From contig JAUHYW010000012.1 in the NCBI GenBank assembly GCA_030426085.1, forward strand, positions 66,425-130,424: DNA of 64,000 bases, read 5' to 3'. The position numbers and the translations under genes were made by a program. The stretch's first letter is position 1, and every line of letters begins with the position of its first letter. The DNA is from a bacterium. Lineage in GTDB: Bacteria; Myxococcota_A; Bradymonadia; UBA7976; UBA1532. The notes beneath the pieces were generated by a model that ran no database searches, had not been told where the DNA came from, and was given only the letters and a program-made list of their open reading frames with translations. Shown piece after piece: positions 1-64,000 of the stretch.

Positions 1-96
1 GCTGCGCCCGCCCTGAGCCGGGGCCGACCACCCGGACCCGACCAACACACCCTACGCCGAGGCGGGCGAGACCGCGCCGCCACAGGAGCCGGAGCC

Positions 97-2814
97 ATGT
101 CCGACGATGGGACCCGTCCGTCCACGCCCCCTGCTGATCCGACCGCCGCCGATCCGCCCCCGTGGGTCGTGTCGTTCGACGCCATCGGCGCGGCCGATCT
201 GCCCGCCGTCGGCGGCAAGGGGGCCAACCTCGGCGAGCTGACCCGGGCCGGCTTCCCGGTGCCCGGCGGCTTCTGCGTGACCACCCGCGCCTGGCGGGCC
301 CACGTCGCGGGTCACGCCCGCTTCGAGGCGCTGCTCGAGCGCCTCGACGCCCTCGCGCCGGACGACCTCGACGGCGTGCGCGCCCTCGGCGCCGAGATCC
401 GGGCCGCGCTCGTCGAGCGGGCGATGCCCGAGCCGGTCGCCGAGGCGGTGCGGGCTGCCTGGCGCGCGGTCGGCGAGCAGCACGCCTACGCCGTGCGCTC
501 GAGCGCCACCGCCGAGGATCTGCCCACCGCGTCGTTCGCCGGCCAGCAGGACACCTACCTCAACATCATGGGCGAGGAGGCCCTGCTCGACCGGGTCCGG
601 GCCTGCTGGGCCTCGCTGTACACCGACCGGGCGATCCTGTACCGGGCCCGCAACCGGGTGCCCCACCGTCAGGTCGCGCTGTCGGTGGTCGTGCAGCGGC
701 TGGTGCGCCCCCGCACGTCGGGCATCCTGTTCACCGCCGATCCGGTCACCGGCCACCGGGGGCATACCAGCATCGACGCCGGCTTCGGGCTGGGCGAGGC
801 GCTGGTCTCGGGGCTGGTCGACGCCGATCTGTACGTGGTCGAGGCCCGCACCGGGCGCGAGATCACGACGAAGATCGGGGACAAGGCGCTGGCCATCGAG
901 TGGGTCGAGGGCGGCGGCACCCGCACCGTCGATCTGCCCGACGAGAAGCGCCGGGCCCGGGTGCTGTCGGTCGAGGAGCTGGCCCGCCTCGTCGACCTGG
1001 GCCGGCGCATCGAGGCCCACTACGGCTGCCCCCAGGACATCGAGTGGTGCTTCGCCGGCCGGGAGCTGTTCGTCGTGCAGGCCCGCCCGATCACCTCGCT
1101 CTACCCGCTGCCCGACCCGCCCGCGCCGGGTGACGGGCACAAGATCTACGGCTGCTTCAACCACTTCCAGGTGATGACCGACGCGATGCCCCCGCTGGCG
1201 CTCGACATCTGGCGGCGCCTCTTCCCCTTCGGCCGCAGCGTCGATGACCGGGTGCCCAGCCCGCTGGCGGTTCCCGCTGGCGGCCGGCTGTATCTCGACC
1301 TGGCCCCGCTGCTGCGGCGGCGGGTGCCCCGGCGGGTGATGCGGGCGGCGCTGGGTCAGGTCGATCGGCTGGCGCAGGCGGCGGTGGACGGGCTGCTGCG
1401 GCGGCCGGGCTTCGCCGACGGCCCCCGGGCGTCGATGGCGCGGGTGGCCCGGTTCATGGCCCCCAAGGTCGCCCGGCTGGTCGCCGGCCTGCTGTGGCGG
1501 GATCCGGTGAAGTGGCGCGCCGCGGCCGAGGCCGAGACCGAGGCGTTCGTCGCCCGCCACGTCGCCCGGCTCGACGCGGCCCGCGCCCCGGCGCAGATCG
1601 GGGCGCAGGTGGCCGAGGCTTCCCGGGTGATGATGGCCGCGCTCTTCGACCTGCTGCCGCCGCTCGTGCTGTGCGGGCTCGTCTCGGGGCGCCTGCTGGG
1701 GCGGATGGCCGGGCCGGCGCACGCGGCCGACGCCGAGGCGCTGACCCGGGGGCTGGCAGGCAACGTGACCACCGACATGGATCTGGCCGTGGGCGATCTG
1801 GCCGATGTGGCCCGAGGCCGGCCGGCGGTGGCCGCAGCGCTGCGAGGCGGCACCCTGGACCGGGCCGCGCTGGCCGAGCTGGAGGGCGGTTCGGCCTTCG
1901 TCGCCGCCCTCGACGACTTCCTCGACCGCTACGGGGCCCGGGCCCCGTCCGAGATCGACCTGTCGCGCCCCCGCTGGCGCGAGCGGCCGGGGTCGGTGCT
2001 CCAGGCGGTGATCGGCAACCTGTCCCACGGCGAGGCCGGCGCCCACCGGGCCCACCACCGCCGCCTGACCGTCGAGGCCGAGGCCGCCGGCGAGCGGCTG
2101 GTGGCCGCCGCCGATCGGGGTGTCCTCGGCCCGCTGCGCCGCTGGTGGGCCCGGCGCCTGCTGCGCCGTCAACGCACCCTGGCCGGCCTGCGGGAGCACC
2201 CCAAGTTCGCGATCGTCCGCATCTTCGACGCCATGCGCCGGGCGCTGCTGCGGCTGGGCGCGCTGCGGGTCGAGGCCGGTGAGCTGGCCCGGGCCGAGGA
2301 CGTGTGGCTGTTCACCCTCGACGAGCTGAGCGGCCCCGGCGACCTGCGGGCGCGGGCCGACGTCGTCCGGGCCGCCTTCGAGCACCACCGCACGCTGTCC
2401 CCGCCGCGCATCATGACCGCCGACGGTGAGATCCCGCCGGCCCACGCCGACAGCGACGCCCCCGAGGGCACGCTGGTCGGCAGCCCGGCCTCGGCCGGCA
2501 TCGTCGAGGGCGTCGTGCGGGTGATCCGCGACCCGCACGGCGAGACGCTGCACAAGGGCGAGATCCTGGTGGCGCCGTTCACCGATCCCGGCTGGACCCC
2601 GCTGTTCATCAACGCCGCGGGGCTGGTCATGGAGGTCGGCGGGCGCATGACCCACGGCTCGGTCGTCGCCCGGGAGTACGGTCTGCCGGCGGTCGTCGGG
2701 CTGCCCGGGGCCACCGAGAAGCTGCGCACCGGCATGCGGGTGCGGGTCGACGGTGAGCGGGGCTGGGTCGAGATCCTCGACGACGGCGAGGGCCCCGAGG
2801 AGGACGCGGCATGA
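97..2814 (+). CDS. Rifampin phosphotransferase / PEP synthase-like enzyme
   Basis: This 905-residue protein has the three-part build of rifampin phosphotransferase. Residues about 20-335 form a PEP/pyruvate-binding ATP-grasp domain, with VGGKGANL near the start, AVRSSATAEDLP and ASFAGQQDT. A long variable middle domain follows at about 345-790. The C-terminal swivelling phosphohistidine domain carries GGRMTHGSVVAREYG with the acceptor His near 853. The PEP-binding TIM barrel that follows the His domain in true PEP synthase is absent, so a small-molecule phosphotransferase is more likely than gluconeogenic PpsA. The acceptor substrate cannot be read from sequence. The ATG start has AGGAG nine bases upstream. 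The stop overlaps the next start (ATGA), so the permease that follows is probably co-translated. Confidence 0.82.
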   Translation: MSDDGTRPSTPPADPTAADPPPWVVSFDAIGAADLPAVGGKGANLGELTRAGFPVPGGFCVTTRAWRAHVAGHARFEALLERLDALAPDDLDGVRALGAEIRAALVERAMPEPVAEAVRAAWRAVGEQHAYAVRSSATAEDLPTASFAGQQDTYLNIMGEEALLDRVRACWASLYTDRAILYRARNRVPHRQVALSVVVQRLVRPRTSGILFTADPVTGHRGHTSIDAGFGLGEALVSGLVDADLYVVEARTGREITTKIGDKALAIEWVEGGGTRTVDLPDEKRRARVLSVEELARLVDLGRRIEAHYGCPQDIEWCFAGRELFVVQARPITSLYPLPDPPAPGDGHKIYGCFNHFQVMTDAMPPLALDIWRRLFPFGRSVDDRVPSPLAVPAGGRLYLDLAPLLRRRVPRRVMRAALGQVDRLAQAAVDGLLRRPGFADGPRASMARVARFMAPKVARLVAGLLWRDPVKWRAAAEAETEAFVARHVARLDAARAPAQIGAQVAEASRVMMAALFDLLPPLVLCGLVSGRLLGRMAGPAHAADAEALTRGLAGNVTTDMDLAVGDLADVARGRPAVAAALRGGTLDRAALAELEGGSAFVAALDDFLDRYGARAPSEIDLSRPRWRERPGSVLQAVIGNLSHGEAGAHRAHHRRLTVEAEAAGERLVAAADRGVLGPLRRWWARRLLRRQRTLAGLREHPKFAIVRIFDAMRRALLRLGALRVEAGELARAEDVWLFTLDELSGPGDLRARADVVRAAFEHHRTLSPPRIMTADGEIPPAHADSDAPEGTLVGSPASAGIVEGVVRVIRDPHGETLHKGEILVAPFTDPGWTPLFINAAGLVMEVGGRMTHGSVVAREYGLPAVVGLPGATEKLRTGMRVRVDGERGWVEILDDGEGPEEDAA

Positions 2815-3320
2815 AGTGGACCATCATCGCCATGGTGGTGCTGACGCTGGGCTTGATCGGCTTCGCGGCCTCCAAGGGCGAGGGGCTGGTCGAGCAGGGC
2901 TTCCGCACCGCGGGCACCACCGGCCTCAAGTTCGTGCCCATCCTGCTGGTGGCCTTCGTGATCATGGGCTTCGTCGACGTGCTGCTGCCCCGCGATCTCG
3001 TCGAGCGCTGGCTGAGCGACGCCGCCGGCTGGCGCGGCCTGGGCGTCGCCTGGCTGGCCGGGGTGCTCACGCCCGCGGGCAGCATCACCGGGCTGCCCCT
3101 CGCCGCCGCGCTGCTCAAGGCCGGCGTCGGCGCGGGCGTGCTGGTGACCTACCTCACCTCGATGGCCACGCTCTCCATACTGCGGGTGCCGCTGGAGATC
3201 GGCTTCTACGGCTGGCGCCTGATGGCCCTGCGGGTCGCGGTCTCGCTGGTGCTGCCGTTCGTCGCCGGGGCCCTCGCCCGGGTCTGCGCCCCGTGGATCA
3301 TGGGTGGCTCAGGCGGCTGA
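2811..3320 (+). CDS. Half-size membrane permease (ArsP/DUF318-like)
   Basis: This 169-residue protein is almost wholly hydrophobic. It has membrane spans at about 4-22, 40-60, 80-105 and 130-160, and a PAGSITGLPLAAALLKAG stretch between spans typical of DUF318/ArsP-type permeases. Full family members are about twice this length with two such halves, so this one may act as a dimer or with a partner. It starts inside the stop of the phosphotransferase gene. Its 3' end overlaps the convergent glpD gene by 12 bases. Substrate is unknown. The family call rests on pattern recognition only. Confidence 0.6.
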   Translation: MKWTIIAMVVLTLGLIGFAASKGEGLVEQGFRTAGTTGLKFVPILLVAFVIMGFVDVLLPRDLVERWLSDAAGWRGLGVAWLAGVLTPAGSITGLPLAAALLKAGVGAGVLVTYLTSMATLSILRVPLEIGFYGWRLMALRVAVSLVLPFVAGALARVCAPWIMGGSGG

Positions 3321-4934
3321 GGCCGTCGGCGGGTCGCGGTCGAAGGTGGCCCGCCACTGCGCCTCGGCGGCGTCGGCGAAGATCAGGCGGCACGCGCGCC
3401 ACAGGCCGGGGTGGGCGGCGAGCGTCTCGCGGTCGAAGACCAGCGCCAGCTCGGTGCGGCGGCGCAGGAAGTCCTCGAAGCGCACGATCAGCTCCTCCCG
3501 GCCCATCTGATGGATCTCGGCGGCGGTGTACGGGCCGATGAGGCGCTCGGCCATGTCGGGGTCGCGGCGGATGTGATCCAGCACGGCGGCCGCCCGGGTG
3601 CCGTGGCGGCGCCAGATGCGGTCGGCGGGGGTGGCGCCGGTGACGTCGGGCGCCGCGTCGAGGCCCAGCCCGCGGGCGTCGGCCCGGAACCGCTGACGCT
3701 GCGTCGCGTCCGGCTCGCCGAACCACGGCCCGCCGCGCTCTTCACCGGGCAGGCCCAGATCGGCGAGGGCCTCGGCGACCTCGTCGCCGACGTTGAGGCA
3801 GTCGGTGAGCTTGCCCCCGAAGATGGCGATGGCCTTCGCCTCGCGGTCTACGTCGACGGCGTGCTTGCGCGACAGCTTGAGCCAGTCGATCTCGCCGACC
3901 TCTTCGCCGACCTCGAGCACCAGCGGCCGCACGCCCGAGCGCTCGGCGATGATGGCCTCGGGGTCGATGCCCCGCACCCGCTTGCGCACGTTGTCGAGCA
4001 GGTAGGCCCGGTCGGCGGCGTCCACCGCGACGTCGGGGTCGTCGACGGCGGTGTCGGTGGTCCCGATCATCGTGCGCGCGCCGAGCGGCAGCACGAAGAA
4101 CAGCCGCCCGTCGTCGGTGAAGCACGACAGCACCCGCTGCTTCTCGGTGAGGCGGGGCACGATCAGGTGGCTGCCTTTGGAGAGCACGTGCCGGTGCCCC
4201 GGTTTCAGCCGGGCGGCCTCGGCGAGCCCGTCGGCCCAGGGGCCGGCGGCGTTGATCAGGGCCCGGGCGCGCACCGTCCATCGGCGATCGGCGATGACGT
4301 CCCGCAGGGTCACCCGCCAGCCGTCGGCGTCCCGCTCGGCGGCGACGGCCTCGACGTAGTTGGCGCAGGCGGCCCCGGCGTCGATGGCCCGGCGCACGAA
4401 GCCGAAGACGAAGCGGGCGTCGGTGTCGACGAGCAGCGACTCGCTGTGCTCCAGCGCGCCCCAGGCGTGGGATCCGTCGAAGGCCGGCTCTTCGGTGGCC
4501 AGTCGGCGGCGCGGGATGTAGCGCGGGCGGCGGGTGAAGGCGCCGCCGATGAGCCAGTAGAGCCACGCCCCGAGGTAGAGCAGGAGCGGGTGCCAGCGGA
4601 AGCCGCGCTCGACCATCGTCAGGATCCGGATCTCGCGCACCGTCGAGGGGTAGGCCGCCATCAGGCGGTTGCGGCAGCGGCACAGATCGCGCACCAGCCG
4701 CACTTCGCCCGACTCGAGGTACTTCATGCCGCCCCAGGCGAGGTTGGAGGACGCCTGGCTGGTCCGGCAGGCGAAGTCGCCCCGCTCGACGAGCCCCACC
4801 CGCAGGCCGCGGGCGGCGAGCGCGGCGGCCGAGACGGCGCCGTTGATGCCGCCGCCGATGATCAGCGCGTCGAGGGTCGTCTCGCGCAGGCCGTCGAGCT
4901 GGCGGTCGCGCAGCGGGGGAGATGGGGGAGGCAT
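3309..4934 (-). CDS. glpD: FAD-dependent glycerol-3-phosphate dehydrogenase
   Basis: A 541-residue flavoprotein that oxidises sn-glycerol-3-phosphate to dihydroxyacetone phosphate at the inner membrane and passes electrons to quinone. The N-terminus has the dinucleotide-binding motif IIGGGINGA (about 25-33), followed by VERGDFACRTSQASSNLAWGG, characteristic of the GlpD/GlpA family. INAAGPWAD and the GIDPE-x-ERSGVRPL region are also present, and the C-terminal alpha-helical domain is intact. I chose the ATG at 4934 because the conserved fold begins shortly after it. A GTG at 5012 would add 26 unconserved residues. It lies downstream of the HD-GYP regulator in the same direction. Confidence 0.9.
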   Translation of the reverse strand: MPPPSPPLRDRQLDGLRETTLDALIIGGGINGAVSAAALAARGLRVGLVERGDFACRTSQASSNLAWGGMKYLESGEVRLVRDLCRCRNRLMAAYPSTVREIRILTMVERGFRWHPLLLYLGAWLYWLIGGAFTRRPRYIPRRRLATEEPAFDGSHAWGALEHSESLLVDTDARFVFGFVRRAIDAGAACANYVEAVAAERDADGWRVTLRDVIADRRWTVRARALINAAGPWADGLAEAARLKPGHRHVLSKGSHLIVPRLTEKQRVLSCFTDDGRLFFVLPLGARTMIGTTDTAVDDPDVAVDAADRAYLLDNVRKRVRGIDPEAIIAERSGVRPLVLEVGEEVGEIDWLKLSRKHAVDVDREAKAIAIFGGKLTDCLNVGDEVAEALADLGLPGEERGGPWFGEPDATQRQRFRADARGLGLDAAPDVTGATPADRIWRRHGTRAAAVLDHIRRDPDMAERLIGPYTAAEIHQMGREELIVRFEDFLRRRTELALVFDRETLAAHPGLWRACRLIFADAAEAQWRATFDRDPPTASAA

Positions 4935-5013
4935 GGGGCGGATGGTGCCGCCGCCTCGGACGGGATGCAACCCGGGATTGACGCGGCGCGTCGAGCCGTC
5001 GCGTCCGGGCACT

Positions 5014-6537
5014 TCAGCGGGGGTACTCCCGGCCCTCGGCGGCGCGCTGGTCGCGCCAGCGCTCGATGGCGACGAGGAAGGCGTCGACGATGTCCGGGTC
5101 GAACTGGGTGCCCCGGCAGCGCTCGAGCTCGGCGACGGCCTTGGCGTGGGGCAGGGCGCTGCGATAGGCCCGGTGGCTGGTCATGGCGTCGTAGGTGTCG
5201 GCGACGGCCATGATCCGGGCCATCAGCGGGATCTCGAGGCCGGCGATGCCCCGGGGGTAGCCCTTGCCGTCCCACCGCTCGTGGTGCCCGCCGACCGCCG
5301 GGATCACGTCGCGGAAGGTGGGGATCGGGCCGAGCAGCTCCTCGCCGTAGCGGGGGTGGGCCTTGAACCGCTCGTACTCCTCGTCGGTGAGCGGGCCGGG
5401 CTTGTTGAGCTCTTCGCTGCGCAGGGTCAGCTTGCCGATGTCGTGCAGCCGGCCCGCCTGGTGGATCAGCTCGACGTCGGCCGGGGGCAGCCCCATCTCC
5501 TCGGCGGTGACCCGGGCGAAGTCGGCGACCCGCTCGCTGTGGCCGGCGGTGTAGCGGTCCTTGTCTTCGAGCGCGGTGACGAACGCCTCGATCGTCGTGC
5601 GGAAGGTCGCCTCGAGGGTCTCGAAGAGCTGGGCGTTGGCCACCGCCACCGCGGCCCGGTCGGCGATGATCGTGCCCAGCTTCAGCGCGCCCTCGGCGAA
5701 CGGGCGGCCGCCCTCCCGGGCGGCGACGAGGGTGCCCACCCGCTTGCCCCGGCTGATGAGCGGGATCATGAGCAGCGAGGTGATCTCTTCGGTGTGCGGC
5801 GCCTCGACCAGCCAGCGGAAGACCCGGCCGTTGCGGGCGATGACCGGCTCGGTGGCGGTCCGGGCCCGCTCGGTGAGGTCGTCGAGGCCGAACGGCGCGG
5901 TGGGGGCGTGCCAGGCGCCGTGCTCGGCGGGCACCAGGATGACCCCGGTGCGGTCGGCCCGGGTCTGGGTCTGCACGGTGTCGACGATCAGCTCGAGGGT
6001 CGGCCCGAGCTCGACCTCTTCCCCGAGGCGGCCGGCGAGGCGGTAGAGCGACAGCGCGGCCTTCAGCTCGATGTTCTCGGCGCGGAGCTGCTGCTGCTCG
6101 ATGCCCCGCCGCACGGTGTGCATGACCTCTTCGACCTTGAACGGCTTGAGCACGTAGTCGAAGGCGCCCCGCTTCATGGCCTCGATGGCGGTCTCGACGG
6201 TGCCGTAGCCGGTCATGATCAGGGTCACGACCTCGGGGTGCACCTCGCGGACGTTGGCCAGCAGCTCCAGGCCGCCCATGTGGGGCATCTTGAGGTCCGA
6301 GATGACCAGGTTGACCGGGTGGGTCTCCATCACGTCGAGGGCGTGCGCACCGTCGGTGGCGGTGAGCACCTGGAAGCCCTCCATGGTGAGGAAGTCGGAG
6401 AGGATCTCCCGGATGACCGCTTCGTCGTCGACCACCAGGACCCGGGCCGGGGGGGCGACCTCGGCGGGGCCGTCGGAGGGCCCGGTGACGACCGGCACGG
6501 CCGGCGGCGGGCTCTGGCTCTCGGTGTTCGGGTTCAT
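5014..6537 (-). CDS. Receiver-GAF-HD-GYP response regulator (c-di-GMP phosphodiesterase)
   Basis: A 507-residue cytoplasmic regulator. The receiver domain (about 30-150) has DDE, phosphoacceptor Asp81 in SDLKMP, and the conserved MTGYG and LKPF elements. A GAF-like domain lies at about 165-310. The C-terminal HD-GYP domain (about 320-500) has HDIGKL, HHERWDGKGYP and DTYDAMTSHRAYR, so all expected metal-binding and GYP residues are present. This predicts hydrolysis of cyclic di-GMP controlled by phosphorylation. The start is the ATG with GAAGG eight bases upstream; longer frames add unconserved sequence. No cognate histidine kinase is adjacent, so its input is unknown. Confidence 0.92.
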   Translation of the reverse strand: MNPNTESQSPPPAVPVVTGPSDGPAEVAPPARVLVVDDEAVIREILSDFLTMEGFQVLTATDGAHALDVMETHPVNLVISDLKMPHMGGLELLANVREVHPEVVTLIMTGYGTVETAIEAMKRGAFDYVLKPFKVEEVMHTVRRGIEQQQLRAENIELKAALSLYRLAGRLGEEVELGPTLELIVDTVQTQTRADRTGVILVPAEHGAWHAPTAPFGLDDLTERARTATEPVIARNGRVFRWLVEAPHTEEITSLLMIPLISRGKRVGTLVAAREGGRPFAEGALKLGTIIADRAAVAVANAQLFETLEATFRTTIEAFVTALEDKDRYTAGHSERVADFARVTAEEMGLPPADVELIHQAGRLHDIGKLTLRSEELNKPGPLTDEEYERFKAHPRYGEELLGPIPTFRDVIPAVGGHHERWDGKGYPRGIAGLEIPLMARIMAVADTYDAMTSHRAYRSALPHAKAVAELERCRGTQFDPDIVDAFLVAIERWRDQRAAEGREYPR

Positions 6538-6797
6538 GGTACCTTCATATCCCACAATGTAGGACAACGCGTCGAAGCACGGATACCACGTCTGCCGCGG
6601 GCGGCCAAGTGGGTCGTGGGTCGGCCTCGCTGGCCGCTTCCGCTCACGACGAATGGCGGCTCGTCGACGATACATCGATCGCCGGGGCGCTATACAGACC
6701 GATAAGGATATACCGCATACGGTTTCCTCTGGGCGCTGCGCGGGAGATCGTAGGCGGCGAGCGGACGATCGGGGGGGTTCGCACCCTAGTCCGATGG
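6538..6797. promoter_or_regulatory. Divergent, AT-richer promoter region
   Basis: About 260 bases separate the HD-GYP regulator (minus) from the export-gate gene (plus). Parts of it, such as 6661-6725, are visibly richer in A and T than the coding DNA around them, with TATAC-type strings near 6690 and 6709. Promoters for both genes probably lie here, but I could not place a convincing -35/-10 pair. Confidence 0.35.
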
Positions 6798-8717
6798 ATG
6801 GCTGAACGCTCGCCGCCGCTCGACGCGCTCACCCGCCGGCTGCCGCCCGGCGCGCCCCTGGCTCTGGGGGTCGCCGCCGCGGTGGCCGCCCTGGTGCTGC
6901 CGCTGCCCTCGCCGCTGCTCGATCTGCTGCTGTCGGCCCAGCTCGCCGCAGGGGTGGTGGTGCTGTGGATCGCGGCGACGGCGCCGGCCCCCAGCCGCCT
7001 GACCGGGCTGCCGGTGACGCTGCTCGCGCTGACCCTGGGGCGGCTGGCGATCAACGTGGCGACGACCCGGGCGATCCTGTCCCGGGGCGAGGCGGGGCGG
7101 GTGGTCGAGGCGTTCGGCGACGCGATGGCCGGCGGCGAGCTGCTGGTGGGGGTGGCGGTCTTCGCGGTGGTGACCCTGGCCCAATACGTGGTGGTGGCGC
7201 GGGGCGCGGGGCGGGTGGCCGAGGTGGCGGCCCGGTTCGCGCTCGACGCGCTGCCCGGTCGGCAGCAGGCCATCGAGGCCGAGCTGCGGGCGGGGCTGCT
7301 CGACCCCGAGGGGGCCCGGCAGCGGCGGGACGGGCTGGATCGCGTCTCGGGGCTGTACGGCGCGATGGACGGGGTGATGCGCTTCGTGCGGGGGGACGCC
7401 GTCGCCGGGCTGTGCATCGTGGGGGTCAACATCGTCGGCGGGCTGCTCATCGGGCTGCGGCGGGGGCTGGGGCTGGGGGAGGCGCTCTCGACCTACACCG
7501 TGCTGACGGTGGGCGACGGGCTGGTCTCGCAGGTGCCGGCGGCGCTGAGCACGGCGGCGGCGGCGGTGCTGGCGACCCGGCTGGCCTCGCCCGAGCGGCC
7601 CGACGCGGTCGCCGGGGGTCCGCCGCTGGTTCCGGCGCTGGGCGGCGCGGCGGTGTTGTTCGCGGCGCTGGCCCTGGTGCCCGGCCTGCCCGGGTGGCCG
7701 CTGGCGGTGGTCGCCGGGGGGCTCGCGCTGGGGGCGGGGGGCGTCGGGCGCCGGGCGGCGCCGGCCGCGGTCGAGCAGATGCCGGCCGAGGCCCGGACGG
7801 CGTCGCCGCTGGCCCTCGCGCTGCACCCGGCGGCCTTCGAGGCGCTCGGCGGGCGGGCCGGCCCGGCCATCGAGCGGGCCCGGCGCACGCTGGTCGACTT
7901 CGGGGTGCGGCTGCCGGCGGTGGCGGTCGACCCCGGCGCGGTCGACGTGACCCCCAGCGGCTATCGCATCGAGGTCGGCGGCGCGCCGATGGCCCGGGGG
8001 CTGGCGATGGCCGGGCGGGTGTTCGTCTGCCCGTGCCCCGCCGGGCGCCCGGGGCTCGACGGGCTGCACCCCGAGCACGACGCCCCCGGGCGGTGGGTCG
8101 AGCGGGGGGCGGGCATCGACCCGGTGGCGTGCGTCGCGGCCCACCTCGCCGCGGTCTGGCGCCGACAGCCGGCCGCGCTGCCCCTGCAAGCGCTCGCCGA
8201 GCGCATCGAGCGCATCGAGCGCCACCAGCCGGCGCTGGTCCGGGCGGTGGTGCCCAAGCGCATGAGCCTCGAAGATCTGGCGGTGACCCTGCGCCGGCTG
8301 CTGGCCGAGGACGTGCCGATCGCCGATCTGCCCCGCATCCTCGAGGCGCTCGCCGCCCAGCCGGTCGACCTCGACCCGCGCCGTCGGCTGGCCCACGTGC
8401 GGCGGGCTCTGCGCCCGTGGCTGGTGCGGCGGCGGGTCGGCGGGCGCTGGCTGCCGGTGATCTGCGTCGCGCCCCGGATCGAGCGGGCGGCGGTGGCCGG
8501 CGCGGTGGGCGGCGACCTGCATCGGGCGCTCGTCGAGGCGGTCGACCGGCTGCGCAGCGCCCACCCCCGGGCGGCGCTGCTGGTGGCCGACGAGGCCCGC
8601 AGCGCGCTGCGCGAGCTGCTCGCCGAGGCCCGCCCGGGGCTGCCGGTGCTGGCCCACGGCGAGCTCGATCCGGCGTTGACGACCCGGGTGGTGGGGCTGA
8701 TCGACCCCGACGAGTGA
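6798..8717 (+). CDS. FlhA/SctV-family type III export-gate protein (orphan)
   Basis: A 639-residue protein of the FHIPEP family, the membrane gate that binds chaperone-substrate complexes in flagellar (FlhA) and injectisome (SctV) export. About eight hydrophobic spans fill roughly the first 330 residues. Between them is a family signature RVAEVAARFALDALPGRQQ, slightly degenerate (GRQQ where GKQM is usual), and later FVRGDAVAG and TVGDGLVSQVPA. The soluble C-terminal half keeps the RRLL-x-ED-x-PI-x-DLPRILEAL element. No other export-apparatus, basal-body or needle gene occurs in this window. The ATG at 6798 precedes the first conserved span; its ribosome site is weak and the frame stays open upstream to 6609. 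Confidence 0.85.
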   Translation: MAERSPPLDALTRRLPPGAPLALGVAAAVAALVLPLPSPLLDLLLSAQLAAGVVVLWIAATAPAPSRLTGLPVTLLALTLGRLAINVATTRAILSRGEAGRVVEAFGDAMAGGELLVGVAVFAVVTLAQYVVVARGAGRVAEVAARFALDALPGRQQAIEAELRAGLLDPEGARQRRDGLDRVSGLYGAMDGVMRFVRGDAVAGLCIVGVNIVGGLLIGLRRGLGLGEALSTYTVLTVGDGLVSQVPAALSTAAAAVLATRLASPERPDAVAGGPPLVPALGGAAVLFAALALVPGLPGWPLAVVAGGLALGAGGVGRRAAPAAVEQMPAEARTASPLALALHPAAFEALGGRAGPAIERARRTLVDFGVRLPAVAVDPGAVDVTPSGYRIEVGGAPMARGLAMAGRVFVCPCPAGRPGLDGLHPEHDAPGRWVERGAGIDPVACVAAHLAAVWRRQPAALPLQALAERIERIERHQPALVRAVVPKRMSLEDLAVTLRRLLAEDVPIADLPRILEALAAQPVDLDPRRRLAHVRRALRPWLVRRRVGGRWLPVICVAPRIERAAVAGAVGGDLHRALVEAVDRLRSAHPRAALLVADEARSALRELLAEARPGLPVLAHGELDPALTTRVVGLIDPDE

Positions 8718-8763
8718 GTCGGGCACCAGGGCCTGTTGTTACAATGTGCTGAATAAGTCACGA

Positions 8764-8777
8764 GGCTTTCAAAAGCC
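8764..8777 (+). terminator. Short hairpin after the export-gate gene
   Basis: GGCTTT at 8764-8769 pairs with AAAGCC at 8772-8777 around a two-base loop, 46 bases past the stop of the export-gate gene. There is no clear T-tract, so terminator activity is only possible. Confidence 0.3.
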
Positions 8778-8795
8778 CCGGGCGGCCGCTATATT
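8767..8795 (+). promoter_or_regulatory. Possible promoter of the Ser/Thr kinase gene
   Basis: TATATT at 8790-8795 matches five of six positions of a sigma-70 -10 box. TTTCAA lies 17 bases upstream at 8767-8772, a poor -35 match. The island of A and T stands out in a GC-rich background. It overlaps the short hairpin, so either reading may be wrong. Confidence 0.3.
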
Positions 8796-8879
8796 GCGAT
8801 CGTACCCGTGACCCCGACGGCCCCCGCATCGGGTCCCGTCCGCGCCCGGTCACCGGAGAGAGCCCGCGAGCCCACGTCC

Positions 8880-10790
8880 ATGAGCCACGCCCGCCGATTT
8901 TGTCCCCAATGTCAGCGCCGCTACGGTGAGGCGGCGCAGATCTGCTCGATCGACCGCGCCCGGCTGCGGGTCGACCCGTTCATCGGCAGCGCCGTCGGGC
9001 GCTGGGTCCTCGTCGACTTTCTGGGTCAGGGCGCGATGGGGGTGGTCTACGCCGCCGCGCTGCGCGACGAGCCGGGCACCGCGCCCGACGGGGTCGAGCC
9101 GGGCCCGCCGGCCCAGGCGGCGATCAAGATCCTCAACGCCCGCCGGGCGGCCCTCCAGCCCGATCTGGTGCGGCGCTTCGAGATCGAGGCCCGGGCCGCC
9201 ACCCGCCTCGAGAACCGCCACGTCGCCCGGGTCTTCGACTGGGGCACCACCGACGACGGCCACCTCTACATCGCCATGGAGCGCCTGCGCGGCGCCCCGC
9301 TGGATCGCATCCTGGCCCGGGCGGGGCACCTCGCGCCGGAGATCGCGGCGACGATGGGCTACCAGATCGCCCAGGCGCTCGCCGAGGCCCACGACAAGCA
9401 GATCGTGCACCGCGACCTCAAGCCGGGCAACGTCTTCGTCGAGCCGCTCGCCGACGGGGGGTGGCATGTGCGGGTGCTCGACTTCGGCGTCGCCCGCATG
9501 AGCCTGCACGGGGTCGAGCGGACCCGCACCGGCATCGTCGCCGGCACCCCGGCCTACATGTCGCCCGAGCAGCTCCGCGGGGCGCGTGATCTGGACGGCC
9601 GCAGCGATGTCTACGCGCTCGGGGTGCTGCTGTACCGGGTGCTGGCCGGCCACAACCCGTTCCAGGGGGACGGCAGCTTCGCCCAGGCCCACGAGCGCCA
9701 CCTCAACCAGCTCCCCCCGCCGCTGCCGGCCCGGGTGCCGGCGCCGCTGTCGGCCCTGGTGCTGCGGCTGCTCGGCAAGGCCCCGGACGATCGCCCGCAG
9801 TCGATGTACGCGGTGCAGTCGCGGCTGCTCGAGACCGGGTTGATCGACGTGACCGCCGGGGGCACCGCCTTCGATCTGGACGCGGCGACCGTCGTGAGCG
9901 CCATGCAGCCGTCGGGCGAGGCCGACACGACGCCCGACTCCGACCCCGCGGTGGACGCGACCCGGCCCGAGGTGTCGGACACGGTCGTGGCCCGGCCAGC
10001 GCCCCGCCGGGTGACGACCCAGGTGTCGATCGCGGCCATCTCGCCGCTCGAGACCCGGCCGGTCGAGCCCCGGGTGGAGCGGCCCCTGCCCGCCTTCACC
10101 GACACCCTCGATCTGCCGTCGGTGGGCGGGCGCCGCAGCTCGCTGCGGGTCGCGGCCCTGGCGTTCTTGCTGTGCGGCTGCGCCATCGGCGCCGGCATGG
10201 GCATCGGCTTGCAGTACGGGTTCGATCCGCTGCCCCCCGCGGTCGGGGCGTCGAGCGCCCCGGCGCCGGCCCCCGCCCCGGCGCCGAGCCGGGTCAGCGT
10301 CTCGACCTCGGCGACGACCAGCGCCGACGGGCTCGCCACCTCGACCGACGACGGCGCGCGGGTCGACGAGAAGGGGACGTCGACCCGCGCGTCGGGCGGG
10401 TCGCGGGCGGATGAGGGTGCCGAGGCCCCGGGCCGGGCGACGGCGCGGCGGGGGTCGTCGCCGTCGGCCGGGGTCCGCCCCGGCGCCGCGCGCCCGATCC
10501 GGCCCGATCAGCCGGCGCCCACCGGCTACCGGGCGCTGCTCGACGCCTCGCTCTCGGCGATGGACGCCGGCGACATCGACCGGGCCATCGCGCACGCCGA
10601 GGCCGCCCGCGGGCTGCGACCCGCCAGCCTCATCCCCGATCAGCGGCTGTGTGATCTCTACGCCCGGGCCGGGCGCTACGAGGACGCCCTCTACGCCTGC
10701 CGCGACTGGCGCCGGCGCGAGCCCAAGCGGGCCTACCGGGCTCAGATCGATCGCCGGATCGATCGGCTGCTGGGCCACCTCAACCGCTGA
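8880..10790 (+). CDS. Membrane-anchored Ser/Thr protein kinase with N-terminal Cys cluster
   Basis: A 636-residue PknB/Hanks-type kinase. The extreme N-terminus holds a possible zinc ribbon (FCPQCQ...QICSID). The kinase domain follows at about 35-320 with glycine loop LGQGAMG, catalytic HRDLKPGN, DFGVAR and the GTPAYMSPEQ segment, so it should be active. A Pro/Ala/Thr-rich linker leads to one membrane span near 425-450 and a periplasmic tail. The last about 85 residues resemble a TPR pair. I chose the ATG at 8880 just before the Cys motif; an in-frame GTG at 8808 would add 24 residues. Its stop overlaps the stop of the convergent TAXI gene. Cys-cluster kinases of this build are common in myxobacteria. 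Confidence 0.88.
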   Translation: MSHARRFCPQCQRRYGEAAQICSIDRARLRVDPFIGSAVGRWVLVDFLGQGAMGVVYAAALRDEPGTAPDGVEPGPPAQAAIKILNARRAALQPDLVRRFEIEARAATRLENRHVARVFDWGTTDDGHLYIAMERLRGAPLDRILARAGHLAPEIAATMGYQIAQALAEAHDKQIVHRDLKPGNVFVEPLADGGWHVRVLDFGVARMSLHGVERTRTGIVAGTPAYMSPEQLRGARDLDGRSDVYALGVLLYRVLAGHNPFQGDGSFAQAHERHLNQLPPPLPARVPAPLSALVLRLLGKAPDDRPQSMYAVQSRLLETGLIDVTAGGTAFDLDAATVVSAMQPSGEADTTPDSDPAVDATRPEVSDTVVARPAPRRVTTQVSIAAISPLETRPVEPRVERPLPAFTDTLDLPSVGGRRSSLRVAALAFLLCGCAIGAGMGIGLQYGFDPLPPAVGASSAPAPAPAPAPSRVSVSTSATTSADGLATSTDDGARVDEKGTSTRASGGSRADEGAEAPGRATARRGSSPSAGVRPGAARPIRPDQPAPTGYRALLDASLSAMDAGDIDRAIAHAEAARGLRPASLIPDQRLCDLYARAGRYEDALYACRDWRRREPKRAYRAQIDRRIDRLLGHLNR

Positions 10791-12717
10791 CGGGCTCCCG
10801 AGCGTGGGCCACCTGCGTCTGGAAGTGGTCTCGATAACGCTCGGGGTCGAAGTCGAAGAGCGTGCCCCCCGATCCGAAGTGGGCGATGAAGACCCGCCCC
10901 ATCGCGTAGGTGACGGCGCCGGTCGCCGCCGGGCCGGCGACGATCGCCAGCCCGCTGCCCACCACCGGCACCGCCTTGGCCGCCGACGACAAACCCAGCG
11001 CCCCGCCGCCGGCCGCGGCGCCGCCGGTCAGGGCGGCGATGGCCGACTTGCCCAGGTCCGAGCGGAACGGGGTGCCGTAGTACCGCGCCAGCCGCCGCAG
11101 CATGGCCAGCGAGACGGCGGTGGTCGTGGCCAGATCGACGAGCGGCAGCGGGGCCAGCCCCAGCGTGGCGGCGACCGCGACGTGGCGCCGCACGATGCGC
11201 CGGGCGCCCGCGGTGGGCCTGAGCGGCGGCGCGTCCGCCGGGCCGGGGTCGAGGGTCGCCGGCGGGTCGGGCGGGTCGTCGTCCGGGGGTCGATCGTCGC
11301 GGTCGTCCGGCCCGGCGCCGAGCGGCATCGGCGGCGCCGACGGGTCGGGCATCCAGGGTGTGGAGGGCGGGGGGGCCCGGTCGTCCGCGGGGCGTCGCTC
11401 GGGCGGGTTCAGCCGCTGCTCCAAGCGCCGCTGCACCAGATCGGCGTGCAGCCGCAGGTGATAGAACTCGTCCATGTACGACACCGGCACGTCGATGTCG
11501 TGCAGCTCCCGTTGCAGCGCGCGCACCCGCGACCGGGCCTCTTCGAGCGCTGCCCGATCGCCGGTGGCGGCGATCTCGGCGTCCAGCCCGCGCAGCACCT
11601 TGTACCACCGGTAGATGCGGGATCGGATGCGCCAGCGGTACAGCGGCGGGGCCACCCGGAACAGCGGGATGAGCAGCGTCAGCAGCGGCAGCAGCAGGAT
11701 CTTGAGCCGGTCGACCAGCGAGGCGGCCCAGAACGGCAGCACCCGGTAGAGGAACGACCGCCCGCTCTCGAAGGCGTGGCGGGTCTCGCGCTCGACGGGG
11801 TAGTCCAGCGGGGCCAGCGCGGGGAAGGTGCCCGCCGACGACAGCAGGCTGCCCTGCCCGTGCACCGCCCGGGCGGCGTCGATCAAGACCGGGGGCAGCG
11901 CGTCGTGCAGGTCGCTGCGGGCCACCAGGGCCGCGGTCGCCGCCAGCAGGGGCACGTCGCCCGTGGGCAGATCGCGGGTCAGGTCGACGACGCCCCGGGG
12001 CAGGGTCACCGGGGTCAGGTGGGGCAGCCGGCGGGCGAAGGCCCGGGCCCGGCGCAGCCGCACGATGTGGATGTCGGGGGTCGACAGCAGCCGGACCACC
12101 AGCGGGTTGGTCGGCGAGGTGACCATGAACAGGCCGTCGATGACGCCCCGCTCGAGCGCCTCGACCGCCTCGACGCCGCCGAGGGGCAGCGTCTCGATCC
12201 GGTCGGTCAGCCCGGCGGTCTCGAGCAGCTCGAGCGCGGCGAATCGGCTGCCGCTGCCCTCGCCCCCGATGGCCACCCGCCCCCCGGAGAGGGCGCTGAG
12301 CGTGGTGGCGGGCGCCGCCCCCCGGTGGAACATCATCAGCGGCTCGTAATACAGCGCGCTGATGCCTTGCAGCTCGCCGGGCGTCGGCGACTTCACCCCG
12401 CCCTGCACGATGGCCGCGTCGACCGCGCCCTCGGCCAGCAGCCGCAGGTTGTCGACCGTGCCCCCGGTGTGCACCACCTCCAGCTCGATGCCGTCCCGGG
12501 CGAACGTCTCGGCGTAGGCCCGACCGAAGGCCGCGTAGGATCCGGTGGGCGAGCCGGTCGCCAGGCGCAGCGTCGTGGGCGGGGCCGGCTCGATGAACGA
12601 CCACGCGATCACGAAGCCGGCGGTCACCATCGCGACCCCCGGCAGCCACACCAGCACCGCGCCCAGGAACGCCCGCCGACGCCCGCGGGACACCGCGTTC
12701 TTCGTGTTCTTCGCCAT
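10780..12717 (-). CDS. TAXI-type solute-binding domain fused to a DUF697-like domain
   Basis: A 645-residue membrane protein of unusual build. A span at about 15-35 is followed by a TAXI/NMT1-type ligand-binding domain at about 45-330, with LRLATGSPTGSY, the DAAIVQGG block and a GVIDGLFMV element. In TRAP-TAXI transporters this domain captures substrate for a separate permease. A hydrophobic segment (about 355-380), a charged coiled-coil-like stretch (about 400-450) and a Pro/Asp-rich linker follow. The C-terminus (about 505-625) resembles DUF697: PLPLVDLATTTAVSLAMLRR and KAVPVVGSGLAIVAGP. No TRAP permease gene is nearby, so a sensor or scaffold role is as likely as transport. The ATG at 12717 precedes the signal anchor; longer frames overlap rqcH. 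Confidence 0.72.
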   Translation of the reverse strand: MAKNTKNAVSRGRRRAFLGAVLVWLPGVAMVTAGFVIAWSFIEPAPPTTLRLATGSPTGSYAAFGRAYAETFARDGIELEVVHTGGTVDNLRLLAEGAVDAAIVQGGVKSPTPGELQGISALYYEPLMMFHRGAAPATTLSALSGGRVAIGGEGSGSRFAALELLETAGLTDRIETLPLGGVEAVEALERGVIDGLFMVTSPTNPLVVRLLSTPDIHIVRLRRARAFARRLPHLTPVTLPRGVVDLTRDLPTGDVPLLAATAALVARSDLHDALPPVLIDAARAVHGQGSLLSSAGTFPALAPLDYPVERETRHAFESGRSFLYRVLPFWAASLVDRLKILLLPLLTLLIPLFRVAPPLYRWRIRSRIYRWYKVLRGLDAEIAATGDRAALEEARSRVRALQRELHDIDVPVSYMDEFYHLRLHADLVQRRLEQRLNPPERRPADDRAPPPSTPWMPDPSAPPMPLGAGPDDRDDRPPDDDPPDPPATLDPGPADAPPLRPTAGARRIVRRHVAVAATLGLAPLPLVDLATTTAVSLAMLRRLARYYGTPFRSDLGKSAIAALTGGAAAGGGALGLSSAAKAVPVVGSGLAIVAGPAATGAVTYAMGRVFIAHFGSGGTLFDFDPERYRDHFQTQVAHAREPVSG

Positions 12718-12776
12718 ACGGCCAAGCTGCCCCAGCCGGCCGCGGGGGGCAAGCCGGACCGGTGAATGACGGCCCG

Positions 12777-14180
12777 TCAGCGCTTGTAGAGCCGGCGGAT
12801 GCGGGCCGGGCCGTCGTCGACGGTGATCGACTTCGCCCCGGCGACGGTCACCCGCCCCGGGCCCGCGCCCTTGATCGCCCGGACGTGCTTGCGCCGGGTG
12901 TGCATCACCTCGACCCCCGGCTCGTCGCGCAGGTCGCTGTGGTGCACCGCCAGGGCCGCCGCGTCGCGCAGCGTCTCGGGGTGCGGCTCCCGGCCGCGGG
13001 CGGGCAGGGGCACGATGACGTGGGCCCCGGGCACGTCTCGGGTGTGCAGCCAGTGGTCGTTGCCCCGGGCGACCCCGAACGTCGTCGCGTGGTTGTCGGC
13101 CCCGCCCCGGCCCACCAGGATGCGCTCCCCGCGGCCGCTCTCGAACTGCCGGTAGGGCAGCCGCTCGATCACCTGCCGTCGCCCGGGCAGACCCTGGGGC
13201 GGCGGCAGGATGCCGGCGGCCACCAGCTCGGCTTCGAGCGCGTCGGCCGTCGGCGGGTCGTCGCCCTCGATCGCCTCGGCGAGCGCCTCGACGGCGAGCT
13301 GCTCGTCCTCCACCGCCGCCAGCCGCTCGGCCGCCCGCTCGGCGCCGGCGGCGGCCTTCTTGTACTTCGCGAAGCAGCGCTGGAGGTTCTCCGGCCCGTC
13401 CAGCGCCGGGTCGAGCGGGATCGTGACCGTCGGGGCGCCCTCGGCGAACCAGTCGCTCACCTCGACCGCCTCGGCGCCGCGCTCGATGCGGTGCAGCGCG
13501 CCCTTGAGCAGCTCCCCCCGTCGGCGCCACTGCTCGGCGCGGGCCGCCCGGGCGACGTCCTGCGAGACCCGGTCGTGCAGCCGCTCCAGGCGCTTGCGGG
13601 CCCGGGTGATGAGGCGCCGCCGGGCGTGCTCCTCGGCCCGGGCGGCCCGCTCGGTGGCCCGGGCGGCCGCCGCGGCTTCGACCGCTCGCGCATCTTCGAA
13701 GCGCGGCGGGCCGTCTTCGCGGGGCGGGGGCGGGGCCGGCGGCGTGTAGGCCACCCCCGGCGCGAGGCCCCGCCGGCTGCCGTCGGGGCGGGCGACAGCG
13801 ACCACCCGGCCGGCCTCGTCCACCGCGAAGAGGTTGGCGTGGCGCCCGGTCAGCTCGGCCACCAGCCGGCCCCCCGCCACGGTCAGCACCACCACCCGGT
13901 CACCCGCGAGGCGCTCGAGCCCCTCCAGCTGCCGCCCGCCGGCCGCCGAGCGCAGCCACGCGCCCAGCGCCGTCGGCTCGGGTCGGGTCGGCACCGGACC
14001 CGGCGCCTCGGCGACGCGGGCCGGCTCGACGCTCAGCACCAGCCGGGTCGTGACCCCCGGCGAGCGCACGCGCAGCACCACCGTGCCGTCGTCCGGTTGG
14101 CGTACCTTCTGGATCTGCCCGCCGACCACCCGCGGGGCCAGCTCGGCGATGACCCCGTCGATCTCGGCTGCCGTCAGCAT
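12777..14180 (-). CDS. rqcH: NFACT-family ribosome quality-control protein RqcH
   Basis: A 467-residue protein of the NFACT (Rqc2/FbpA) family. In bacteria RqcH binds 50S subunits carrying stalled peptidyl-tRNA and adds alanine tails that mark the chain for proteolysis. The NFACT-N region shows GGQIQKVRQPDD and TGRHANLFAVD. A long charged helical region (about 165-235) precedes the C-terminal NFACT-R domain with ILVGRGGADNHATTFGVA and HWLHTRDVPGAHVIV. It is somewhat shorter than the usual 500-570 residues. I chose the ATG at 14180, directly before the conserved LTAAEIDGVI; the frame is open 25 codons further. It stands between oppositely oriented pepA and a same-strand gene. Confidence 0.85.
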   Translation of the reverse strand: MLTAAEIDGVIAELAPRVVGGQIQKVRQPDDGTVVLRVRSPGVTTRLVLSVEPARVAEAPGPVPTRPEPTALGAWLRSAAGGRQLEGLERLAGDRVVVLTVAGGRLVAELTGRHANLFAVDEAGRVVAVARPDGSRRGLAPGVAYTPPAPPPPREDGPPRFEDARAVEAAAAARATERAARAEEHARRRLITRARKRLERLHDRVSQDVARAARAEQWRRRGELLKGALHRIERGAEAVEVSDWFAEGAPTVTIPLDPALDGPENLQRCFAKYKKAAAGAERAAERLAAVEDEQLAVEALAEAIEGDDPPTADALEAELVAAGILPPPQGLPGRRQVIERLPYRQFESGRGERILVGRGGADNHATTFGVARGNDHWLHTRDVPGAHVIVPLPARGREPHPETLRDAAALAVHHSDLRDEPGVEVMHTRRKHVRAIKGAGPGRVTVAGAKSITVDDGPARIRRLYKR

Positions 14181-14306
14181 GGCGACAGCCTCGCATCCTT
14201 TGGCCGGCGCGTCGCGTCTTTCTTCGGACCCGGGGGGGTGGTACAAAACCGCCACCCTCGATCCGGATCACCCCTCGTCCGCAACGAACCCCCCGAAGGA
14301 GGCGCA

Positions 14307-15782
14307 ATGAAGCTGTCGGTGCACGGCGACGCGAGCACGTTCGACGGAGATCTGCTGGTCATCGGCCGATTCGCCGAGTCCGGCCCCACCGCCGCCGAGA
14401 AGGCGCTCGACGAGGCCCTCGACGGCGCGCTGTCCGCCGCCGCCGAGCGGCTGCGCTTCACCGGCAAGCCCCGCAGCACCGTGGCCCTCGACACCCTCGG
14501 CCGGCTGCCCGCCGGGCGGGTGATGCTCGTCGGGCTCGGTGAGGCCGACGCGCTGAGCCCCGCCGGTCTGCGCGACCTCGGGGCCCTGGCCACCGCCGCG
14601 GCCCTCGACGGGCGCTACGGCCGGGTCGGCGTGGCGGTGCCCGAGGCGGGGCACACCGAGCAGGTGGCCCTCGGCGGCCTGCTGGGGACCTACCGCTTCG
14701 TGGCGTTCAAGGCCGAGCCCGACGACGGCCCCCGGGCCGAGGTCGAGGCGCTCACCCTCGTCGGGGGCGACGCCGCCGTGCTCGACCGGGCGCAGACCCT
14801 CGCCGACGGGGTCAACCTCGCCCGCACGCTCACCAACGAGCCGGCCAACGTCTGCACCCCCGAGCGGCTGGCGCAGCTCGCCCGGGACATCGCCAAGGCG
14901 CCCAACGTCGAGGCCCGCATCTTCGAGAAGGCCGAGATCTACGAGAAGAAGATGGGGGGCATCATCGGGGTCAGCCGCGGCGCGACCACCGAGCCCCGGT
15001 TCATCCACCTCAGCTACGTGCCCGAGGGGCACGACGGGCGCGACGCCATCGCGTTCGTGGGCAAGGGCATCACCTTCGACGCCGGCGGGCTGTCCATCAA
15101 GCCGGCCAAGGCGATGGCCGAGATGTACATCGACATGGCCGGGGCGGCGGCGGTCATCTCGACGATGCAGGTCGTCGCCGCGATGCAGCCCGCCGTGGCG
15201 GTGCACTGCATCGTCGGGGCCTGCGAGAACATGACCGGCTCCGACGCCTACCGCCCCAGCGACATCCTCACGATGTACAGCGGCAAGACCGTCGAGGTGC
15301 TCAACACCGACGCCGAGGGCCGGCTGGTGCTCGCCGACGCGCTGCACTATGTGACCGAGCTCGAGCCGAAGGTGCGGGGGGTCGTCGACGCGGCGACCCT
15401 CACCGGGTCGTGCATGGTCGCGCTGGGCAACTACTACGCGGGCGCGTTCAGCGACCACGAAGCGCTGTGCGCCGAGGTGCTCGCCGCCGCCGAGGCGGCC
15501 GACGAGAAGCTGTGGCGGCTGCCGCTCGACCCCAAGCTGGCCAAGACCCTCGAGAGCAAGCGGGCCGACATCAAGAACATCGGCGGCTCGTGGGGCGGGG
15601 CGATCACCGCCGCGCAGTTCCTCCAGAACTTCAAGGGCGAGGTGCCCTGGGTGCACCTCGACATCGCCGGGGCCGTGCTCGCCGAGTCCGACGACGGTCA
15701 CATCCGGGCCGGGGGCACCGGCTTCGGCGTCCTGACCATGTGGTCCCTCGTCGAGTCCGGCGCCGGCTCGAACGCCGCCTGA
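14307..15782 (+). CDS. pepA: Leucyl aminopeptidase (M17)
   Basis: A 491-residue cytosolic dizinc (or Mn) aminopeptidase that removes N-terminal residues from peptides. The M17 signature NTDAEGRL is at 333-340, with upstream GKGITFDAGGLSIKP supplying metal and catalytic Lys ligands. The N-terminal regulatory domain is present, giving normal family length. The start has a full GAAGGAGG ribosome site four bases upstream. It heads a plus-strand series with an Omp85 protein six bases after its stop; joint transcription is likely. Confidence 0.94.
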   Translation: MKLSVHGDASTFDGDLLVIGRFAESGPTAAEKALDEALDGALSAAAERLRFTGKPRSTVALDTLGRLPAGRVMLVGLGEADALSPAGLRDLGALATAAALDGRYGRVGVAVPEAGHTEQVALGGLLGTYRFVAFKAEPDDGPRAEVEALTLVGGDAAVLDRAQTLADGVNLARTLTNEPANVCTPERLAQLARDIAKAPNVEARIFEKAEIYEKKMGGIIGVSRGATTEPRFIHLSYVPEGHDGRDAIAFVGKGITFDAGGLSIKPAKAMAEMYIDMAGAAAVISTMQVVAAMQPAVAVHCIVGACENMTGSDAYRPSDILTMYSGKTVEVLNTDAEGRLVLADALHYVTELEPKVRGVVDAATLTGSCMVALGNYYAGAFSDHEALCAEVLAAAEAADEKLWRLPLDPKLAKTLESKRADIKNIGGSWGGAITAAQFLQNFKGEVPWVHLDIAGAVLAESDDGHIRAGGTGFGVLTMWSLVESGAGSNAA

Positions 15783-15788
15783 TCCGCC

Positions 15789-17201
15789 GTGCGGCGCCGC
15801 CGCCCACCGGGCCCGTGGGTCCTCGCCCTCGGCCTGTGGGCCCTCGCGCCGGGCGCGGGGGCCCAGCCGCCGCCCGAGGTGCCCGTCGAGCTGCCCCCGC
15901 CGCCGGGTGAAGCCCCGATCGTGGAGTCGGTGCGCCTCGAAGGGGTGCGCATCGGCCGGCGGACCCCCCTGCGGGAGAAGATCCGGCTCGACCTCGACGC
16001 CCCGCTCGACGAGGCGGCCATCGAAGACACCCGCATCCGGCTGCTGGCCACCGGGCTGTGCGAGGCGGTGCGGGTCCGCCTCGACCGGGGCGGCGCCCGG
16101 GGGCGGGTCGTCGTCGTCTTCACCTGCGACGAGCGGGTCACCACCAGCCTCGACGCGTTCCACCTCGGCTCGGCCCGGCCGACCCGGTTCTGGGCCGGGG
16201 CCGAGCTGAGCGACCTCGACCCGTTCGGGGTCGGCGTCGGCTTCGGGGTGGGGCTCGTCGCCAGCGGGGATCAGCTCTCGACCCGCCTCGCGACCCGGCT
16301 GCCGGCCCCGTGGGTCGGCGACGCCAGCCTGCGGGTCGCCCTGCGCTACCTCGACGGCCGGGAGCGCTTCGTGGGGCCGCTCGGCCAGACCCTCGACGGC
16401 GAAGAGGTCGTCTCGATCCCGGTGGACTACCGCCGGGCGGGCCTCGACCTCGGCTTGCAACTCGATCTGCGGCCCTTCCTGCGGATGACCGTCGGCCTGA
16501 GCGGCGAGTGGGTGCAGGCCGAGCCGCCCGCTGGCGCCGAGGCCATCGACCTCGGCGGGCGAGCGGCGGCGTTCGACTTCGCGCTCGGCCCCGACCAGCC
16601 GGTGAGCGTCCTCGTGCCGGCCTCGCTCGTCTGGGACGACCGCGACGACCCGGCCTTCCCCACCCGGGGCACCCGGGCCGCGCTCACCGCCCGCGCCGGG
16701 TGGTACGACGGCCCGTGGGGCGCGCTCGCCGGGCGGATCGAGCAGTACATCCCCATCCCCGGGGGCAGCACGGTGCGGCTCGACGCCTTCCTCGGCGGCC
16801 TCGTCGGCGGGGCTCCGTTCTTCGCCCGCTACTTCGTCGGCGACCTGCACCCCTACATCCCGGCCCGGGCGATGGGCCTCAACTTCAGCCACCGCCGGGG
16901 CCCGACCCTGCTCGACCTCGACCGCGCCGGCGACCTCGGCGCCGCCCGCTACGAGCCGCTCGCCCTCCGCCTGGGCACCGAGTACCGCCTGCCGCTCGGC
17001 GCCGGCCCCCACCGCGAGCCGTACGGGGTCGAGTTCTTCGTCGGCGCCGGGCTGGTCTCGATGGCCGACCCCGCGGCGCTCGGCGGCCTCGACGGCCTGC
17101 CCCCGCTCGACCTCGCCGTCGACGTCGGCCTGCGCTTCGAGACCGAGATCGGGGTCATGGGCCTCAGCGTCGGCAACCTCTTCCTGCTGGTCGAGCCGTG
17201 A
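15789..17201 (+). CDS. Omp85/BamA-like outer-membrane protein
   Basis: A 470-residue precursor with an arginine-rich start and a hydrophobic signal segment ending near APGAGA (about 10-25). A single POTRA-like unit follows (about 40-105: VESVRLEGVRIG...TGLCEAVRVRLDR). The rest is beta-strand-rich and ends in a terminal strand, matching the D15/bacterial surface antigen barrel. Only one POTRA is visible against five in BamA, so it is more like TamA-type or single-POTRA Omp85 proteins than the essential assembly core. GTG start six bases after pepA. The following gene starts inside its stop (GTGA). Confidence 0.72.
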   Translation: MRRRRPPGPWVLALGLWALAPGAGAQPPPEVPVELPPPPGEAPIVESVRLEGVRIGRRTPLREKIRLDLDAPLDEAAIEDTRIRLLATGLCEAVRVRLDRGGARGRVVVVFTCDERVTTSLDAFHLGSARPTRFWAGAELSDLDPFGVGVGFGVGLVASGDQLSTRLATRLPAPWVGDASLRVALRYLDGRERFVGPLGQTLDGEEVVSIPVDYRRAGLDLGLQLDLRPFLRMTVGLSGEWVQAEPPAGAEAIDLGGRAAAFDFALGPDQPVSVLVPASLVWDDRDDPAFPTRGTRAALTARAGWYDGPWGALAGRIEQYIPIPGGSTVRLDAFLGGLVGGAPFFARYFVGDLHPYIPARAMGLNFSHRRGPTLLDLDRAGDLGAARYEPLALRLGTEYRLPLGAGPHREPYGVEFFVGAGLVSMADPAALGGLDGLPPLDLAVDVGLRFETEIGVMGLSVGNLFLLVEP

Positions 17202-17833
17202 GGGCGCTGCTGCTCGCCGTGGCGCTGCTCGCGCTGCCCACCCGCCCCTGGCTCGAGCGGGACGGGGCGGCGGTCGTGCTCAGCGCCGACGTCGGCCCGC
17301 TGTTCGACGGCGACCTGCGCACCCGGCTGCAGAGCGGGCTGTCGACCACCCTGCGGCTCAAGCTCGAGCTGCGCGAGCTGGACGACGGCGCGGTGATCGG
17401 CTTCGGCTGGCGGGTGGCCCGGGTCCGGTGGGACCTGTGGGACGAGCGCCTCGCGGCGGTGATCGACGACCCCCAGGGCGTGCGCGAGCAGACCTGGCCC
17501 TCGATCGACGCCTTCGTGCAGAGCTTCGCCGCCATCGACCGGGTCCCGGTGGCCGGATCGGTCCCGGTGGACGAGCGGGTGGTGCAGGCGGTGCTGCGGC
17601 TCGAGGTCAACCCGGTCAGCGCCGACAAGCTCGCCCGCATGCGCCGCTGGCTCTCGGCCCCCGAGGGCGCGGTCGGCGACCCCTTCGGATCGGGCGTGCT
17701 CGGCTCGTTCGTGCGGCTCTTCGACAACCTCAAGCCGGGCATCGCCGAGCGGGTGCTCAGCGTCAGCGGCCAGCCGGTGCGCGCCGACCGGCTGCCGTTC
17801 GTGGTGCGCGGCGTCCGGCCGGGGGGCGGCTGA
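17198..17833 (+). CDS. DUF4390-like secreted protein
   Basis: A 211-residue protein with a short hydrophobic N-terminal signal (LLLAVALLALP) and a beta-rich body containing LSTTLRLKLELRELDD and FDNLKPGIAERVLSVSGQPV. Its size, signal and place directly upstream of an NtrY-like kinase match DUF4390 proteins, whose function is unknown. The GTG start overlaps the upstream stop by four bases. The next gene begins one base past its stop, so all three are probably translated together. Name assignment is by context and resemblance. Confidence 0.6.
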   Translation: MRALLLAVALLALPTRPWLERDGAAVVLSADVGPLFDGDLRTRLQSGLSTTLRLKLELRELDDGAVIGFGWRVARVRWDLWDERLAAVIDDPQGVREQTWPSIDAFVQSFAAIDRVPVAGSVPVDERVVQAVLRLEVNPVSADKLARMRRWLSAPEGAVGDPFGSGVLGSFVRLFDNLKPGIAERVLSVSGQPVRADRLPFVVRGVRPGGG

Positions 17834-17834
17834 C

Positions 17835-19319
17835 GTGGGCCGGCTCGAGACCAAGCTGCTCGTCCTGCTGGTGCTGCTCATCGCGGTGCCCATCTCGGTC
17901 GCGTTCATGCGCAGCCAGACCCTCTTCGACCGCAGCCTCGCCGTCGGCCTCAACCCGGGGGTCACCGAGGCGCTCGACGACGCGGTCGAGGTCTTCGGGG
18001 CCTACGTGCGCAGCGAGAAGGCCCGCCAGGAGGCCCTCGCCCGGGGCATCGCCGAGGGCCGCCCGCTCGCCGACCGGGCCGCCGCCGGGCCCGACGCGGT
18101 GCGTGACCTGCTGCGCGGCCACGCCCGGGCCCCCCGGGTGCAGCGCATCGCGCTCGTCGGCGGGCCGGGGGTGGCCGACGTCACCGTCGAGTCGCCCACC
18201 TTCGGCGACCCCGCCCGGTGGCGCGTCCGCACGCTCGAGCTGCCCCTGACCGGGGTGCCGGGCTACGCCGCGCTGCGCTACACCTTCGGCCTCGAGGCGG
18301 CCTTCCTCGACCGCTTCGAAGCGATGGAGGCCGAGGTCATCGCCCCCCGGGCCGCGCTGGAGACCTACCGCGAAGAGCTGGCCGCCGACTTCGCCCTGCG
18401 CTTCCTGCTGCCGCTGTTCGGGGCGGTGCTCGTCGCCGGCATCATCAGCGTCGTCGTCGGGCGGCGCATCACCCTGCGGCTCAAGACGCTGCGCCACGCC
18501 ATGGAGCAGGTCGCCGCCGGCGACCTCGAGGTGCGGGTGGCCCCCACCGGGCGGGACGAGGTGGCCGACCTCGCCCGGGGCTTCAACGACATGACCCGCC
18601 GCCTGCGCGAGAGCCGGACCCGCATCGAGCACCTGACCCGGGTCTCGGCCTTCCAGGGCATCGCCCGCCGGCTGGCCCACGAGATCAAGAACCCGCTGAC
18701 CCCGATATTGCTCGCGGTGCAGCAGATCCACCGCAGCTACAAGGGCGACGACGCCCGCTACCGGCGCACCCTCGACAGCGCCCACGAGATCGTCGTCGAC
18801 GAGGTCGCCACCCTCGAGCGGCTGGTGACCAACTTCAGCCGGTTCGCCAAGCTGCCCACCGCCGAGCGGGTCGACGAGGACCTCGCCGCGTTCGCCCGGG
18901 ACATCGTCGCCGCCCACCCCGAGATCGAGGGCCTGAGCGCCGAGACCCCCGACCGGCCGGCGGTCGCCGCGGTCGACAAGGGGCTCTTGCGGCAGGCGCT
19001 GACCAACCTCGTCAAGAACGCCGGTGAAGCGCTGCGCGACGTCGAGCGGGCGCCGCGTGTCACACTGCGGGTCGAGCCGACGGCGGACGCGGTGCGGCTC
19101 GTCGTCGAGGACAACGGGCCGGGGGTGCCCCGGGACGCGCGGGAGCGCATCTTCGAGCCCTACGTCACCGGCAAGGACGACGGCACCGGCCTGGGGCTGG
19201 CCATCGTCAAGAAGATCGTGCTCGATCACGATGGATCCATCGCGGTGACCGACAGCGCCCACGGCGGCGCCCGATTCGAGATCGTGCTGCCGCGCCACGT
19301 CGAAGGAGAGCCCGGGTGA
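17835..19319 (+). CDS. NtrY-like sensor histidine kinase
   Basis: A 494-residue inner-membrane kinase. Two spans (about 7-25 and 190-215) enclose a periplasmic sensor region. A HAMP domain (about 215-265) leads to the HisKA box with RRLAHEIKNPLTPI, the phospho-acceptor His being that of AHEIKNP. The ATPase domain carries LTNLVKNAGEAL (N box), EDNGPGVP (G1) and GTGLGLAIVKK (G2), so it should be active. This order resembles NtrY. No response regulator is adjacent; the partner must be elsewhere. GTG start. Its stop overlaps the receptor start (TGATG). Confidence 0.9.
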   Translation: MGRLETKLLVLLVLLIAVPISVAFMRSQTLFDRSLAVGLNPGVTEALDDAVEVFGAYVRSEKARQEALARGIAEGRPLADRAAAGPDAVRDLLRGHARAPRVQRIALVGGPGVADVTVESPTFGDPARWRVRTLELPLTGVPGYAALRYTFGLEAAFLDRFEAMEAEVIAPRAALETYREELAADFALRFLLPLFGAVLVAGIISVVVGRRITLRLKTLRHAMEQVAAGDLEVRVAPTGRDEVADLARGFNDMTRRLRESRTRIEHLTRVSAFQGIARRLAHEIKNPLTPILLAVQQIHRSYKGDDARYRRTLDSAHEIVVDEVATLERLVTNFSRFAKLPTAERVDEDLAAFARDIVAAHPEIEGLSAETPDRPAVAAVDKGLLRQALTNLVKNAGEALRDVERAPRVTLRVEPTADAVRLVVEDNGPGVPRDARERIFEPYVTGKDDGTGLGLAIVKKIVLDHDGSIAVTDSAHGGARFEIVLPRHVEGEPG

Positions 19320-22003
19320 TGCGCAATCGCCGGACGTCGCTGGCCCTGCTCGTGGGGGCCCTCTTCACCCCCGGCGTCGGCTGGGGCCAGACCCCCGCTG
19401 AAGAGGCGCCGCCCGCCGAAGAGGCGCCCCCCGCCGAAGAGGCGCCCCCCGCCGAAGAAGCGCCGGCCGAAGAGGCCGTCGCGCCCGCGCTGCCCGACGG
19501 CTTCGAGCCGCCGCGGCTGCTCCAGGAGGTCCAGGCGGCCTATCCCCCCGAGGCCCAGGCCGAGAAGCTCGCCGGCGACGTCGTCCTCCAGCTCACCGTC
19601 GACGAGGAGGGCGCCGTCAGCGAGGCCGCCGTCGTGCAGTCGGCCCACCCGCTGCTCGACCAGGCGGCGCTCGAGGCCGGGTTCCAGCTCGTCTTCGAGC
19701 CGGCGAAGATGAACGGCGAGCCGGTGCCGGTGCAGCTCAACTACCGCTACGGCTTCACCTACGTCGAAGAGAAGGTCGAGGTCGCCGCGCCGGTCGACGA
19801 AGAGCAGCCCACCGGCACCCTCGAAGGCCGGCTCTACGAGCGGGGCAGCGTCGACCCGCTGCCCGGGGTGCGGGTCATCCTGCGCGAGCTCGAGCTCGAG
19901 ACCTTCAGCGACGCCGAGGGCCGCTTCCGCTTCGAGGCGGTGCCCGCCGGGCCGGTCATCATCGCCATCGAGGACGACGTCTACGGCGACCTCGAAGACG
20001 AGGAGGTCATCCAGGCCGGCGAGGCGGTCGAGGTCACCTACCGGCTCGAGAAGGAGAGCTTCGGCGACCGCATCCAGGTGTTCGGCAAGCGCCCCAAGAA
20101 GGAGGTCGTGCGCCGCACCATCACCGTCGAGGAGATCCGGACCATCCCCGGCACCAACGGCGACGCGCTCGGCGTCGTGCAGAACCTGCCCGGCGTCGCC
20201 CGGACCCCCTTCGGCCAGACCGACCTCATCCTGCGCGGCGGGGGCAACACCCAGGCCTTCCTCAACCAGCAGCCGATCCCGATCCCGTTCCACTTCGGCG
20301 GGGTGCGCTCGACGGTGGCCAGCGCGCTCATCGAGAGCATCGACGTCTACCCGGGCAACTTCGACCCGGAGTACGGCCGGGTGAGCGGAGGCATCGTCGA
20401 CATCCGCCTGCGCGAGCCGCGCACCGACCGGCTGCACGGCTACGTCGAGGCCGACTTCTTCGACGCCGGGGTGCTCGTCGAGGGCCCGGTGGGCGACAAC
20501 GGCGGCTTCGCCATCGCCCTGCGCCGCAGCTACTTCGACGTGCTGCTCGCCAACGCCCCCCTGCCCAGCAGCTTCAGCATCACCACCGCGCCCCGGTGGT
20601 ACGACGGGCAGATCCTCTACGAGTACAAGAAGGGCGGCCACCGCCTGCGGGCGCTGGCCTACGGGTCGAGCGACCAGTTCGAGTCGATCATCGAAGAGCC
20701 GCCCGAGCAGAACACCCTCATCCGGGGGGACGCGGTGGCCAAGCTCGAGTGGGTCGGGGGGCAGGTCGAGCACACCTGGGATCTCGACGAGACCGTGCAG
20801 CACACGCTCAACGTGGCCTACCTGCTCAGCGGCATCGAGTTCGGGGTGGGCGAGATCTTCCGGCTCGATTTCCTCTTCCACGAGCTGTACATCCGCGACA
20901 CGCTGCGGGCGACGCTCGACGACGGGCTCGACCTGCGCCTGGGCATGGACGTCGTCAACCGCTGGGCCTCGATCGGGGCCCTCGGCGCGGCGACCGGCCC
21001 CCCTCGGGAAGGCGAGACCGGCGGCGGGTTCGGCTCCGACGAGACGGTCAGCATCGACTACGACGACTTCGAGGCCAACTGCGCGCTGTTCGGCGCCCTC
21101 GAGTGGAAGCTCGGCCCGGTCCTGCTCGTGCCCGGGGTGCGGTTCGACGTCTTCAGCACGATCGACGACTACCGGCTTCAGCCCCGGTTCTCGGCCCGGT
21201 GGGAGGTCACCGAAGGCACCGTGGTCAAGGCCGGCGTCGGGCGCTACGTCGAGCCGCCCGAGGGGCAGGACACCGCCCCCGGCTTCGGCAACCCGAACCT
21301 CGTCGCCGAGGACAGCCTGCACTACTCGGTGGGCTTCGAGCAGGACTTCACCGACGCGATCAACCTCGACGTGAGCGTCTACTACAAGACCTTCGACGAG
21401 CTGGTGACCCGGGCCCAGAGCATCGACGCGGCCTCGGTCGACCCCAGCGCGGCGTTCGGGGGCACCGGGCCGTCGCTGCTCAACCAGGGCGAGGGGCGGG
21501 CCTACGGCCTCGAGTTCCTGCTGCGGCACGACTTCAGCGACCGGGTCTTCGGCTGGATCAGCTACACCCTCCAGCGCAGCGAGCGCCGCGACCGGCCGGG
21601 CGAGGACTGGCGGCTGTTCGACTTCGACCAGACCCACAACCTGGTCCTGATCGGGCAGTACAAGCTGACCCCCAAGTGGAGCCTCGGCTTCCGGTTCCGG
21701 GTGGTCAGCGGCAACCCCGACACCCCGATCGTCGACGCGGTGTTCGACGCCAACACCGGCACCTATGTGTCGATCGCCGGCGAGGCCAACAGCACCCGCC
21801 AGCCGACGTTCAACCAGCTCGACATCCGGGTCGACCGGGAGTGGGTGTTCGACACCTGGCGCCTGATCGGCTACCTCGACCTGCGCAACGCCCTCAACGC
21901 GGCCAACGCGGCGGGCTTCCAGTACAACTACGACTACACCCAGCGCACGCGGGCCTTCGAGATCCCGATCTTCCCGTCGTTCGGCTTGAGGGGGGAGTTC
22001 TGA
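19319..22003 (+). CDS. TonB-dependent receptor with built-in TonB C-terminal-like domain
   Basis: An 894-residue outer-membrane receptor. A signal peptide (about 1-22) is followed by an Ala-Glu-Glu-Ala-Pro repeat (about 26-52). Next comes a TonB C-terminal-like domain (about 60-145, with YPPEAQAEKLAGDVVLQLTV), a carboxypeptidase-regulatory-like beta sandwich (about 160-245) and the plug domain (VVQNLPGVARTPFG, LILRGGGNTQAFLNQ). The rest is a 22-strand-type barrel ending in a terminal aromatic strand (FPSFGLRGEF). Carrying its own TonB-like domain in the periplasmic N-terminus is atypical. Substrate unknown. ATG chosen over an adjacent GTG because GAAGGAGAG lies eight bases before it. It overlaps the kinase stop. 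Confidence 0.87.
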   Translation: MRNRRTSLALLVGALFTPGVGWGQTPAEEAPPAEEAPPAEEAPPAEEAPAEEAVAPALPDGFEPPRLLQEVQAAYPPEAQAEKLAGDVVLQLTVDEEGAVSEAAVVQSAHPLLDQAALEAGFQLVFEPAKMNGEPVPVQLNYRYGFTYVEEKVEVAAPVDEEQPTGTLEGRLYERGSVDPLPGVRVILRELELETFSDAEGRFRFEAVPAGPVIIAIEDDVYGDLEDEEVIQAGEAVEVTYRLEKESFGDRIQVFGKRPKKEVVRRTITVEEIRTIPGTNGDALGVVQNLPGVARTPFGQTDLILRGGGNTQAFLNQQPIPIPFHFGGVRSTVASALIESIDVYPGNFDPEYGRVSGGIVDIRLREPRTDRLHGYVEADFFDAGVLVEGPVGDNGGFAIALRRSYFDVLLANAPLPSSFSITTAPRWYDGQILYEYKKGGHRLRALAYGSSDQFESIIEEPPEQNTLIRGDAVAKLEWVGGQVEHTWDLDETVQHTLNVAYLLSGIEFGVGEIFRLDFLFHELYIRDTLRATLDDGLDLRLGMDVVNRWASIGALGAATGPPREGETGGGFGSDETVSIDYDDFEANCALFGALEWKLGPVLLVPGVRFDVFSTIDDYRLQPRFSARWEVTEGTVVKAGVGRYVEPPEGQDTAPGFGNPNLVAEDSLHYSVGFEQDFTDAINLDVSVYYKTFDELVTRAQSIDAASVDPSAAFGGTGPSLLNQGEGRAYGLEFLLRHDFSDRVFGWISYTLQRSERRDRPGEDWRLFDFDQTHNLVLIGQYKLTPKWSLGFRFRVVSGNPDTPIVDAVFDANTGTYVSIAGEANSTRQPTFNQLDIRVDREWVFDTWRLIGYLDLRNALNAANAAGFQYNYDYTQRTRAFEIPIFPSFGLRGEF
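19394..19477 (+). repeat. 18-base tandem repeat coding PAEEAP units
   Basis: About four and a half copies of an 18-base unit lie near the N-terminus of the TonB-dependent receptor and encode repeated Pro-Ala-Glu-Glu-Ala-Pro. It probably forms an extended acidic linker between signal peptide and TonB-like domain. It may vary in copy number. Confidence 0.8.
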
Positions 22004-22893
22004 TGCGTCGCCTCGCCTTGATCATCGGCTTCGTGGGGCTCGTCGGCTGCGGGCCGGAGTTCGACCCGTTCCACCTCGCCAACAAGTTCCGCATCCTCAC
22101 CATCAAGACCGAGCCGCCCGAGCTGGTGCTCGACCCGGGCCTGCTGACCGGCGAGATCACCGGCCCGGTGACCCTGCCTCCGCCGGTGGAGATGACCGCG
22201 CTGCACCCGCCGGCCGATGGCATCCGGTGGCGGTGGGACGTGTGCCTGCTCAGCCTCGACTCGCTCAACGGCTTCCAGTGTGTCACCCCCGAGCTCGAGG
22301 TGACGCTGCCATCGACCGATGACACCGCGACGCTCGACCTGCTCCAGGTGCTGACCGCCATCGCGGGGGACTTCGGCGGGATCCCCGATGGCATGGGCGG
22401 CGCCGATGCCATGGACGGCGCCGCCTGCCCGCCCTTCCTGGCGCTGCCCGACGGGTCGTGCCTCGGCCGGCTCGACGTCCAGGTGAAGGTGACCGCCGGC
22501 CCGCCGGGCGAGGAGATCGTGGCGGTGCGCAAGGTGCCGGTGTACTTCGACGCCGAGCGCGAGCCGAACCGCAACCCGGACGTGACCGGGATCACGGTGA
22601 CCGGCGATCCGGTGCGGGGCGGCGAGATCACCCTGACCGCCGAGCTGGACGATGCGAGCCTGGAGACGTTCGTGAACCTCAGCGGCGACACCCGGACCGA
22701 GCGGCCGGTGATGAGCTGGTTCACCACCGCCGGGGAGCTCCAGCCGGGGGCCACGTTCGACGACGACCGCGACACGACGCTGGTGCTGCCGACCGACGAG
22801 ACGCTCGACACGGTCGAGGTCTACGTCGTCGTACGGGACGGGGACGAGCGGCGGGGCATCGACTTCGAGACGGTCAGCATCACTCTGGAGTGA
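22003..22893 (+). CDS. Lipoprotein downstream of TonB-dependent receptor
   Basis: A 296-residue precursor with lipobox GLVGC (Cys about 16), so it is likely lipid-anchored. The body is beta-rich and contains two or three immunoglobulin-like stretches (VTGITVTGDPVRGGEITLTAEL; VEVYVVVRDGDERRGIDF). I recognise no family. It starts at an ATG overlapping the receptor stop, with GGGGGGAG upstream, so it is probably an accessory surface protein made with the receptor. Confidence 0.7.
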   Translation: MRRLALIIGFVGLVGCGPEFDPFHLANKFRILTIKTEPPELVLDPGLLTGEITGPVTLPPPVEMTALHPPADGIRWRWDVCLLSLDSLNGFQCVTPELEVTLPSTDDTATLDLLQVLTAIAGDFGGIPDGMGGADAMDGAACPPFLALPDGSCLGRLDVQVKVTAGPPGEEIVAVRKVPVYFDAEREPNRNPDVTGITVTGDPVRGGEITLTAELDDASLETFVNLSGDTRTERPVMSWFTTAGELQPGATFDDDRDTTLVLPTDETLDTVEVYVVVRDGDERRGIDFETVSITLE

Positions 22894-22924
22894 GGCGGGC
22901 TGCGCCGGCTCGGTGATGCATTTC

Positions 22925-22940
22925 GCCCCGCCTGCGGGGC
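22925..22940. terminator. GC-rich hairpin after the receptor operon
   Basis: GCCCCGC at 22925-22931 and GCGGGGC at 22934-22940 form a perfect seven-pair palindrome 32 bases past the lipoprotein stop. There is no T-run after it. It shares the core GCCTGCGG with the large palindrome near 26358. Confidence 0.4.
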
Positions 22941-23044
22941 AAGGCTCCCCAGTCGGCGTCGCCCGACCGGCCGGAGGGCGCCTGGGGCGGGCTGGCCCGG
23001 GCCCTGCAATCATGAGGGGTATCCATCCACCGGAAGGAGACCCC

Positions 23045-23560
23045 ATGGCTCACATCGCCGCCCTCGTCGGGCCCGAATTCGAAGACTGCGAACTGACCCA
23101 CCCCGCCCGCGCGCTCGGCGAGGCGGGGCACACCCTCGACATCCTCGGGCGGGCGGCCGGCGAGACAGTCGAGGGCAAGTCCGAAGGCACCCGGGTCAAA
23201 GTCCAGAAGCGGGCCAGCCAGGCCGACCCCGCGGACTACGCGGCGCTGTTGATCCCCGGCGGCCACGCGCCCGACCACCTGCGCATCGACCCCGGCGTGG
23301 TCGGCTTCGTGCGGGCGTTCGACAAGCTCGAGCGGCCCATCGCCGCCATCTGCCACGGGCCGCAGCTCCTCATCGAGGCCGGCGTCGTCCAGGGCCGCCG
23401 CCTGACGAGCTGGCCCTCGGTGCGCACCGACCTGAAGAACGCCGGGGCCGAGGTGGTCGACGCGCAGGTCTGCGAAGACGGGCACCTGATCACGTCTCGG
23501 AAGCCGGACGACCTCGACGCCTTCTCGGTGGCGCTGCTCGAGCGCCTCGGCGGCCGCTGA
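23045..23560 (+). CDS. DJ-1/PfpI family protein
   Basis: A 171-residue cytosolic protein of the class I glutamine-amidotransferase-like fold. The nucleophile elbow AICHGPQLL carries Cys103 next to His104, and PGGHAPDHLR precedes it, as in PfpI/YhbO glyoxalase or deglycase-like proteins. Length is normal for the family. Proposed activities (protease, glyoxalase III, repair of glycated groups) cannot be distinguished from sequence. The ATG is preceded by GGAAGGAGA. The next gene overlaps its stop by one base. Confidence 0.88.
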   Translation: MAHIAALVGPEFEDCELTHPARALGEAGHTLDILGRAAGETVEGKSEGTRVKVQKRASQADPADYAALLIPGGHAPDHLRIDPGVVGFVRAFDKLERPIAAICHGPQLLIEAGVVQGRRLTSWPSVRTDLKNAGAEVVDAQVCEDGHLITSRKPDDLDAFSVALLERLGGR

Positions 23561-24741
23561 TGGTGGTCGCCTTCGCCCGCGCCGACGCCCCGGCGCCCGA
23601 CCCGTACATCGCCGAGCGGGTCGAGGCGGTCACCGGCTTCCCCGCGACCCCCGGCAACCGGGTCGACGTGCTGCGCAACGGGGTCGAGATCTTCCCCGCG
23701 ATGCTCGACGCCATCCGCAGCGCCGAGCGGGTCATCGAGTTCATGACCTTCGTCTACTGGAAGGGCGACATCGCCCGCCGCTTCGCCGACGCCCTCGCCG
23801 AGCGGGCCCGGGCGGGGATCACCGTGCGGGTGCTGCTCGACGCCTACGGGGCCCACCCCATGGATCGGGCGCTCATCGAGCGCATGCGCGAGGCGTCGTG
23901 CCGGGTCGAGTGGCTGCGCCCGCTGAGCACCCGCCCGTGGAAGATCGAGAGCCGCAGCCACCGCAAGCTGCTCATCTGCGACAACACCGTGGCCTTCACC
24001 GGCGGGGTCGGCATCGCCGCCGAGTGGGAGGGCGACGCCCGGGACGCCGACGAGTGGCGCGATACGCACTTCCGGGTGCAGGGGCCGGCGGTCGCCGGGC
24101 TGCGGGCGGCCTTCGCCGACAACTGGATCGAGGCCACCGGCCGGCTCGACGTCGCCCCCCACGAAGCCCGCCCCGAACCCCGGGACGACGGGGCGCCGGT
24201 GCAGGTCATCCCGTCGTCCGACCGCGTCGGCTGGAACCCGGCGGCGCTGGTGCTGACGGTCCTGATCGAGCAGGCCCGGACCCGCATCCGCATCGCCACC
24301 CCCTACTTCACCCCGGCCACCGACCTGCTCGACCGGCTGTGCGCGGCGGTCGACCGGGGGGTCGAGCTGGAGCTGCTCGTGCCCGGCGAGCACATCGACT
24401 CCCGCCTCTCGCGGCTGGCCGGCGAGGCGGTGTTCGACCGGCTGCTCGAGTGCGGGGCGGCGATCTACCGCTTCGAGCCGTCGATGCTGCACCAGAAGCT
24501 GATCCTGGTCGACGACCGGGCGGCCTGCGTCGGCTCGGCCAACGTCAACGGCCGCTCGATGCGCCAGGACGACGAGATCTCGATGGTGCTCTACGGCGAG
24601 GCGGCCATCGCGCAGCTCTCGGCGGACTTCGAGGCCGACCTCGAGCGATCGACCCGGATCCCCGACGCCGCCTGGCGCGAGCGGCCGTGGTACCGGCGCC
24701 TCGTCGAGTGGTTCGTCTGGCGCTTCCGGCGCCACCTGTGA
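23560..24741 (+). CDS. Phospholipase D / cardiolipin synthase-like protein
   Basis: A 393-residue PLD-superfamily enzyme with two HKD motifs: SHRKLLICD (His134) followed by AFTGGVGI, and LHQKLILVD (His311) followed by GSANVNGRSM. This matches bacterial cardiolipin synthases of the ClsB type, which lack the two N-terminal membrane spans, as here. The likely reaction is transfer of a phosphatidyl group to phosphatidylglycerol or glycerol at the inner membrane. It begins in the TGATG overlap with the DJ-1 gene and converges on a minus-strand lipoprotein four bases after its end. Confidence 0.87.
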   Translation: MVVAFARADAPAPDPYIAERVEAVTGFPATPGNRVDVLRNGVEIFPAMLDAIRSAERVIEFMTFVYWKGDIARRFADALAERARAGITVRVLLDAYGAHPMDRALIERMREASCRVEWLRPLSTRPWKIESRSHRKLLICDNTVAFTGGVGIAAEWEGDARDADEWRDTHFRVQGPAVAGLRAAFADNWIEATGRLDVAPHEARPEPRDDGAPVQVIPSSDRVGWNPAALVLTVLIEQARTRIRIATPYFTPATDLLDRLCAAVDRGVELELLVPGEHIDSRLSRLAGEAVFDRLLECGAAIYRFEPSMLHQKLILVDDRAACVGSANVNGRSMRQDDEISMVLYGEAAIAQLSADFEADLERSTRIPDAAWRERPWYRRLVEWFVWRFRRHL

Positions 24742-24745
24742 GCCC

Positions 24746-26200
24746 TCAGCAGGGGCAGTCCAGGTCGAGGATCGGCAGGGTGCTCGCCGGGGCGTAGGCC
24801 CCGTCCTTCGGGGCGTAGACCGCCCCGTCGCCGCTGTAGCCCTCGACCCCGATCAGGGACGGCAGCGCCCCCCCCAGATCCATGGCCGCGGCGGGGGTGA
24901 ACGGCTCGGCGACCGGCTGCCCGATGGGCGTCAGCCGGAGGCCGTCGACGGTGAACGCCTGCCACAGCCCGCCCCCGAAGCCGCCGCAGCCCAGGCCGGC
25001 GTCCATCTTGATCACCGCCAGCGCCGCGCCGCCCGGCGCGGTGAAGCCCCGGGCCGTGATCCGGGTGACCCCCGCCCCGTCCCACGGGCCCGCGCCCGCC
25101 CCGTGCTGCGCCTCGTAGGCCGCCTGGATGTCCTTCCAGGCGTCGCTGCGCCGGATCTGCTCGACCGCCGCGTTCTGCTGCGCGGGCGGCACCGGCGTCG
25201 GACGCCAGGTGGCGGCAGCCGGCCGGTCGGGCCCCTCGAGCCGGGCGAACACCGCGCCCGCGCAGTCGGTGGCCGCCTTGTCGACCTTGCCCGCCAGGTA
25301 GCGCCCACCGCCGTCGCTCATCTGCCACACGGCGGCCGCGACCTCGTCCGCGCTCGCCTTCTTGCCGCCCGGCTGCATCTCGCCATCCCAGGTCTGCACC
25401 GCCCCGAAGTGGGGGATGACCATGCCCAGCACGACGACCTCTTCGATGGTGCCCCCGCAGCGGCGGCCGTTGGGGCCGTAGAGGGTGACCGCCCGGCCGA
25501 CGTGCGGCGATCGGGGGGCCGCGGCGGCGGCGACGTACGGCCGGCCGCGGGCGAGCAGGCGGGGGGCGGCGGCGGTCTCGACCGGCTCGCTCAGGATGAC
25601 GTACGGCGCGTCGAGCATACGCACGAAGCGGACCCCGGCCGGGCCGGCGTCCTGGGGCGCGGGGCCGATCACCGTCGAGGCGAGCATCTCCTCCCGAGCG
25701 ATGCGGGGCTGCTTCTCGTGCAGCGTCATCACGAGCTGCTTGGGCCCCACGTCGCGGTAGTCGCCCGAGGCCCAGGTCTGGGTGAAGCGCACCCGGGCCG
25801 TGCCCGGCCCGGGGGTGACGCGCAGGTCGTCGGCGGACACCGTCATCGGCTTCTCGAACATGCGCCGACGGTCCTTCATCCAGCCGTCACGGTCGAAGCG
25901 TGAGGTGCGGGGCCCGGCCCGCTTGATGCCGAAGAAGCGGGGGGCGTAGGTCGCCGCGTAGGCTTCGAAGTCGCCGTCGTTCTGGGCGGCGAGCCACCGA
26001 TCGAAGACCGCCCGGGCGGCCTGCTCGGTCAGCGTCGGCGCGACGGACGTCGGCGGATCGACCGGCGTCGGCGGCGGATCGACCGGCTTCGGCGGCGGCT
26101 CGACCGGCGTCGGCGGGGTCACTGGCTTCGGCGGCGGGGGGTCGTCGCTGCACCCGGGCAGCAGGCAGGCGGCGAGGAGCGCGAGGGCGAGGCGGGTCAT
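24746..26200 (-). CDS. Proline-rich lipoprotein with NTF2/SnoaL-like domain
   Basis: A 484-residue precursor with lipobox LLPGC (Cys about 17). A Pro-rich linker follows with PPKPV/PPTPV repeats (about 23-52). An NTF2-like segment (about 58-160) contains the FDRWLAAQNDGDFEAYAATYAPRF pattern typical of SnoaL/DUF4440-like folds. The rest of the protein is unrecognised and ends in a Cys-rich DLDCPC tail. The ATG has GGAGG six bases upstream. It lies downstream of the large palindrome and converges on the PLD gene. Confidence 0.7.
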   Translation of the reverse strand: MTRLALALLAACLLPGCSDDPPPPKPVTPPTPVEPPPKPVDPPPTPVDPPTSVAPTLTEQAARAVFDRWLAAQNDGDFEAYAATYAPRFFGIKRAGPRTSRFDRDGWMKDRRRMFEKPMTVSADDLRVTPGPGTARVRFTQTWASGDYRDVGPKQLVMTLHEKQPRIAREEMLASTVIGPAPQDAGPAGVRFVRMLDAPYVILSEPVETAAAPRLLARGRPYVAAAAAPRSPHVGRAVTLYGPNGRRCGGTIEEVVVLGMVIPHFGAVQTWDGEMQPGGKKASADEVAAAVWQMSDGGGRYLAGKVDKAATDCAGAVFARLEGPDRPAAATWRPTPVPPAQQNAAVEQIRRSDAWKDIQAAYEAQHGAGAGPWDGAGVTRITARGFTAPGGAALAVIKMDAGLGCGGFGGGLWQAFTVDGLRLTPIGQPVAEPFTPAAAMDLGGALPSLIGVEGYSGDGAVYAPKDGAYAPASTLPILDLDCPC

Positions 26201-26277
26201 GGGGGCCTCCGGCGGTTGCTCGGCACACTCAACCGCAGCCGGCCGCCGGACGCAATGGCGGCCGCCAAGGGCTCGTC

Positions 26278-26439
26278 AGGAAATATCCTCGGGCCTGCGG
26301 ACCCGATCTCGAATCGCCTGCGGCGCTTTCGTCCTCGCCTGCTTCGTCGACGCACCTCGGGTGCGTCTTCCTCGCAGCCTGCGGGCGCGCAGCCGCAGGC
26401 GCTCCGATCTCGGGCCCTCGGCGATCCGAGCTATTTCCT
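26278..26439. repeat. 162-base imperfect palindrome (REP/MITE-like)
   Basis: AGGAAATA at 26278-26285 is mirrored by TATTTCCT at 26432-26439. The centre is a perfect eight-pair hairpin, GACGCACC (26349-26356) with GGTGCGTC (26360-26367). CGCCTGCGGC occurs once in each arm at matching distance. GCCTGCGG appears four times over both orientations. It fills the gap between a lipoprotein gene and the SurA-DsbA gene. It could end transcription of the latter, or be a small repeated mobile-type element. Confidence 0.7.
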
Positions 26440-26447
26440 TCCAAGCC

Positions 26448-27494
26448 CTACCGCCCCTTGCGCTCGAGCTCGGCCCGGATGGCCGCCACGAACGCCGCGG
26501 TGGGCTGAGCACCCGACAGCGGGATACCGTTGACGAAGAAGGCCGGGGTGCCCTCGACCCCCAGCGCCTTGCCCGCCTGCTGGTCGGCGGAGATGCCCGC
26601 GAGGTGCTTCGGATCGGAGAAGCAGGCCTGGAACTTCGCCCCGTCCAGCCCCAGCGCCTCGGCGTAGCCCTTGAAAGTCGCCGGGTCGAGGCTCTTCTGA
26701 TCGGCGAAGAGCTTGTCGTGCATCGCGTAGTACTTGCCCTGGGCCCCCGCGCAGCGGGCGGCGATGGCCGCCGGCACCGCGTTGGCGTGGAACTCGAGGG
26801 GGAAGTCGCGGAATACGACCCGCACCTTGCCCGGGAACTGCGCCGCGGCGGCCTTGAGGCTCTCGGCGGCCCGGGCGCAGTAGGGGCACTCGTAGTCGGC
26901 GAACGAGACGATGGTCACCGGCGCGTCGGCCGGCCCCCGGGCGGGCCCCACCGCCTCGACCGGCAGGCGGAAGGGCTCCAGCGTCACCCGGACCTTCGCC
27001 TTCTCCCTGAGCCCGGTCACCAGCGCGTCGAAGCGCCCCTGGCGGGCCTCCTGGGCCAGATGCTCGGCGATGCGGGGGGCCATGTCTTCGAAGCTCGCGC
27101 CGCCCATCCGGGCCTGGTTGGCGGTGTAGAACGCCCGGACCTCGGCCTCGGGCGGGGCGGCGACCGGCTTCACCACCTCGGCCTCGATCAGCGCCTCGGC
27201 CCCGGCCAGCCCCCGGGCCTTCGCCTCGGACTCGAGCAGGCGCTCGGCGACGAGCTGTTCGAGGGCCTGCTGACGCAGCTCGGCCTCCTTCTTGGCGAGC
27301 TCGATGCGGGCCTTGCAGAGCTGGTCGGCGATCTGGGCGTCGACGTCGGCCAGGGTGAGGGTCCGGTCGCCGATCGTCGCCGCGGCCGACTTCGCGTCCG
27401 GGCGGGGGATGGCGGGGCAGGTCGGCCCGGCGAGGGCCGGCGTGGCGGACAGCGCGATCAGCGCCAGGGCCGCCGCGAACGGGGGACGATGCAT
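26448..27494 (-). CDS. SurA-like/DsbA fusion thiol oxidoreductase
   Basis: A 348-residue exported protein. A signal peptide (about 1-22, ATPALA) leads to a SurA/PpiC-type N-terminal helical segment (about 40-105, IGDRTLTLADVDAQIADQL and LEQLVAERLLESEA). A DsbA-family thioredoxin domain follows from about 185, with active site C203-P-Y-C206 and the cis-proline loop GTPAFFVNG. It probably oxidises or isomerises disulfides in periplasmic proteins, with the helical part binding unfolded chains. The PPIase domain proper is absent. It lies 29 bases after the stop of the preceding lipoprotein gene, implying co-transcription. Confidence 0.85.
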   Translation of the reverse strand: MHRPPFAAALALIALSATPALAGPTCPAIPRPDAKSAAATIGDRTLTLADVDAQIADQLCKARIELAKKEAELRQQALEQLVAERLLESEAKARGLAGAEALIEAEVVKPVAAPPEAEVRAFYTANQARMGGASFEDMAPRIAEHLAQEARQGRFDALVTGLREKAKVRVTLEPFRLPVEAVGPARGPADAPVTIVSFADYECPYCARAAESLKAAAAQFPGKVRVVFRDFPLEFHANAVPAAIAARCAGAQGKYYAMHDKLFADQKSLDPATFKGYAEALGLDGAKFQACFSDPKHLAGISADQQAGKALGVEGTPAFFVNGIPLSGAQPTAAFVAAIRAELERKGR

Positions 27495-27523
27495 GGGGTC
27501 TCCGATGATCCGGGGGATCGGGG

Positions 27524-29728
27524 TCAGGGGCTGGTCGGGTCGGGGCTGGTCGGGTCGGGGGCCTCGAGCTGCGCCGGCGCCTCGGGCTGGGCCGGGGCCT
27601 CGGGCTGCGTCCCCGGCCGCTCCAGCGCCGTCAACTCGTCGGTCAGGGCCCGGCGGCGGGCGTAGAGCGGCTCGAGGGTCTCCTTCCACAGCGCGATCCC
27701 CGCCTCGTGGGTGGTGTGTACTTCGGTGGCGACGCTCACCACGAGCGCCGCCGGGTCGGACGCGCCGGGGTACAGCCCGCCGCGCCCCGAGAGGCCGCCG
27801 GGCACCCGCTCGACGCTGGCCGCGGCGTGACCGAACGCCGACAACAGCGCCCGCCCCCGCACCTGTTCCGCTGCGCGGTGGGCGGCGCGCAGGCGCTCGA
27901 TCTCGACGTCGACCGCCGCGATCTGCGCCCGGATGGCCGCCGCCTTCGAGTCGCCCGGCGGCGCAGCCTCGGTCACCCGCGGGCGGTGGTCGAGCATGAT
28001 CGGCGCCAGCCCGGCGATGTCCAGCCAGCCGCTCCAGCCGCCGTCGGACCCGTCGAGCATCGCCCGGGGCGTCGGCTCCAGCCCGGCGACGAAGCCGTCC
28101 CCCGTCGGCCCGGCGAGCAGCCGGCGCAGCGTCTCTTCGTCGAGGCTGAGGTAGAGCTGCGACCGGGCGATACCCATCCACAGGGTCGTCGTCGCGTCGA
28201 CGGCCATGCGCCACAGCCGGGCGTCCTTCGGGGCCTCGGCCACCGGGACCACCTGCGACTGGGGCGACTTCGACAGCGCGTCGATCGCCGCCGCCGCGCC
28301 GTCGGCGTCCTTCAGGCCGACGTGCCCCGCCAAGCGCACCCGGGCGATCAGCTCGTCCACCGTGCGCGAGCCGAGCACCCGCTCGGGGTCGACCTCCACC
28401 GCCCAGCCCAGGTCGCCGGCGCACAAGGCGGCCAGCGCGGCGGCGTCCCGCCCGAAGTGCTCCCGGGCGGCGCCGTCGAACAGGCTCAGGTCGCGGGCGC
28501 CGCCCGCCGCCGCGCCCACTGCCCGCAGCAGCTCCCAGGTGGCCGTCAGGTCGACGTTGGCCTCGACCAGCGCCGTCGGCGCCCGGGGGAACGCGTCGCG
28601 CAGCGCCAGCGGCCCGGTGCGGCTGGCGAAGACGCTGCCCACCGGCGACGCCAGATCGAGCTGATGCTCGACCCGCACCTGGAAGCCCGCCGGCTCGACG
28701 TTCAGCCCCACCGCCAGCCCGCCGAAGGGGGTCAGGTACGAGCGCAGCATCACCCCCAGCGCCAGCATGCCCGGGCCCCGTCCGGCGGCCGCCTCCCGGG
28801 CCTTCTCCAGCGCCTGCTCGGCCCGGGCGACCGCCTCGGCGTCCCCCAGGGCCTGCGCCCCGAGCAGCGCGCGCTCGAAGCGGCGGGTCGGCGCGGTCTC
28901 CAGCGCCTCGCGCATCACCCCGTCGATGATGGCCGGCAGGTTGACGAAGCCCGCCACCTCGCGCCCGTAGTTGAGCCGGGCGATGGCCGGCGCGGCGTCG
29001 GGACGCTCGATCATGCGTTGGGGCGGCGTCTTCGCCAGGGCCCGGGCGTGGTGCAGCGCCTCGCCCGGCTCCAAGCGGTCGCCGAGCACGAGCCAGCCCT
29101 CCTTCTCGGTCATCCCGATCGCGATCCGGGCGTCCCACAGCAGGCTCAACCCGCCCTCGTCGGCGTGGGACAGGTCGATGACCCCCGCCGCCAGCGCCAG
29201 CAGCACCGTGCGCAGGGTCTGCTTGTCGGCCAGGGTCACCGCGATCGCCGCGATCGGGGGGTCGATCGACAGCATCGCGAAGCCCGCCGGGCCCGTGGGG
29301 TCGACCCCCAGCGCGCGCCACGCCGCGGGATCCGCCAGATCGTGCCCCAGGGTCTGCTTCAGCTCGGCCCGGTCGCGGGCCAGCCGGGGGCCCAGCGCGT
29401 CGAGCATCGCCGCCCAGCCGATCCGGCGGGCCAGATCGAGCGGGTTCCCGGTGGCGACGACCCCCGGCGCGTCGGCCGGCAATCGAGCGGTCAGCGGCAG
29501 CGCGTCGAACGCCGGCGGGGTCGGCATGAAGCCAGGGGCCGCGGTCCGCTCCGGCGGCTCGTCCGGCGCGGCCTCGGGGGCCTCGGCCTCGCCCGGGGCC
29601 CCGGGTGCGTCCGTCGTCGGCTCGGCCGGGGCCGGCTTCGGCCCGGCCGCCGGGGGCCCGTCGGCGGGGCGGTCGCCGCACCCCAGCGTCAGGCTCAGGG
29701 CCACGGTGAAGACGAAGACTGCGCGCAT
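27524..29728 (-). CDS. Large lipoprotein of unknown function
   Basis: A 734-residue precursor with lipobox SLTLGC (Cys about 13), a Pro/Ala/Glu-rich linker (about 15-60) and a long mixed alpha/beta body with no family I recognise. A helical, coiled-coil-like stretch sits near 620-655. The C-terminus is low complexity (repeated QPEAPA and PDPTS). The ATG at 29728 has GGAGG seven bases upstream; the frame extends 13 codons further without a ribosome site. Its place between a kinase and a periplasmic thiol oxidoreductase suggests a cell-envelope role. Confidence 0.7.
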   Translation of the reverse strand: MRAVFVFTVALSLTLGCGDRPADGPPAAGPKPAPAEPTTDAPGAPGEAEAPEAAPDEPPERTAAPGFMPTPPAFDALPLTARLPADAPGVVATGNPLDLARRIGWAAMLDALGPRLARDRAELKQTLGHDLADPAAWRALGVDPTGPAGFAMLSIDPPIAAIAVTLADKQTLRTVLLALAAGVIDLSHADEGGLSLLWDARIAIGMTEKEGWLVLGDRLEPGEALHHARALAKTPPQRMIERPDAAPAIARLNYGREVAGFVNLPAIIDGVMREALETAPTRRFERALLGAQALGDAEAVARAEQALEKAREAAAGRGPGMLALGVMLRSYLTPFGGLAVGLNVEPAGFQVRVEHQLDLASPVGSVFASRTGPLALRDAFPRAPTALVEANVDLTATWELLRAVGAAAGGARDLSLFDGAAREHFGRDAAALAALCAGDLGWAVEVDPERVLGSRTVDELIARVRLAGHVGLKDADGAAAAIDALSKSPQSQVVPVAEAPKDARLWRMAVDATTTLWMGIARSQLYLSLDEETLRRLLAGPTGDGFVAGLEPTPRAMLDGSDGGWSGWLDIAGLAPIMLDHRPRVTEAAPPGDSKAAAIRAQIAAVDVEIERLRAAHRAAEQVRGRALLSAFGHAAASVERVPGGLSGRGGLYPGASDPAALVVSVATEVHTTHEAGIALWKETLEPLYARRRALTDELTALERPGTQPEAPAQPEAPAQLEAPDPTSPDPTSP

Positions 29729-29806
29729 CGGCACCTCCCGCTCGACGGAGGCCGCAGCATACCGCAAGCCGGCTCGGCTCGGGTCTCCTCGCAGCGGGGG
29801 CTCGCG

Positions 29807-31303
29807 TCACCCGGCCCGGTCGGGCCGATCCCGGTCGGCGTCCAGCTCGCGTCGGACCCGGACCAGCGCTCGCCGCAGCGGGCCCATGCCCGGGAATCGC
29901 GCGTCGGGCGCCCGGGCGAGGCAGCGGGCGACGATCGCGTCGACGGCGGGCGGCAGGTCGGGCCGCAGCTCCGACGGGACCGGCGCGTCCTCGGCGGTCT
30001 GGCGCACGACCCGGGTCAGCGGCGCGTCGCCCTCGAACAGCTCGTGTCCGGTCAGCGCGAAGTAGAGGGTCGCCCCGACCCCGTAGACGTCGGCGGCCTC
30101 GCCCCCCGCCTCGCCCCGGGCGCGCTCGGGCGCGAGGTAGCCCGGGGTGCCGGTCAGGCCCTCCGGCCGGCCGCCGGGGGCATCCATGAAGCGGGCGAGG
30201 CCGAAGTCGAGCACCTTGGCGTGCTCATCGGGCGGCGCGCCGCACACGACGATGTTCTCCGGCTTGATGTCCCGGTGCACGACGTCGGCGTCGTGGGCCG
30301 CGGCCAGGCCCGCGCAGCACTGCGCCGCCACCTCGAGCGCGCGCCGGAGCCCGAGCGGCCCTTCGCGGCGCACGATGGTCCCCAGGTCGTGCCCGTCGAG
30401 CAGCTCCATCGCATAGTACGGCCGGCCCTCGTCGGTGCGGCCGACGTCGTAGACCTGCACGACGTGCGGGCTGCGCACCCGCAGCATGGCCCGGATCTCG
30501 TCTTCGAAGGTGTCCAGGGCGTCCCCGTCGCCGCCCGGGGCAGTGAGGATCTTGACCGCGCACGCCCGCCCCAGGTGGCGGTCCCACGCCCGGTAGACGA
30601 TGCCGAAGCCGCCCCGCCCCAGCTCGCCGCCCAGCCGGTAGCGATCCTGACTGCGGGCGCGGATCGCGTCACTGAAGAGCTGCTCCATGCGCCGCGCGCC
30701 GTAGATCGCCAGCGCCAGGTTGGCCAGCAGGATGACCAGGGTGCTGGACAGCATCGCCGGCTCGAGCGGCGCGGGGGAGGCGCCCGCGTAGCACACCGCC
30801 GCCGCGGCCCACGCCGAGAGCGAGCCGATCAGCGCCTGCCACCAGCGGCTGCGCACCATCAGGCAGCGGGCGAACACCAGCGTCGAGACCCCGCCCAGGT
30901 AGAGCGCGGCTTCATAGAGCGGCGCGAGGGCGGCGAACGCGCCCAGCATGGCCCCGCCGGCGAGGTGGCTCGCCGCGTCGATGGCCAGCAGCCGCCGTGA
31001 AGCCGGCCGCCGGGCGGGCTCGGCGAGCAGCGACAGGGCCCCCAGAAAGCCCCCGTAGAACAGGCGGATCAGGAGCAGGGCCCACAAGGCCCGCCCGCTG
31101 GGCCGCTGCAGCTCGGCCAGGATCTCGATCGCGCCGAAGAGCACGAAGACGACCGCCGCGACCCGCAGGAACCGGCACAGCGTCTCGGCGTAGCCCAGCT
31201 TCGACGCGCTGCGGATGCGGCGGGAGATGTCGTCCGACAGGCGGGCGTCGGGCCGCCCGTCGGCGAGGTCGTCCGGTGCGGCCACGGGTTCTGGAGGGTG
31301 CAT
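29807..31303 (-). CDS. Ser/Thr protein kinase with N-terminal multispan membrane domain
   Basis: A 498-residue kinase. The N-terminal half (about 45-205) contains about six hydrophobic spans, an unusual position since most bacterial Hanks kinases place their single span after the kinase domain. The kinase domain (about 215-475) has LGRGGFG, AVKIL, HRDIKPENI, DFGLARF and GTPGYLAPERARG, so it looks active. It begins 33 bases after the FAAL-ACP gene on the same strand and may be in one transcript with the lipid-synthesis genes. The membrane part could sense envelope or lipid state; this is inference. Confidence 0.88.
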   Translation of the reverse strand: MHPPEPVAAPDDLADGRPDARLSDDISRRIRSASKLGYAETLCRFLRVAAVVFVLFGAIEILAELQRPSGRALWALLLIRLFYGGFLGALSLLAEPARRPASRRLLAIDAASHLAGGAMLGAFAALAPLYEAALYLGGVSTLVFARCLMVRSRWWQALIGSLSAWAAAAVCYAGASPAPLEPAMLSSTLVILLANLALAIYGARRMEQLFSDAIRARSQDRYRLGGELGRGGFGIVYRAWDRHLGRACAVKILTAPGGDGDALDTFEDEIRAMLRVRSPHVVQVYDVGRTDEGRPYYAMELLDGHDLGTIVRREGPLGLRRALEVAAQCCAGLAAAHDADVVHRDIKPENIVVCGAPPDEHAKVLDFGLARFMDAPGGRPEGLTGTPGYLAPERARGEAGGEAADVYGVGATLYFALTGHELFEGDAPLTRVVRQTAEDAPVPSELRPDLPPAVDAIVARCLARAPDARFPGMGPLRRALVRVRRELDADRDRPDRAG

Positions 31304-31336
31304 CGCCCCCGATCTTCCGCCGAACCGGCCCCGGGC

Positions 31337-33448
31337 TCAAGCTTCGCTCAGCAGGTGGTCCACCAGCCCGCTCAGATCCCGGTGCTGATGCAGCAGGTCC
31401 GCCGGCAGCGCCCGGCCCAGCTTCTCCTCGAGCGCGTCGACGAGCTGCACCGCCACCAGCGAGTCCACCCCCAGCGAGGCGAACGGCGCGCCCCCGCGGA
31501 GCTGCGCGGCCAGCGGGCCCGGCGCCCGGCCCAGCTCGCGGGCCAGGGTCGCGACCATCCACGCCTCGAGCCGGGTCGCCGCCGGATCCCGACGGCCCGG
31601 GGCTGCGGCCGGCGCCGTCGGCGCGTCCGCGAGCAGATCCCGGGCGAGCACCGTCATCGAGCCGCCGGCGAAGCCCGCGGTGAACGCCGCCCGGCAGGCG
31701 AAGCGCATCACCTTGCCGCTCGAGGTCTTGGGCAGGCTGCCCTTGGCCAGCAGCACCACCCCGTACACCTCGACCCCGTGGGCCTCGGTGACCGCCGCCC
31801 GCATGAGCGCCGCCGCCCGCCGCGGGTCGTGGTCCGGCGCCCGCCGGGGGTCGACCTCCTGGCAGACCACCAGCCGCTCGCGCCCGTCGACCTCGACCGG
31901 GAACGCCGCCGCGCAGCCGGGCCGCAGCTCGGGCAGCCGGGCCCGCAGGCCGTCGAGGGTGTGCTCGACATCGTGGGGGTAGAGGTTGCGCCCCCGGACG
32001 ATGATCACGTCCTTCATGCGCCCGGTGACATACAGCTCGCCATCGTGCACGAAGCCCAGGTCGCCGGTGCGCAGGAACGGCCCCTCGCCCTCGGCCCCGA
32101 CGACGCGGCCCCCGAACGTGCGCCCGGTCTCCTCCGGCCGCTGCCAGTAGCCCGCCGCGATGTGGGGCCCCGCCAGCCAGATCTCGCCCACCGCGCCCGG
32201 CGCGGCCCGGCGGCCGGTCTGCGGATCGACGACCTCGATCACCCCCTCGGCCCAGGCCACCCCGCAGCTCACCAGATCGACCCCCTCGGCCGCCTCGTCC
32301 ACCGGCTGCACCCGGTGCTGCTCGAGCGCCGCCGCGTCGACCCGCAGCCCGCCGCCCCGCCGCTCGGCGCGGGCGCACGAGACGAACAGCCCCACCTCGG
32401 CCATGCCATACGACGGGGTCACCACCCCCGGGCGCAGGCCGGCCGGGGCGAAGTACGCCTCGAAGCGCCGCACGGTGGCCCGCCGCACCGGCTCGGCCCC
32501 GTTGACCATGACCGTCAGGCGGCTCAGGTCGAGCGCGTCGCGCACCGCGGCCGGCGTCTTGCGCACCGCGAGGTCGTAGGCGAAGTTCGGCGCGGCGGTG
32601 ATGGTGCCCCCGACCCGGCTCACCAGCGCCAGCCAGCGGGACGGCGCCCGCAGGAAGACCCCCGGCGGCATCAGCCAGCTCTCGGCGCCCAGCCCCAGCG
32701 GGTTGAGCAGCTTACCCACCAGACCCATGTCGTGATACAGCGGCAGCCAGCTCACGAAGACCGAGTCACTCGACAAGCCATACGCCGCCCGGGACATGGC
32801 CAGGTTGGCCCAGATACCACCGTGGGTGACCATGACCCCCCGGGGCCGGCCGGTGGAGCCCGAGGTGTATTGCAGGAAGGCCACCGTGTCGGCCGTGAGC
32901 GATGGCATCTGCCAGTCATCGGGGTCCGCGTCGCCGGTCTGATCGGGCGTCAGCCAGGTCAGCTCGGCGAGCGCGCCGGCCTTCGACTTCGCCAGGATGC
33001 CTTCGGCGAAGCCCCGGATGAGCGGCGAGGTCAGCACCACCGACGGATCGGCGTCGGCGACGATGCCTTCCAGGCGGGCCAGGGTGTGGGCCATGCGATG
33101 CGGCTCGGGGGGGTAGGCCGGCACCGGCACCACCCCCGCGAAGAGGCAGCCGACGAACGCGACGACGAAGTCCAGCCCCGGCTCGAAGACGAGCAGCGCC
33201 CGCTCGCCAGCGAGGCCGTCGGCCTGAAGCCGGGCGGCGAGGGCCCGCACCGCCCGGTCGAACCCGCCGTAGGTCAGCGCGGCGGTCTCGTCCTGCCCGT
33301 CGGCGAGGAAGGTCAGCGCCCGCCGCTCGGGCTGCGTCTCGGCGAAGTGGCGGATCGCTTCGACGAGGTCGCCCGGCGGGGCCGACGTCGCGGTGAACGG
33401 CAGGGTGGAGGCGGACGGACGGACGGCGTCGTGGTGGATCTGGAACAT
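31337..33448 (-). CDS. Fatty acyl-AMP ligase fused to acyl carrier protein
   Basis: A 703-residue two-domain enzyme. The adenylating domain (about 25-590) has LQYTSGSTGRPRGVMVTH, LPLYHDMGLVG, SYGMAE and GDLGFVHDGELYVTGRMKDVIIVRGRN. These are hallmarks of fatty acyl-AMP ligases (FAAL), which activate fatty acids for an ACP rather than CoA. The C-terminal about 75 residues form a carrier domain with LGVDSL, Ser663 being the phosphopantetheine site. It should load an acyl chain on its own ACP. The upstream gene, 64 bases away, encodes an alpha-oxoamine synthase fused to a GNAT, the natural user of that acyl-ACP. The start has GGGAG upstream. Confidence 0.9.
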   Translation of the reverse strand: MFQIHHDAVRPSASTLPFTATSAPPGDLVEAIRHFAETQPERRALTFLADGQDETAALTYGGFDRAVRALAARLQADGLAGERALLVFEPGLDFVVAFVGCLFAGVVPVPAYPPEPHRMAHTLARLEGIVADADPSVVLTSPLIRGFAEGILAKSKAGALAELTWLTPDQTGDADPDDWQMPSLTADTVAFLQYTSGSTGRPRGVMVTHGGIWANLAMSRAAYGLSSDSVFVSWLPLYHDMGLVGKLLNPLGLGAESWLMPPGVFLRAPSRWLALVSRVGGTITAAPNFAYDLAVRKTPAAVRDALDLSRLTVMVNGAEPVRRATVRRFEAYFAPAGLRPGVVTPSYGMAEVGLFVSCARAERRGGGLRVDAAALEQHRVQPVDEAAEGVDLVSCGVAWAEGVIEVVDPQTGRRAAPGAVGEIWLAGPHIAAGYWQRPEETGRTFGGRVVGAEGEGPFLRTGDLGFVHDGELYVTGRMKDVIIVRGRNLYPHDVEHTLDGLRARLPELRPGCAAAFPVEVDGRERLVVCQEVDPRRAPDHDPRRAAALMRAAVTEAHGVEVYGVVLLAKGSLPKTSSGKVMRFACRAAFTAGFAGGSMTVLARDLLADAPTAPAAAPGRRDPAATRLEAWMVATLARELGRAPGPLAAQLRGGAPFASLGVDSLVAVQLVDALEEKLGRALPADLLHQHRDLSGLVDHLLSEA

Positions 33449-33512
33449 GGGATGACTCCCGATGGGATGGATGTGAAGTCGAAAGAGCGCGGCGCGGCGG
33501 TGACCGTCGGGC

Positions 33513-35945
33513 TCAGCGGTGGCCGTCGACGGCCATCGCCTCGATGACCATGTGATTGAAGAGATCTTCGGTCTGCACGAAGGCGCAGGTGGCGTGGGGC
33601 CGGGCGCCGACCTTCTTCTTCTCGAGCTCGGCGGTGTAGGCGAGGTCGAGGCGGTCGCAGTCGAGCTGCCGGGCGCGCATCACCGTGCGATACAGCGCCT
33701 GCTTGTAGGTGTTGTGGCTGCGCTGCACCGCGCCGTCGAGGCCCACGATCAGGGCCCCGTACAGCCCGCCGCCCACGTAGCTGAACATCACCGCCGCCGG
33801 CTCCGGCCGGCCGTCGAGGGACAGCCGCATCACCTCGTAGTCCGGGTGGCGGCACATCGCGGCGAAGAACCGGCGGGGCAGGGGGAAGACGTTGAGGTCG
33901 AAGCTGCGGGCGTGCACCTCGCGGTACAGCGCGTAGCAGGCGTCGATGTCGGCCTCGGTCTCGGGCGCGTCGAAGGTCACCCCGAAGGCGTCGGCGTAGG
34001 GCAGGATCTCCTTGCGCACGTTGTACCGGTAGCGGCTGCCGAGGGTCTTCATCCAGCCGTCGTGATCAGCCCAGGTCAGGTCGCGCACCTGCATGCTGTC
34101 GCCGAGGCCGAGCTGCACGAAGCCCTGGTCGAGCAGGTGCTGGCGCAGCGCCTCGTCGGCGTCGACCTCGAACTCCCGCAGCATGATCTGGTTGGCCGCG
34201 CTCGCCGCGCGCACCTCGCCCATGACCCCCAGCAGCGCGTCGAGGGCCGCCTTCCACTCGGGGTGGTCCCGGTCGAGGAACAGGTGCTCGCCCTTGGTGA
34301 TCAGGCCGCCGAGCATCACCGCCTTCGAGGTCAGGTCGTAGGGGTCGTCGGCCCGCATCGCCTCGATCTGCTGCGAGATACGGCCCGGCGCGGTCATGTC
34401 GTCCTTGACCAGCGCCACGGTGAACATCGTCGCCAGCACCAGCGCGCCCTCGGCGTCGCGCACCCGCAGGTAGTGGAAGTCCCAGAGGTTCTCCGGCGCG
34501 TCGTCGACCGAGAACACCTGCTCGAGCATCGCGAGGCTGGCGTGGGACAGGTTGCCCCGGCCGGCGAAGATGGGATCCCACTCGGCGGCGGGGATGGCGT
34601 CGATGGCGCGATCGTGGGTGACGCTCAGCCTCGCGGCCGGCGCGGCCGACGTCGCCCCGACGTCGGGCCGCAGGCCGGCGGTGTCCTCGTCCAGCTCGAA
34701 CGCCCGCAGCACCTCGCGCAGCGAGCTGCCCTCCTCGGCCAGCGCCCGGGGGTAGTGATAGGCCACCCGCTCGAGCAGCGCGTCGACGTCGGCGATCGTC
34801 AGGTTGCGGTTGAGCATGAACCGCAGCCCGCCCTGGCGCATCGGGGTGGCGGGGAAGGTCGCCATGTTCACGTAGAACCCGTCGTCGAGCAGCCGCCGCA
34901 CGAGGTTGCCCACCACCCGGGGCAGCCCGGTGGGGATGAAGAACAGCGGGCTGCGGGTGACCCGGTACTGGGGCAGGCCCAGCGCGGCGATGCGCCGGTT
35001 GCAGTGGTCGACGAGGTGCATCAGCTCGGCCTGCATCGCCGGCATCTCGTCGCTGAGGTGCAGCCGGGCCGCCGCCAGCGCCGCGCCCAGCATCGGCGGC
35101 TGGATGGGCCCCGAGAAGATCATCGTGCCCCCGGTGTTGCGCACCCGGTCGGCCATGCGCTGGTTCGGGAAGACGACGCAGCCCCCGGCGGCGGCGAACG
35201 CCTTGTTCAGCGAGACGGCGAGCACCAGCTTCTCGTGATGCTCGACCGCGCCCCGCACCGCGCCGCAGCCGTGGGGCCCGGCCCAGCTCATGCCGTGGGC
35301 GTCGTCGACGTAGCAGTGCAGCGCGGGGTAGCGATCCATCAGCTCGACGAGGCGGTCCATCGGCGCGACGTCGCCGAACATCGAGTAGACCCCGTCGGCC
35401 ATGTACCAGATGCGGGGGTGGCGGTTCTGCAGGCGGCGGATCTTGCGCTCGAGCTGATCCATGTCGTTGTGCCGGACGACGTGCAGCGGCACCCCCCGGG
35501 CTTTGACGAGCTGAGCGGCGGTCTGCACGCTGTGGTGCACCTGCAAGTCGAGGATGACCGCGTCGTCGTCCCCCACCACGCCGGGGATGGCCGACATGTG
35601 GCCCAGGGTGGTCGAGGCGCTGATGAGCAATGGTCGCTCGAAGATCTGCCCCAGCAGGCGCTCCAGCTCGGCGTAGAGCCCCAGCGAGCAGAACGCCCGC
35701 GACGACGAGAACTGGGTCCCGTAGCGCATCGCCGCCTCGGCCGCGCCCCGGGCGAGGGCGGGGTGGGTCTCGAAGCCCATGTAGCTGCACGACCCGAAGT
35801 TGATCATCGACCGGCCCTCGAGGCCGATCGATCTGCCGTCGAGCGGGGTGTCGTCGGTGTAGTGCAGGGCCAGATCGCGGCGGATGAAGTCCTGGGCCAT
35901 CTGGTCGAGGATGTCGGCGGTGGAGTCGCGGGCTTCGCGGGACAT
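33513..35945 (-). CDS. Serine palmitoyltransferase-like alpha-oxoamine synthase fused to GNAT acyltransferase
   Basis: An 810-residue fusion. Residues about 45-430 are a PLP enzyme of the alpha-oxoamine synthase family (BioF, KBL, HemA, SPT): HHSV (His138), DDAHG (Asp214, His217) and SLNKAF (PLP Lys248). The 31-residue His-to-Lys spacing equals that of Sphingomonas SPT (H234/K265). Residues about 460-810 resemble GNAT/FemAB-type acyltransferases of the BioF2-like group, with RYRYNVRKE and SHNTYKQALYRTVMRARQL. The likely chemistry is decarboxylative condensation of an amino acid with an acyl thioester, then N-acylation, as in bacterial ceramide synthesis by Spt and bCerS. CqsA-like signal synthesis is the alternative. 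I chose the ATG at 35945; a longer frame adds 25 residues. Confidence 0.8.
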   Translation of the reverse strand: MSREARDSTADILDQMAQDFIRRDLALHYTDDTPLDGRSIGLEGRSMINFGSCSYMGFETHPALARGAAEAAMRYGTQFSSSRAFCSLGLYAELERLLGQIFERPLLISASTTLGHMSAIPGVVGDDDAVILDLQVHHSVQTAAQLVKARGVPLHVVRHNDMDQLERKIRRLQNRHPRIWYMADGVYSMFGDVAPMDRLVELMDRYPALHCYVDDAHGMSWAGPHGCGAVRGAVEHHEKLVLAVSLNKAFAAAGGCVVFPNQRMADRVRNTGGTMIFSGPIQPPMLGAALAAARLHLSDEMPAMQAELMHLVDHCNRRIAALGLPQYRVTRSPLFFIPTGLPRVVGNLVRRLLDDGFYVNMATFPATPMRQGGLRFMLNRNLTIADVDALLERVAYHYPRALAEEGSSLREVLRAFELDEDTAGLRPDVGATSAAPAARLSVTHDRAIDAIPAAEWDPIFAGRGNLSHASLAMLEQVFSVDDAPENLWDFHYLRVRDAEGALVLATMFTVALVKDDMTAPGRISQQIEAMRADDPYDLTSKAVMLGGLITKGEHLFLDRDHPEWKAALDALLGVMGEVRAASAANQIMLREFEVDADEALRQHLLDQGFVQLGLGDSMQVRDLTWADHDGWMKTLGSRYRYNVRKEILPYADAFGVTFDAPETEADIDACYALYREVHARSFDLNVFPLPRRFFAAMCRHPDYEVMRLSLDGRPEPAAVMFSYVGGGLYGALIVGLDGAVQRSHNTYKQALYRTVMRARQLDCDRLDLAYTAELEKKKVGARPHATCAFVQTEDLFNHMVIEAMAVDGHR

Positions 35946-36181
35946 GGGCACCTCGGGTGGAGAAAGCGTTTTCGTCGAGAGTATTTGCCCGGCTCCGGCG
36001 CGAACCGGTCCGAGCGGCAACCCGTGAGGCGCGATTTCGGGCAGGACTCCGCAATGAACCGGAGCCCCGACCCCCGCGGCGGCCCCCCAGGGCTACCCGA
36101 CACCCGCCCGTATGTGGGATGCGGGGCGGGCCGGGACGTGATACGCCAGACCCATCACGATCTCCGCGGCGGGGGAGCGAC
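35946..36181. promoter_or_regulatory. Divergent spacer between oxoamine synthase and ethanolamine permease genes
   Basis: This 236-base spacer must hold promoters for both genes. The stretch 35960-35990 (GAAAGCGTTTTCGTC, AGTATTTG) is AT-richer than its surroundings and contains AAAGCGTTTTCG, a short near-palindrome that could be an operator. I could not fix a -35/-10 pair. Confidence 0.35.
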
Positions 36182-37651
36182 ATGGGCGAGCACGAGCCGG
36201 CCGGCGTCCGATACGAGGCCGTCGACCAGGACTACTTCGACAAGCGCGGCCTGCGGCGCTACGCCGGGGTGTGGTCCCTGTGGGCCCTGGGGGTCGGCGC
36301 GGTCATCTCGGGCGACTTCTTCGGCTGGAACTTCGGCCTCGCCGTCGGCGGCTTCGGGGGGCTGCTCGTCGCCACGGTGATCATCACCGTGATGTACGCC
36401 GGCCTGTGCGCCTGCATCGCCGAGATGAGCCCCGCGCTGCCCCACACCGGCGGGGCCTATTCGTTCGGGCGCTCGACCATGGGCCCGTGGGGCGGCTTCG
36501 TCACCGGGCTCGGCGAGAACATGGAGTACGTCATCACCCCGGCGGTCATCGTCGTGGGCATCGGGGGCTACCTCGGCGCCGTCTTCGAGACCCCCGACGC
36601 CTTCGCCCCGGTGTGGTGGTTCGTGGCCTACGTGCTCTTCGTCGGCCTGAACATCGTCGGCGTCGAGATGACCTTCCGCTTCACCGTCTTCATCACCTTC
36701 GTGGCCCTCGCCATCCTGGCGGTGTTCTTCGTGGGCGCCATCCCCCTGTTCGAGTGGGAGCATGCGTTGAACGTGCCCCCCGACCCCGGCCAGAGTCAGT
36801 GGCTGCCCAAGGGGTGGCTCGGGGTGGCCCATGCCTTGCCGTTCGCCATCTGGTTCTTCCTGGCCATCGAGGAGCTGCCGCTCGCCGCCGAGGAGGCCCA
36901 CGACCCCAAGCGGGACATGCCCCGGGGCATCCTGCTGGGCCTGCTGACGCTCATCATCACCGCGTTCGCCACGCTCTTCCTCAACGCCGGCATCGCCCCC
37001 GGCGCGGCGGCGGTCGGCGCGAGCGAGGAGCCCTTGTTCCTGGCGTTCGGCACCATCTTCGGCGAAGGCCTCGGCAGCAAGGCGCTGGCATTGTTCGCGG
37101 TCGCCGGTCTCATCGCCAGCTTCCATGGCATCATCTATGCCTATGGGCGCAACATCTACTCGCTGTCCCGGGCGGGCTACTTCCCCCGCTGGCTCTCGGT
37201 GACCCACGCGACCCGCAAGACGCCGCACGTCGCCCTCATCGGCGGCGCGGCGCTGGGCTACGCCGCTGCGCTGGTCATCCACTACGCCGGCGGCGGCAGC
37301 TCGGTGGGCGCGGTGCTCATCAACATGGCGGTGTTCGGGGCCATGATCTCGTATGTCATGCAATGCGTCGCGTTCGTGATCCTGCGCCGCAAGCACCCCC
37401 ACATCGAGCGCCCGTTCAAGAGCCCCCTGGGCGTGGCCGGCGCGGTCGTGGCCCTGATCATCGCGCTGGGCACGCTGGCGTTCCTCTTCCTCAACGACGA
37501 CTACCGCCCGGGTGTCATCGGCGCCGCGATCTGGTACGCCGCGGGGCTCTTGTGGTTCGGGCTCTACGCCCGCAAGCGCATGGTGCTCGCCCCCGAAGAG
37601 CAGTTCGCCATCGACGCGATGCGATCGGCCGGGCCGCAGAAGGAAGGGTAG
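36182..37651 (+). CDS. eat: Ethanolamine permease (APC family)
   Basis: A 489-residue inner-membrane transporter with about 12 spans. Its N-terminal region (YFDKRGLRRYAGVWSLWALG, VISGDFFGWNFGLAVGGFGG, HTGGAYSFGRSTMGPWGGF, ENMEYVITPAVIVVGIGGYL) is typical of the ethanolamine permease subfamily of APC amino-acid transporters. Uptake of ethanolamine is therefore the best guess; no eutBC genes are in view. The start is the ATG preceded by GGGGGAG. It is divergent from the sphingolipid-like operon, which may mean shared control, though this is unproven. Confidence 0.85.
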   Translation: MGEHEPAGVRYEAVDQDYFDKRGLRRYAGVWSLWALGVGAVISGDFFGWNFGLAVGGFGGLLVATVIITVMYAGLCACIAEMSPALPHTGGAYSFGRSTMGPWGGFVTGLGENMEYVITPAVIVVGIGGYLGAVFETPDAFAPVWWFVAYVLFVGLNIVGVEMTFRFTVFITFVALAILAVFFVGAIPLFEWEHALNVPPDPGQSQWLPKGWLGVAHALPFAIWFFLAIEELPLAAEEAHDPKRDMPRGILLGLLTLIITAFATLFLNAGIAPGAAAVGASEEPLFLAFGTIFGEGLGSKALALFAVAGLIASFHGIIYAYGRNIYSLSRAGYFPRWLSVTHATRKTPHVALIGGAALGYAAALVIHYAGGGSSVGAVLINMAVFGAMISYVMQCVAFVILRRKHPHIERPFKSPLGVAGAVVALIIALGTLAFLFLNDDYRPGVIGAAIWYAAGLLWFGLYARKRMVLAPEEQFAIDAMRSAGPQKEG

Positions 37652-37666
37652 GCGCCCGGCTCGGTG

Positions 37667-38155
37667 TCAGTGCGCGATGGGTGGCCAGACGGCGAAGTTG
37701 TTGCGATAGATCCGAAGGTCGCGCCCGCTACAGGCCACCACCCCCGACCGGAACGACAAGTAGACTTGAAGCGATGGCTTGTCGCCCGCGATGACACTCC
37801 CGATGCCATGCACCCGGTGTTCTCGATACAGATCTTCGCGCGGGATGATCATGAAGTCCGACCAGCGATCCGCGTGGCGGACCGCCAGCACATAGTTCAG
37901 GTCGGGGGTCTGCGGGTCGCCGAGCTGCCGGAGGGGCAGGCTGAACTGCGCCGCGTAGCCCGCCGCCTTCAACGGACGGGCGTTCGCTGTCTTGACCTGG
38001 ACCCGATGCAGGCTGCCCGAGTCGTCCTCGACCACGAACAGATCGTCGCCCCGATCGACCGCGGGCACGGCGACGTTGTAGCCCCGGATCAAGAACTCCG
38101 ACATCACGGCAGCCTGCCCCGCCGAGCCCGTGTAGAGCGCCCTCATCCTCGACAT
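37667..38155 (-). CDS. Small PD-(D/E)XK nuclease-like protein
   Basis: A 162-residue protein with the compact PD-(D/E)XK pattern seen in PF11645-type and I-Ssp6803I-like endonucleases. It begins GSAGQAAVMSEFLIRGYNVAVP, then DRGDDLFVVED with the metal-binding Asp, then HRVQVKTA as the (Q)xK motif. It may cut or bind DNA as a homing or restriction-like nuclease. The start codon is two bases past the stop of a 97-residue gene, so the two are translationally coupled. Composition is lower in GC than neighbours (hand-counted lines 55% and 63%), suggesting acquisition. Confidence 0.72.
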   Translation of the reverse strand: MSRMRALYTGSAGQAAVMSEFLIRGYNVAVPAVDRGDDLFVVEDDSGSLHRVQVKTANARPLKAAGYAAQFSLPLRQLGDPQTPDLNYVLAVRHADRWSDFMIIPREDLYREHRVHGIGSVIAGDKPSLQVYLSFRSGVVACSGRDLRIYRNNFAVWPPIAH

Positions 38156-38157
38156 GG

Positions 38158-38451
38158 CTATGGTCGCACCTCCATCAGCTTGCCCGACGACGGTACGCGG
38201 ATGATCACGCCCCCGAGCGTCTCGAGACGGTCGACGCTGACCCCGGTCAACAGGCTCGCGATCTGGGGCCACATCGGGCCATGCAGCGTCTCGAAGTCGG
38301 CCTGGGTCTCGTGGCCCACGAAGATCCGCGGGGCGGGCTTCGCGCCGGGGAGCGCGGCTTCGAGTCGGAGCTTCGACAGCGGATCGAGCTGATATGTCGT
38401 GCCGTTCCGCTGCACGCCGGCCAGGATGATGATCGGTTCCTGCTGGTCCAT
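38158..38451 (-). CDS. Small protein coupled to PD-(D/E)XK nuclease
   Basis: A 97-residue protein of unknown family. It has an N-terminal beta strand (PIIILAGV), a central HETQADFETLHGPMW stretch and a C-terminal VIIRVPSSGKL strand. I chose the ATG at 38451 because CGGAGGT lies seven bases upstream; an in-frame GTG three codons earlier is less likely. It is encoded immediately before the nuclease and probably in the same transcript. A partner, inhibitor or specificity role is possible but only by position. Confidence 0.65.
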   Translation of the reverse strand: MDQQEPIIILAGVQRNGTTYQLDPLSKLRLEAALPGAKPAPRIFVGHETQADFETLHGPMWPQIASLLTGVSVDRLETLGGVIIRVPSSGKLMEVRP

Positions 38452-38548
38452 GTCGCGCACCTCCGAACCACCGGGACATCGCCCGATGTCGCCCTGACGA
38501 TAGCTCAGGCCCGCAGCCCGGACAATGGCGACCGCAGGGTCATGTCGC

Positions 38549-38965
38549 TCACCGCCCGAGCAGCCGCTGGAAGAAGCCCTTGCCCGCCGCCTTGTCCTTC
38601 AGCGCGAGGACGCGCTTCTCGAGCTGCTTGCGGGTGCGCATGCCGACGAAGACGTCCTCGAGGCGGCCCTGCCAGTAGAAGCCGATGGTCGGCAGGCTCT
38701 TGATGCCCACCGCGCGGGCGATCTCGGATGCGCGGTCGGTGTCGACCTTGGCGAAGCGCACCTCGGGGTGGTCGGCGGCGAGCGCGGTGAAGATGGGCGC
38801 CAGACGCATGCACGGCTGGCACCACGCGGCCCAGAAGTCGACGACGACCGGCACCTCGGCCTCGAAGACGTGGGCCACGAACTCTTCGCGGGTCCACAGC
38901 TCGGTGATGGGATCCGCCGAGGGTTCGAGGCCCTCGGGGGATGGCTCGGGTGTCTCTTGGCTCAT
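38549..38965 (-). CDS. Thioredoxin-like protein
   Basis: A 138-residue cytosolic thioredoxin with active site WC49-Q-P-C52 in place of the common WCGPC, followed by the cis-proline loop SLPTIGFY. The N-terminus has a Glu/Pro-rich extension of about 20 residues and the C-terminus a basic tail. The changed active-site dipeptide should alter redox potential. It lies just downstream of an epimerase and acyltransferase pair on the same strand, with the start one base before the epimerase stop region. Confidence 0.88.
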   Translation of the reverse strand: MSQETPEPSPEGLEPSADPITELWTREEFVAHVFEAEVPVVVDFWAAWCQPCMRLAPIFTALAADHPEVRFAKVDTDRASEIARAVGIKSLPTIGFYWQGRLEDVFVGMRTRKQLEKRVLALKDKAAGKGFFQRLLGR

Positions 38966-38966
38966 G

Positions 38967-39896
38967 TCAGGCACTCATCAGCCGGGTGCGGCGCAGGTGG
39001 GTCATGGTGGCGTCGAGGTCGTGGGCCGGGGCGAAGCCGAGCACGTCCCGGGCCCGGGCGCCGTCGACCATGCAGACATAACGCAGGTGATCCAGCTCCG
39101 GCGCGGGGAAGCGGGCGAGCCGCAGGGCCCACGCCTTGTCGAGCAGGGTCTCGGCGAGCGGGTGGGGGATCGGGCGGGGCCGGCCGCGGGCCATCTCGAT
39201 GAGCACGCTCAGCGGCGCCGGGCGGCAGCCGGGCAGGTTGAAGACCCCCCGGATGCCCGGCCGCAGCGCCTCTTCGATGGCCCGGGCCACGTCGTCCTCG
39301 TGGATGAGCTGCACCATCGGGTCGAAGCCGGCGAGGGTCCACGGCCGGCGCAGCCGCAGGTAGTTGCTCGGCGCGTTGTTCACCGCCCCGACGATGTGCA
39401 CCGGGCGCAGGATGACCGTCTCGACGTCGGGGTACTTCCAGAAGAAGCTCTGCCCGAGCATGTCGACCGCGATGAGTGATCGGATGTCGCTGAAGCGCTC
39501 CCCACCCATCAGCGGGGCGTCCTCGGTGAGGAACTGGGTGTTGTCGGCCCGGGGGCCGTAGACGTTGGCGCTGCTCATCAGGACGAGCTTGCCGATGCCA
39601 TGCTTCTGGCAGTACTCGACCACCCGGGCGGTGCCCTGCACGTTGAAGGTGTAGTGATCGGCGCTCGACGCCCGCAGGTCGTGCATCAGGTTGAGGTGCA
39701 CCACCGCGTCGAAGCCACCCCCCCGGAAGATGGCTTCGCTGCGCTTGCGGCGGATGTCGATGCGGTGCACCTCGACGTCGGCCGGGGCCCGGTTGAACGG
39801 GCGCCGGTCGAGGCCGACGACGGCGTGGTGCCGGTGCAGCCGGCGAGCGACCCGGGCTCCGAAGCGGCCGCTGATGCCGGTGAGGGCGATCCTCAT
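38967..39896 (-). CDS. NAD-dependent epimerase/dehydratase (extended SDR)
   Basis: A 309-residue extended short-chain dehydrogenase. The N-terminal Rossmann motif is TGISGRFGARVARRL. MSSANVYGP supplies the SDR serine, and the HIVGAVNN region follows. The usual YxxxK tyrosine is not evident, so chemistry is uncertain. It overlaps the PlsC-type gene by four bases, a pairing seen in many bacteria (such as mycobacterial Rv0501/Rv0502). In Caulobacter ceramide synthesis an epimerase-family enzyme (CerR) reduces the 3-keto group. This one could play that part for the synthase encoded 3 kb away, but the link is inference. Confidence 0.8.
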   Translation of the reverse strand: MRIALTGISGRFGARVARRLHRHHAVVGLDRRPFNRAPADVEVHRIDIRRKRSEAIFRGGGFDAVVHLNLMHDLRASSADHYTFNVQGTARVVEYCQKHGIGKLVLMSSANVYGPRADNTQFLTEDAPLMGGERFSDIRSLIAVDMLGQSFFWKYPDVETVILRPVHIVGAVNNAPSNYLRLRRPWTLAGFDPMVQLIHEDDVARAIEEALRPGIRGVFNLPGCRPAPLSVLIEMARGRPRPIPHPLAETLLDKAWALRLARFPAPELDHLRYVCMVDGARARDVLGFAPAHDLDATMTHLRRTRLMSA

Positions 39897-40750
39897 CGGA
39901 ACCAGCCCTTGCGCTCGATCAGGCCCCGCCGCAGCAGGCCGTCGACCGCGTCCCGCACCACGCCCACCCGGGCCGCGATCTCGGCCTCGTCGTCGTCGGG
40001 GTCGCCGATGAACGTCAGCGGGCGGCCGAAGTAGATCCGGTACTTGACCGGCAGCGGCAGCAGGCCCAGGCCCGGGACGAGCGGGTTGAGCGGCACCGGC
40101 ACCGCCGGCAGCCCGAGCGCCTTGGCCACGCCCGTCAGGTTCCACGGGGTGGGGTACTGCTCCTCGGCGCCGACGACGCCCACCGGCACGATGGGGGTGT
40201 TCGTCTCGAGCGCCAGCCGCATGAAACCGTGGCCGAAGGCCTGGAGCTCGTAGGCGTGGTCCCAGGTCTTGTTGATGCCCCGCACGCCCTCGGGGAAGAC
40301 GAGCACCGGGTGCTCTTCGCGCAGCAGCGTGCGGCAGTTCTCGGGGGTGCCGAGCACCTGCCCCAGCCGGCTGAAGAAGACGCTGACGAAGGGCAGCGAG
40401 GGCACCCACCGCTCGACCATCGAGCGCACCGCCCGCGGCGGATCGGCGTCGAGGATGAGCGCGGTGGCGATCATCATCGCGTCGATGGGCACCTGGCCGC
40501 TGTGGTTGGCGATGAGCAGCACCCGACCCGGCGGGATGTGCTCGAGGCCGATGGGCTCGACCCGGAACCAGCGGCGGTAGACCTGCTCGACCACCGGCAC
40601 GACGTACTTGATCTGCTCGGGGGTGAAGCCGAAGTCGTCCGCCGGGCGGTCGCCGATGGCCGCTTGCAGCTCGTCGATGCGGTCGAGCAGCTCCGACGGC
40701 AGCCGGCTGTCGACCGCTTCGACCAGGATGTCCTGCAAGGCGCTGAGCAT
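39893..40750 (-). CDS. PlsC-like lysophospholipid acyltransferase
   Basis: A 285-residue acyltransferase of the PlsC/LPLAT superfamily. It has LIANHSGQVPID, a variant of the HX4D block in which the Asp stands seven residues after the His, FPEGVRGINK as the substrate-binding block, and PIVPVGVVG. It probably acylates a lysolipid or related alcohol at the inner membrane. It overlaps the epimerase gene by four bases. The ATG at 40750 precedes the conserved region; much longer frames upstream run into a divergent gene. Confidence 0.85.
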   Translation of the reverse strand: MLSALQDILVEAVDSRLPSELLDRIDELQAAIGDRPADDFGFTPEQIKYVVPVVEQVYRRWFRVEPIGLEHIPPGRVLLIANHSGQVPIDAMMIATALILDADPPRAVRSMVERWVPSLPFVSVFFSRLGQVLGTPENCRTLLREEHPVLVFPEGVRGINKTWDHAYELQAFGHGFMRLALETNTPIVPVGVVGAEEQYPTPWNLTGVAKALGLPAVPVPLNPLVPGLGLLPLPVKYRIYFGRPLTFIGDPDDDEAEIAARVGVVRDAVDGLLRRGLIERKGWFR

Positions 40751-40841
40751 GGGGGCGATTCTGGACGGTGCGCGGCCGGCGCGCAACCGGCGTGCATCGG
40801 GCGGCGCGGCGGGGCACGATCGACGCGACGGGAGGTGCAGC

Positions 40842-42269
40842 ATGCGCGCGTGGCGACGGGTCGTGATCGGATGGGCGCTCGCGCTGGCCGGGTGCGGGCT
40901 GCGCTCGGGCGACGCGCCGGGGCCCGTCGAGCGGGTGGACGCGGCGGTTCGGGCAGCGGTGATCGACGCGGGCGACGGACCCGACGCGGGCGATGGACCC
41001 GACGCCGTTGCCGGGGAGCGCTGCGACGGCATCGACGACGACGGCGACGGGCGGACCGACGAGGGCTTCGCGGTGGGCGCGGCCTGCTTCGCCGGCCGGG
41101 GTGCCTGTCGGGCCGAGGGGGTCATGGCCTGCGCCCCGGAGAAGGGCACCGCCCGCTGCGTGACGATCGGGGGCGGCGCGCCGTCGGCCGAGGTCTGCGA
41201 TCGGGTGGACAACGACTGCGATGGCCGGCTGGACGAAGGCTTCGCGGTGGATGAGATCTGCGGCGTGGGGCGGGGCGCGTGCCGCTCGACGGGGCTGGTG
41301 GCGTGCGGCGACGACGGCCTGCCCTACTGCGCGGCCGATCCGCCCCAGCGGCCGGCAGCCGAGTCCTGCGATGGCATCGACGATGACTGCGACGGGTCCA
41401 TCGACGAGGACTTCGGCATCGGGCAGCCATGCGCCGCGGGCCTCGGCGCCTGCCGGGCCGAAGGCGTGACGGTGTGCCACGGCCCGGACGCCGCCCGGTG
41501 CGACGCGACGCCCGGCGTGCCATCGGACGAGATCTGCGATGGCATCGACAACGACTGCGGCGGGGCGGTCGACGAGCGGTGGGGGCTGGGCCGCTATTGC
41601 AGCGTCGGGCGGGGCGGCTGCTGGGTCGAGGGGGAGCGGATCTGTGATGAAGAGACCGGGCGCACCCGCTGCAGCGCCGAGTGGGGGGCGCCCGCGGATG
41701 AGGTGTGCAATGGCATCGACGACGACTGTGACACCTGGACCGACGAGGACATGCCGCCCGGGCTGGCGTGCGCGTGCCGGGACGGGGCCTGCGCGCTGCG
41801 CCCGCTGGCCTGCGCCGACGTGCCGATTGAAGACTGCCCCGACGAGCCCGGCTGCGCGGTCTGGACCCGCCGCTGGTGCCGTGACGACTGCGCGCCGATC
41901 TGCGCGCTGGCCCTCGAGAAGTGCCGGGGGCAGAGCTTCAGCACCTGCCAGCAGGAGCCCAACTGCCGGTGGCACGTCGACGAGGTGGAGTGCCCCGATC
42001 CGGTGCCGGGGGTGCGCCACCGGGGCTGCTTCGATCCCCGGGAGCGGTGCTGGCCGGCCGATCGCCACTGCGAATCCCTGGACCGGGTGCTCTGCCAGCG
42101 GGATCGGGCGTGCGAGTGGGAGACCCGCCAGGTCTGCCCCGACTGGGCCCCGGACTGCTGGTTCGAGCCGCGGGACGATGGCTGCCCATGCCTCGACCGG
42201 CTCTCGTGCATCGAGATGGACGATGCCTGTGACTGGGTCGGGCGCTGCGTGTATGCCCGCGGCGAGTGA
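40842..42269 (+). CDS. Lipoprotein with MopE-type metal-binding repeats
   Basis: A 475-residue precursor with lipobox LALAGC (Cys about 18). Five repeats of a C-D-x-I/V-D-D/N-D-C/G-D-G-x-x-D-E pattern lie between about 60 and 310. These are the MopE/PF11617-type putative metal-binding motif found in copper-binding MopE and many myxobacterial surface proteins. The C-terminal third (about 320-475) is rich in Cys and Trp with CxxC and CxWxxR units. It is probably an extracellular metal-binding or disulfide-rich surface protein. The ATG has GGAGG seven bases upstream. Confidence 0.85.
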   Translation: MRAWRRVVIGWALALAGCGLRSGDAPGPVERVDAAVRAAVIDAGDGPDAGDGPDAVAGERCDGIDDDGDGRTDEGFAVGAACFAGRGACRAEGVMACAPEKGTARCVTIGGGAPSAEVCDRVDNDCDGRLDEGFAVDEICGVGRGACRSTGLVACGDDGLPYCAADPPQRPAAESCDGIDDDCDGSIDEDFGIGQPCAAGLGACRAEGVTVCHGPDAARCDATPGVPSDEICDGIDNDCGGAVDERWGLGRYCSVGRGGCWVEGERICDEETGRTRCSAEWGAPADEVCNGIDDDCDTWTDEDMPPGLACACRDGACALRPLACADVPIEDCPDEPGCAVWTRRWCRDDCAPICALALEKCRGQSFSTCQQEPNCRWHVDEVECPDPVPGVRHRGCFDPRERCWPADRHCESLDRVLCQRDRACEWETRQVCPDWAPDCWFEPRDDGCPCLDRLSCIEMDDACDWVGRCVYARGE

Positions 42270-42356
42270 GCCCGGGTGATGCGGGGCGAGCCGGCTTGCG
42301 CCGACGGGCGGCCTGGATCCACGATGCGCGCCGATACGGCCGAGGTGGAGGTGCCC

Positions 42357-43634
42357 GTGAAGCTCGACGATCTGGTCCCGGTGAAGCTGCCCGATGACGC
42401 CCGGGCGATCCTGCCCGAAGAGGTCATCCTCGAGCGCGGCGCCCGGTCGGCGCTGCCGGCCGCCGTGAAGCGCCACATCGGCGGCGCGCCGCTGGTGGTG
42501 GGCGACCCCGATACGCTGGCGGCGGCCGGCCCGCTCGACCTGCCCCACCGGCTGCTGGACCTCGGGCCGCACCCCCACGCCGACGACGCGACGGTCGCCC
42601 GGGTCCGGGCGGCCCGGGGCGATACGCCGGGCTACGTGGCGGTGGGCAGCGGCACGATCAACGACCTGTGCAAGCGGGCGGCCGAGCTGGACGGGGTGCC
42701 GTTCGTGGCCCTGGGCACCGCGGCGAGCATGAACGGCTACGCCAGCGGCATCGCGGCGATCCTCAGCGACGGTCTCAAGACGACGGTGCCCAGCCGGCCG
42801 GCGCGGGCGGTGATCCTCGACACCGACATCCTCGCGGCGGCGCCGGCCCGGCTGGCGCAGGCCGGGCTGGGCGATCTGCTCAGCAAGCCGGTCAGCGACA
42901 GCGACTGGTGGCTGGCCGATCAGCTCGAGGGCACCGGCTACAGCGCGCTGCCGGGGCGGGTGGTCGACCGGGCGGTGGACGCGGCGGCGGCGGCGGCGAG
43001 CGGGCTGGCGGCGCGGGCGCCCGCGGCTCACGGGCGGCTGGGCGAGGCGCTGACCCTCAGCGGGGTGGCGATGGTGGTCGCCGGCAGCAGCGCCCCGGCG
43101 AGCGGCGGCGAGCACCTGCTGAGCCACCTGTGGGACATGGAGGCCATCGCCGCCGGGCGCGAGACCCGGCTGCACGGGGCGCAGGTGGGGGTGACGACCC
43201 TGATCAGCGCCGCGCTGTACGCCGCGCTGGTCGAGCTGGAGGCGCCCGATCTGACCGCGCCGCCTCCGTGGCCCGAGGAGGCGGCCCGCATCCGCCGCGA
43301 ATTCGGCGGGCTGGCCGAGGCGATCCTGCCGCAAGCGAAGCGCAAGCACGCCCGGGCCGGGGACCGGCTGGACATCCTGCGCGATCGGTGGGAGGAGCTG
43401 CGGGCGCGGCTGGCGGGGCGGGCGATCCCATCGCCCGAGTCGCTCAGGGCGACGCTGAAGGCCGCCGGCGCGCCGAGCACGCTGGCCGATCTGGGCGAGT
43501 CCCGAGTCAACGCGGCCCGGGTGTTCCGGCTGGCGCGGGACATCCGCGATCGGGTGACGGTGCTGGACGTGGCGTTCGAGGTGGGGTTGCTTCCGGGCGG
43601 GATCGAGGCGGTGCTGGACCGCGCGGGGGTCTGA
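42357..43634 (+). CDS. sn-Glycerol-1-phosphate dehydrogenase family protein
   Basis: A protein of about 425 residues in the iron-containing alcohol dehydrogenase superfamily, G1P dehydrogenase (EgsA/AraM) branch. GSGTINDLCKRAAEL binds NAD(P). The zinc ligands are Asp in GLGDLLSKPVSD, His in SGGEHLLSH and His in RLHGAQVG. The enzyme would reduce DHAP to sn-glycerol-1-phosphate, the archaeal-type backbone also used by a few bacteria. The C-terminal extension is longer than usual. I chose GTG at 42357 with GGAGG five bases upstream; ATG at 42324 and GTG at 42276 are alternatives. Confidence 0.8.
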   Translation: MKLDDLVPVKLPDDARAILPEEVILERGARSALPAAVKRHIGGAPLVVGDPDTLAAAGPLDLPHRLLDLGPHPHADDATVARVRAARGDTPGYVAVGSGTINDLCKRAAELDGVPFVALGTAASMNGYASGIAAILSDGLKTTVPSRPARAVILDTDILAAAPARLAQAGLGDLLSKPVSDSDWWLADQLEGTGYSALPGRVVDRAVDAAAAAASGLAARAPAAHGRLGEALTLSGVAMVVAGSSAPASGGEHLLSHLWDMEAIAAGRETRLHGAQVGVTTLISAALYAALVELEAPDLTAPPPWPEEAARIRREFGGLAEAILPQAKRKHARAGDRLDILRDRWEELRARLAGRAIPSPESLRATLKAAGAPSTLADLGESRVNAARVFRLARDIRDRVTVLDVAFEVGLLPGGIEAVLDRAGV

Positions 43635-43646
43635 TCCCGCGCGGTC
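43617..43646. terminator. Bidirectional terminator-like hairpin
   Basis: GACCGCGCGGG at 43617-43627 and CCCGCGCGGTC at 43636-43646 form a perfect 11-pair stem with an eight-base loop. It straddles the stop of the G1P dehydrogenase gene and lies just before the end of the convergent small gene, so it could end transcription from both sides. A T-run is lacking. Confidence 0.6.
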
Positions 43647-43658
43647 GGGGGCGTCGTC

Positions 43659-44006
43659 TCAGTCGACGAAGCCGAAGCAGGCGGGGGCGGCGTCGAAGAC
43701 GAGGCAGCCGTAGAACTCGCCGCAGGCCTCCTCGACGCAGTTGTTGAGCGTGTCGATGGCTTCGCTGCGGTGGTCGGCGTCGCAGGTGTCGTCGAGGGTG
43801 TCGATGCACTCGTTGGTGCACTCCTCGTCTTCTTCGCTGCTCAGCGACTCGTCGGCGCAGTCCGACTTGCGATCACAGTAGTCATCGCAGGCCTCCCACG
43901 AGCGCACGTCCTCGACGGCGTCTTCGGCCTCGCCGCAGCCGGCGATCATGGGGGCGACACCGAACAGCGAGAGCGCGACGACGGCGGCCTTGAGAGTGGG
44001 GTTCAT
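43659..44006 (-). CDS. Small Cys-rich lipoprotein
   Basis: A 115-residue precursor with lipobox MIAGC (Cys about 24). The mature part is acidic and carries about ten Cys spaced CDDYCDRKSDC, CTNEC, CDADH and CVEEACGEFYGC, a disulfide-rich secreted fold typical of small predatory-bacterium surface proteins. No enzymatic motif is seen. The ATG has AGGAGG six bases upstream. Confidence 0.75.
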   Translation of the reverse strand: MNPTLKAAVVALSLFGVAPMIAGCGEAEDAVEDVRSWEACDDYCDRKSDCADESLSSEEDEECTNECIDTLDDTCDADHRSEAIDTLNNCVEEACGEFYGCLVFDAAPACFGFVD

Positions 44007-44265
44007 GGGATCCTCCTGATGAGTGTGTGGGTCAGCGTTCGCGACCCGGACTTTGCGAGCGCCGTGCCAGCCGCTGGAGGCCGCATTCCACTGCCGTTCG
44101 GATCCGACCTCGGCGGCCGGATCGGGGACATCCGGTCACCGGCGCGGCCGATCGGGGCGCTCTGCCCCAGCCGGGGGGTGAGGTCGTCGCCCGGGGCGCT
44201 CGACAGGCTTGCGCCGGGCCGCCGGTCGGGCGAGGGTGGCCCGGCGACTGACGGGAGGCAGAGCG

Positions 44266-45036
44266 ATGCGCGGAATCCGATGGGGCCTGGCGATGGTGGG
44301 CCTGATGGGGCTGGCGGCCTGTGGCGGCAAGCAGTCCGGGGCGGTGGCCGGTCAGGCCGATCTGCTCGCCGAAGACGACGTGGTGGCGACGCCGGTGCAG
44401 AAGGGCGGGCTGCCCGCGGCGCCGGGCGCGCCCAAGGCGGCGCTGCCGGTGACGGCGGCCGAGCTGACCGAGACCCGCTGCCTGGGCTTCATGCCCGACG
44501 GCAAGGGGGTCTTCATCGCGCTCGAGGAGCGGCTGCCGAGCGAGAAGGGGCCGGTGCGGGTGGTGCGCACGGTGGCCGCGGCGCCCGGCGCGAAGCACGG
44601 CCTGCCCCAGATCGAGCTGGGGCGGATGTCGCCGGAGGATGAGTCGGAGGACGAGATGTTCGGCGACGGGCTCGAGCTGGACATCTCGGAGCACCTCGAG
44701 GCGGTCAACCGGGTCATCGAGGGGCAGAAGCTGCTCGCCTGCCAGAAGGGCGTCGACCTCGAGATGGGGGCCGGCGGCTTCCGGCGCAAGGTGCGCGAGA
44801 TGGCGGCGTATCCCGCGGGCAAGCCGTTCAAGGTGAGCTTCCGCGACGGGGCGGTCTTCGCCGGCCCGGCGGACGGCGCGGCCCGGCAGTTCGCCCAGGC
44901 CCCCGACGAGGAGGGGGCCGAGTACAAGCTGACCGACGTGTGGTTCACGACGAAGACCCCGGGCATCGTGGCGGTGATCTCGGACGCGTCGAGCGAGCAG
45001 GCCCGGCGGGTGGTGGTCTACATTCCCGCGGGTTGA
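44266..45036 (+). CDS. Lipoprotein of unknown function
   Basis: A 256-residue precursor with lipobox LAACGG (Cys about 19). The mature protein has no recognised domain; the middle is acidic (EDESEDEMFGDG). The ATG is preceded by GGGAGG. Its 3' end is the starting point of a tandem duplication: bases 44706-45036 recur in shortened form at 46474-46604 after the next gene. Confidence 0.7.
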   Translation: MRGIRWGLAMVGLMGLAACGGKQSGAVAGQADLLAEDDVVATPVQKGGLPAAPGAPKAALPVTAAELTETRCLGFMPDGKGVFIALEERLPSEKGPVRVVRTVAAAPGAKHGLPQIELGRMSPEDESEDEMFGDGLELDISEHLEAVNRVIEGQKLLACQKGVDLEMGAGGFRRKVREMAAYPAGKPFKVSFRDGAVFAGPADGAARQFAQAPDEEGAEYKLTDVWFTTKTPGIVAVISDASSEQARRVVVYIPAG

Positions 45037-45121
45037 GCGGCGGGCGCCGATCGGGCAGGGCGGCCGGCGACATGATCCGTGGACGCCGCGTGGGCGGCGC
45101 TCCAAGGAACGGGAGTCGGGA

Positions 45122-46381
45122 ATGACGGGCCTCGCGAAGCATCTTTTCACCGTGTTCTGTGCGCTGGCGCTGGCCGGCTGTCTGCCGTCGTCTTCGGGTG
45201 ATGGCGGCGCCGAGAGCTGCGACGAGGGCGAGCTGGTCGTCTGCGTCTGCCCGGACGATACGCCGTCGGTTCAGACCTGCGGGGCGGACGGCGAGCTGTC
45301 GGCCTGCGCCTGCGATCCGGGCGGCGAGGGGGAAGGCGAGGGCGAGGGCGAAGGTGAGGGCGAGGGGGAAGGCGAGGGCGAGGGCGAGGGGGAAGGCGAG
45401 GGCGAAGGTGAGGGCGAGGGCGAAGGTGAGGGCGAAGGTGAGGGCGAGGGGGAAGGTGAGGGCGAAGGTGAGGGCGAGGGGGAAGGTGAGGGCGAGGGGG
45501 AAGGCGAGGGCGAGCAGTGCCCGGTCGGCATCCCGGCGGTCGACCGCTACGCGGTGTCGCCGCTCGATGTCGTGGAGCTGGACGGCGGGCCCTCCGTGGA
45601 CCCCGATGGCCCCGATGGCCGCCCGGTCGGTTACGCCTGGACGGTGGTCCAGCGCCCGGTCGGTTCGGTCGCCCAGCCGGTGGAGAGGTTCTTCGACCCG
45701 CTCCGCCCGGCGGACGGTGGCCAGGAGGACGACCCGGCGACCTCGACCGCGCTCTTCTTCGTCGATCTGGCCGGAGAGTACGTCATCGAGCTCCGGGTGA
45801 CCGACGCGGCGGGCAACGTGGCCCCGACCGAAGAGTGCCCGACCGGAGCGCGGGTGACGATCCTCGCCACCGTCGACTCGGCGCTGCACATTCAACTCAC
45901 CTGGGATACGCCGATGGATGAGGATCAGTCCGACAGCGAGGGCGCCGACGTCGACCTGTGGTTGCGGCACCCGTCGGCCGCGGGATGGAGCGACGTCGAC
46001 CATCGCTGCTACTACGCCAACGTGGCGCCCGATTGGGGAGAGTCGGGCGTCCTCGACGACAACCCCACCCTCGACATTGACGACGTCAACGGCGCCGGTC
46101 CGGAGAACATCAACCTCGCCCGCCCCGAGGACACCGAGCTGCTGGGCGCCCCCTACCTGATCGGGGTGCACTACTACCGCAGCGAACTCGAGGGCAGGCT
46201 GGGCGACTACGGCGAGAGCACCGCCCGACTGCGGGTCTACTTGCGCGGTGTGCTGGCCTATGAGGCCGAGCAGGTGCTGCTCGGCACCAACAGTTTCTGG
46301 GTGCCGGCCGGTATCACCTCGACCGCCGACGGGCTCGATCTCGTGGAGGTGGGCGACGTCTACGAGATACCGCCGCAGTAG
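45122..46381 (+). CDS. Gly-Glu-linker lipoprotein, copy 1
   Basis: A 419-residue precursor with lipobox ALAGC (Cys about 20) and a small Cys-rich module (about 35-66). A 64-residue run of Gly-Glu dipeptides follows, then a PKD-like domain (about 135-245). The C-terminal domain resembles DUF2135/YfaP (HIQLTWDTP, DVDLWLRHPS, LDIDDVNGAGPENI, YLIGVHYY). It is probably an outer-membrane-anchored surface protein with the linker as a spacer. A close paralogue lies directly downstream. Confidence 0.8.
   Translation: MTGLAKHLFTVFCALALAGCLPSSSGDGGAESCDEGELVVCVCPDDTPSVQTCGADGELSACACDPGGEGEGEGEGEGEGEGEGEGEGEGEGEGEGEGEGEGEGEGEGEGEGEGEGEGEGEGEGEGEGEGEQCPVGIPAVDRYAVSPLDVVELDGGPSVDPDGPDGRPVGYAWTVVQRPVGSVAQPVERFFDPLRPADGGQEDDPATSTALFFVDLAGEYVIELRVTDAAGNVAPTEECPTGARVTILATVDSALHIQLTWDTPMDEDQSDSEGADVDLWLRHPSAAGWSDVDHRCYYANVAPDWGESGVLDDNPTLDIDDVNGAGPENINLARPEDTELLGAPYLIGVHYYRSELEGRLGDYGESTARLRVYLRGVLAYEAEQVLLGTNSFWVPAGITSTADGLDLVEVGDVYEIPPQ
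45323..45514 (+). repeat. Gly-Glu coding repeat, 32 dipeptides
   Basis: 192 bases made of six-base GGN-GAR units, with irregular synonymous variation, encode 64 residues of alternating Gly and Glu in the first paralogue. This is a slippage-prone low-complexity tract. Its antisense reads as a long Pro-Ser frame that is not a gene. Confidence 0.95.
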
Positions 46382-46473
46382 TCCGGGCCTCAGCGCTCCC
46401 GCCGGCGGTGGCACAGGTCGCGTACAGCCGCCGGTGACAGCCCGGTCTCAGCCGGTCGGGGCCGAGGGCGGCG
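46382..46473 (-). pseudogene. 3'-end remnant of the HEAT/LRR-like gene
   Basis: These bases match 48121-48227, the last codons and 3' flank of the HEAT/LRR gene, including GCACAGGTCGCG, CCGCCGG and GACAG blocks, with a short internal deletion. On the minus strand it still reads ETGLSPAAVRDLC against ETGLSPAVVRDLC in the intact gene. It has no start and is a duplication scar, not a functional gene. Confidence 0.8.
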
Positions 46474-46604
46474 ACCGGGCCATCGAGGGGCAGACGCTGT
46501 TCGCCTGCCAGAAGGCCTCGGATGGAGCGGACGGCTCCCGGCACATGGAGCGCAGGCGGCGGTGTACGGCCCGGCGGCGGGTGATCGACATTCTCGCGGG
46601 TTGA
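46474..46604 (+). pseudogene. 3'-end remnant of the 44266-45036 lipoprotein gene
   Basis: ACCGGGCCATCGAGGGGCAG and the following bases to 46515 match 44709-44749 with only three differences in 42. After a deletion of about 200 bases the match resumes, through the stop codon into CGGCGGGCGCCGATCGGG. This fragment abuts the other remnant, marking the join of two duplicated units. Together the two remnants account for most of the 308-base gap between the Gly-Glu lipoprotein genes. Confidence 0.8.
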
Positions 46605-46690
46605 GCGGCGGGCGCCGATCGGGTAGGGCCACCGAAGACATGATCCGGTCGGCGCCGCGTGGGCGGCGATCCAAGGAATGGGAGTCGGGA

Positions 46691-48121
46691 ATGACGGACC
46701 TCGCGAGGTGGCTTTTCACTGCGTTCTGTGCGCTGGCGCTGGCCGGCTGTCTGCCGTCGTCTTCGGGCGACGGGGACGACGAGAGCTGCGACGAGGGCGA
46801 GCTGGTCGCCTGCCTCTGCCCGGACGATACGCCGTCGGTGCAGATGTGCGGGGCGGACGGGGAGCTGTCGGCCTGCGCGTGTGATCCGGGCGGCGAGGGT
46901 GAAGGGGAAGGCGAGGGCGAAGGGGAAGGTGAGGGCGAGGGCGAAGGGGAAGGCGAGGGCGAAGGGGAAGGTGAGGGCGAGGGCGAAGGGGAAGGTGAGG
47001 GCGAGGGCGAAGGGGAAGGTGAGGGCGAAGGCGAAGGGGAAGGTGAGGGCGAAGGCGAAGGGGAAGGTGAGGGCGAAGGCGAAGGGGAAGGTGAGGGCGA
47101 GGGCGAAGGGGAAGGTGAGGGCGAAGGCGAAGGCGAAGGCGAAGGTGAGGGCGAAGGGGAGGGTGAAGGTGAGGGCGAGGGCGAAGGTGAGGGGGAGGGC
47201 GAAGGGGAAGGCGAGGGCGAAGGTGAGGGCGAAGGCGAAGGCGAGGGCGAGGGCTGCCCGGTCCCGGCCGTCGAGGCCGCCGAGTTCCAGGTCCTGCCGC
47301 TCGACATCGTCCAGTTGGACGCCAGCCCTTCGACCGCGCCCGTCGGCCCCGACGGGCGGCCGGTGAGCTTCGCCTGGACCGTCATCCAACGGCCCGACGG
47401 CTCGGTGAGTTCGCCGGTCGAGCGCTTCGGCGATCCGTTGCGCCCGGCGGACGGGGGCCAGCCCGATGACGAGATGACCCCCACGGCGGTCTTCTTCGTC
47501 GATCTGGCCGGCGAGTACGTCATCGAACTCCGGGTGACCGACGCCGCGGGCAACGTGGCGCCCAGCGACGCCTGCCCCGAGCCGGTGGCCCAGGTGCGGA
47601 TCACGGCGTTCAGCGAGTCCGATGTGCACATCCAGCTCACCTGGGACACGCCGATGGACATGGACCAGGCCGATCAGGACGGCACCGACGTCGACCTGTG
47701 GCTGCGGCACCCGTCCGCCGCGTCGTGGGGCGACATCTCGCGGCGATGCTACTACGGCAACGCGTCCCCCGACTGGGGCGCGCTGGGCGCGGTGGACGAC
47801 AACCCCAGCCTCGACATCGACGACATCAACGGCGCCGGGCCGGAGAACATCAGCTTCGACGGCCTCGAGGACACCGACGCGCTGGGCGCCCCGTACTTGA
47901 TCGGGGTGCACTACTACCGCAGCGCCATGGAGGCCGGCGTCGGGGACTACGGCGAGAGCGCGGCCCACATCCGGATCTTCTTCGGCGGGGTGCTGGCCTA
48001 CGAGGCCGATCGGCTGCTGCTCGACACCGACGACTTCTGGGTGCCGGCCGGCATCACCTGGACCGCGGACGGGCCGGGCATCGTGGAGATCGACGACTTC
48101 TTCGAGACGCCGCCGCAGTAG
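46691..48121 (+). CDS. Gly-Glu-linker lipoprotein, copy 2
   Basis: A 476-residue paralogue of the preceding gene, with the same lipobox (ALAGC), Cys-rich module, PKD-like domain and DUF2135-like C-terminus. Its Gly-Glu run is nearly twice as long (120 residues). Conserved blocks such as AGEYVIELRVTDAAGNVAP are identical, while other parts have drifted, so the duplication is not brand new. Its upstream leader also matches that of copy 1 (GGGAGTCGGGAATGACG), so expression signals were probably copied too. The ATG at 46691 corresponds to that of copy 1. Confidence 0.82.
   Translation: MTDLARWLFTAFCALALAGCLPSSSGDGDDESCDEGELVACLCPDDTPSVQMCGADGELSACACDPGGEGEGEGEGEGEGEGEGEGEGEGEGEGEGEGEGEGEGEGEGEGEGEGEGEGEGEGEGEGEGEGEGEGEGEGEGEGEGEGEGEGEGEGEGEGEGEGEGEGEGEGEGEGEGEGEGEGEGEGEGCPVPAVEAAEFQVLPLDIVQLDASPSTAPVGPDGRPVSFAWTVIQRPDGSVSSPVERFGDPLRPADGGQPDDEMTPTAVFFVDLAGEYVIELRVTDAAGNVAPSDACPEPVAQVRITAFSESDVHIQLTWDTPMDMDQADQDGTDVDLWLRHPSAASWGDISRRCYYGNASPDWGALGAVDDNPSLDIDDINGAGPENISFDGLEDTDALGAPYLIGVHYYRSAMEAGVGDYGESAAHIRIFFGGVLAYEADRLLLDTDDFWVPAGITWTADGPGIVEIDDFFETPPQ
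46892..47251 (+). repeat. Gly-Glu coding repeat, 60 dipeptides
   Basis: 360 bases of six-base units encode 120 alternating Gly and Glu residues. A higher-order unit of about 24 bases (GGCGAGGGCGAAGGGGAAGG then TGAG) recurs through it, which shows growth by unequal exchange or slippage after the gene duplicated. Confidence 0.95.
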
Positions 48122-48129
48122 CCCGGGCG

Positions 48130-50439
48130 TCAGCCGCCCCGCCGCCGACGGCACAGGTCGCGCACCACCGCCGGCGACAGACCGGTCTCGACCAGCGAGA
48201 GCCGCAGGCCGGGGCCGAGGCCGGCGAGCACGTCGGCTGCGCCGGCGCCGAGCGGGGTCCGGATCAGCTCCAGGTGGGTCAACGCGGGCATGCGGGCGAG
48301 GCCGGCGAACTCGGCGTCGTGCACCGCGCAGCCGATCAGGGTCAGGCGGCGCAGAGCCGACAGGGGCGCGGCGTCCGCCAGCGCGCCCGGCCGCACGACG
48401 CAGGTTTCGAAGATCATCCGGGTCAGGCGGCTGCCGCCCCAGTCGCTCAGCGCGTCGGGGGGCAGCGTCATCTCGCTCAGCCGGAGCAGCCGCACGGCCT
48501 TGATTCGGGGCAGGGCCCGCCACGCGGCGGGCGTCAGGGGCCCGGCGAGGCACAGCTCGGCCAGCTTGGGGGTCGGCTCCAAGGGGTGCAGCCCGGCGCC
48601 CGGGGCGTGGGCCAGCCTCAGCCGGGACAGCCGGGGCAGGCCGGCCAGCGGGGCCAGGGCGTGGCCGTCGATCCGGGGCTCGATCAGCGCCACCCGCCGG
48701 AGCTGCCTCGCCGCCGCCAGGGGCGCCAACGGGTCGGGGCCGTCGAGGGCGAGCCCGCTGATCGTCAGCTCGCGCAGGTGCCCCAGCCCGGTCAGCGGCG
48801 CCAGGGTCGTGATGCGGGGGCGGGTGAGCGCCAGCGTCTCGAGGCGGGGGCAGGCGGCGCACAGGATGCCCAGCACGTCGTCGGTCAGCTCGGGCCCCAG
48901 GCGCAGGCGGCGGATCGCGTCCCCCATCTGGCTCAGGTCGCCGTCGGCGTCGGTGACCACGTCCCGCACGATCTCGCCGGCCAGCTCGGCCGCCGGGCGG
49001 GGCCCGAACTCCACCGCGGCCCGCTCCGGGGGCAGCTCGGCCCGGGCGGGCATGGCCAGCACCCGGTCGCGCAGCTCCTCCCACTCGGTCTCGGCGTCGA
49101 ACGGCGCGGGCAGCACCTGCCGGTCGCCGCCCCGCCAGAAGCGCCGGTTACGGGCCAGCGCGGCCAGCGCGGCGACCTGGATCGGGTCGTGCCCCGCGTC
49201 GTCGGGCACCCGGCGATCGGGCCAGAACAGCCGGATGATCGGCCCCAGGCGGGCGCTGGAGCGGGCCCGGGCCAGCAGGTCGATCAGGCGGTCGAGCACC
49301 GCGTCGGCCCGGGGGCGGCCGGCGGCGACGACCGCCTCGAGGATCTCGACCGGCGCGTGGGCCTCGGGGCCGTCCATCTCGTCGGGGAAGTGCGGGGGGT
49401 CGAACCAGCGGTCGACGCCGTCCAGGTCGCCGAGCACCTCGTCGACCACCGCCCACGCCCGCTCGGCGAGGTCGGGGTCGGTCAGCAGCGGCAGCGCGGC
49501 GAAGGTGCGCACCCGCAGCGCCGGGTCGTCGAGGGCCGGCCGCAGCCGGGCCCGCTCCCCGTCGGCGGCCAGCGCGCGCACCGCCAGCATGCGCATCGTC
49601 GGGTCGCGGTCGGCCCGGGCCAGCTCGACGACCGCGTCCAGCGGGCCGGCGGCTCCCGGGGCGGTCCGGCGCACGGCGAGGGCCAGCCGCAGCGCCGCCG
49701 CCCGCCGGGGGTTGCCCTCGGCGACCCGGACCCAGGTGGCGATGCGCTCGGCGCCAGCGCCCAGCATCATCGCGCACCGCCGGCTCCAGGCGGCCTCGTC
49801 GGGCGGCGCGTCGTCCAGCGGCAGCCCGGCCAGCTCGGCGATGTCGGTCAGCAGCCGCAGCACGCCGACGGCGTCGGGCCGCTCGCCGGCCGCGATCAGG
49901 AACGGGATCGAGGGCGCGGTGGCCTCGGCGAGGCTGACGGTCTGATGGCAGATGCCGAGGTACAGCCGATACACCGCGTCGGCCCGCTCGGCGGGATCGG
50001 CGGCGCTCAGCAGCGTGCGCAGGTGGTCCCGGGTGGCGGTGGCCGGGCCGTAGGCGTCGGTCAGCCGGCGCCAGTCGACGCTGTCCAGCGGGGCGTGGAT
50101 CGGGGGGGCGCGGAACGCCTCGGCGTCGGGCAGGCGGTCGATGGCCACGATGCCCTCGGGGCCGACCCGCATGGCCAGCCCGTCCCCCGCCGCGCCGGTG
50201 CGCACCGCCCAGATGAAGCCCACATCGTCCCGGTCGCCGAGCAGCGCGGCGGTGGCCAGCACGATGCGCCGCCGCTCGACCAGCCCCTCGGCCCACCACA
50301 CCAGGACCGCCGGCCGGCCGTCGACCAGCGCGACGCAGTGGGGCCCGTCGATCTCGGGGAGCGTGCCGAAGCCGCGGTAGCCGTAGAGGTCGGTCAGCGT
50401 GTGCTGCGCCCGGCGCAGCGCGAGGGGTTGCGGGGCCAT
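48130..50439 (-). CDS. HEAT- and leucine-rich-repeat-like protein
   Basis: A 769-residue protein without signal peptide, so probably cytosolic. The N-terminal 120 residues are unrecognised. Residues about 120-480 are helical with HEAT-like pairs (MRMLAVRALAADGERARLRPALDD). From about 530 to the end there are leucine-rich repeat-like units of about 23-25 residues (LETLALTRPRITTLAPLTGL, LRELTISGLALDG). Such proteins act in protein binding; no partner can be named. Its 3' end was copied during the tandem duplication. Confidence 0.75.
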   Translation of the reverse strand: MAPQPLALRRAQHTLTDLYGYRGFGTLPEIDGPHCVALVDGRPAVLVWWAEGLVERRRIVLATAALLGDRDDVGFIWAVRTGAAGDGLAMRVGPEGIVAIDRLPDAEAFRAPPIHAPLDSVDWRRLTDAYGPATATRDHLRTLLSAADPAERADAVYRLYLGICHQTVSLAEATAPSIPFLIAAGERPDAVGVLRLLTDIAELAGLPLDDAPPDEAAWSRRCAMMLGAGAERIATWVRVAEGNPRRAAALRLALAVRRTAPGAAGPLDAVVELARADRDPTMRMLAVRALAADGERARLRPALDDPALRVRTFAALPLLTDPDLAERAWAVVDEVLGDLDGVDRWFDPPHFPDEMDGPEAHAPVEILEAVVAAGRPRADAVLDRLIDLLARARSSARLGPIIRLFWPDRRVPDDAGHDPIQVAALAALARNRRFWRGGDRQVLPAPFDAETEWEELRDRVLAMPARAELPPERAAVEFGPRPAAELAGEIVRDVVTDADGDLSQMGDAIRRLRLGPELTDDVLGILCAACPRLETLALTRPRITTLAPLTGLGHLRELTISGLALDGPDPLAPLAAARQLRRVALIEPRIDGHALAPLAGLPRLSRLRLAHAPGAGLHPLEPTPKLAELCLAGPLTPAAWRALPRIKAVRLLRLSEMTLPPDALSDWGGSRLTRMIFETCVVRPGALADAAPLSALRRLTLIGCAVHDAEFAGLARMPALTHLELIRTPLGAGAADVLAGLGPGLRLSLVETGLSPAVVRDLCRRRRGG

Positions 50440-50508
50440 CGGGGCGGTCCACTCCTGGCTTGGCCCCAGCCTACGCGGGCGATCGGGAGCGGTCCAACTC
50501 TCGGGGTC

Positions 50509-51048
50509 TCAGAGGCGCTCTTCCCAAGCGAACGGCTTGTCGGCGCGCCACAGGTTCAGCCGGCGGGTCAGCGCGCCCCCGTCGCCGGGCAGCGCGAGCG
50601 CCTGGCCGTCGGTCAGCCGCAGCCGGGCCGGCTGGCCCTCGTCGACGCCCGCGATCGCCGCCCGCGGGATCCAGCGGGGCTCGCCTTCGGGCTCGGCGAG
50701 CAGCAGGCCGTCGTCCTCCACGAAGAGCCCCACCCGCCAGCGCCCCCGGTCGAGCCGATCGCGCTGGGCCCGCGCCCGGCGCAGCGTGAGCCAGCCGCGG
50801 GCGGCCCAGGTCCAGGCGACCGCGGCCAGGAGCGGCGCGATGTACTGCCCGGCGGGGTCGGGCTCGCCGCCTTCGAACGTGCGGGCCCAGGCGTAGAGCG
50901 CGGCGCCGAAGAGCCCCAGCCCGAACGCGCCGCCGATGAGCAGCGCGGCGAACGCCTCGCCGACCGGGATCAAGCCGCCGGGCACGAAGCGCTCGGGGCG
51001 CTCGAGCGGGGCGTCGGGGTCGAGCAGGCGGGCGTGGCGGGGCGACAT
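50509..51048 (-). CDS. Small membrane protein of unknown function
   Basis: A 179-residue protein with two hydrophobic spans (about 25-52 and 68-86) and a soluble, PH-like C-terminal part (VGLFVEDDGLLLAEPEGEPRWIP). No family is recognised. It ends 69 bases upstream of the HEAT/LRR gene start on the same strand and is divergent from gamma-glutamyltransferase. Confidence 0.65.
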   Translation of the reverse strand: MSPRHARLLDPDAPLERPERFVPGGLIPVGEAFAALLIGGAFGLGLFGAALYAWARTFEGGEPDPAGQYIAPLLAAVAWTWAARGWLTLRRARAQRDRLDRGRWRVGLFVEDDGLLLAEPEGEPRWIPRAAIAGVDEGQPARLRLTDGQALALPGDGGALTRRLNLWRADKPFAWEERL

Positions 51049-51146
51049 CGGCCGGCATCATGCCGGGCGGGGGCCTGCGATGCCAGTGCGGGTGGTGCCT
51101 CTCCGGTGGCCACGGTATGACGGATGGACCCGCCTTCGGAGATGCC

Positions 51147-52841
51147 ATGTCGACCTTGCGCCACCTTTTGATCGTGCTGCTTCTGCCGCTGACCGCGCAC
51201 GCCGCGAGCCACCCGCCGGTCCGGGCGACGGGGGGCATGGTGGCCGCCGACAACGCCGCGGCCTCGGCGGCGGGCGCGGCGCTGCTCGCGGCCGGCGGGG
51301 ACGCGGTGGACGCGGCGGTGGCGACGGCGCTGGTCCTGGGCGTGGTGCAGCCGTTCGCCTCGGGCATCGGCGGGGGCGGCTTCGCGGTGATCCATCGGGC
51401 GGACGGCAGCGCGCTGGCGCTCGACTTCCGCGAGACGGCGCCGGCCAAGGCCCACCGGGACATGTACCTCGACGAGAAGGGCGCGGTGATCGACGGCGCG
51501 AGCACCCGGGGGCCCAAGGCGGCGGGGGTGCCCGGCGAGCTGGCCGGGCTGTACGCGCTGCATCAGCGGTATGGCACCCGGCCGTGGCCCGAGGTCGTCG
51601 CTCCGGCGCTGGCCGCGGCTCGGGATGGCTTCCCGGTGGGCTCGCTGCTGCACGACCGCATCGCTCAGAAGCAGAAGGCCATCGCCGCCCGGCCGGCGCT
51701 GGCGAAGGTGTACCTGACCGCCGACGGGGCGCCGCTGCCGGTGGGGCACGTCCTGAAGCGGCCCGATCTGGCCCGCACGCTGGCCGCGGTGGCCGAGAAG
51801 GGCCCGGCGGCGTTCTACACCGGCGACGTGGCGCGGCGGCTGGTGGCGGCGATGGCGGCCGATGGCGGCCTGATCTCGGCGGCTGATCTGAAGGGCTACG
51901 CGCCCAAGGAGCGGCCCTTGATCCGGGCGAAGGTGATGGACTTCGAGATCGTGTCGATGCCCCCGCCGAGCAGCGGCGGCGCGGTGCTGGTGCAGGTGCT
52001 CCAGGCGCTGGACGGGGTCGACCTGAAGGCGCTGGGGCACAACAGCTCGGCTTATCTGCACCGGGTGGCCGAGGCGCTCAAGCACGCCTTCGCCGATCGG
52101 GCCCGGGTGATGGGCGACCCCGACTTCGTCGACGTGCCGCTGGCGCAGATGCTCTCGGCCGAGGCGACGGCCCGCATCAAGGGCGCCTTCCGCCCCGACG
52201 CGACGCTGCCCCGCGCGGCGTACGGCGGCCGCTATGGCGTCCCCGAGGACGGGGGCACGAGCCACTTCTCGGTGGTCGACGCCCGGGGCAACGCGGTGGC
52301 GCTCACCAGCACGGTCAATACCAGCTTCGGCAGCCTGTACGTGGCCGGCGACACCGGGGTGCTGCTCAACAACGAGATGGACGACTTCGTGGCCAAGCCG
52401 GGGGTGCCCAACGCCTTCGGGCTGGTGGGGCGCGAGGCGAATACGATCCGCCCCGGCAAGCGGCCGCTGTCGAGCATGAGCCCGACCATCGTGCTCGACG
52501 AGAAGGGGCAGGTGCGGCTGGTCGTGGGGGCGTCGGGCGGACCGACGATCATCACCGGCACTTTGCAGGTGCTGCTCAATGTGATGGTCTTCGGTATGGA
52601 CGTTCGGGCGGCGGTCGAGGCGCCCCGCGTGCACCATCAGTGGGTGCCCGAGCTGCTGTTCGTCAGCCGCGACCTGCCCCGGGACGTGCACGAGGCGCTG
52701 AAGGCGCGGGGGCACGCGCTGAAGCCGGTGGGGCGGTTCAACGCGGTGCAGGCGGTGGAGGTCGTCGGGGCGAGACAGGCGGGGGCCAGCGATCCGTCGA
52801 AGCGGGGCCGGCCGGCGGGGGTGGGTGAGATCGGGCGCTGA
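51147..52841 (+). CDS. ggt: Gamma-glutamyltransferase
   Basis: A 564-residue exported precursor of the Ntn-hydrolase GGT family, which cleaves glutathione and other gamma-glutamyl compounds in the periplasm. The signal peptide is at about 1-20 (LIVLLLPLTAHA). The precursor self-cleaves before the catalytic Thr371 in GGTSHFSVVD, giving large and small subunits. GIGGGGFAVI, DFRETAP, MPPPSSGG and PLSSMSPTIVLD are all conserved. I chose the ATG at 51147 with GGAG upstream, because it begins the signal peptide; the frame is open to 51060. Confidence 0.93.
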   Translation: MSTLRHLLIVLLLPLTAHAASHPPVRATGGMVAADNAAASAAGAALLAAGGDAVDAAVATALVLGVVQPFASGIGGGGFAVIHRADGSALALDFRETAPAKAHRDMYLDEKGAVIDGASTRGPKAAGVPGELAGLYALHQRYGTRPWPEVVAPALAAARDGFPVGSLLHDRIAQKQKAIAARPALAKVYLTADGAPLPVGHVLKRPDLARTLAAVAEKGPAAFYTGDVARRLVAAMAADGGLISAADLKGYAPKERPLIRAKVMDFEIVSMPPPSSGGAVLVQVLQALDGVDLKALGHNSSAYLHRVAEALKHAFADRARVMGDPDFVDVPLAQMLSAEATARIKGAFRPDATLPRAAYGGRYGVPEDGGTSHFSVVDARGNAVALTSTVNTSFGSLYVAGDTGVLLNNEMDDFVAKPGVPNAFGLVGREANTIRPGKRPLSSMSPTIVLDEKGQVRLVVGASGGPTIITGTLQVLLNVMVFGMDVRAAVEAPRVHHQWVPELLFVSRDLPRDVHEALKARGHALKPVGRFNAVQAVEVVGARQAGASDPSKRGRPAGVGEIGR

Positions 52842-52853
52842 GCCCCGGGCTCA
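52839..52853. terminator. Palindrome joining two convergent stop codons
   Basis: TGAGCCC C GGGCTCA is a perfect seven-pair palindrome whose ends are the stop codons of ggt and of the convergent periplasmic-protein gene. The one-base loop makes a real hairpin strained, so terminator strength is doubtful. Confidence 0.35.
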
Positions 52854-53534
52854 CTTGCCCGCGGGGGTGTCCCAGCCCTCGTCCTCGAACTTGTACAGGA
52901 TCTCGCGGCCGACGATGTTGGTCTCGACGAGGTACTTGTGCCCCGGCTCGAGCGCGACCGTCTGCCGGCTCATGCCCATGACCGGGCCCCGCAGCTTGGC
53001 CCGCAGGCGGATGGTGAAGTCGAACTCGCCCGCCGGCTGCTCCTCGTAGCTGGTGTAGCCCACCGCCAGCTTCTTGAAGCGGCCCTTCTTGCCCGACTTG
53101 TACTCGATGGCCCGGCCCCGGTTGAGGGCCCGGAAGCGCACCTGGGCCGCCGCCTGGGGCGAGACCGCCGCCGGCCGCTCGCTCTTGTCGTGGGTGATGA
53201 TGTCGGCCGCGCCGGCCCGGCACTTCTCGAAGCGCACGTGGTAGGTGCCGCCGGGGTTCATGCCCAGCCAGCCCAGGTCGGCCGGCTTCTCGCCGGTGAG
53301 CTTGAGCGCGTAGGCCTTGTCCGAGTTGGCGGGCAGGGTCTGGGGATCGCTGGTCGCGCCGGCGGCCACGGTGACCGCGGCGGGGCCCAGCTTGAGGGCG
53401 AGGGGGGTCTTGCAGGTGTTCTCGAAGGTCACGCTGACCGGGGCCGTGGCTTCGCCGGCCTCGTCGCCGGCCAGGGCCGGCAGGGCGAGGGCCAGGGTGG
53501 CGCCGGCGGCGAGTCCACGCAGGATGCGATGCAT
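52851..53534 (-). CDS. Periplasmic protein of unknown function
   Basis: A 227-residue precursor with a signal peptide (about 1-22, LALALPALAG) and a beta-rich mature part containing VSVTFENTCKTPLALKLG and GGTYHVRFEKC. Two conserved-looking Cys may form a disulfide. The pattern suggests an immunoglobulin-like or C2-like beta sandwich but no family is recognised. It is downstream of the dcw terminator and probably has its own promoter. Confidence 0.7.
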   Translation of the reverse strand: MHRILRGLAAGATLALALPALAGDEAGEATAPVSVTFENTCKTPLALKLGPAAVTVAAGATSDPQTLPANSDKAYALKLTGEKPADLGWLGMNPGGTYHVRFEKCRAGAADIITHDKSERPAAVSPQAAAQVRFRALNRGRAIEYKSGKKGRFKKLAVGYTSYEEQPAGEFDFTIRLRAKLRGPVMGMSRQTVALEPGHKYLVETNIVGREILYKFEDEGWDTPAGK

Positions 53535-53688
53535 GCTGTCTCCAGGGTCGGGCCGAAAATCGCGGCGGAGTATAGGGGATCGACCACGGCTGACGAAAGC
53601 CCGCCTCCGGGAGCGGCGGCCGGGGTCACTCGGCGGCGGCTGACCGGCGCCGGGGGTCGATATTCATCCGTGGGGGCCGCGAGAAGGA

Positions 53689-53724
53689 GGGGGCGCCGCG
53701 GGGGGGTGGTCCCGCGACGCCCCC
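53689..53724 (-). terminator. Terminator of the ftsZ / dcw cluster
   Basis: A 14-pair stem with one mismatch is formed by 53689-53702 (GGGGGCGCCGCGGG) and 53711-53724 (CCCGCGACGCCCCC), with an eight-base loop, 21 bases past the ftsZ stop. On the minus strand it is followed by a pyrimidine-rich TCCTTCTC. It is the strongest hairpin in the window. Confidence 0.7.
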
Positions 53725-53745
53725 AGGGGGGAAGCGCAGCGGGCG

Positions 53746-55368
53746 CTACTTGCGCCCGATCTTGAGCCAGTCGGGCACCGCGGCGACCTCGACCTCGCTG
53801 CTGTCGTCCTCGAGGTCGAAGAAGCCGGCGCCGAGCTTGTCCTCGCCGACCTTGCGGTCGCCGGTCTTGCGGGTGAACGCCGGGGCCCGCAGCTCCTCGT
53901 CGTCGAGGGCCCGCCGCCGGGGCGGCACGGTCACCGGGCGGGGGTTGACGCTCATCGGGCCGGTGATCGGGCGCCGGGTGTTCGCCCGGGCCGGCGGCCG
54001 GGGGTTGGCCGGGCGGGACGTCGCGCCTCGGCGGGCGGCCTCGGGCAGCGGCGGCGGCGAGACGAGCCGCACCTGCTCCTGCAGCGACATCTGGGTCTGC
54101 GTCGGCTGGCCCTGCCGGGGGTGGCGGGCCGGCTGGCGGGCGGCGGGCTGCTCGTCCCGGAAGCCGCCGACGTGCTGGGCGCCGCTCTGGAACCCGCCCA
54201 CCTGCTGGGCCCCGCTCTGCAGCCCGGCGACCGCCTGGGCCCCGCTCTGGTGCGGCGCCTGCTCGGTCGTCGGCTGGGACGCGGGCTCGGTCCAGCGGGG
54301 CATCGAGCCGGTCGTCAGCCGGGGGTCGGTGTTGCGCATGCCGGGCACGTTGAGCGCCCGCTCGGGGCGCCGGTCGGGCCGCTGGGCGTCGGCTTGCTGG
54401 AAGCCGGTGGCGATGACCGTGATCTTGATCTCGTCGCGCATGCTCTCGTCGATCACCGCGCCGAAGATCAGGTTGACGTCCTCGTGGGCCGCGTCCTCCA
54501 CCAGGCTGGCCGCCTCTTCGATCTCGGTGATGCGCAGATCGGTGCCGCCGGTGAAGTTGATGAGGATGCCGGTGGCCCCCTCGATGCTGATGTCGTCGAG
54601 CAGCGGCGAGCTGATCGCCGCCTGGGCCGCCACCAGCGCCCGGCGCTCGCCCGAGGCCCGGCCGCTGCCCATCAGCGCCAGCCCCTTGTTCGACATGATC
54701 GTGCGCACGTCGGCGAAGTCGACGTTGATCATGCCGTGCTCGGTGATGAGGTCGCTGATGCCCTGCACCGCGTTGTACAGCACCTGGTCGGCCATCTTGA
54801 AGGCGTCGACCATGGTGGTGTGCTCGTCGCTGATGGCGAGCAGCCGCTGGTTGGGGATGACGATGAGGGTGTCGACCTCGGCGGCGAGCGCTTCGATGCC
54901 GGCCTCGGCCCGCCGCCGGCGGGCGCGGCCCTCGAAGTTGAACGGGCGAGTCACGACACCGACAGTCAGCGCGCCGGCCTCCCGGGCGGCGCGGGCGATG
55001 ACCGGCGCGGCGCCGGTGCCGGTGCCTCCGCCCATGCCCGCGGTCACGAAGACCATGTCCGAGCCGCCGAGCGCGTCGGTGATGAGCCGCTGGTCCTCGA
55101 GCGCCGCGTTGCGCCCGATCTCGGGGTTGGCGCCTGCGCCGAGCCCCTGGGTCAGCGTCGCCCCGATCTGGAGCCGGGTGCCGGCCCCGGCGTGTTCGAG
55201 CGCCTGGGCGTCGGTGTTGGCGACGATGAAGTCGACGCCGTTGAGGCCGCTCTGGACCATCGTGTTGACGGCGTTGCTCCCCCCACCGCCGACGCCGATG
55301 ACCTTCAGCCGGGCCCCAGAGTTGCCTACATATTCGAAGATACTGTCCACGAGACTGTTCCATCCCAT
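53746..55368 (-). CDS. ftsZ: Cell division protein FtsZ
   Basis: A 540-residue tubulin-like GTPase that forms the division ring. The N-terminal domain has [13 protein letters not shown] and the tubulin signature [22 protein letters not shown] and the following T7-region residues are present. The core ends near 315. A linker of about 200 residues follows, rich in Gln, Arg and Pro, with three QSGAQ repeats (54170-54253), far longer than the 50-60 residues of E. coli FtsZ. The C-terminal peptide is [10 protein letters not shown], which should bind FtsA. I chose the ATG at 55368 with GAGG five bases upstream. Confidence 0.95.
54170..54253 (-). repeat. 30-base repeats in the FtsZ linker
   Basis: Three near-identical units of about 30 bases encode [20 protein letters not shown] and [10 protein letters not shown] in the disordered FtsZ linker. 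The first is preceded by H, the last by G-F. They probably spread by local duplication. Confidence 0.8.
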
Positions 55369-55519
55369 TCGTGCCTCGATCCACCCCGATCGAAGCACGG
55401 ATATAACCCGATTAGGTTCGGTTCCTGCCGGATGACTGACGGTTTGTTCCGAGTTGTGGCATCCTATGCCGCCGCCGATCCCATCGCAATGGGGGGCGGC
55501 CTGTTTTTGTCAACTTTTC

Positions 55520-56743
55520 TCAAACCCGGCGGCTGCGGCCGAAGATGCGGCCCCAGGTGCGCTTGCGCGGTCGGGTCAGCCGGGTCGAGAACCACTGCAC
55601 GTCCCGCCGGTTGACCCCACACAGCACCAGCCCGGTGCCGGTCGCGTAGCGCGGGTTGCGCACGACGTCCACCAGCCCGTGCAGCCCCTTGGGCTGGGCC
55701 CGGGCGGCGGGCATGCCCATGACCTGCTCGGCCAGCTCGACCAGCCCCGGCAGGTTGGCGGTGCCCCCGGTGAGCACCACCCCGCCGGGCAGGCCGTTGG
55801 CGTAGCCCAGCGGGCGCAGCTCCTCGGCGACGAGCCGCAGGATCTCCTCGGCCCGGGCCTCGATGATCTGGCACAGCAGCGTGCGCTCGATCTCCCGCGG
55901 CTTGCGGCCGCCGACCCCGGGCACCGAGACCCGCTCGTCGGCGTCGATCAGCTCGGCGAGCGCGCAGCCGTGGGCCTGCTTGAGGTGCTCGGCCTCGACG
56001 GTCGGCGTATTGAGGCAGTCCTTGATGTCGCTGGTGACGTGCTGCCCGCCGATGCCGAGCACCGTCGAGTGCACGATCTGGCCCTGGTCGAAGACCGCGA
56101 TGTCGGTGGTGTCGCCCCCGATGTCGACCAGCACCACCCCCAGGTCGCGCCCCTGGGGGCTCAGCAGCGCCTCGGCCTGGGCCAGCGGGGCCAGGATCAT
56201 GTCGATCACCCGCAGCTTCGCCTGCCGGATGCACTGTTCGAGCTGCTTGAGCGCCTGGATATCCCCCACGACGAGGTGCGCGTGCACCTCGAGCCGCACC
56301 CCCTCGACGCCCACCGGGCGGGTGATGCCCGCCTGACCGTCGATGATGAACGACTGGGGCACCGCGTGCAGGATGGCCTTGTCCGGGGGCAGCTTGACCG
56401 CGCAGGCCATGTCCATGCAGGCCCGCACGTCGTCGGTGTCGACGGTGCCGCTGCGGATGCGCACCATGCCGTGGCTGTTGAAGCTCTCCAGGTGGCGCCC
56501 GCTGACCGAGACGTAGATCTCCTTGATCTCGCAGCCGGCCATCAGCTCGGCCTCTTCGACCGCCTCCCGGATGCTGGTCACCGCCTGCTGCTGGTCGCAG
56601 ACGGTGCCCGCCTTGAGCCCGGCCGCGGGGTGGGTCCCGGTGCCGATGATGTCGATCTGGCCGTCTTCGTGGCGCACGCCGATGACGCACTTCACCGCGT
56701 TGGTCCCCAGGTCGAGCCCGGCCACGATCATCTGCTTGCTCAT
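55520..56743 (-). CDS. ftsA: Cell division protein FtsA
   Basis: A 407-residue actin-like ATPase that tethers FtsZ to the inner membrane. It has AGLDLGTNAVKC (phosphate 1), the 1C domain region VSVSGRHLESFNSHG, VDIGGDTTDIAVF (phosphate 2), and VVLTGGTANLPGL (adenosine). The C-terminal basic, aromatic stretch TWGRIFGRSRRV forms the membrane-targeting helix. The start has GGGAGC upstream and lies two bases from the ftsQ stop. Confidence 0.94.
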   Translation of the reverse strand: MSKQMIVAGLDLGTNAVKCVIGVRHEDGQIDIIGTGTHPAAGLKAGTVCDQQQAVTSIREAVEEAELMAGCEIKEIYVSVSGRHLESFNSHGMVRIRSGTVDTDDVRACMDMACAVKLPPDKAILHAVPQSFIIDGQAGITRPVGVEGVRLEVHAHLVVGDIQALKQLEQCIRQAKLRVIDMILAPLAQAEALLSPQGRDLGVVLVDIGGDTTDIAVFDQGQIVHSTVLGIGGQHVTSDIKDCLNTPTVEAEHLKQAHGCALAELIDADERVSVPGVGGRKPREIERTLLCQIIEARAEEILRLVAEELRPLGYANGLPGGVVLTGGTANLPGLVELAEQVMGMPAARAQPKGLHGLVDVVRNPRYATGTGLVLCGVNRRDVQWFSTRLTRPRKRTWGRIFGRSRRV

Positions 56744-56745
56744 CT

Positions 56746-57618
56746 TCAGCTCCCTTTCGGTTCGTCGTGTCGGCCGCCGAGCTCTTCGCCCAGGCCCCGC
56801 TGTCTCGGAATCTCGTCGACGATCGCCCGCTGGCGGTCCTCGCTGAGCAGGATGTAGCCGGCGTCCATGCGCCGGGCGGCCAGCGTGTCGAGGATCTGCT
56901 CGACGCGGCCGATCTTGTCCCGGAAGTCGCCCTGCCCCAGCGCCACCCGGGTGCGGCCGAGCATCAGCTCGAGTCGGCCGGCGGGGGCGAGGTGCACGCT
57001 GCCCAGCGGGCGGCGGGCGGCCAGCGGGCTCAGGGCGTAGCGCCGGGCGACGGCCAGCGCGGTCTGCACCCGCTCGCAGGCCCCCTCGGGGTCGAGGTCG
57101 AAGTCCTCCCGGCTCAGCCCGGTCACCAGCGGCAGCCCCTGCATCTCGTCGGGGCCGGCCTGGGCGAACGGGTGGCCGGTGGCGTCGACGAGGTAGGGCA
57201 CGTCGAGCACCACCGCGCCCGAGGCCCGCCGCTCTTCGAGGCGGATGACGACCCGCTCGGGCAGCACCTTGGTCACCCGGGCGGTGGCGACCCACGGGTG
57301 CAGCAGCAGCGCCTCGCGGGCGGCGTCGGCGTCGAAGTCGAAGATGTTGCGCGGCGTCGCCAGCCCGGTGGCCTCGATGATCGCCGGGCGGTCGAGGTGG
57401 GCGGTGGACTCGACGTCGATGTCGCGCACCAGGAAGTACGCCGACTGGTGCACCGCCCGGTAGCCGGCGAAGGCGAAGCCGGCGACGAAGCCGACGATGA
57501 TCGCGAAGCGCACCACCGGCCGCAGGCCGTGCCACACCCAGGCCGTCAGCTCGGCGAGGCCGCCGAAGAAGCGCTTGACCCCGGCGAGGCGCTGCCCCTT
57601 GAAGCGGTTACCGGCCAT
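56746..57618 (-). CDS. ftsQ: Cell division protein FtsQ
   Basis: A 290-residue bitopic protein with a cytosolic N-terminal part, one span (about 38-58, FAIIVGFVAGFAFAGY), a POTRA domain (about 65-135: VRDIDVESTAHLDRPAIIEATGL, HPWVATARVTKVLPERVVIRLEER), then the FtsQ beta domain. It links FtsBL to the division ring. The C-terminus has an unusual Gly/Glu/Arg-rich tail. The start overlaps the end of ddl by 11 bases. Confidence 0.9.
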   Translation of the reverse strand: MAGNRFKGQRLAGVKRFFGGLAELTAWVWHGLRPVVRFAIIVGFVAGFAFAGYRAVHQSAYFLVRDIDVESTAHLDRPAIIEATGLATPRNIFDFDADAAREALLLHPWVATARVTKVLPERVVIRLEERRASGAVVLDVPYLVDATGHPFAQAGPDEMQGLPLVTGLSREDFDLDPEGACERVQTALAVARRYALSPLAARRPLGSVHLAPAGRLELMLGRTRVALGQGDFRDKIGRVEQILDTLAARRMDAGYILLSEDRQRAIVDEIPRQRGLGEELGGRHDEPKGS

Positions 57619-58585
57619 CGGGGCCTCCTCCGCTCGGGAGCAGATCGGCGTGCATCGCCTCGACCCCCGGCGCGCAGCGGGCGGCCTCGAGGATGCGCAC
57701 GCACAGCGCGCCGAAGGCGATGCCGGCGTGGGCCGCGATCTTGGGCAGCAGGCTGGTCGGGGTCATGCCGGGCAGGGTGTTCACCTCGATGATCACCGGC
57801 CCGTCGGACCCCAGGATCACGTCGGTCCGGGTCGCGCCCCGGCAGCCGAGGCTGCGGTGGGCGGCGAGCGCGGCGGCCTCGACGGCGGCGGTGTCGGCGG
57901 CGTCGAGCCGGGGCGGCAGGTGGTAGCGGGTGCCGCTCTGGCCGTACTTGGCCTCGTAGTCGTAGAAGTCGCGGGCCGGCTCGATCTCGACGCTGCCCAG
58001 CACGGCGTCGCCCATCACGCCCACCGACAGCTCGGGGCCCCGCACGAAGCGCTCGATGAGGGCCCGGGGCGCGGCGGCGGCCAGCGCGGCGGGCACCTGC
58101 GCCGCGTCGTGCACCAGGGTCACCCCCACGCTGCTGCCGTCGGCCACCGGCTTGATCGCGACCGGCAAGGGGAACGGCAGATCGGCGGCGCTCTTGCCCT
58201 TCAGGTCGTCGCCGCTCCACACGACGTCCTCGGCGACCCGCAGGCCGGCGGCAGCGAAGCGCTGCTTGGCCAGGGCCTTGTCGAAGGCGAACAGGCTCGC
58301 CGCCAGCCCCTCGCCGGTGTAGGGGATGCCCATCCAGTCGAGCAGGCCCTGCACCCGGCCGTCCTCGCCCCACACCCCGTGCAGCGCGTTGTAGACCACG
58401 TCGACCCCGTGCTCGACGAGGCGGGCCGGCAGGTCGCGGCGGGCGTCGATGCGCACCACCCGGTAGCCCTCGCCCTCGAGCGCCTCGGCGATGGCCGCGC
58501 CGGTGGTCAGGCTGACGTCCCGCTCGCGGCTGAGGCCGCCGAGCAGCACGCCCACGGTGGCGTCCTTCCAGATGCCTCGGCTCAT
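57608..58585 (-). CDS. ddl: D-alanine--D-alanine ligase
   Basis: A 325-residue ATP-grasp ligase that joins two D-Ala for the peptidoglycan peptide. It has LLGGLSRERDVSL, ALHGVWGEDGRVQGLLDWMGIPYTG, VAIKPVADGSSVGV and the terminal VIIEVNTLPGMT with metal ligands Glu and Asn. Family length. It overlaps murG by four bases (ATGA) and ftsQ by 11, so the genes are translationally coupled. Confidence 0.94.
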   Translation of the reverse strand: MSRGIWKDATVGVLLGGLSRERDVSLTTGAAIAEALEGEGYRVVRIDARRDLPARLVEHGVDVVYNALHGVWGEDGRVQGLLDWMGIPYTGEGLAASLFAFDKALAKQRFAAAGLRVAEDVVWSGDDLKGKSAADLPFPLPVAIKPVADGSSVGVTLVHDAAQVPAALAAAAPRALIERFVRGPELSVGVMGDAVLGSVEIEPARDFYDYEAKYGQSGTRYHLPPRLDAADTAAVEAAALAAHRSLGCRGATRTDVILGSDGPVIIEVNTLPGMTPTSLLPKIAAHAGIAFGALCVRILEAARCAPGVEAMHADLLPSGGGPDGR

Positions 58586-59709
58586 GACGGATCCCTCCCG
58601 GCCAGCGCGCACAGCGCCTCGACGATGCGGGCCCCCGCCTCGGGGCGGCCCCGGGCCCTGGCCTTCTGGGCCATCGCGGTCAGCGTCGCCGGGTCTTCGA
58701 GCAGCGACCCGATCTGCTCGACGAGGCCCTCGGTGGTGAGCGTATGCTCCGGGGCCAGGATCGCGGCGCCGTGGTCGGCGAGCGAGGCGGCGTTGGCGGT
58801 CTGGTGGTCGTCGGCGGCGCTGGGGAACGGCACGAACACCGCCGGCCGGCCGACGCAGGCCAGCTCGGCGACGGTGGTCGCCCCGGCCCGGGCGATGATC
58901 AGATCGGCCCACAGCATGGCCTCGACCATGTCGTCGATGAACGGCTCGACCCGCACGTCGGGCGCGTCGCCGTAGGCCGCCCGCACCGGGGCGTCCTTGT
59001 CCCGGCCGGTCTGGTGGCGCACGGCCAGATCGGGCAGCCGCTGCTTGAGCTGCATCAGCGCCGGGGGCAGCTTCTGGTTGAGCGCCCGGGCCCCCTGGCT
59101 GCCGCCGAGGATGAGCACGTTGCGCGTTCCGCCGGGCAGCGGGGCGCCCTCGACCGCGGCGATGAAGTCGGCCCGCACCGGGTTGCCGAGCATGCGCACC
59201 TTCTTCGCCGGGAAGCCGGCCGCCGCCTCGGGGAAGGCGGTGAAGATCCGCTGCACGAACCGGCCGAGGATGCGGTTGGTGAGCCCCGGGCGGGCGTTCT
59301 GCTCGGCGATGGCGCTGGGGCGGCCGGCGAGCGCGGCGGCGAGCACCACCGGGCCCGAGATGTAGCCCCCGACGCCGAGCACCGCGGTCGGATCGTGCTC
59401 GCGCACGACCTTGAACCCGCGCCAGATGGCCAGCGGCATCGACAGCAGGCTGCGCAGCCGCTCGACGAGGCCGGCGTTCTTGAGCCGGCGGGCCTCGACG
59501 GCGACGAACGGGTGCCCCAGGCCGGGGATGACCCGGGCCTCCATGCCCCGGGGGCTGCCGACGAAGACCACCTCGCCCCCGGTGATCTGCGCCAGCCACG
59601 CCTGGGCCACCGCCACCCCGGGGAAGACGTGGCCTCCGGTGCCGCCGCCGACGACCATCAGTCGGGGCGGCGCGCCCGGCGCGGGGCGCTTGTCGCCGCG
59701 CAGCATCAT
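58582..59709 (-). CDS. murG: UDP-GlcNAc:lipid I transferase MurG
   Basis: A 375-residue GT28 glycosyltransferase that adds GlcNAc to lipid I at the inner face of the membrane. The N-terminal GGGTGGHVFPG, EQNARPGLTNR, LGGSQGARALN and ARAGATTVAELACVGRPAVFVPFP are all present. The start is the first of two tandem ATG codons, in an ATGA overlap with the ftsW stop. Confidence 0.94.
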   Translation of the reverse strand: MMLRGDKRPAPGAPPRLMVVGGGTGGHVFPGVAVAQAWLAQITGGEVVFVGSPRGMEARVIPGLGHPFVAVEARRLKNAGLVERLRSLLSMPLAIWRGFKVVREHDPTAVLGVGGYISGPVVLAAALAGRPSAIAEQNARPGLTNRILGRFVQRIFTAFPEAAAGFPAKKVRMLGNPVRADFIAAVEGAPLPGGTRNVLILGGSQGARALNQKLPPALMQLKQRLPDLAVRHQTGRDKDAPVRAAYGDAPDVRVEPFIDDMVEAMLWADLIIARAGATTVAELACVGRPAVFVPFPSAADDHQTANAASLADHGAAILAPEHTLTTEGLVEQIGSLLEDPATLTAMAQKARARGRPEAGARIVEALCALAGRDPS

Positions 59710-60952
59710 GCGGCCCCCTTCGCGGCCTTGCGCGGCCGGCCGCGGGCCTTCTTCTGCTTCTGCTTGACGTCGGCGTCGGGCAGCAGCCGGTGCAGCCACG
59801 CCGGGGGCGGCTCCTGGCGGCTGATGTTGAGCAGGATGCCGACGCCGACGCAGGTCAGCAGCATCGAGCTGCCGCCGTAGCTGACGAGGGGCAGCGTCAG
59901 CCCCTTGGTGGGCAGGAGCGCGGTGGCGACGGCCATGTTGGTCGCCGCCTGGAAGCCGATCTGGGCGGTGATGCCGAATGCCAGCAGCGCCCCGAACGCG
60001 GTGGGCGCGCTGCGGGCGATGGAGAAGCCGCGCCAGACGAAGATCGCGAACAGGGTGATGACGAAGGCGACGCCGACCCAGCCCAGCTCCTCGCCATAGA
60101 TGCTGAAGATGAAGTCGGTGTGGGCCTCGGGCAGATACAGGAGCTTCTGCCGGCTGTTGCCCAGCCCCATGCCGAACCAGTCGCCGCTGCCGAAGCTGAT
60201 GAGCGCCTGGTTGATGTGATACGAGACGCCCTGCGGGTCGTGCTCCGGGTCGAGGAAGGCCAGCAGCCGCTTGACCCGGTACGGCTCGGCGATGATCGCC
60301 AGCGGCACCAGCGCCGCGCCGATGCCCACCAGCCCGCCGACGTGCAGCCAGCGCCCGCCGGCGGCCCACACCATCAGCACCATGATGCCGCCGCAGATGA
60401 GCGTGCTGCCGAAGTCGGGCTGCAGCATGAGCAGGCCGGCGATGGCCCCCAGCGCCAGGATGGGCTTGCCCCAGGCGGTCTTGAGGTCGTCGAGCTGCGC
60501 CTGACGGGCGCTGAGGTACCACGCCAGCAGCACGATCCAGGTGACCTTGATCGCCTCGCTCGGCTGGAAGCGCACCGGGCCGAAGCCGATCCAGCGGGCG
60601 GCGCCCTTGGCCGAGGCCGACATGCCCGGGATGAGCACGACGACGAGCAGCGCCATCGCCGCCAGGAACAGCGGCTTCGCCAGCCGGCGCCACAGGTCGT
60701 GGTGGATGTTGAGGCACGCGATCAGCGCCAGCAGGCCGATGCCGCAGTAGGCCATCTGCCGCTCGAGGTAGAACGCGCCGTTGCCGGTGCGGGTCTCGGC
60801 GCTGACGATGCTGGCCGAGTAGACCATCACCACCCCGATGCCCATCAGCACGAACACCACCCCCAGCAGCACCCGGTCGTAGCGGAACTGCACGATCCGG
60901 GTGGAGTCGGCGCCCTCCTCGGGGCGCAGGCGATGGCGCAGCCGGTCCAGCA

Positions 60953-60953
<1 letters not shown>
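59706..60953 (-). CDS. ftsW: Peptidoglycan glycosyltransferase FtsW
   Basis: A 415-residue SEDS-family polymerase with about ten membrane spans. RFQPSEAIKVTWIVLLAWYLS, LQPDFGSTL and GLTLPLVSYGGSSML are the conserved family blocks. It polymerises lipid II at the septum together with FtsI. The C-terminal tail is strongly basic (KQKQKKARGRPRKAAKG). It overlaps both mraY and murG by one to four bases. Confidence 0.93.
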
Positions 60954-62088
<1,135 letters not shown>

Positions 62089-62092
<4 letters not shown>

Positions 62093-63501
62093 CGGGCGGG
62101 GCCCTCCTCGCGATCGCGCAGCGCTTCGTAGACCCGCTCGAGGCGCACGCCCCGGGACCCCTTGAGCAGAATCGGCTGGCCCGGCCGGCGCAGGTCGATC
62201 ACCGCGGCCGCGGCGGCCTCGGCGTCCTCCCGATGACGGGCCCGCTCGGGCGGCATGCCGGCGGCCCGGGCGGCCTCGACGAGGTGGGCCGACAGCCGGC
62301 CGACCCCGATGAGCGTCGGCTCGCCCGGCAGCCGGGCCACCGCCTCGCCCGCTGCCCGGTGGGCGTCGACCCCGCCCGGCCCCAGCTCGAGCATGTCGCC
62401 GAGCACCAGCAGCCCGTCGGGGGCCCGGTCGGCGAAGGTGCGCACCGCCACCGCCATCGACTGGGGGTTGGCGTTGTAGCAGTCGAGCACCACCGGCGTG
62501 CCGTCGGCCAGGGTTCGCATCTCGCCCCGCATCGACGGCGGCTCGACCTCGGCCAGCGCGGCGACGGCGGCCTCGGGGTCGACCCCCAGCGCCCGGCCCA
62601 CCGCGATGGCGAGCAGCGCGTTGTGCAGGTTGTGGCGCCCGTCGAGCTTCAGCCGCAGGCGGTGGAGGCGGCCGTCGACCTCCACCGTGCCGGCGACGCC
62701 CCGCGTCGTCGTGCGCACCGCGCGCAGCCGCACGGCGTCGGCCGGCCGCTCGCCGACGCAGATCAGCGGCGCCCGCAGGCCGGCGGTGACCCGCCAGGGG
62801 AAGGGCACCCGGCTGGGCATGATCGCCAGCCCGACCGGAGGCAGCGCGTCGAACAGCTCGCCCTTGGCCCGGGCGATGGCCTCGACCGAGCCCAGCCCGG
62901 CGAGGTGGGCCGCGCCGACGCTGGTGAGGACCCCGATGCGGGGCCCGGCCAGGCTGGACAGGTAGCGGATCTCGCCGGCCGCGTTCATGCCCATCTCGAC
63001 CACCGCGAAGCGGTACGGGGGGGCGTCGGGCTCGGCCAGCCGGAGCAGCGTCAGCGGCACGCCGAGGTGGTTGTTGAGGTTGCCCGCGGTGGCCAGGGTC
63101 GGGCCGGCGGTGGCCAGGACCGCGGCGACCATCTCCTTGGTGGTGGTCTTGCCGCTCGAGCCGGTCAGGCCCACCACGGTGCCCCGGAACTGCACCCGGG
63201 TCGCCGCCGCCAGCCGCCCCAGGGCCCGCACGGTGTCCGAGACGACCACCACGGTCGTGTCGCCCCCGAGCATCGGCAGCGCCGAGACGCCCCGCCGGTC
63301 GGCCACGATCACCGTCGCGCCCCGGTCGACCGCCTGCCCGGCGAAGCGATGCCCGTCGAAGCGCGGCCCGCGGATGCAGAAGAAGGCCGCCCCCGGGGGG
63401 CTGGTGCGGCTGTCGATCGAGATCGGGCCCAGCGGGCGATGCTCGCCGTCCATCAGCCGCCCGCCGGCCGCCCGGCACAAGGTCTGGGAGTCGAGCAGCA
63501 T
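62089..63501 (-). CDS. murF: UDP-MurNAc-tripeptide--D-Ala-D-Ala ligase MurF
   Basis: A 470-residue Mur ligase that adds D-Ala-D-Ala in the cytosol. The ATP loop is GLTGSSGKTTTKEM, followed by NLNNHLGVPLTLL, VVEMGMNAAGEI, DCYNANPQSM and VLGDMLELG. The ATG at 63501 overlaps the murE stop by one base; longer frames are murE shadow. Full family length. Confidence 0.94.
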
Positions 63502-64000
63502 CAGCGCGCCCCCTCGGCTTCGAGGGCCGCCCGGGCCACCGCGGCGTCGTCGAACGGCCGCCGCACCCCGCCCACCTCTTGATAGCTCTCGTGGCCCTTG
63601 CCGGCGATGAGCACCGTGTCGCCCGGGCGGGCGGCGGCGATGGTGGCGCCGATGGCTTTCGCCCGATCGGGCTCGACCCAGACGTGCCCCGCTCGGGGGC
63701 CGTCGCTCTCCGGGCGCCCGGCGTCGAGCGCGCCCCGGGCGACCTCGGCGGCGATGGCCGCCGGGTCTTCGCTGCGGGGGTTGTCGCTGGTGACCACCAC
63801 CCCGTCGGCGGTGGCCCCGGCGGCGCCCATCGGGGCCCGCTTGGTGCGATCGCGGTCGCCGGCCGAGCCGAAGACGCACCACAGCGCGCCCCGGGTCAGC
63901 GGGCGCAGCGTCTCGACGACCTGGCGCAGCGCGGCGGGGGTGTGGGCGTAGTCGACGAAGACCGCCAGCCCCCGGGTGTTGCCGATGCGCTGCAAGCGGC
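63501..64000 (-). CDS. murE: UDP-MurNAc-dipeptide--meso-DAP ligase MurE (C-terminal part)
   Basis: Partial gene running off the right edge; only the last about 166 codons are seen. FVDYAHTPAAL, VFGSAGDRDRTKR and SDNPRSEDP identify MurE; the DNPR motif is the one linked with meso-diaminopimelate rather than lysine. GKGHESYQ is at the C-terminus. This points to Gram-negative-type peptidoglycan. The gene continues beyond position 64000. Confidence 0.93.
   Translation of the reverse strand, partial: RLQRIGNTRGLAVFVDYAHTPAALRQVVETLRPLTRGALWCVFGSAGDRDRTKRAPMGAAGATADGVVVTSDNPRSEDPAAIAAEVARGALDAGRPESDGPRAGHVWVEPDRAKAIGATIAAARPGDTVLIAGKGHESYQEVGGVRRPFDDAAVARAALEAEGAR

Follow-up and report, generated by a model that had tools for sequence, protein, structure and literature searches.

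In Caulobacter and E. coli BL21, the ligase AasR and the acyl carrier protein (ACP) AcpR feed the alpha-oxoamine synthase (AOS) Spt, with an N-acyltransferase next; the bacterial ceramide N-acyltransferase (bCerS) family is represented in E. coli BL21 by YghO (PMC9386255). CC_1154 is another bCerS. BioF2 (Rv0032) is described as an AOS outside biotin synthesis, of unknown function, that carries an additional N-acyltransferase-type domain at its N-terminus, and Rv0032 has been called restricted to the M. tuberculosis complex (PMC12910592, PMC6923341). A natural AOS fusion, BioWF, is present in Corynebacterium amycolatum and Desulfosporosinus orientis (PMC9544090), while the product of another AOS, CqsA, is detected by a kinase (PMC3285556). 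For AOS–GNAT fusions other than BioF2, we found nothing in the open literature. Here, we describe a locus in which such a fusion is encoded next to a fatty acyl-AMP ligase (FAAL) with its own ACP.

Domain organization of the gene pair

The window, i.e., the entire 64,000-nucleotide stretch analyzed, contains two adjacent genes on the minus strand; the host genome of both comprises 10.1 Mb in 178 contigs and, judging from its relatives, probably belongs to Myxococcota. The first gene (P0001; 33513..35945) encodes an AOS–tandem-GNAT fusion of 810 aa, as supported by its ORF, Pfam matches, a 44-member full-length family, and an AlphaFold2 (AF2) model with a pLDDT of 90.8. After a spacer of 64 bp (33449..33512, minus strand), it is followed by a gene (P0002; 31337..33448) for a FAAL–ACP fusion of 703 aa, as supported by its ORF, Pfam matches, and the ranking of NCBIfam models. 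Thus, as the initial annotation had proposed, four predicted activities are merged into two proteins, AOS with GNAT and FAAL with ACP.

Within the single ORF of the larger protein, Pfam matches to Aminotran_1_2 (residues 46-394, E 9e-26) and Acetyltransf_6 (PF13480; residues 637-770, E 7e-14; 52.7 bits versus a gathering cut-off of 22) bear out the proposed joining of an AOS to a GNAT-type acyltransferase. The AOS domain (34764..35810, minus strand) is supported by Pfam, invariant columns, and a phylogenetic tree. H137, D214, H217, K248, and R375 are invariant in an alignment of 44 fusion homologues, a few rows of which may represent the same genome twice. These residues include the PLP-stacking His137 (codon 35535-35537, minus strand), the PLP lysine Lys248 (codon 35202-35204, minus strand), and the carboxylate-binding Arg375. 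Accordingly, three of the four catalytic residues named previously (Asp214, His217, and Lys248) hold, while the fourth, His138, does not: the stacking histidine is H137, and position 138 is outside the invariant list and is occupied by Asn in relatives. With the fold type I PLP residue set present, the protein belongs to the AOS superfamily, and its structure matches AOS entries with TM scores (target) of 0.84-0.90.

The FAAL domain of the second protein (residues 28-600; 31649..33367, minus strand) contains an AMP-binding match (residues 33-435, E 2e-68) and is 32% identical to E. coli BL21 AasR. FAAL-type NCBIfam models outscore CoA-ligase models on this ligase, and an alignment with E. coli FadD revealed a FAAL-specific insertion (residues 360-391; 32276..32371, minus strand) that FadD lacks and the role of which has been described (PMC8460268). 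The ACP domain (residues 630-699; 31352..31561, minus strand) matches PP-binding (PF00550) with E 5e-11, and its phosphopantetheine serine is Ser663 (codon 31460-31462, minus strand). The earlier identification of the downstream neighbor as a FAAL with its own ACP, including Ser663, is therefore confirmed.

A gene for a membrane Ser/Thr protein kinase (29807-31303, minus strand) lies 33 bp past the FAAL–ACP gene. As candidate pathway parts, this kinase and a permease (35957-37651) were set aside because a congener, which shares only the two genes and not the flanks, does not keep them; in the congener, cysS follows the FAAL–ACP gene at the position of the kinase. Farther away in the window, an NAD-dependent epimerase-type (SDR) gene (38967-39884, minus strand) adjoins a gene for a PlsC-like acyltransferase (39893-40876, minus strand). 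Considered as the missing CerR reductase, this SDR showed no similarity to CerR, and based on this comparison, no CerR-type reductase lies beside the gene pair.

Relationships of the AOS and GNAT halves

The AOS half scored below the cut-off of every equivalog model tested, and the same was observed throughout the fusion family. The best equivalog match was to PRK07505 (NF005697; 229 bits, cut-off 342), followed by the models for bioF (168 bits, cut-off 426) and CqsA (79 bits, cut-off 428), while the three models for serine palmitoyltransferase (SPT) gave 147, 136, and 106 bits versus cut-offs of 500, 640, and 670, respectively. As a positive control, E. coli BL21 Spt scored 599 bits with the SPT model that has a cut-off of 500. 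Three AOS genes of the host genome (C114 and two of C116) scored 260-289 bits with this model, also below the cut-off and all above the score of the fusion. In a tree covering the Alb29/PRK07505, BioF, Kbl, and SPT lineages, the sister group of the AOS half is Alb29/PRK07505 (support 100/99), and E. coli BL21 Spt and the SPTs of Bacteroidota are placed with BioF and Kbl. Forcing the fusion and the SPTs into one clade was rejected (AU test, p 7e-8). Judged by sequence, the AOS half is a branch neighboring PRK07505 rather than a member of PRK07505, and the initial description of this half as SPT-like is not supported.

Acetyltransf_6 matches 29 of the 44 fusion family members at E 0.01. In the AF2 model, which has a pLDDT of 94.9 for the C-terminal half alone, the GNAT half exceeds the Pfam span and forms a tandem GNAT at about residues 440-805 (33531..34628, minus strand), an assignment supported by Acetyltransf_6, the model, and PDB comparison. 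Lys776 and Gly780, within an E-K-x-K-x-G-A motif, are invariant. Because a search of the PDB by sequence gave only chance matches for this half, we compared folds. The top match was FemX (6snr; Z 23.1, rmsd 4.4 over 302 residues), accompanied by the aminoacyl-tRNA peptide synthases Sba18 and Sbb17 (Z 23.0 and 22.7, respectively); N-myristoyltransferases came next with Z about 17. FemAB_like (PF04339) gave only 20 bits with the window protein, below its cut-off of 27. Judging from the model, the shared fold is compatible with different donors and does not settle which one the GNAT half uses.

YghO gave neither a blastp nor a profile match with the GNAT half and itself matches no Pfam family, Acetyltransf_6 included. 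The GNAT half had been likened to a Caulobacter-type ceramide synthase; instead, it lacks detectable similarity to bCerS/YghO and has a FemX-like fold. The initial annotation had also named, as a result that would speak against its sphingolipid-type reading, a grouping of the PLP half with BioF or Kbl and of the GNAT half with FemA/FemX. The GNAT half indeed goes with FemX in fold, but the PLP half falls outside both BioF and Kbl. We note that further genomes from this family and class encode relatives of the GNAT half that have no AOS partner (L033 in G006, L130, L131, L132, and L133); inspection by eye of these five loci revealed no recurrent neighbor.

Distribution and genomic neighborhood of the fusion

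Among 58 relatives, two carry the full fusion: a genome from the same genus (77% identity) and another from the same class (45%). A scan of species genomes identified 51 loci and, together with genome searches, yielded the 44 full-length fusions that align end to end. They are distributed over Myxococcota, Bacteroidota (Ferruginibacter, Crocinitomix, and Saprospiraceae), Actinomycetota (Blastococcus, Geodermatophilus, Motilibacter, and Actinoplanes), and Bacillota (Paenibacillus). AOS-only relatives in Dactylosporangium are nested inside the fusion clade and probably lost the GNAT half, as suggested by their position in the sequence tree; those of two other myxobacterial MAGs lie near the base of the clade. 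This wide distribution together with the AOS-only relatives indicates a fusion family that is old, mobile, or frequently lost, and not a one-off. A plasmid search returned only matches to the AOS half at <60% identity, with no record covering 80% of the fusion protein, and a search of viral contigs identified no relatives of the fusion.

Both genes are present in the congener genome, with the 77% identical fusion, and in the isolate Enhygromyxa salina SWB007; hence, the gene pair is neither a chance arrangement nor a MAG artifact. In total, FAAL and ACP adjoin the fusion in four genomes: as FAAL–ACP in the window, the congener, and Enhygromyxa, and with the domains reversed (ACP–FAAL) 9 bp downstream of the fusion at L039. 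This adjacency in two arrangements, and its recurrence at Mycobacterium-like GNAT–AOS loci (see below), supports the earlier idea that the fusion works together with FAAL and ACP. At most fusion loci outside Myxococcota, no FAAL or ACP was found nearby, and therefore an acyl-ACP of its own is not a universal requirement of the fusion. In Blastococcus, the fusion comes after a menA-like gene at L068, L072, and L073 (names read by eye), and it may for this reason share a transcript with menaquinone genes; at L073, an AMP-ligase-like gene also precedes it.

Two Mycobacterium-like genomes of 5.6 Mb (G558 and G437) encode a protein with the reversed order GNAT–AOS of 810 and 831 aa (L199, 6336-8765, and L200, 4067-6559), followed by genes for an ACP, a short SnoaL-like protein, and a FAAL. 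The genus includes at least 396 genomes, the sampled members of which pass the FadD32 model, and we infer that it is Mycobacterium. This layout matches the order Rv0032 (bioF2)-acpA-Rv0034-Rv0035 (fadD34), which we take to be that of M. tuberculosis. The two loci are thus BioF2-like, despite the reported restriction of Rv0032 to the M. tuberculosis complex. A small genus (G181; 37 genomes) has an SPT-like AOS, and no BioF2-type fusion was present among its matches listed. The Mycobacterium-like GNAT is homologous to that of the window (hhalign probability 98.2%, E 5e-14), while the AOS comes from the BioF/Kbl/SPT side, and a single clade with the window family was rejected (AU test, p 2e-5). 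Because the GNATs are homologous and the AOS halves are of different lineages, the same set of parts came together on at least two occasions. This recurrence with AOS halves of separate lineages ties AOS, GNAT, FAAL, and ACP to one another functionally far more firmly than their proximity in a single genome could.

Other fusion loci have regulatory neighbors. In 24 Bacteroidota loci (L040-L055, L062, L064, L069, L074-L076, L081, and L085), a DUF7793 gene is divergent from the fusion, and on sufficiently long contigs, DUF7793 is followed by genes for a PAS-HisKA_3 kinase and a NarL-type regulator. These loci count as one or a few events because of shared descent. Pfam identified PAS, HisKA_3, and HATPase domains in the Bacteroidota kinase and no membrane sensor. 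In Enhygromyxa, genes for a LytS-type kinase and a LytTR regulator are located directly upstream of the fusion, and kinases or regulators also adjoin it at L059, L063, L070, and L038. Neither two-component genes nor DUF7793 were found near the gene pair in the window or the congener. Such neighbors are consistent with two readings, a signal synthase accompanied by its receptor and a lipid gene under stress regulation.

A predicted acyl-aminoketone assembly line

We suggest, with a probability of roughly 55%, that the two genes encode a minimal acyl-aminoketone assembly line in which the FAAL loads the ACP, the AOS condenses, and the GNAT half N-acylates. Specifically, the FAAL would activate a free fatty acid as acyl-AMP and load its own ACP at Ser663. 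In a PLP-dependent decarboxylative condensation, the AOS half would then join an acyl thioester, most likely the FAAL-loaded acyl-ACP, and an amino acid to an alpha-aminoketone, the free amine of which would be acylated by the C-terminal tandem-GNAT half to give an N-acyl-alpha-aminoketone. On chemical reasoning, this N-acylation may trap an otherwise self-condensing aminoketone and stop its dimerization. The predicted product would be shaped like 3-keto-ceramide, although made by enzymes outside the SPT and bCerS families. By analogy to the logic in Caulobacter, the sequence FAAL, ACP, AOS, and N-acyl transfer would be the simplest flow; that the AOS takes its acyl group from the ACP, that the GNAT half is the N-acyltransferase, and that its donor is acyl rather than aminoacyl are inferences. 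Among the products that the initial annotation had listed (a ceramide, a sulfonolipid-like compound, or an acyl amino ketone signal), the acyl amino ketone appears to be the best option based on the sequences.

The closest folds, FemX and Sba18/Sbb17, are aminoacyl-tRNA dependent, and consequently the GNAT half may draw on a donor other than a fatty acyl thioester. Were the C-terminal half a FemX-like transferase adding an amino acid to the aminoketone, the product would be lipopeptide-like. Beyond these best structural matches, however, FemAB_like remains under its cut-off, the acyl-CoA-dependent N-myristoyltransferases have the same double-GNAT fold, and the accompanying FAAL/ACP pair suits acyl thioesters; we consider this alternative improbable. 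The modeled fold, which includes enzymes that use acyl thioesters, would itself count for an acyl donor. A true sphingolipid pathway, with the AOS as serine palmitoyltransferase, the GNAT half as ceramide synthase, and a reductase encoded elsewhere finishing the ceramide, is very improbable: the AOS falls outside the SPT clade and far under the SPT equivalog cut-offs, the GNAT half is not detectably similar to YghO/bCerS, the nearby SDR is not CerR-like, and YghO does not match Acetyltransf_6, even though the parts equal those of the Caulobacter/E. coli BL21 aasR-acpR-spt-aca set minus the reductase, the PLP residues are intact, and the FAAL part shares identity with AasR.

The regulatory neighbors raise the question of whether the product is a secreted autoinducer of the acyl-aminoketone type that is read by a partner two-component system, as in CqsA/CqsS or LqsA/LqsS-LqsR. 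That CqsA is an AOS with a product sensed by a kinase (PMC3285556) makes this attractive for the 24 Bacteroidota loci, for the LytS/LytTR pair of Enhygromyxa, and for the four further loci with adjoining kinases or regulators. Yet the pairs in the window and the congener have no such neighbors, the Bacteroidota counts reflect shared ancestry, a kinase without a Pfam membrane sensor may simply regulate the fusion gene, and the AOS is not a CqsA, so that an autoinducer has some plausibility but is on balance unlikely. More speculatively, and with lower odds, the AOS–GNAT fusions of four phyla might make a new class of N-acyl-aminoketone signals read by adjoining two-component systems, with mycobacteria having built an equivalent, the BioF2 locus, independently.

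Returning to the acyl-aminoketone assembly line, if correct, it would represent a compact two-protein route by which N-acylated aminoketone lipids are made without members of the SPT or bCerS families. That these four parts were combined repeatedly, with AOS halves of different lineages, would also tie the orphan BioF2–AcpA–FadD34 set of M. tuberculosis to a testable reaction via the non-pathogenic homologues in Enhygromyxa, Ferruginibacter, and Blastococcus. The combination of AOS, GNAT, ACP, and ligase alone cannot identify bacterial "sphingolipid genes". Overall, the set of parts looks like a real, unstudied lipid or signal factory and not a standard sphingolipid pathway.

Among known systems, Alb29 of Streptomyces albogriseolus (PDB 8XHA) is the nearest solved AOS by sequence (E 1e-34) and is also among the nearest in structure; it was crystallized with L-glutamate according to the title of the PDB entry. 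Alb29/PRK07505 enzymes stand alone, whereas the window AOS is fused to a GNAT. CqsA, the synthase for the Vibrio alpha-hydroxyketone autoinducer, shares with the fusion the AOS family and, with relatives of the fusion, two-component neighbors, but the window fusion matches its model poorly (79 bits). To our knowledge, CqsA is not fused to a GNAT. The Caulobacter/E. coli BL21 set (aasR-cerR-acpR-spt plus yghO) resembles the window in combining a FAAL-type ligase, a dedicated ACP, an AOS, and an N-acyltransferase; it differs in that it consists of five separate genes, including the reductase, has its Spt in another AOS clade, and uses a bCerS not detectably related to the window GNAT. In BioWF, as predicted for the window, the AOS is joined to an enzyme of its own pathway, but there the fused enzyme is an acyl-CoA synthetase that precedes the AOS in the biotin pathway (PMC9544090), while that in the window is an acyltransferase predicted to act after the AOS. 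BioF2-type loci, for which the comparison is based on the Mycobacterium-like L199 and L200 rather than on the M. tuberculosis Rv0032 sequence itself, likewise combine an AOS and a homologous Acetyltransf_6 GNAT in one protein and have genes for ACP and FAAL next to it. They differ from the window in the reversed domain order, the AOS lineage, and the separate ACP and FAAL genes with a SnoaL-like protein encoded between them.
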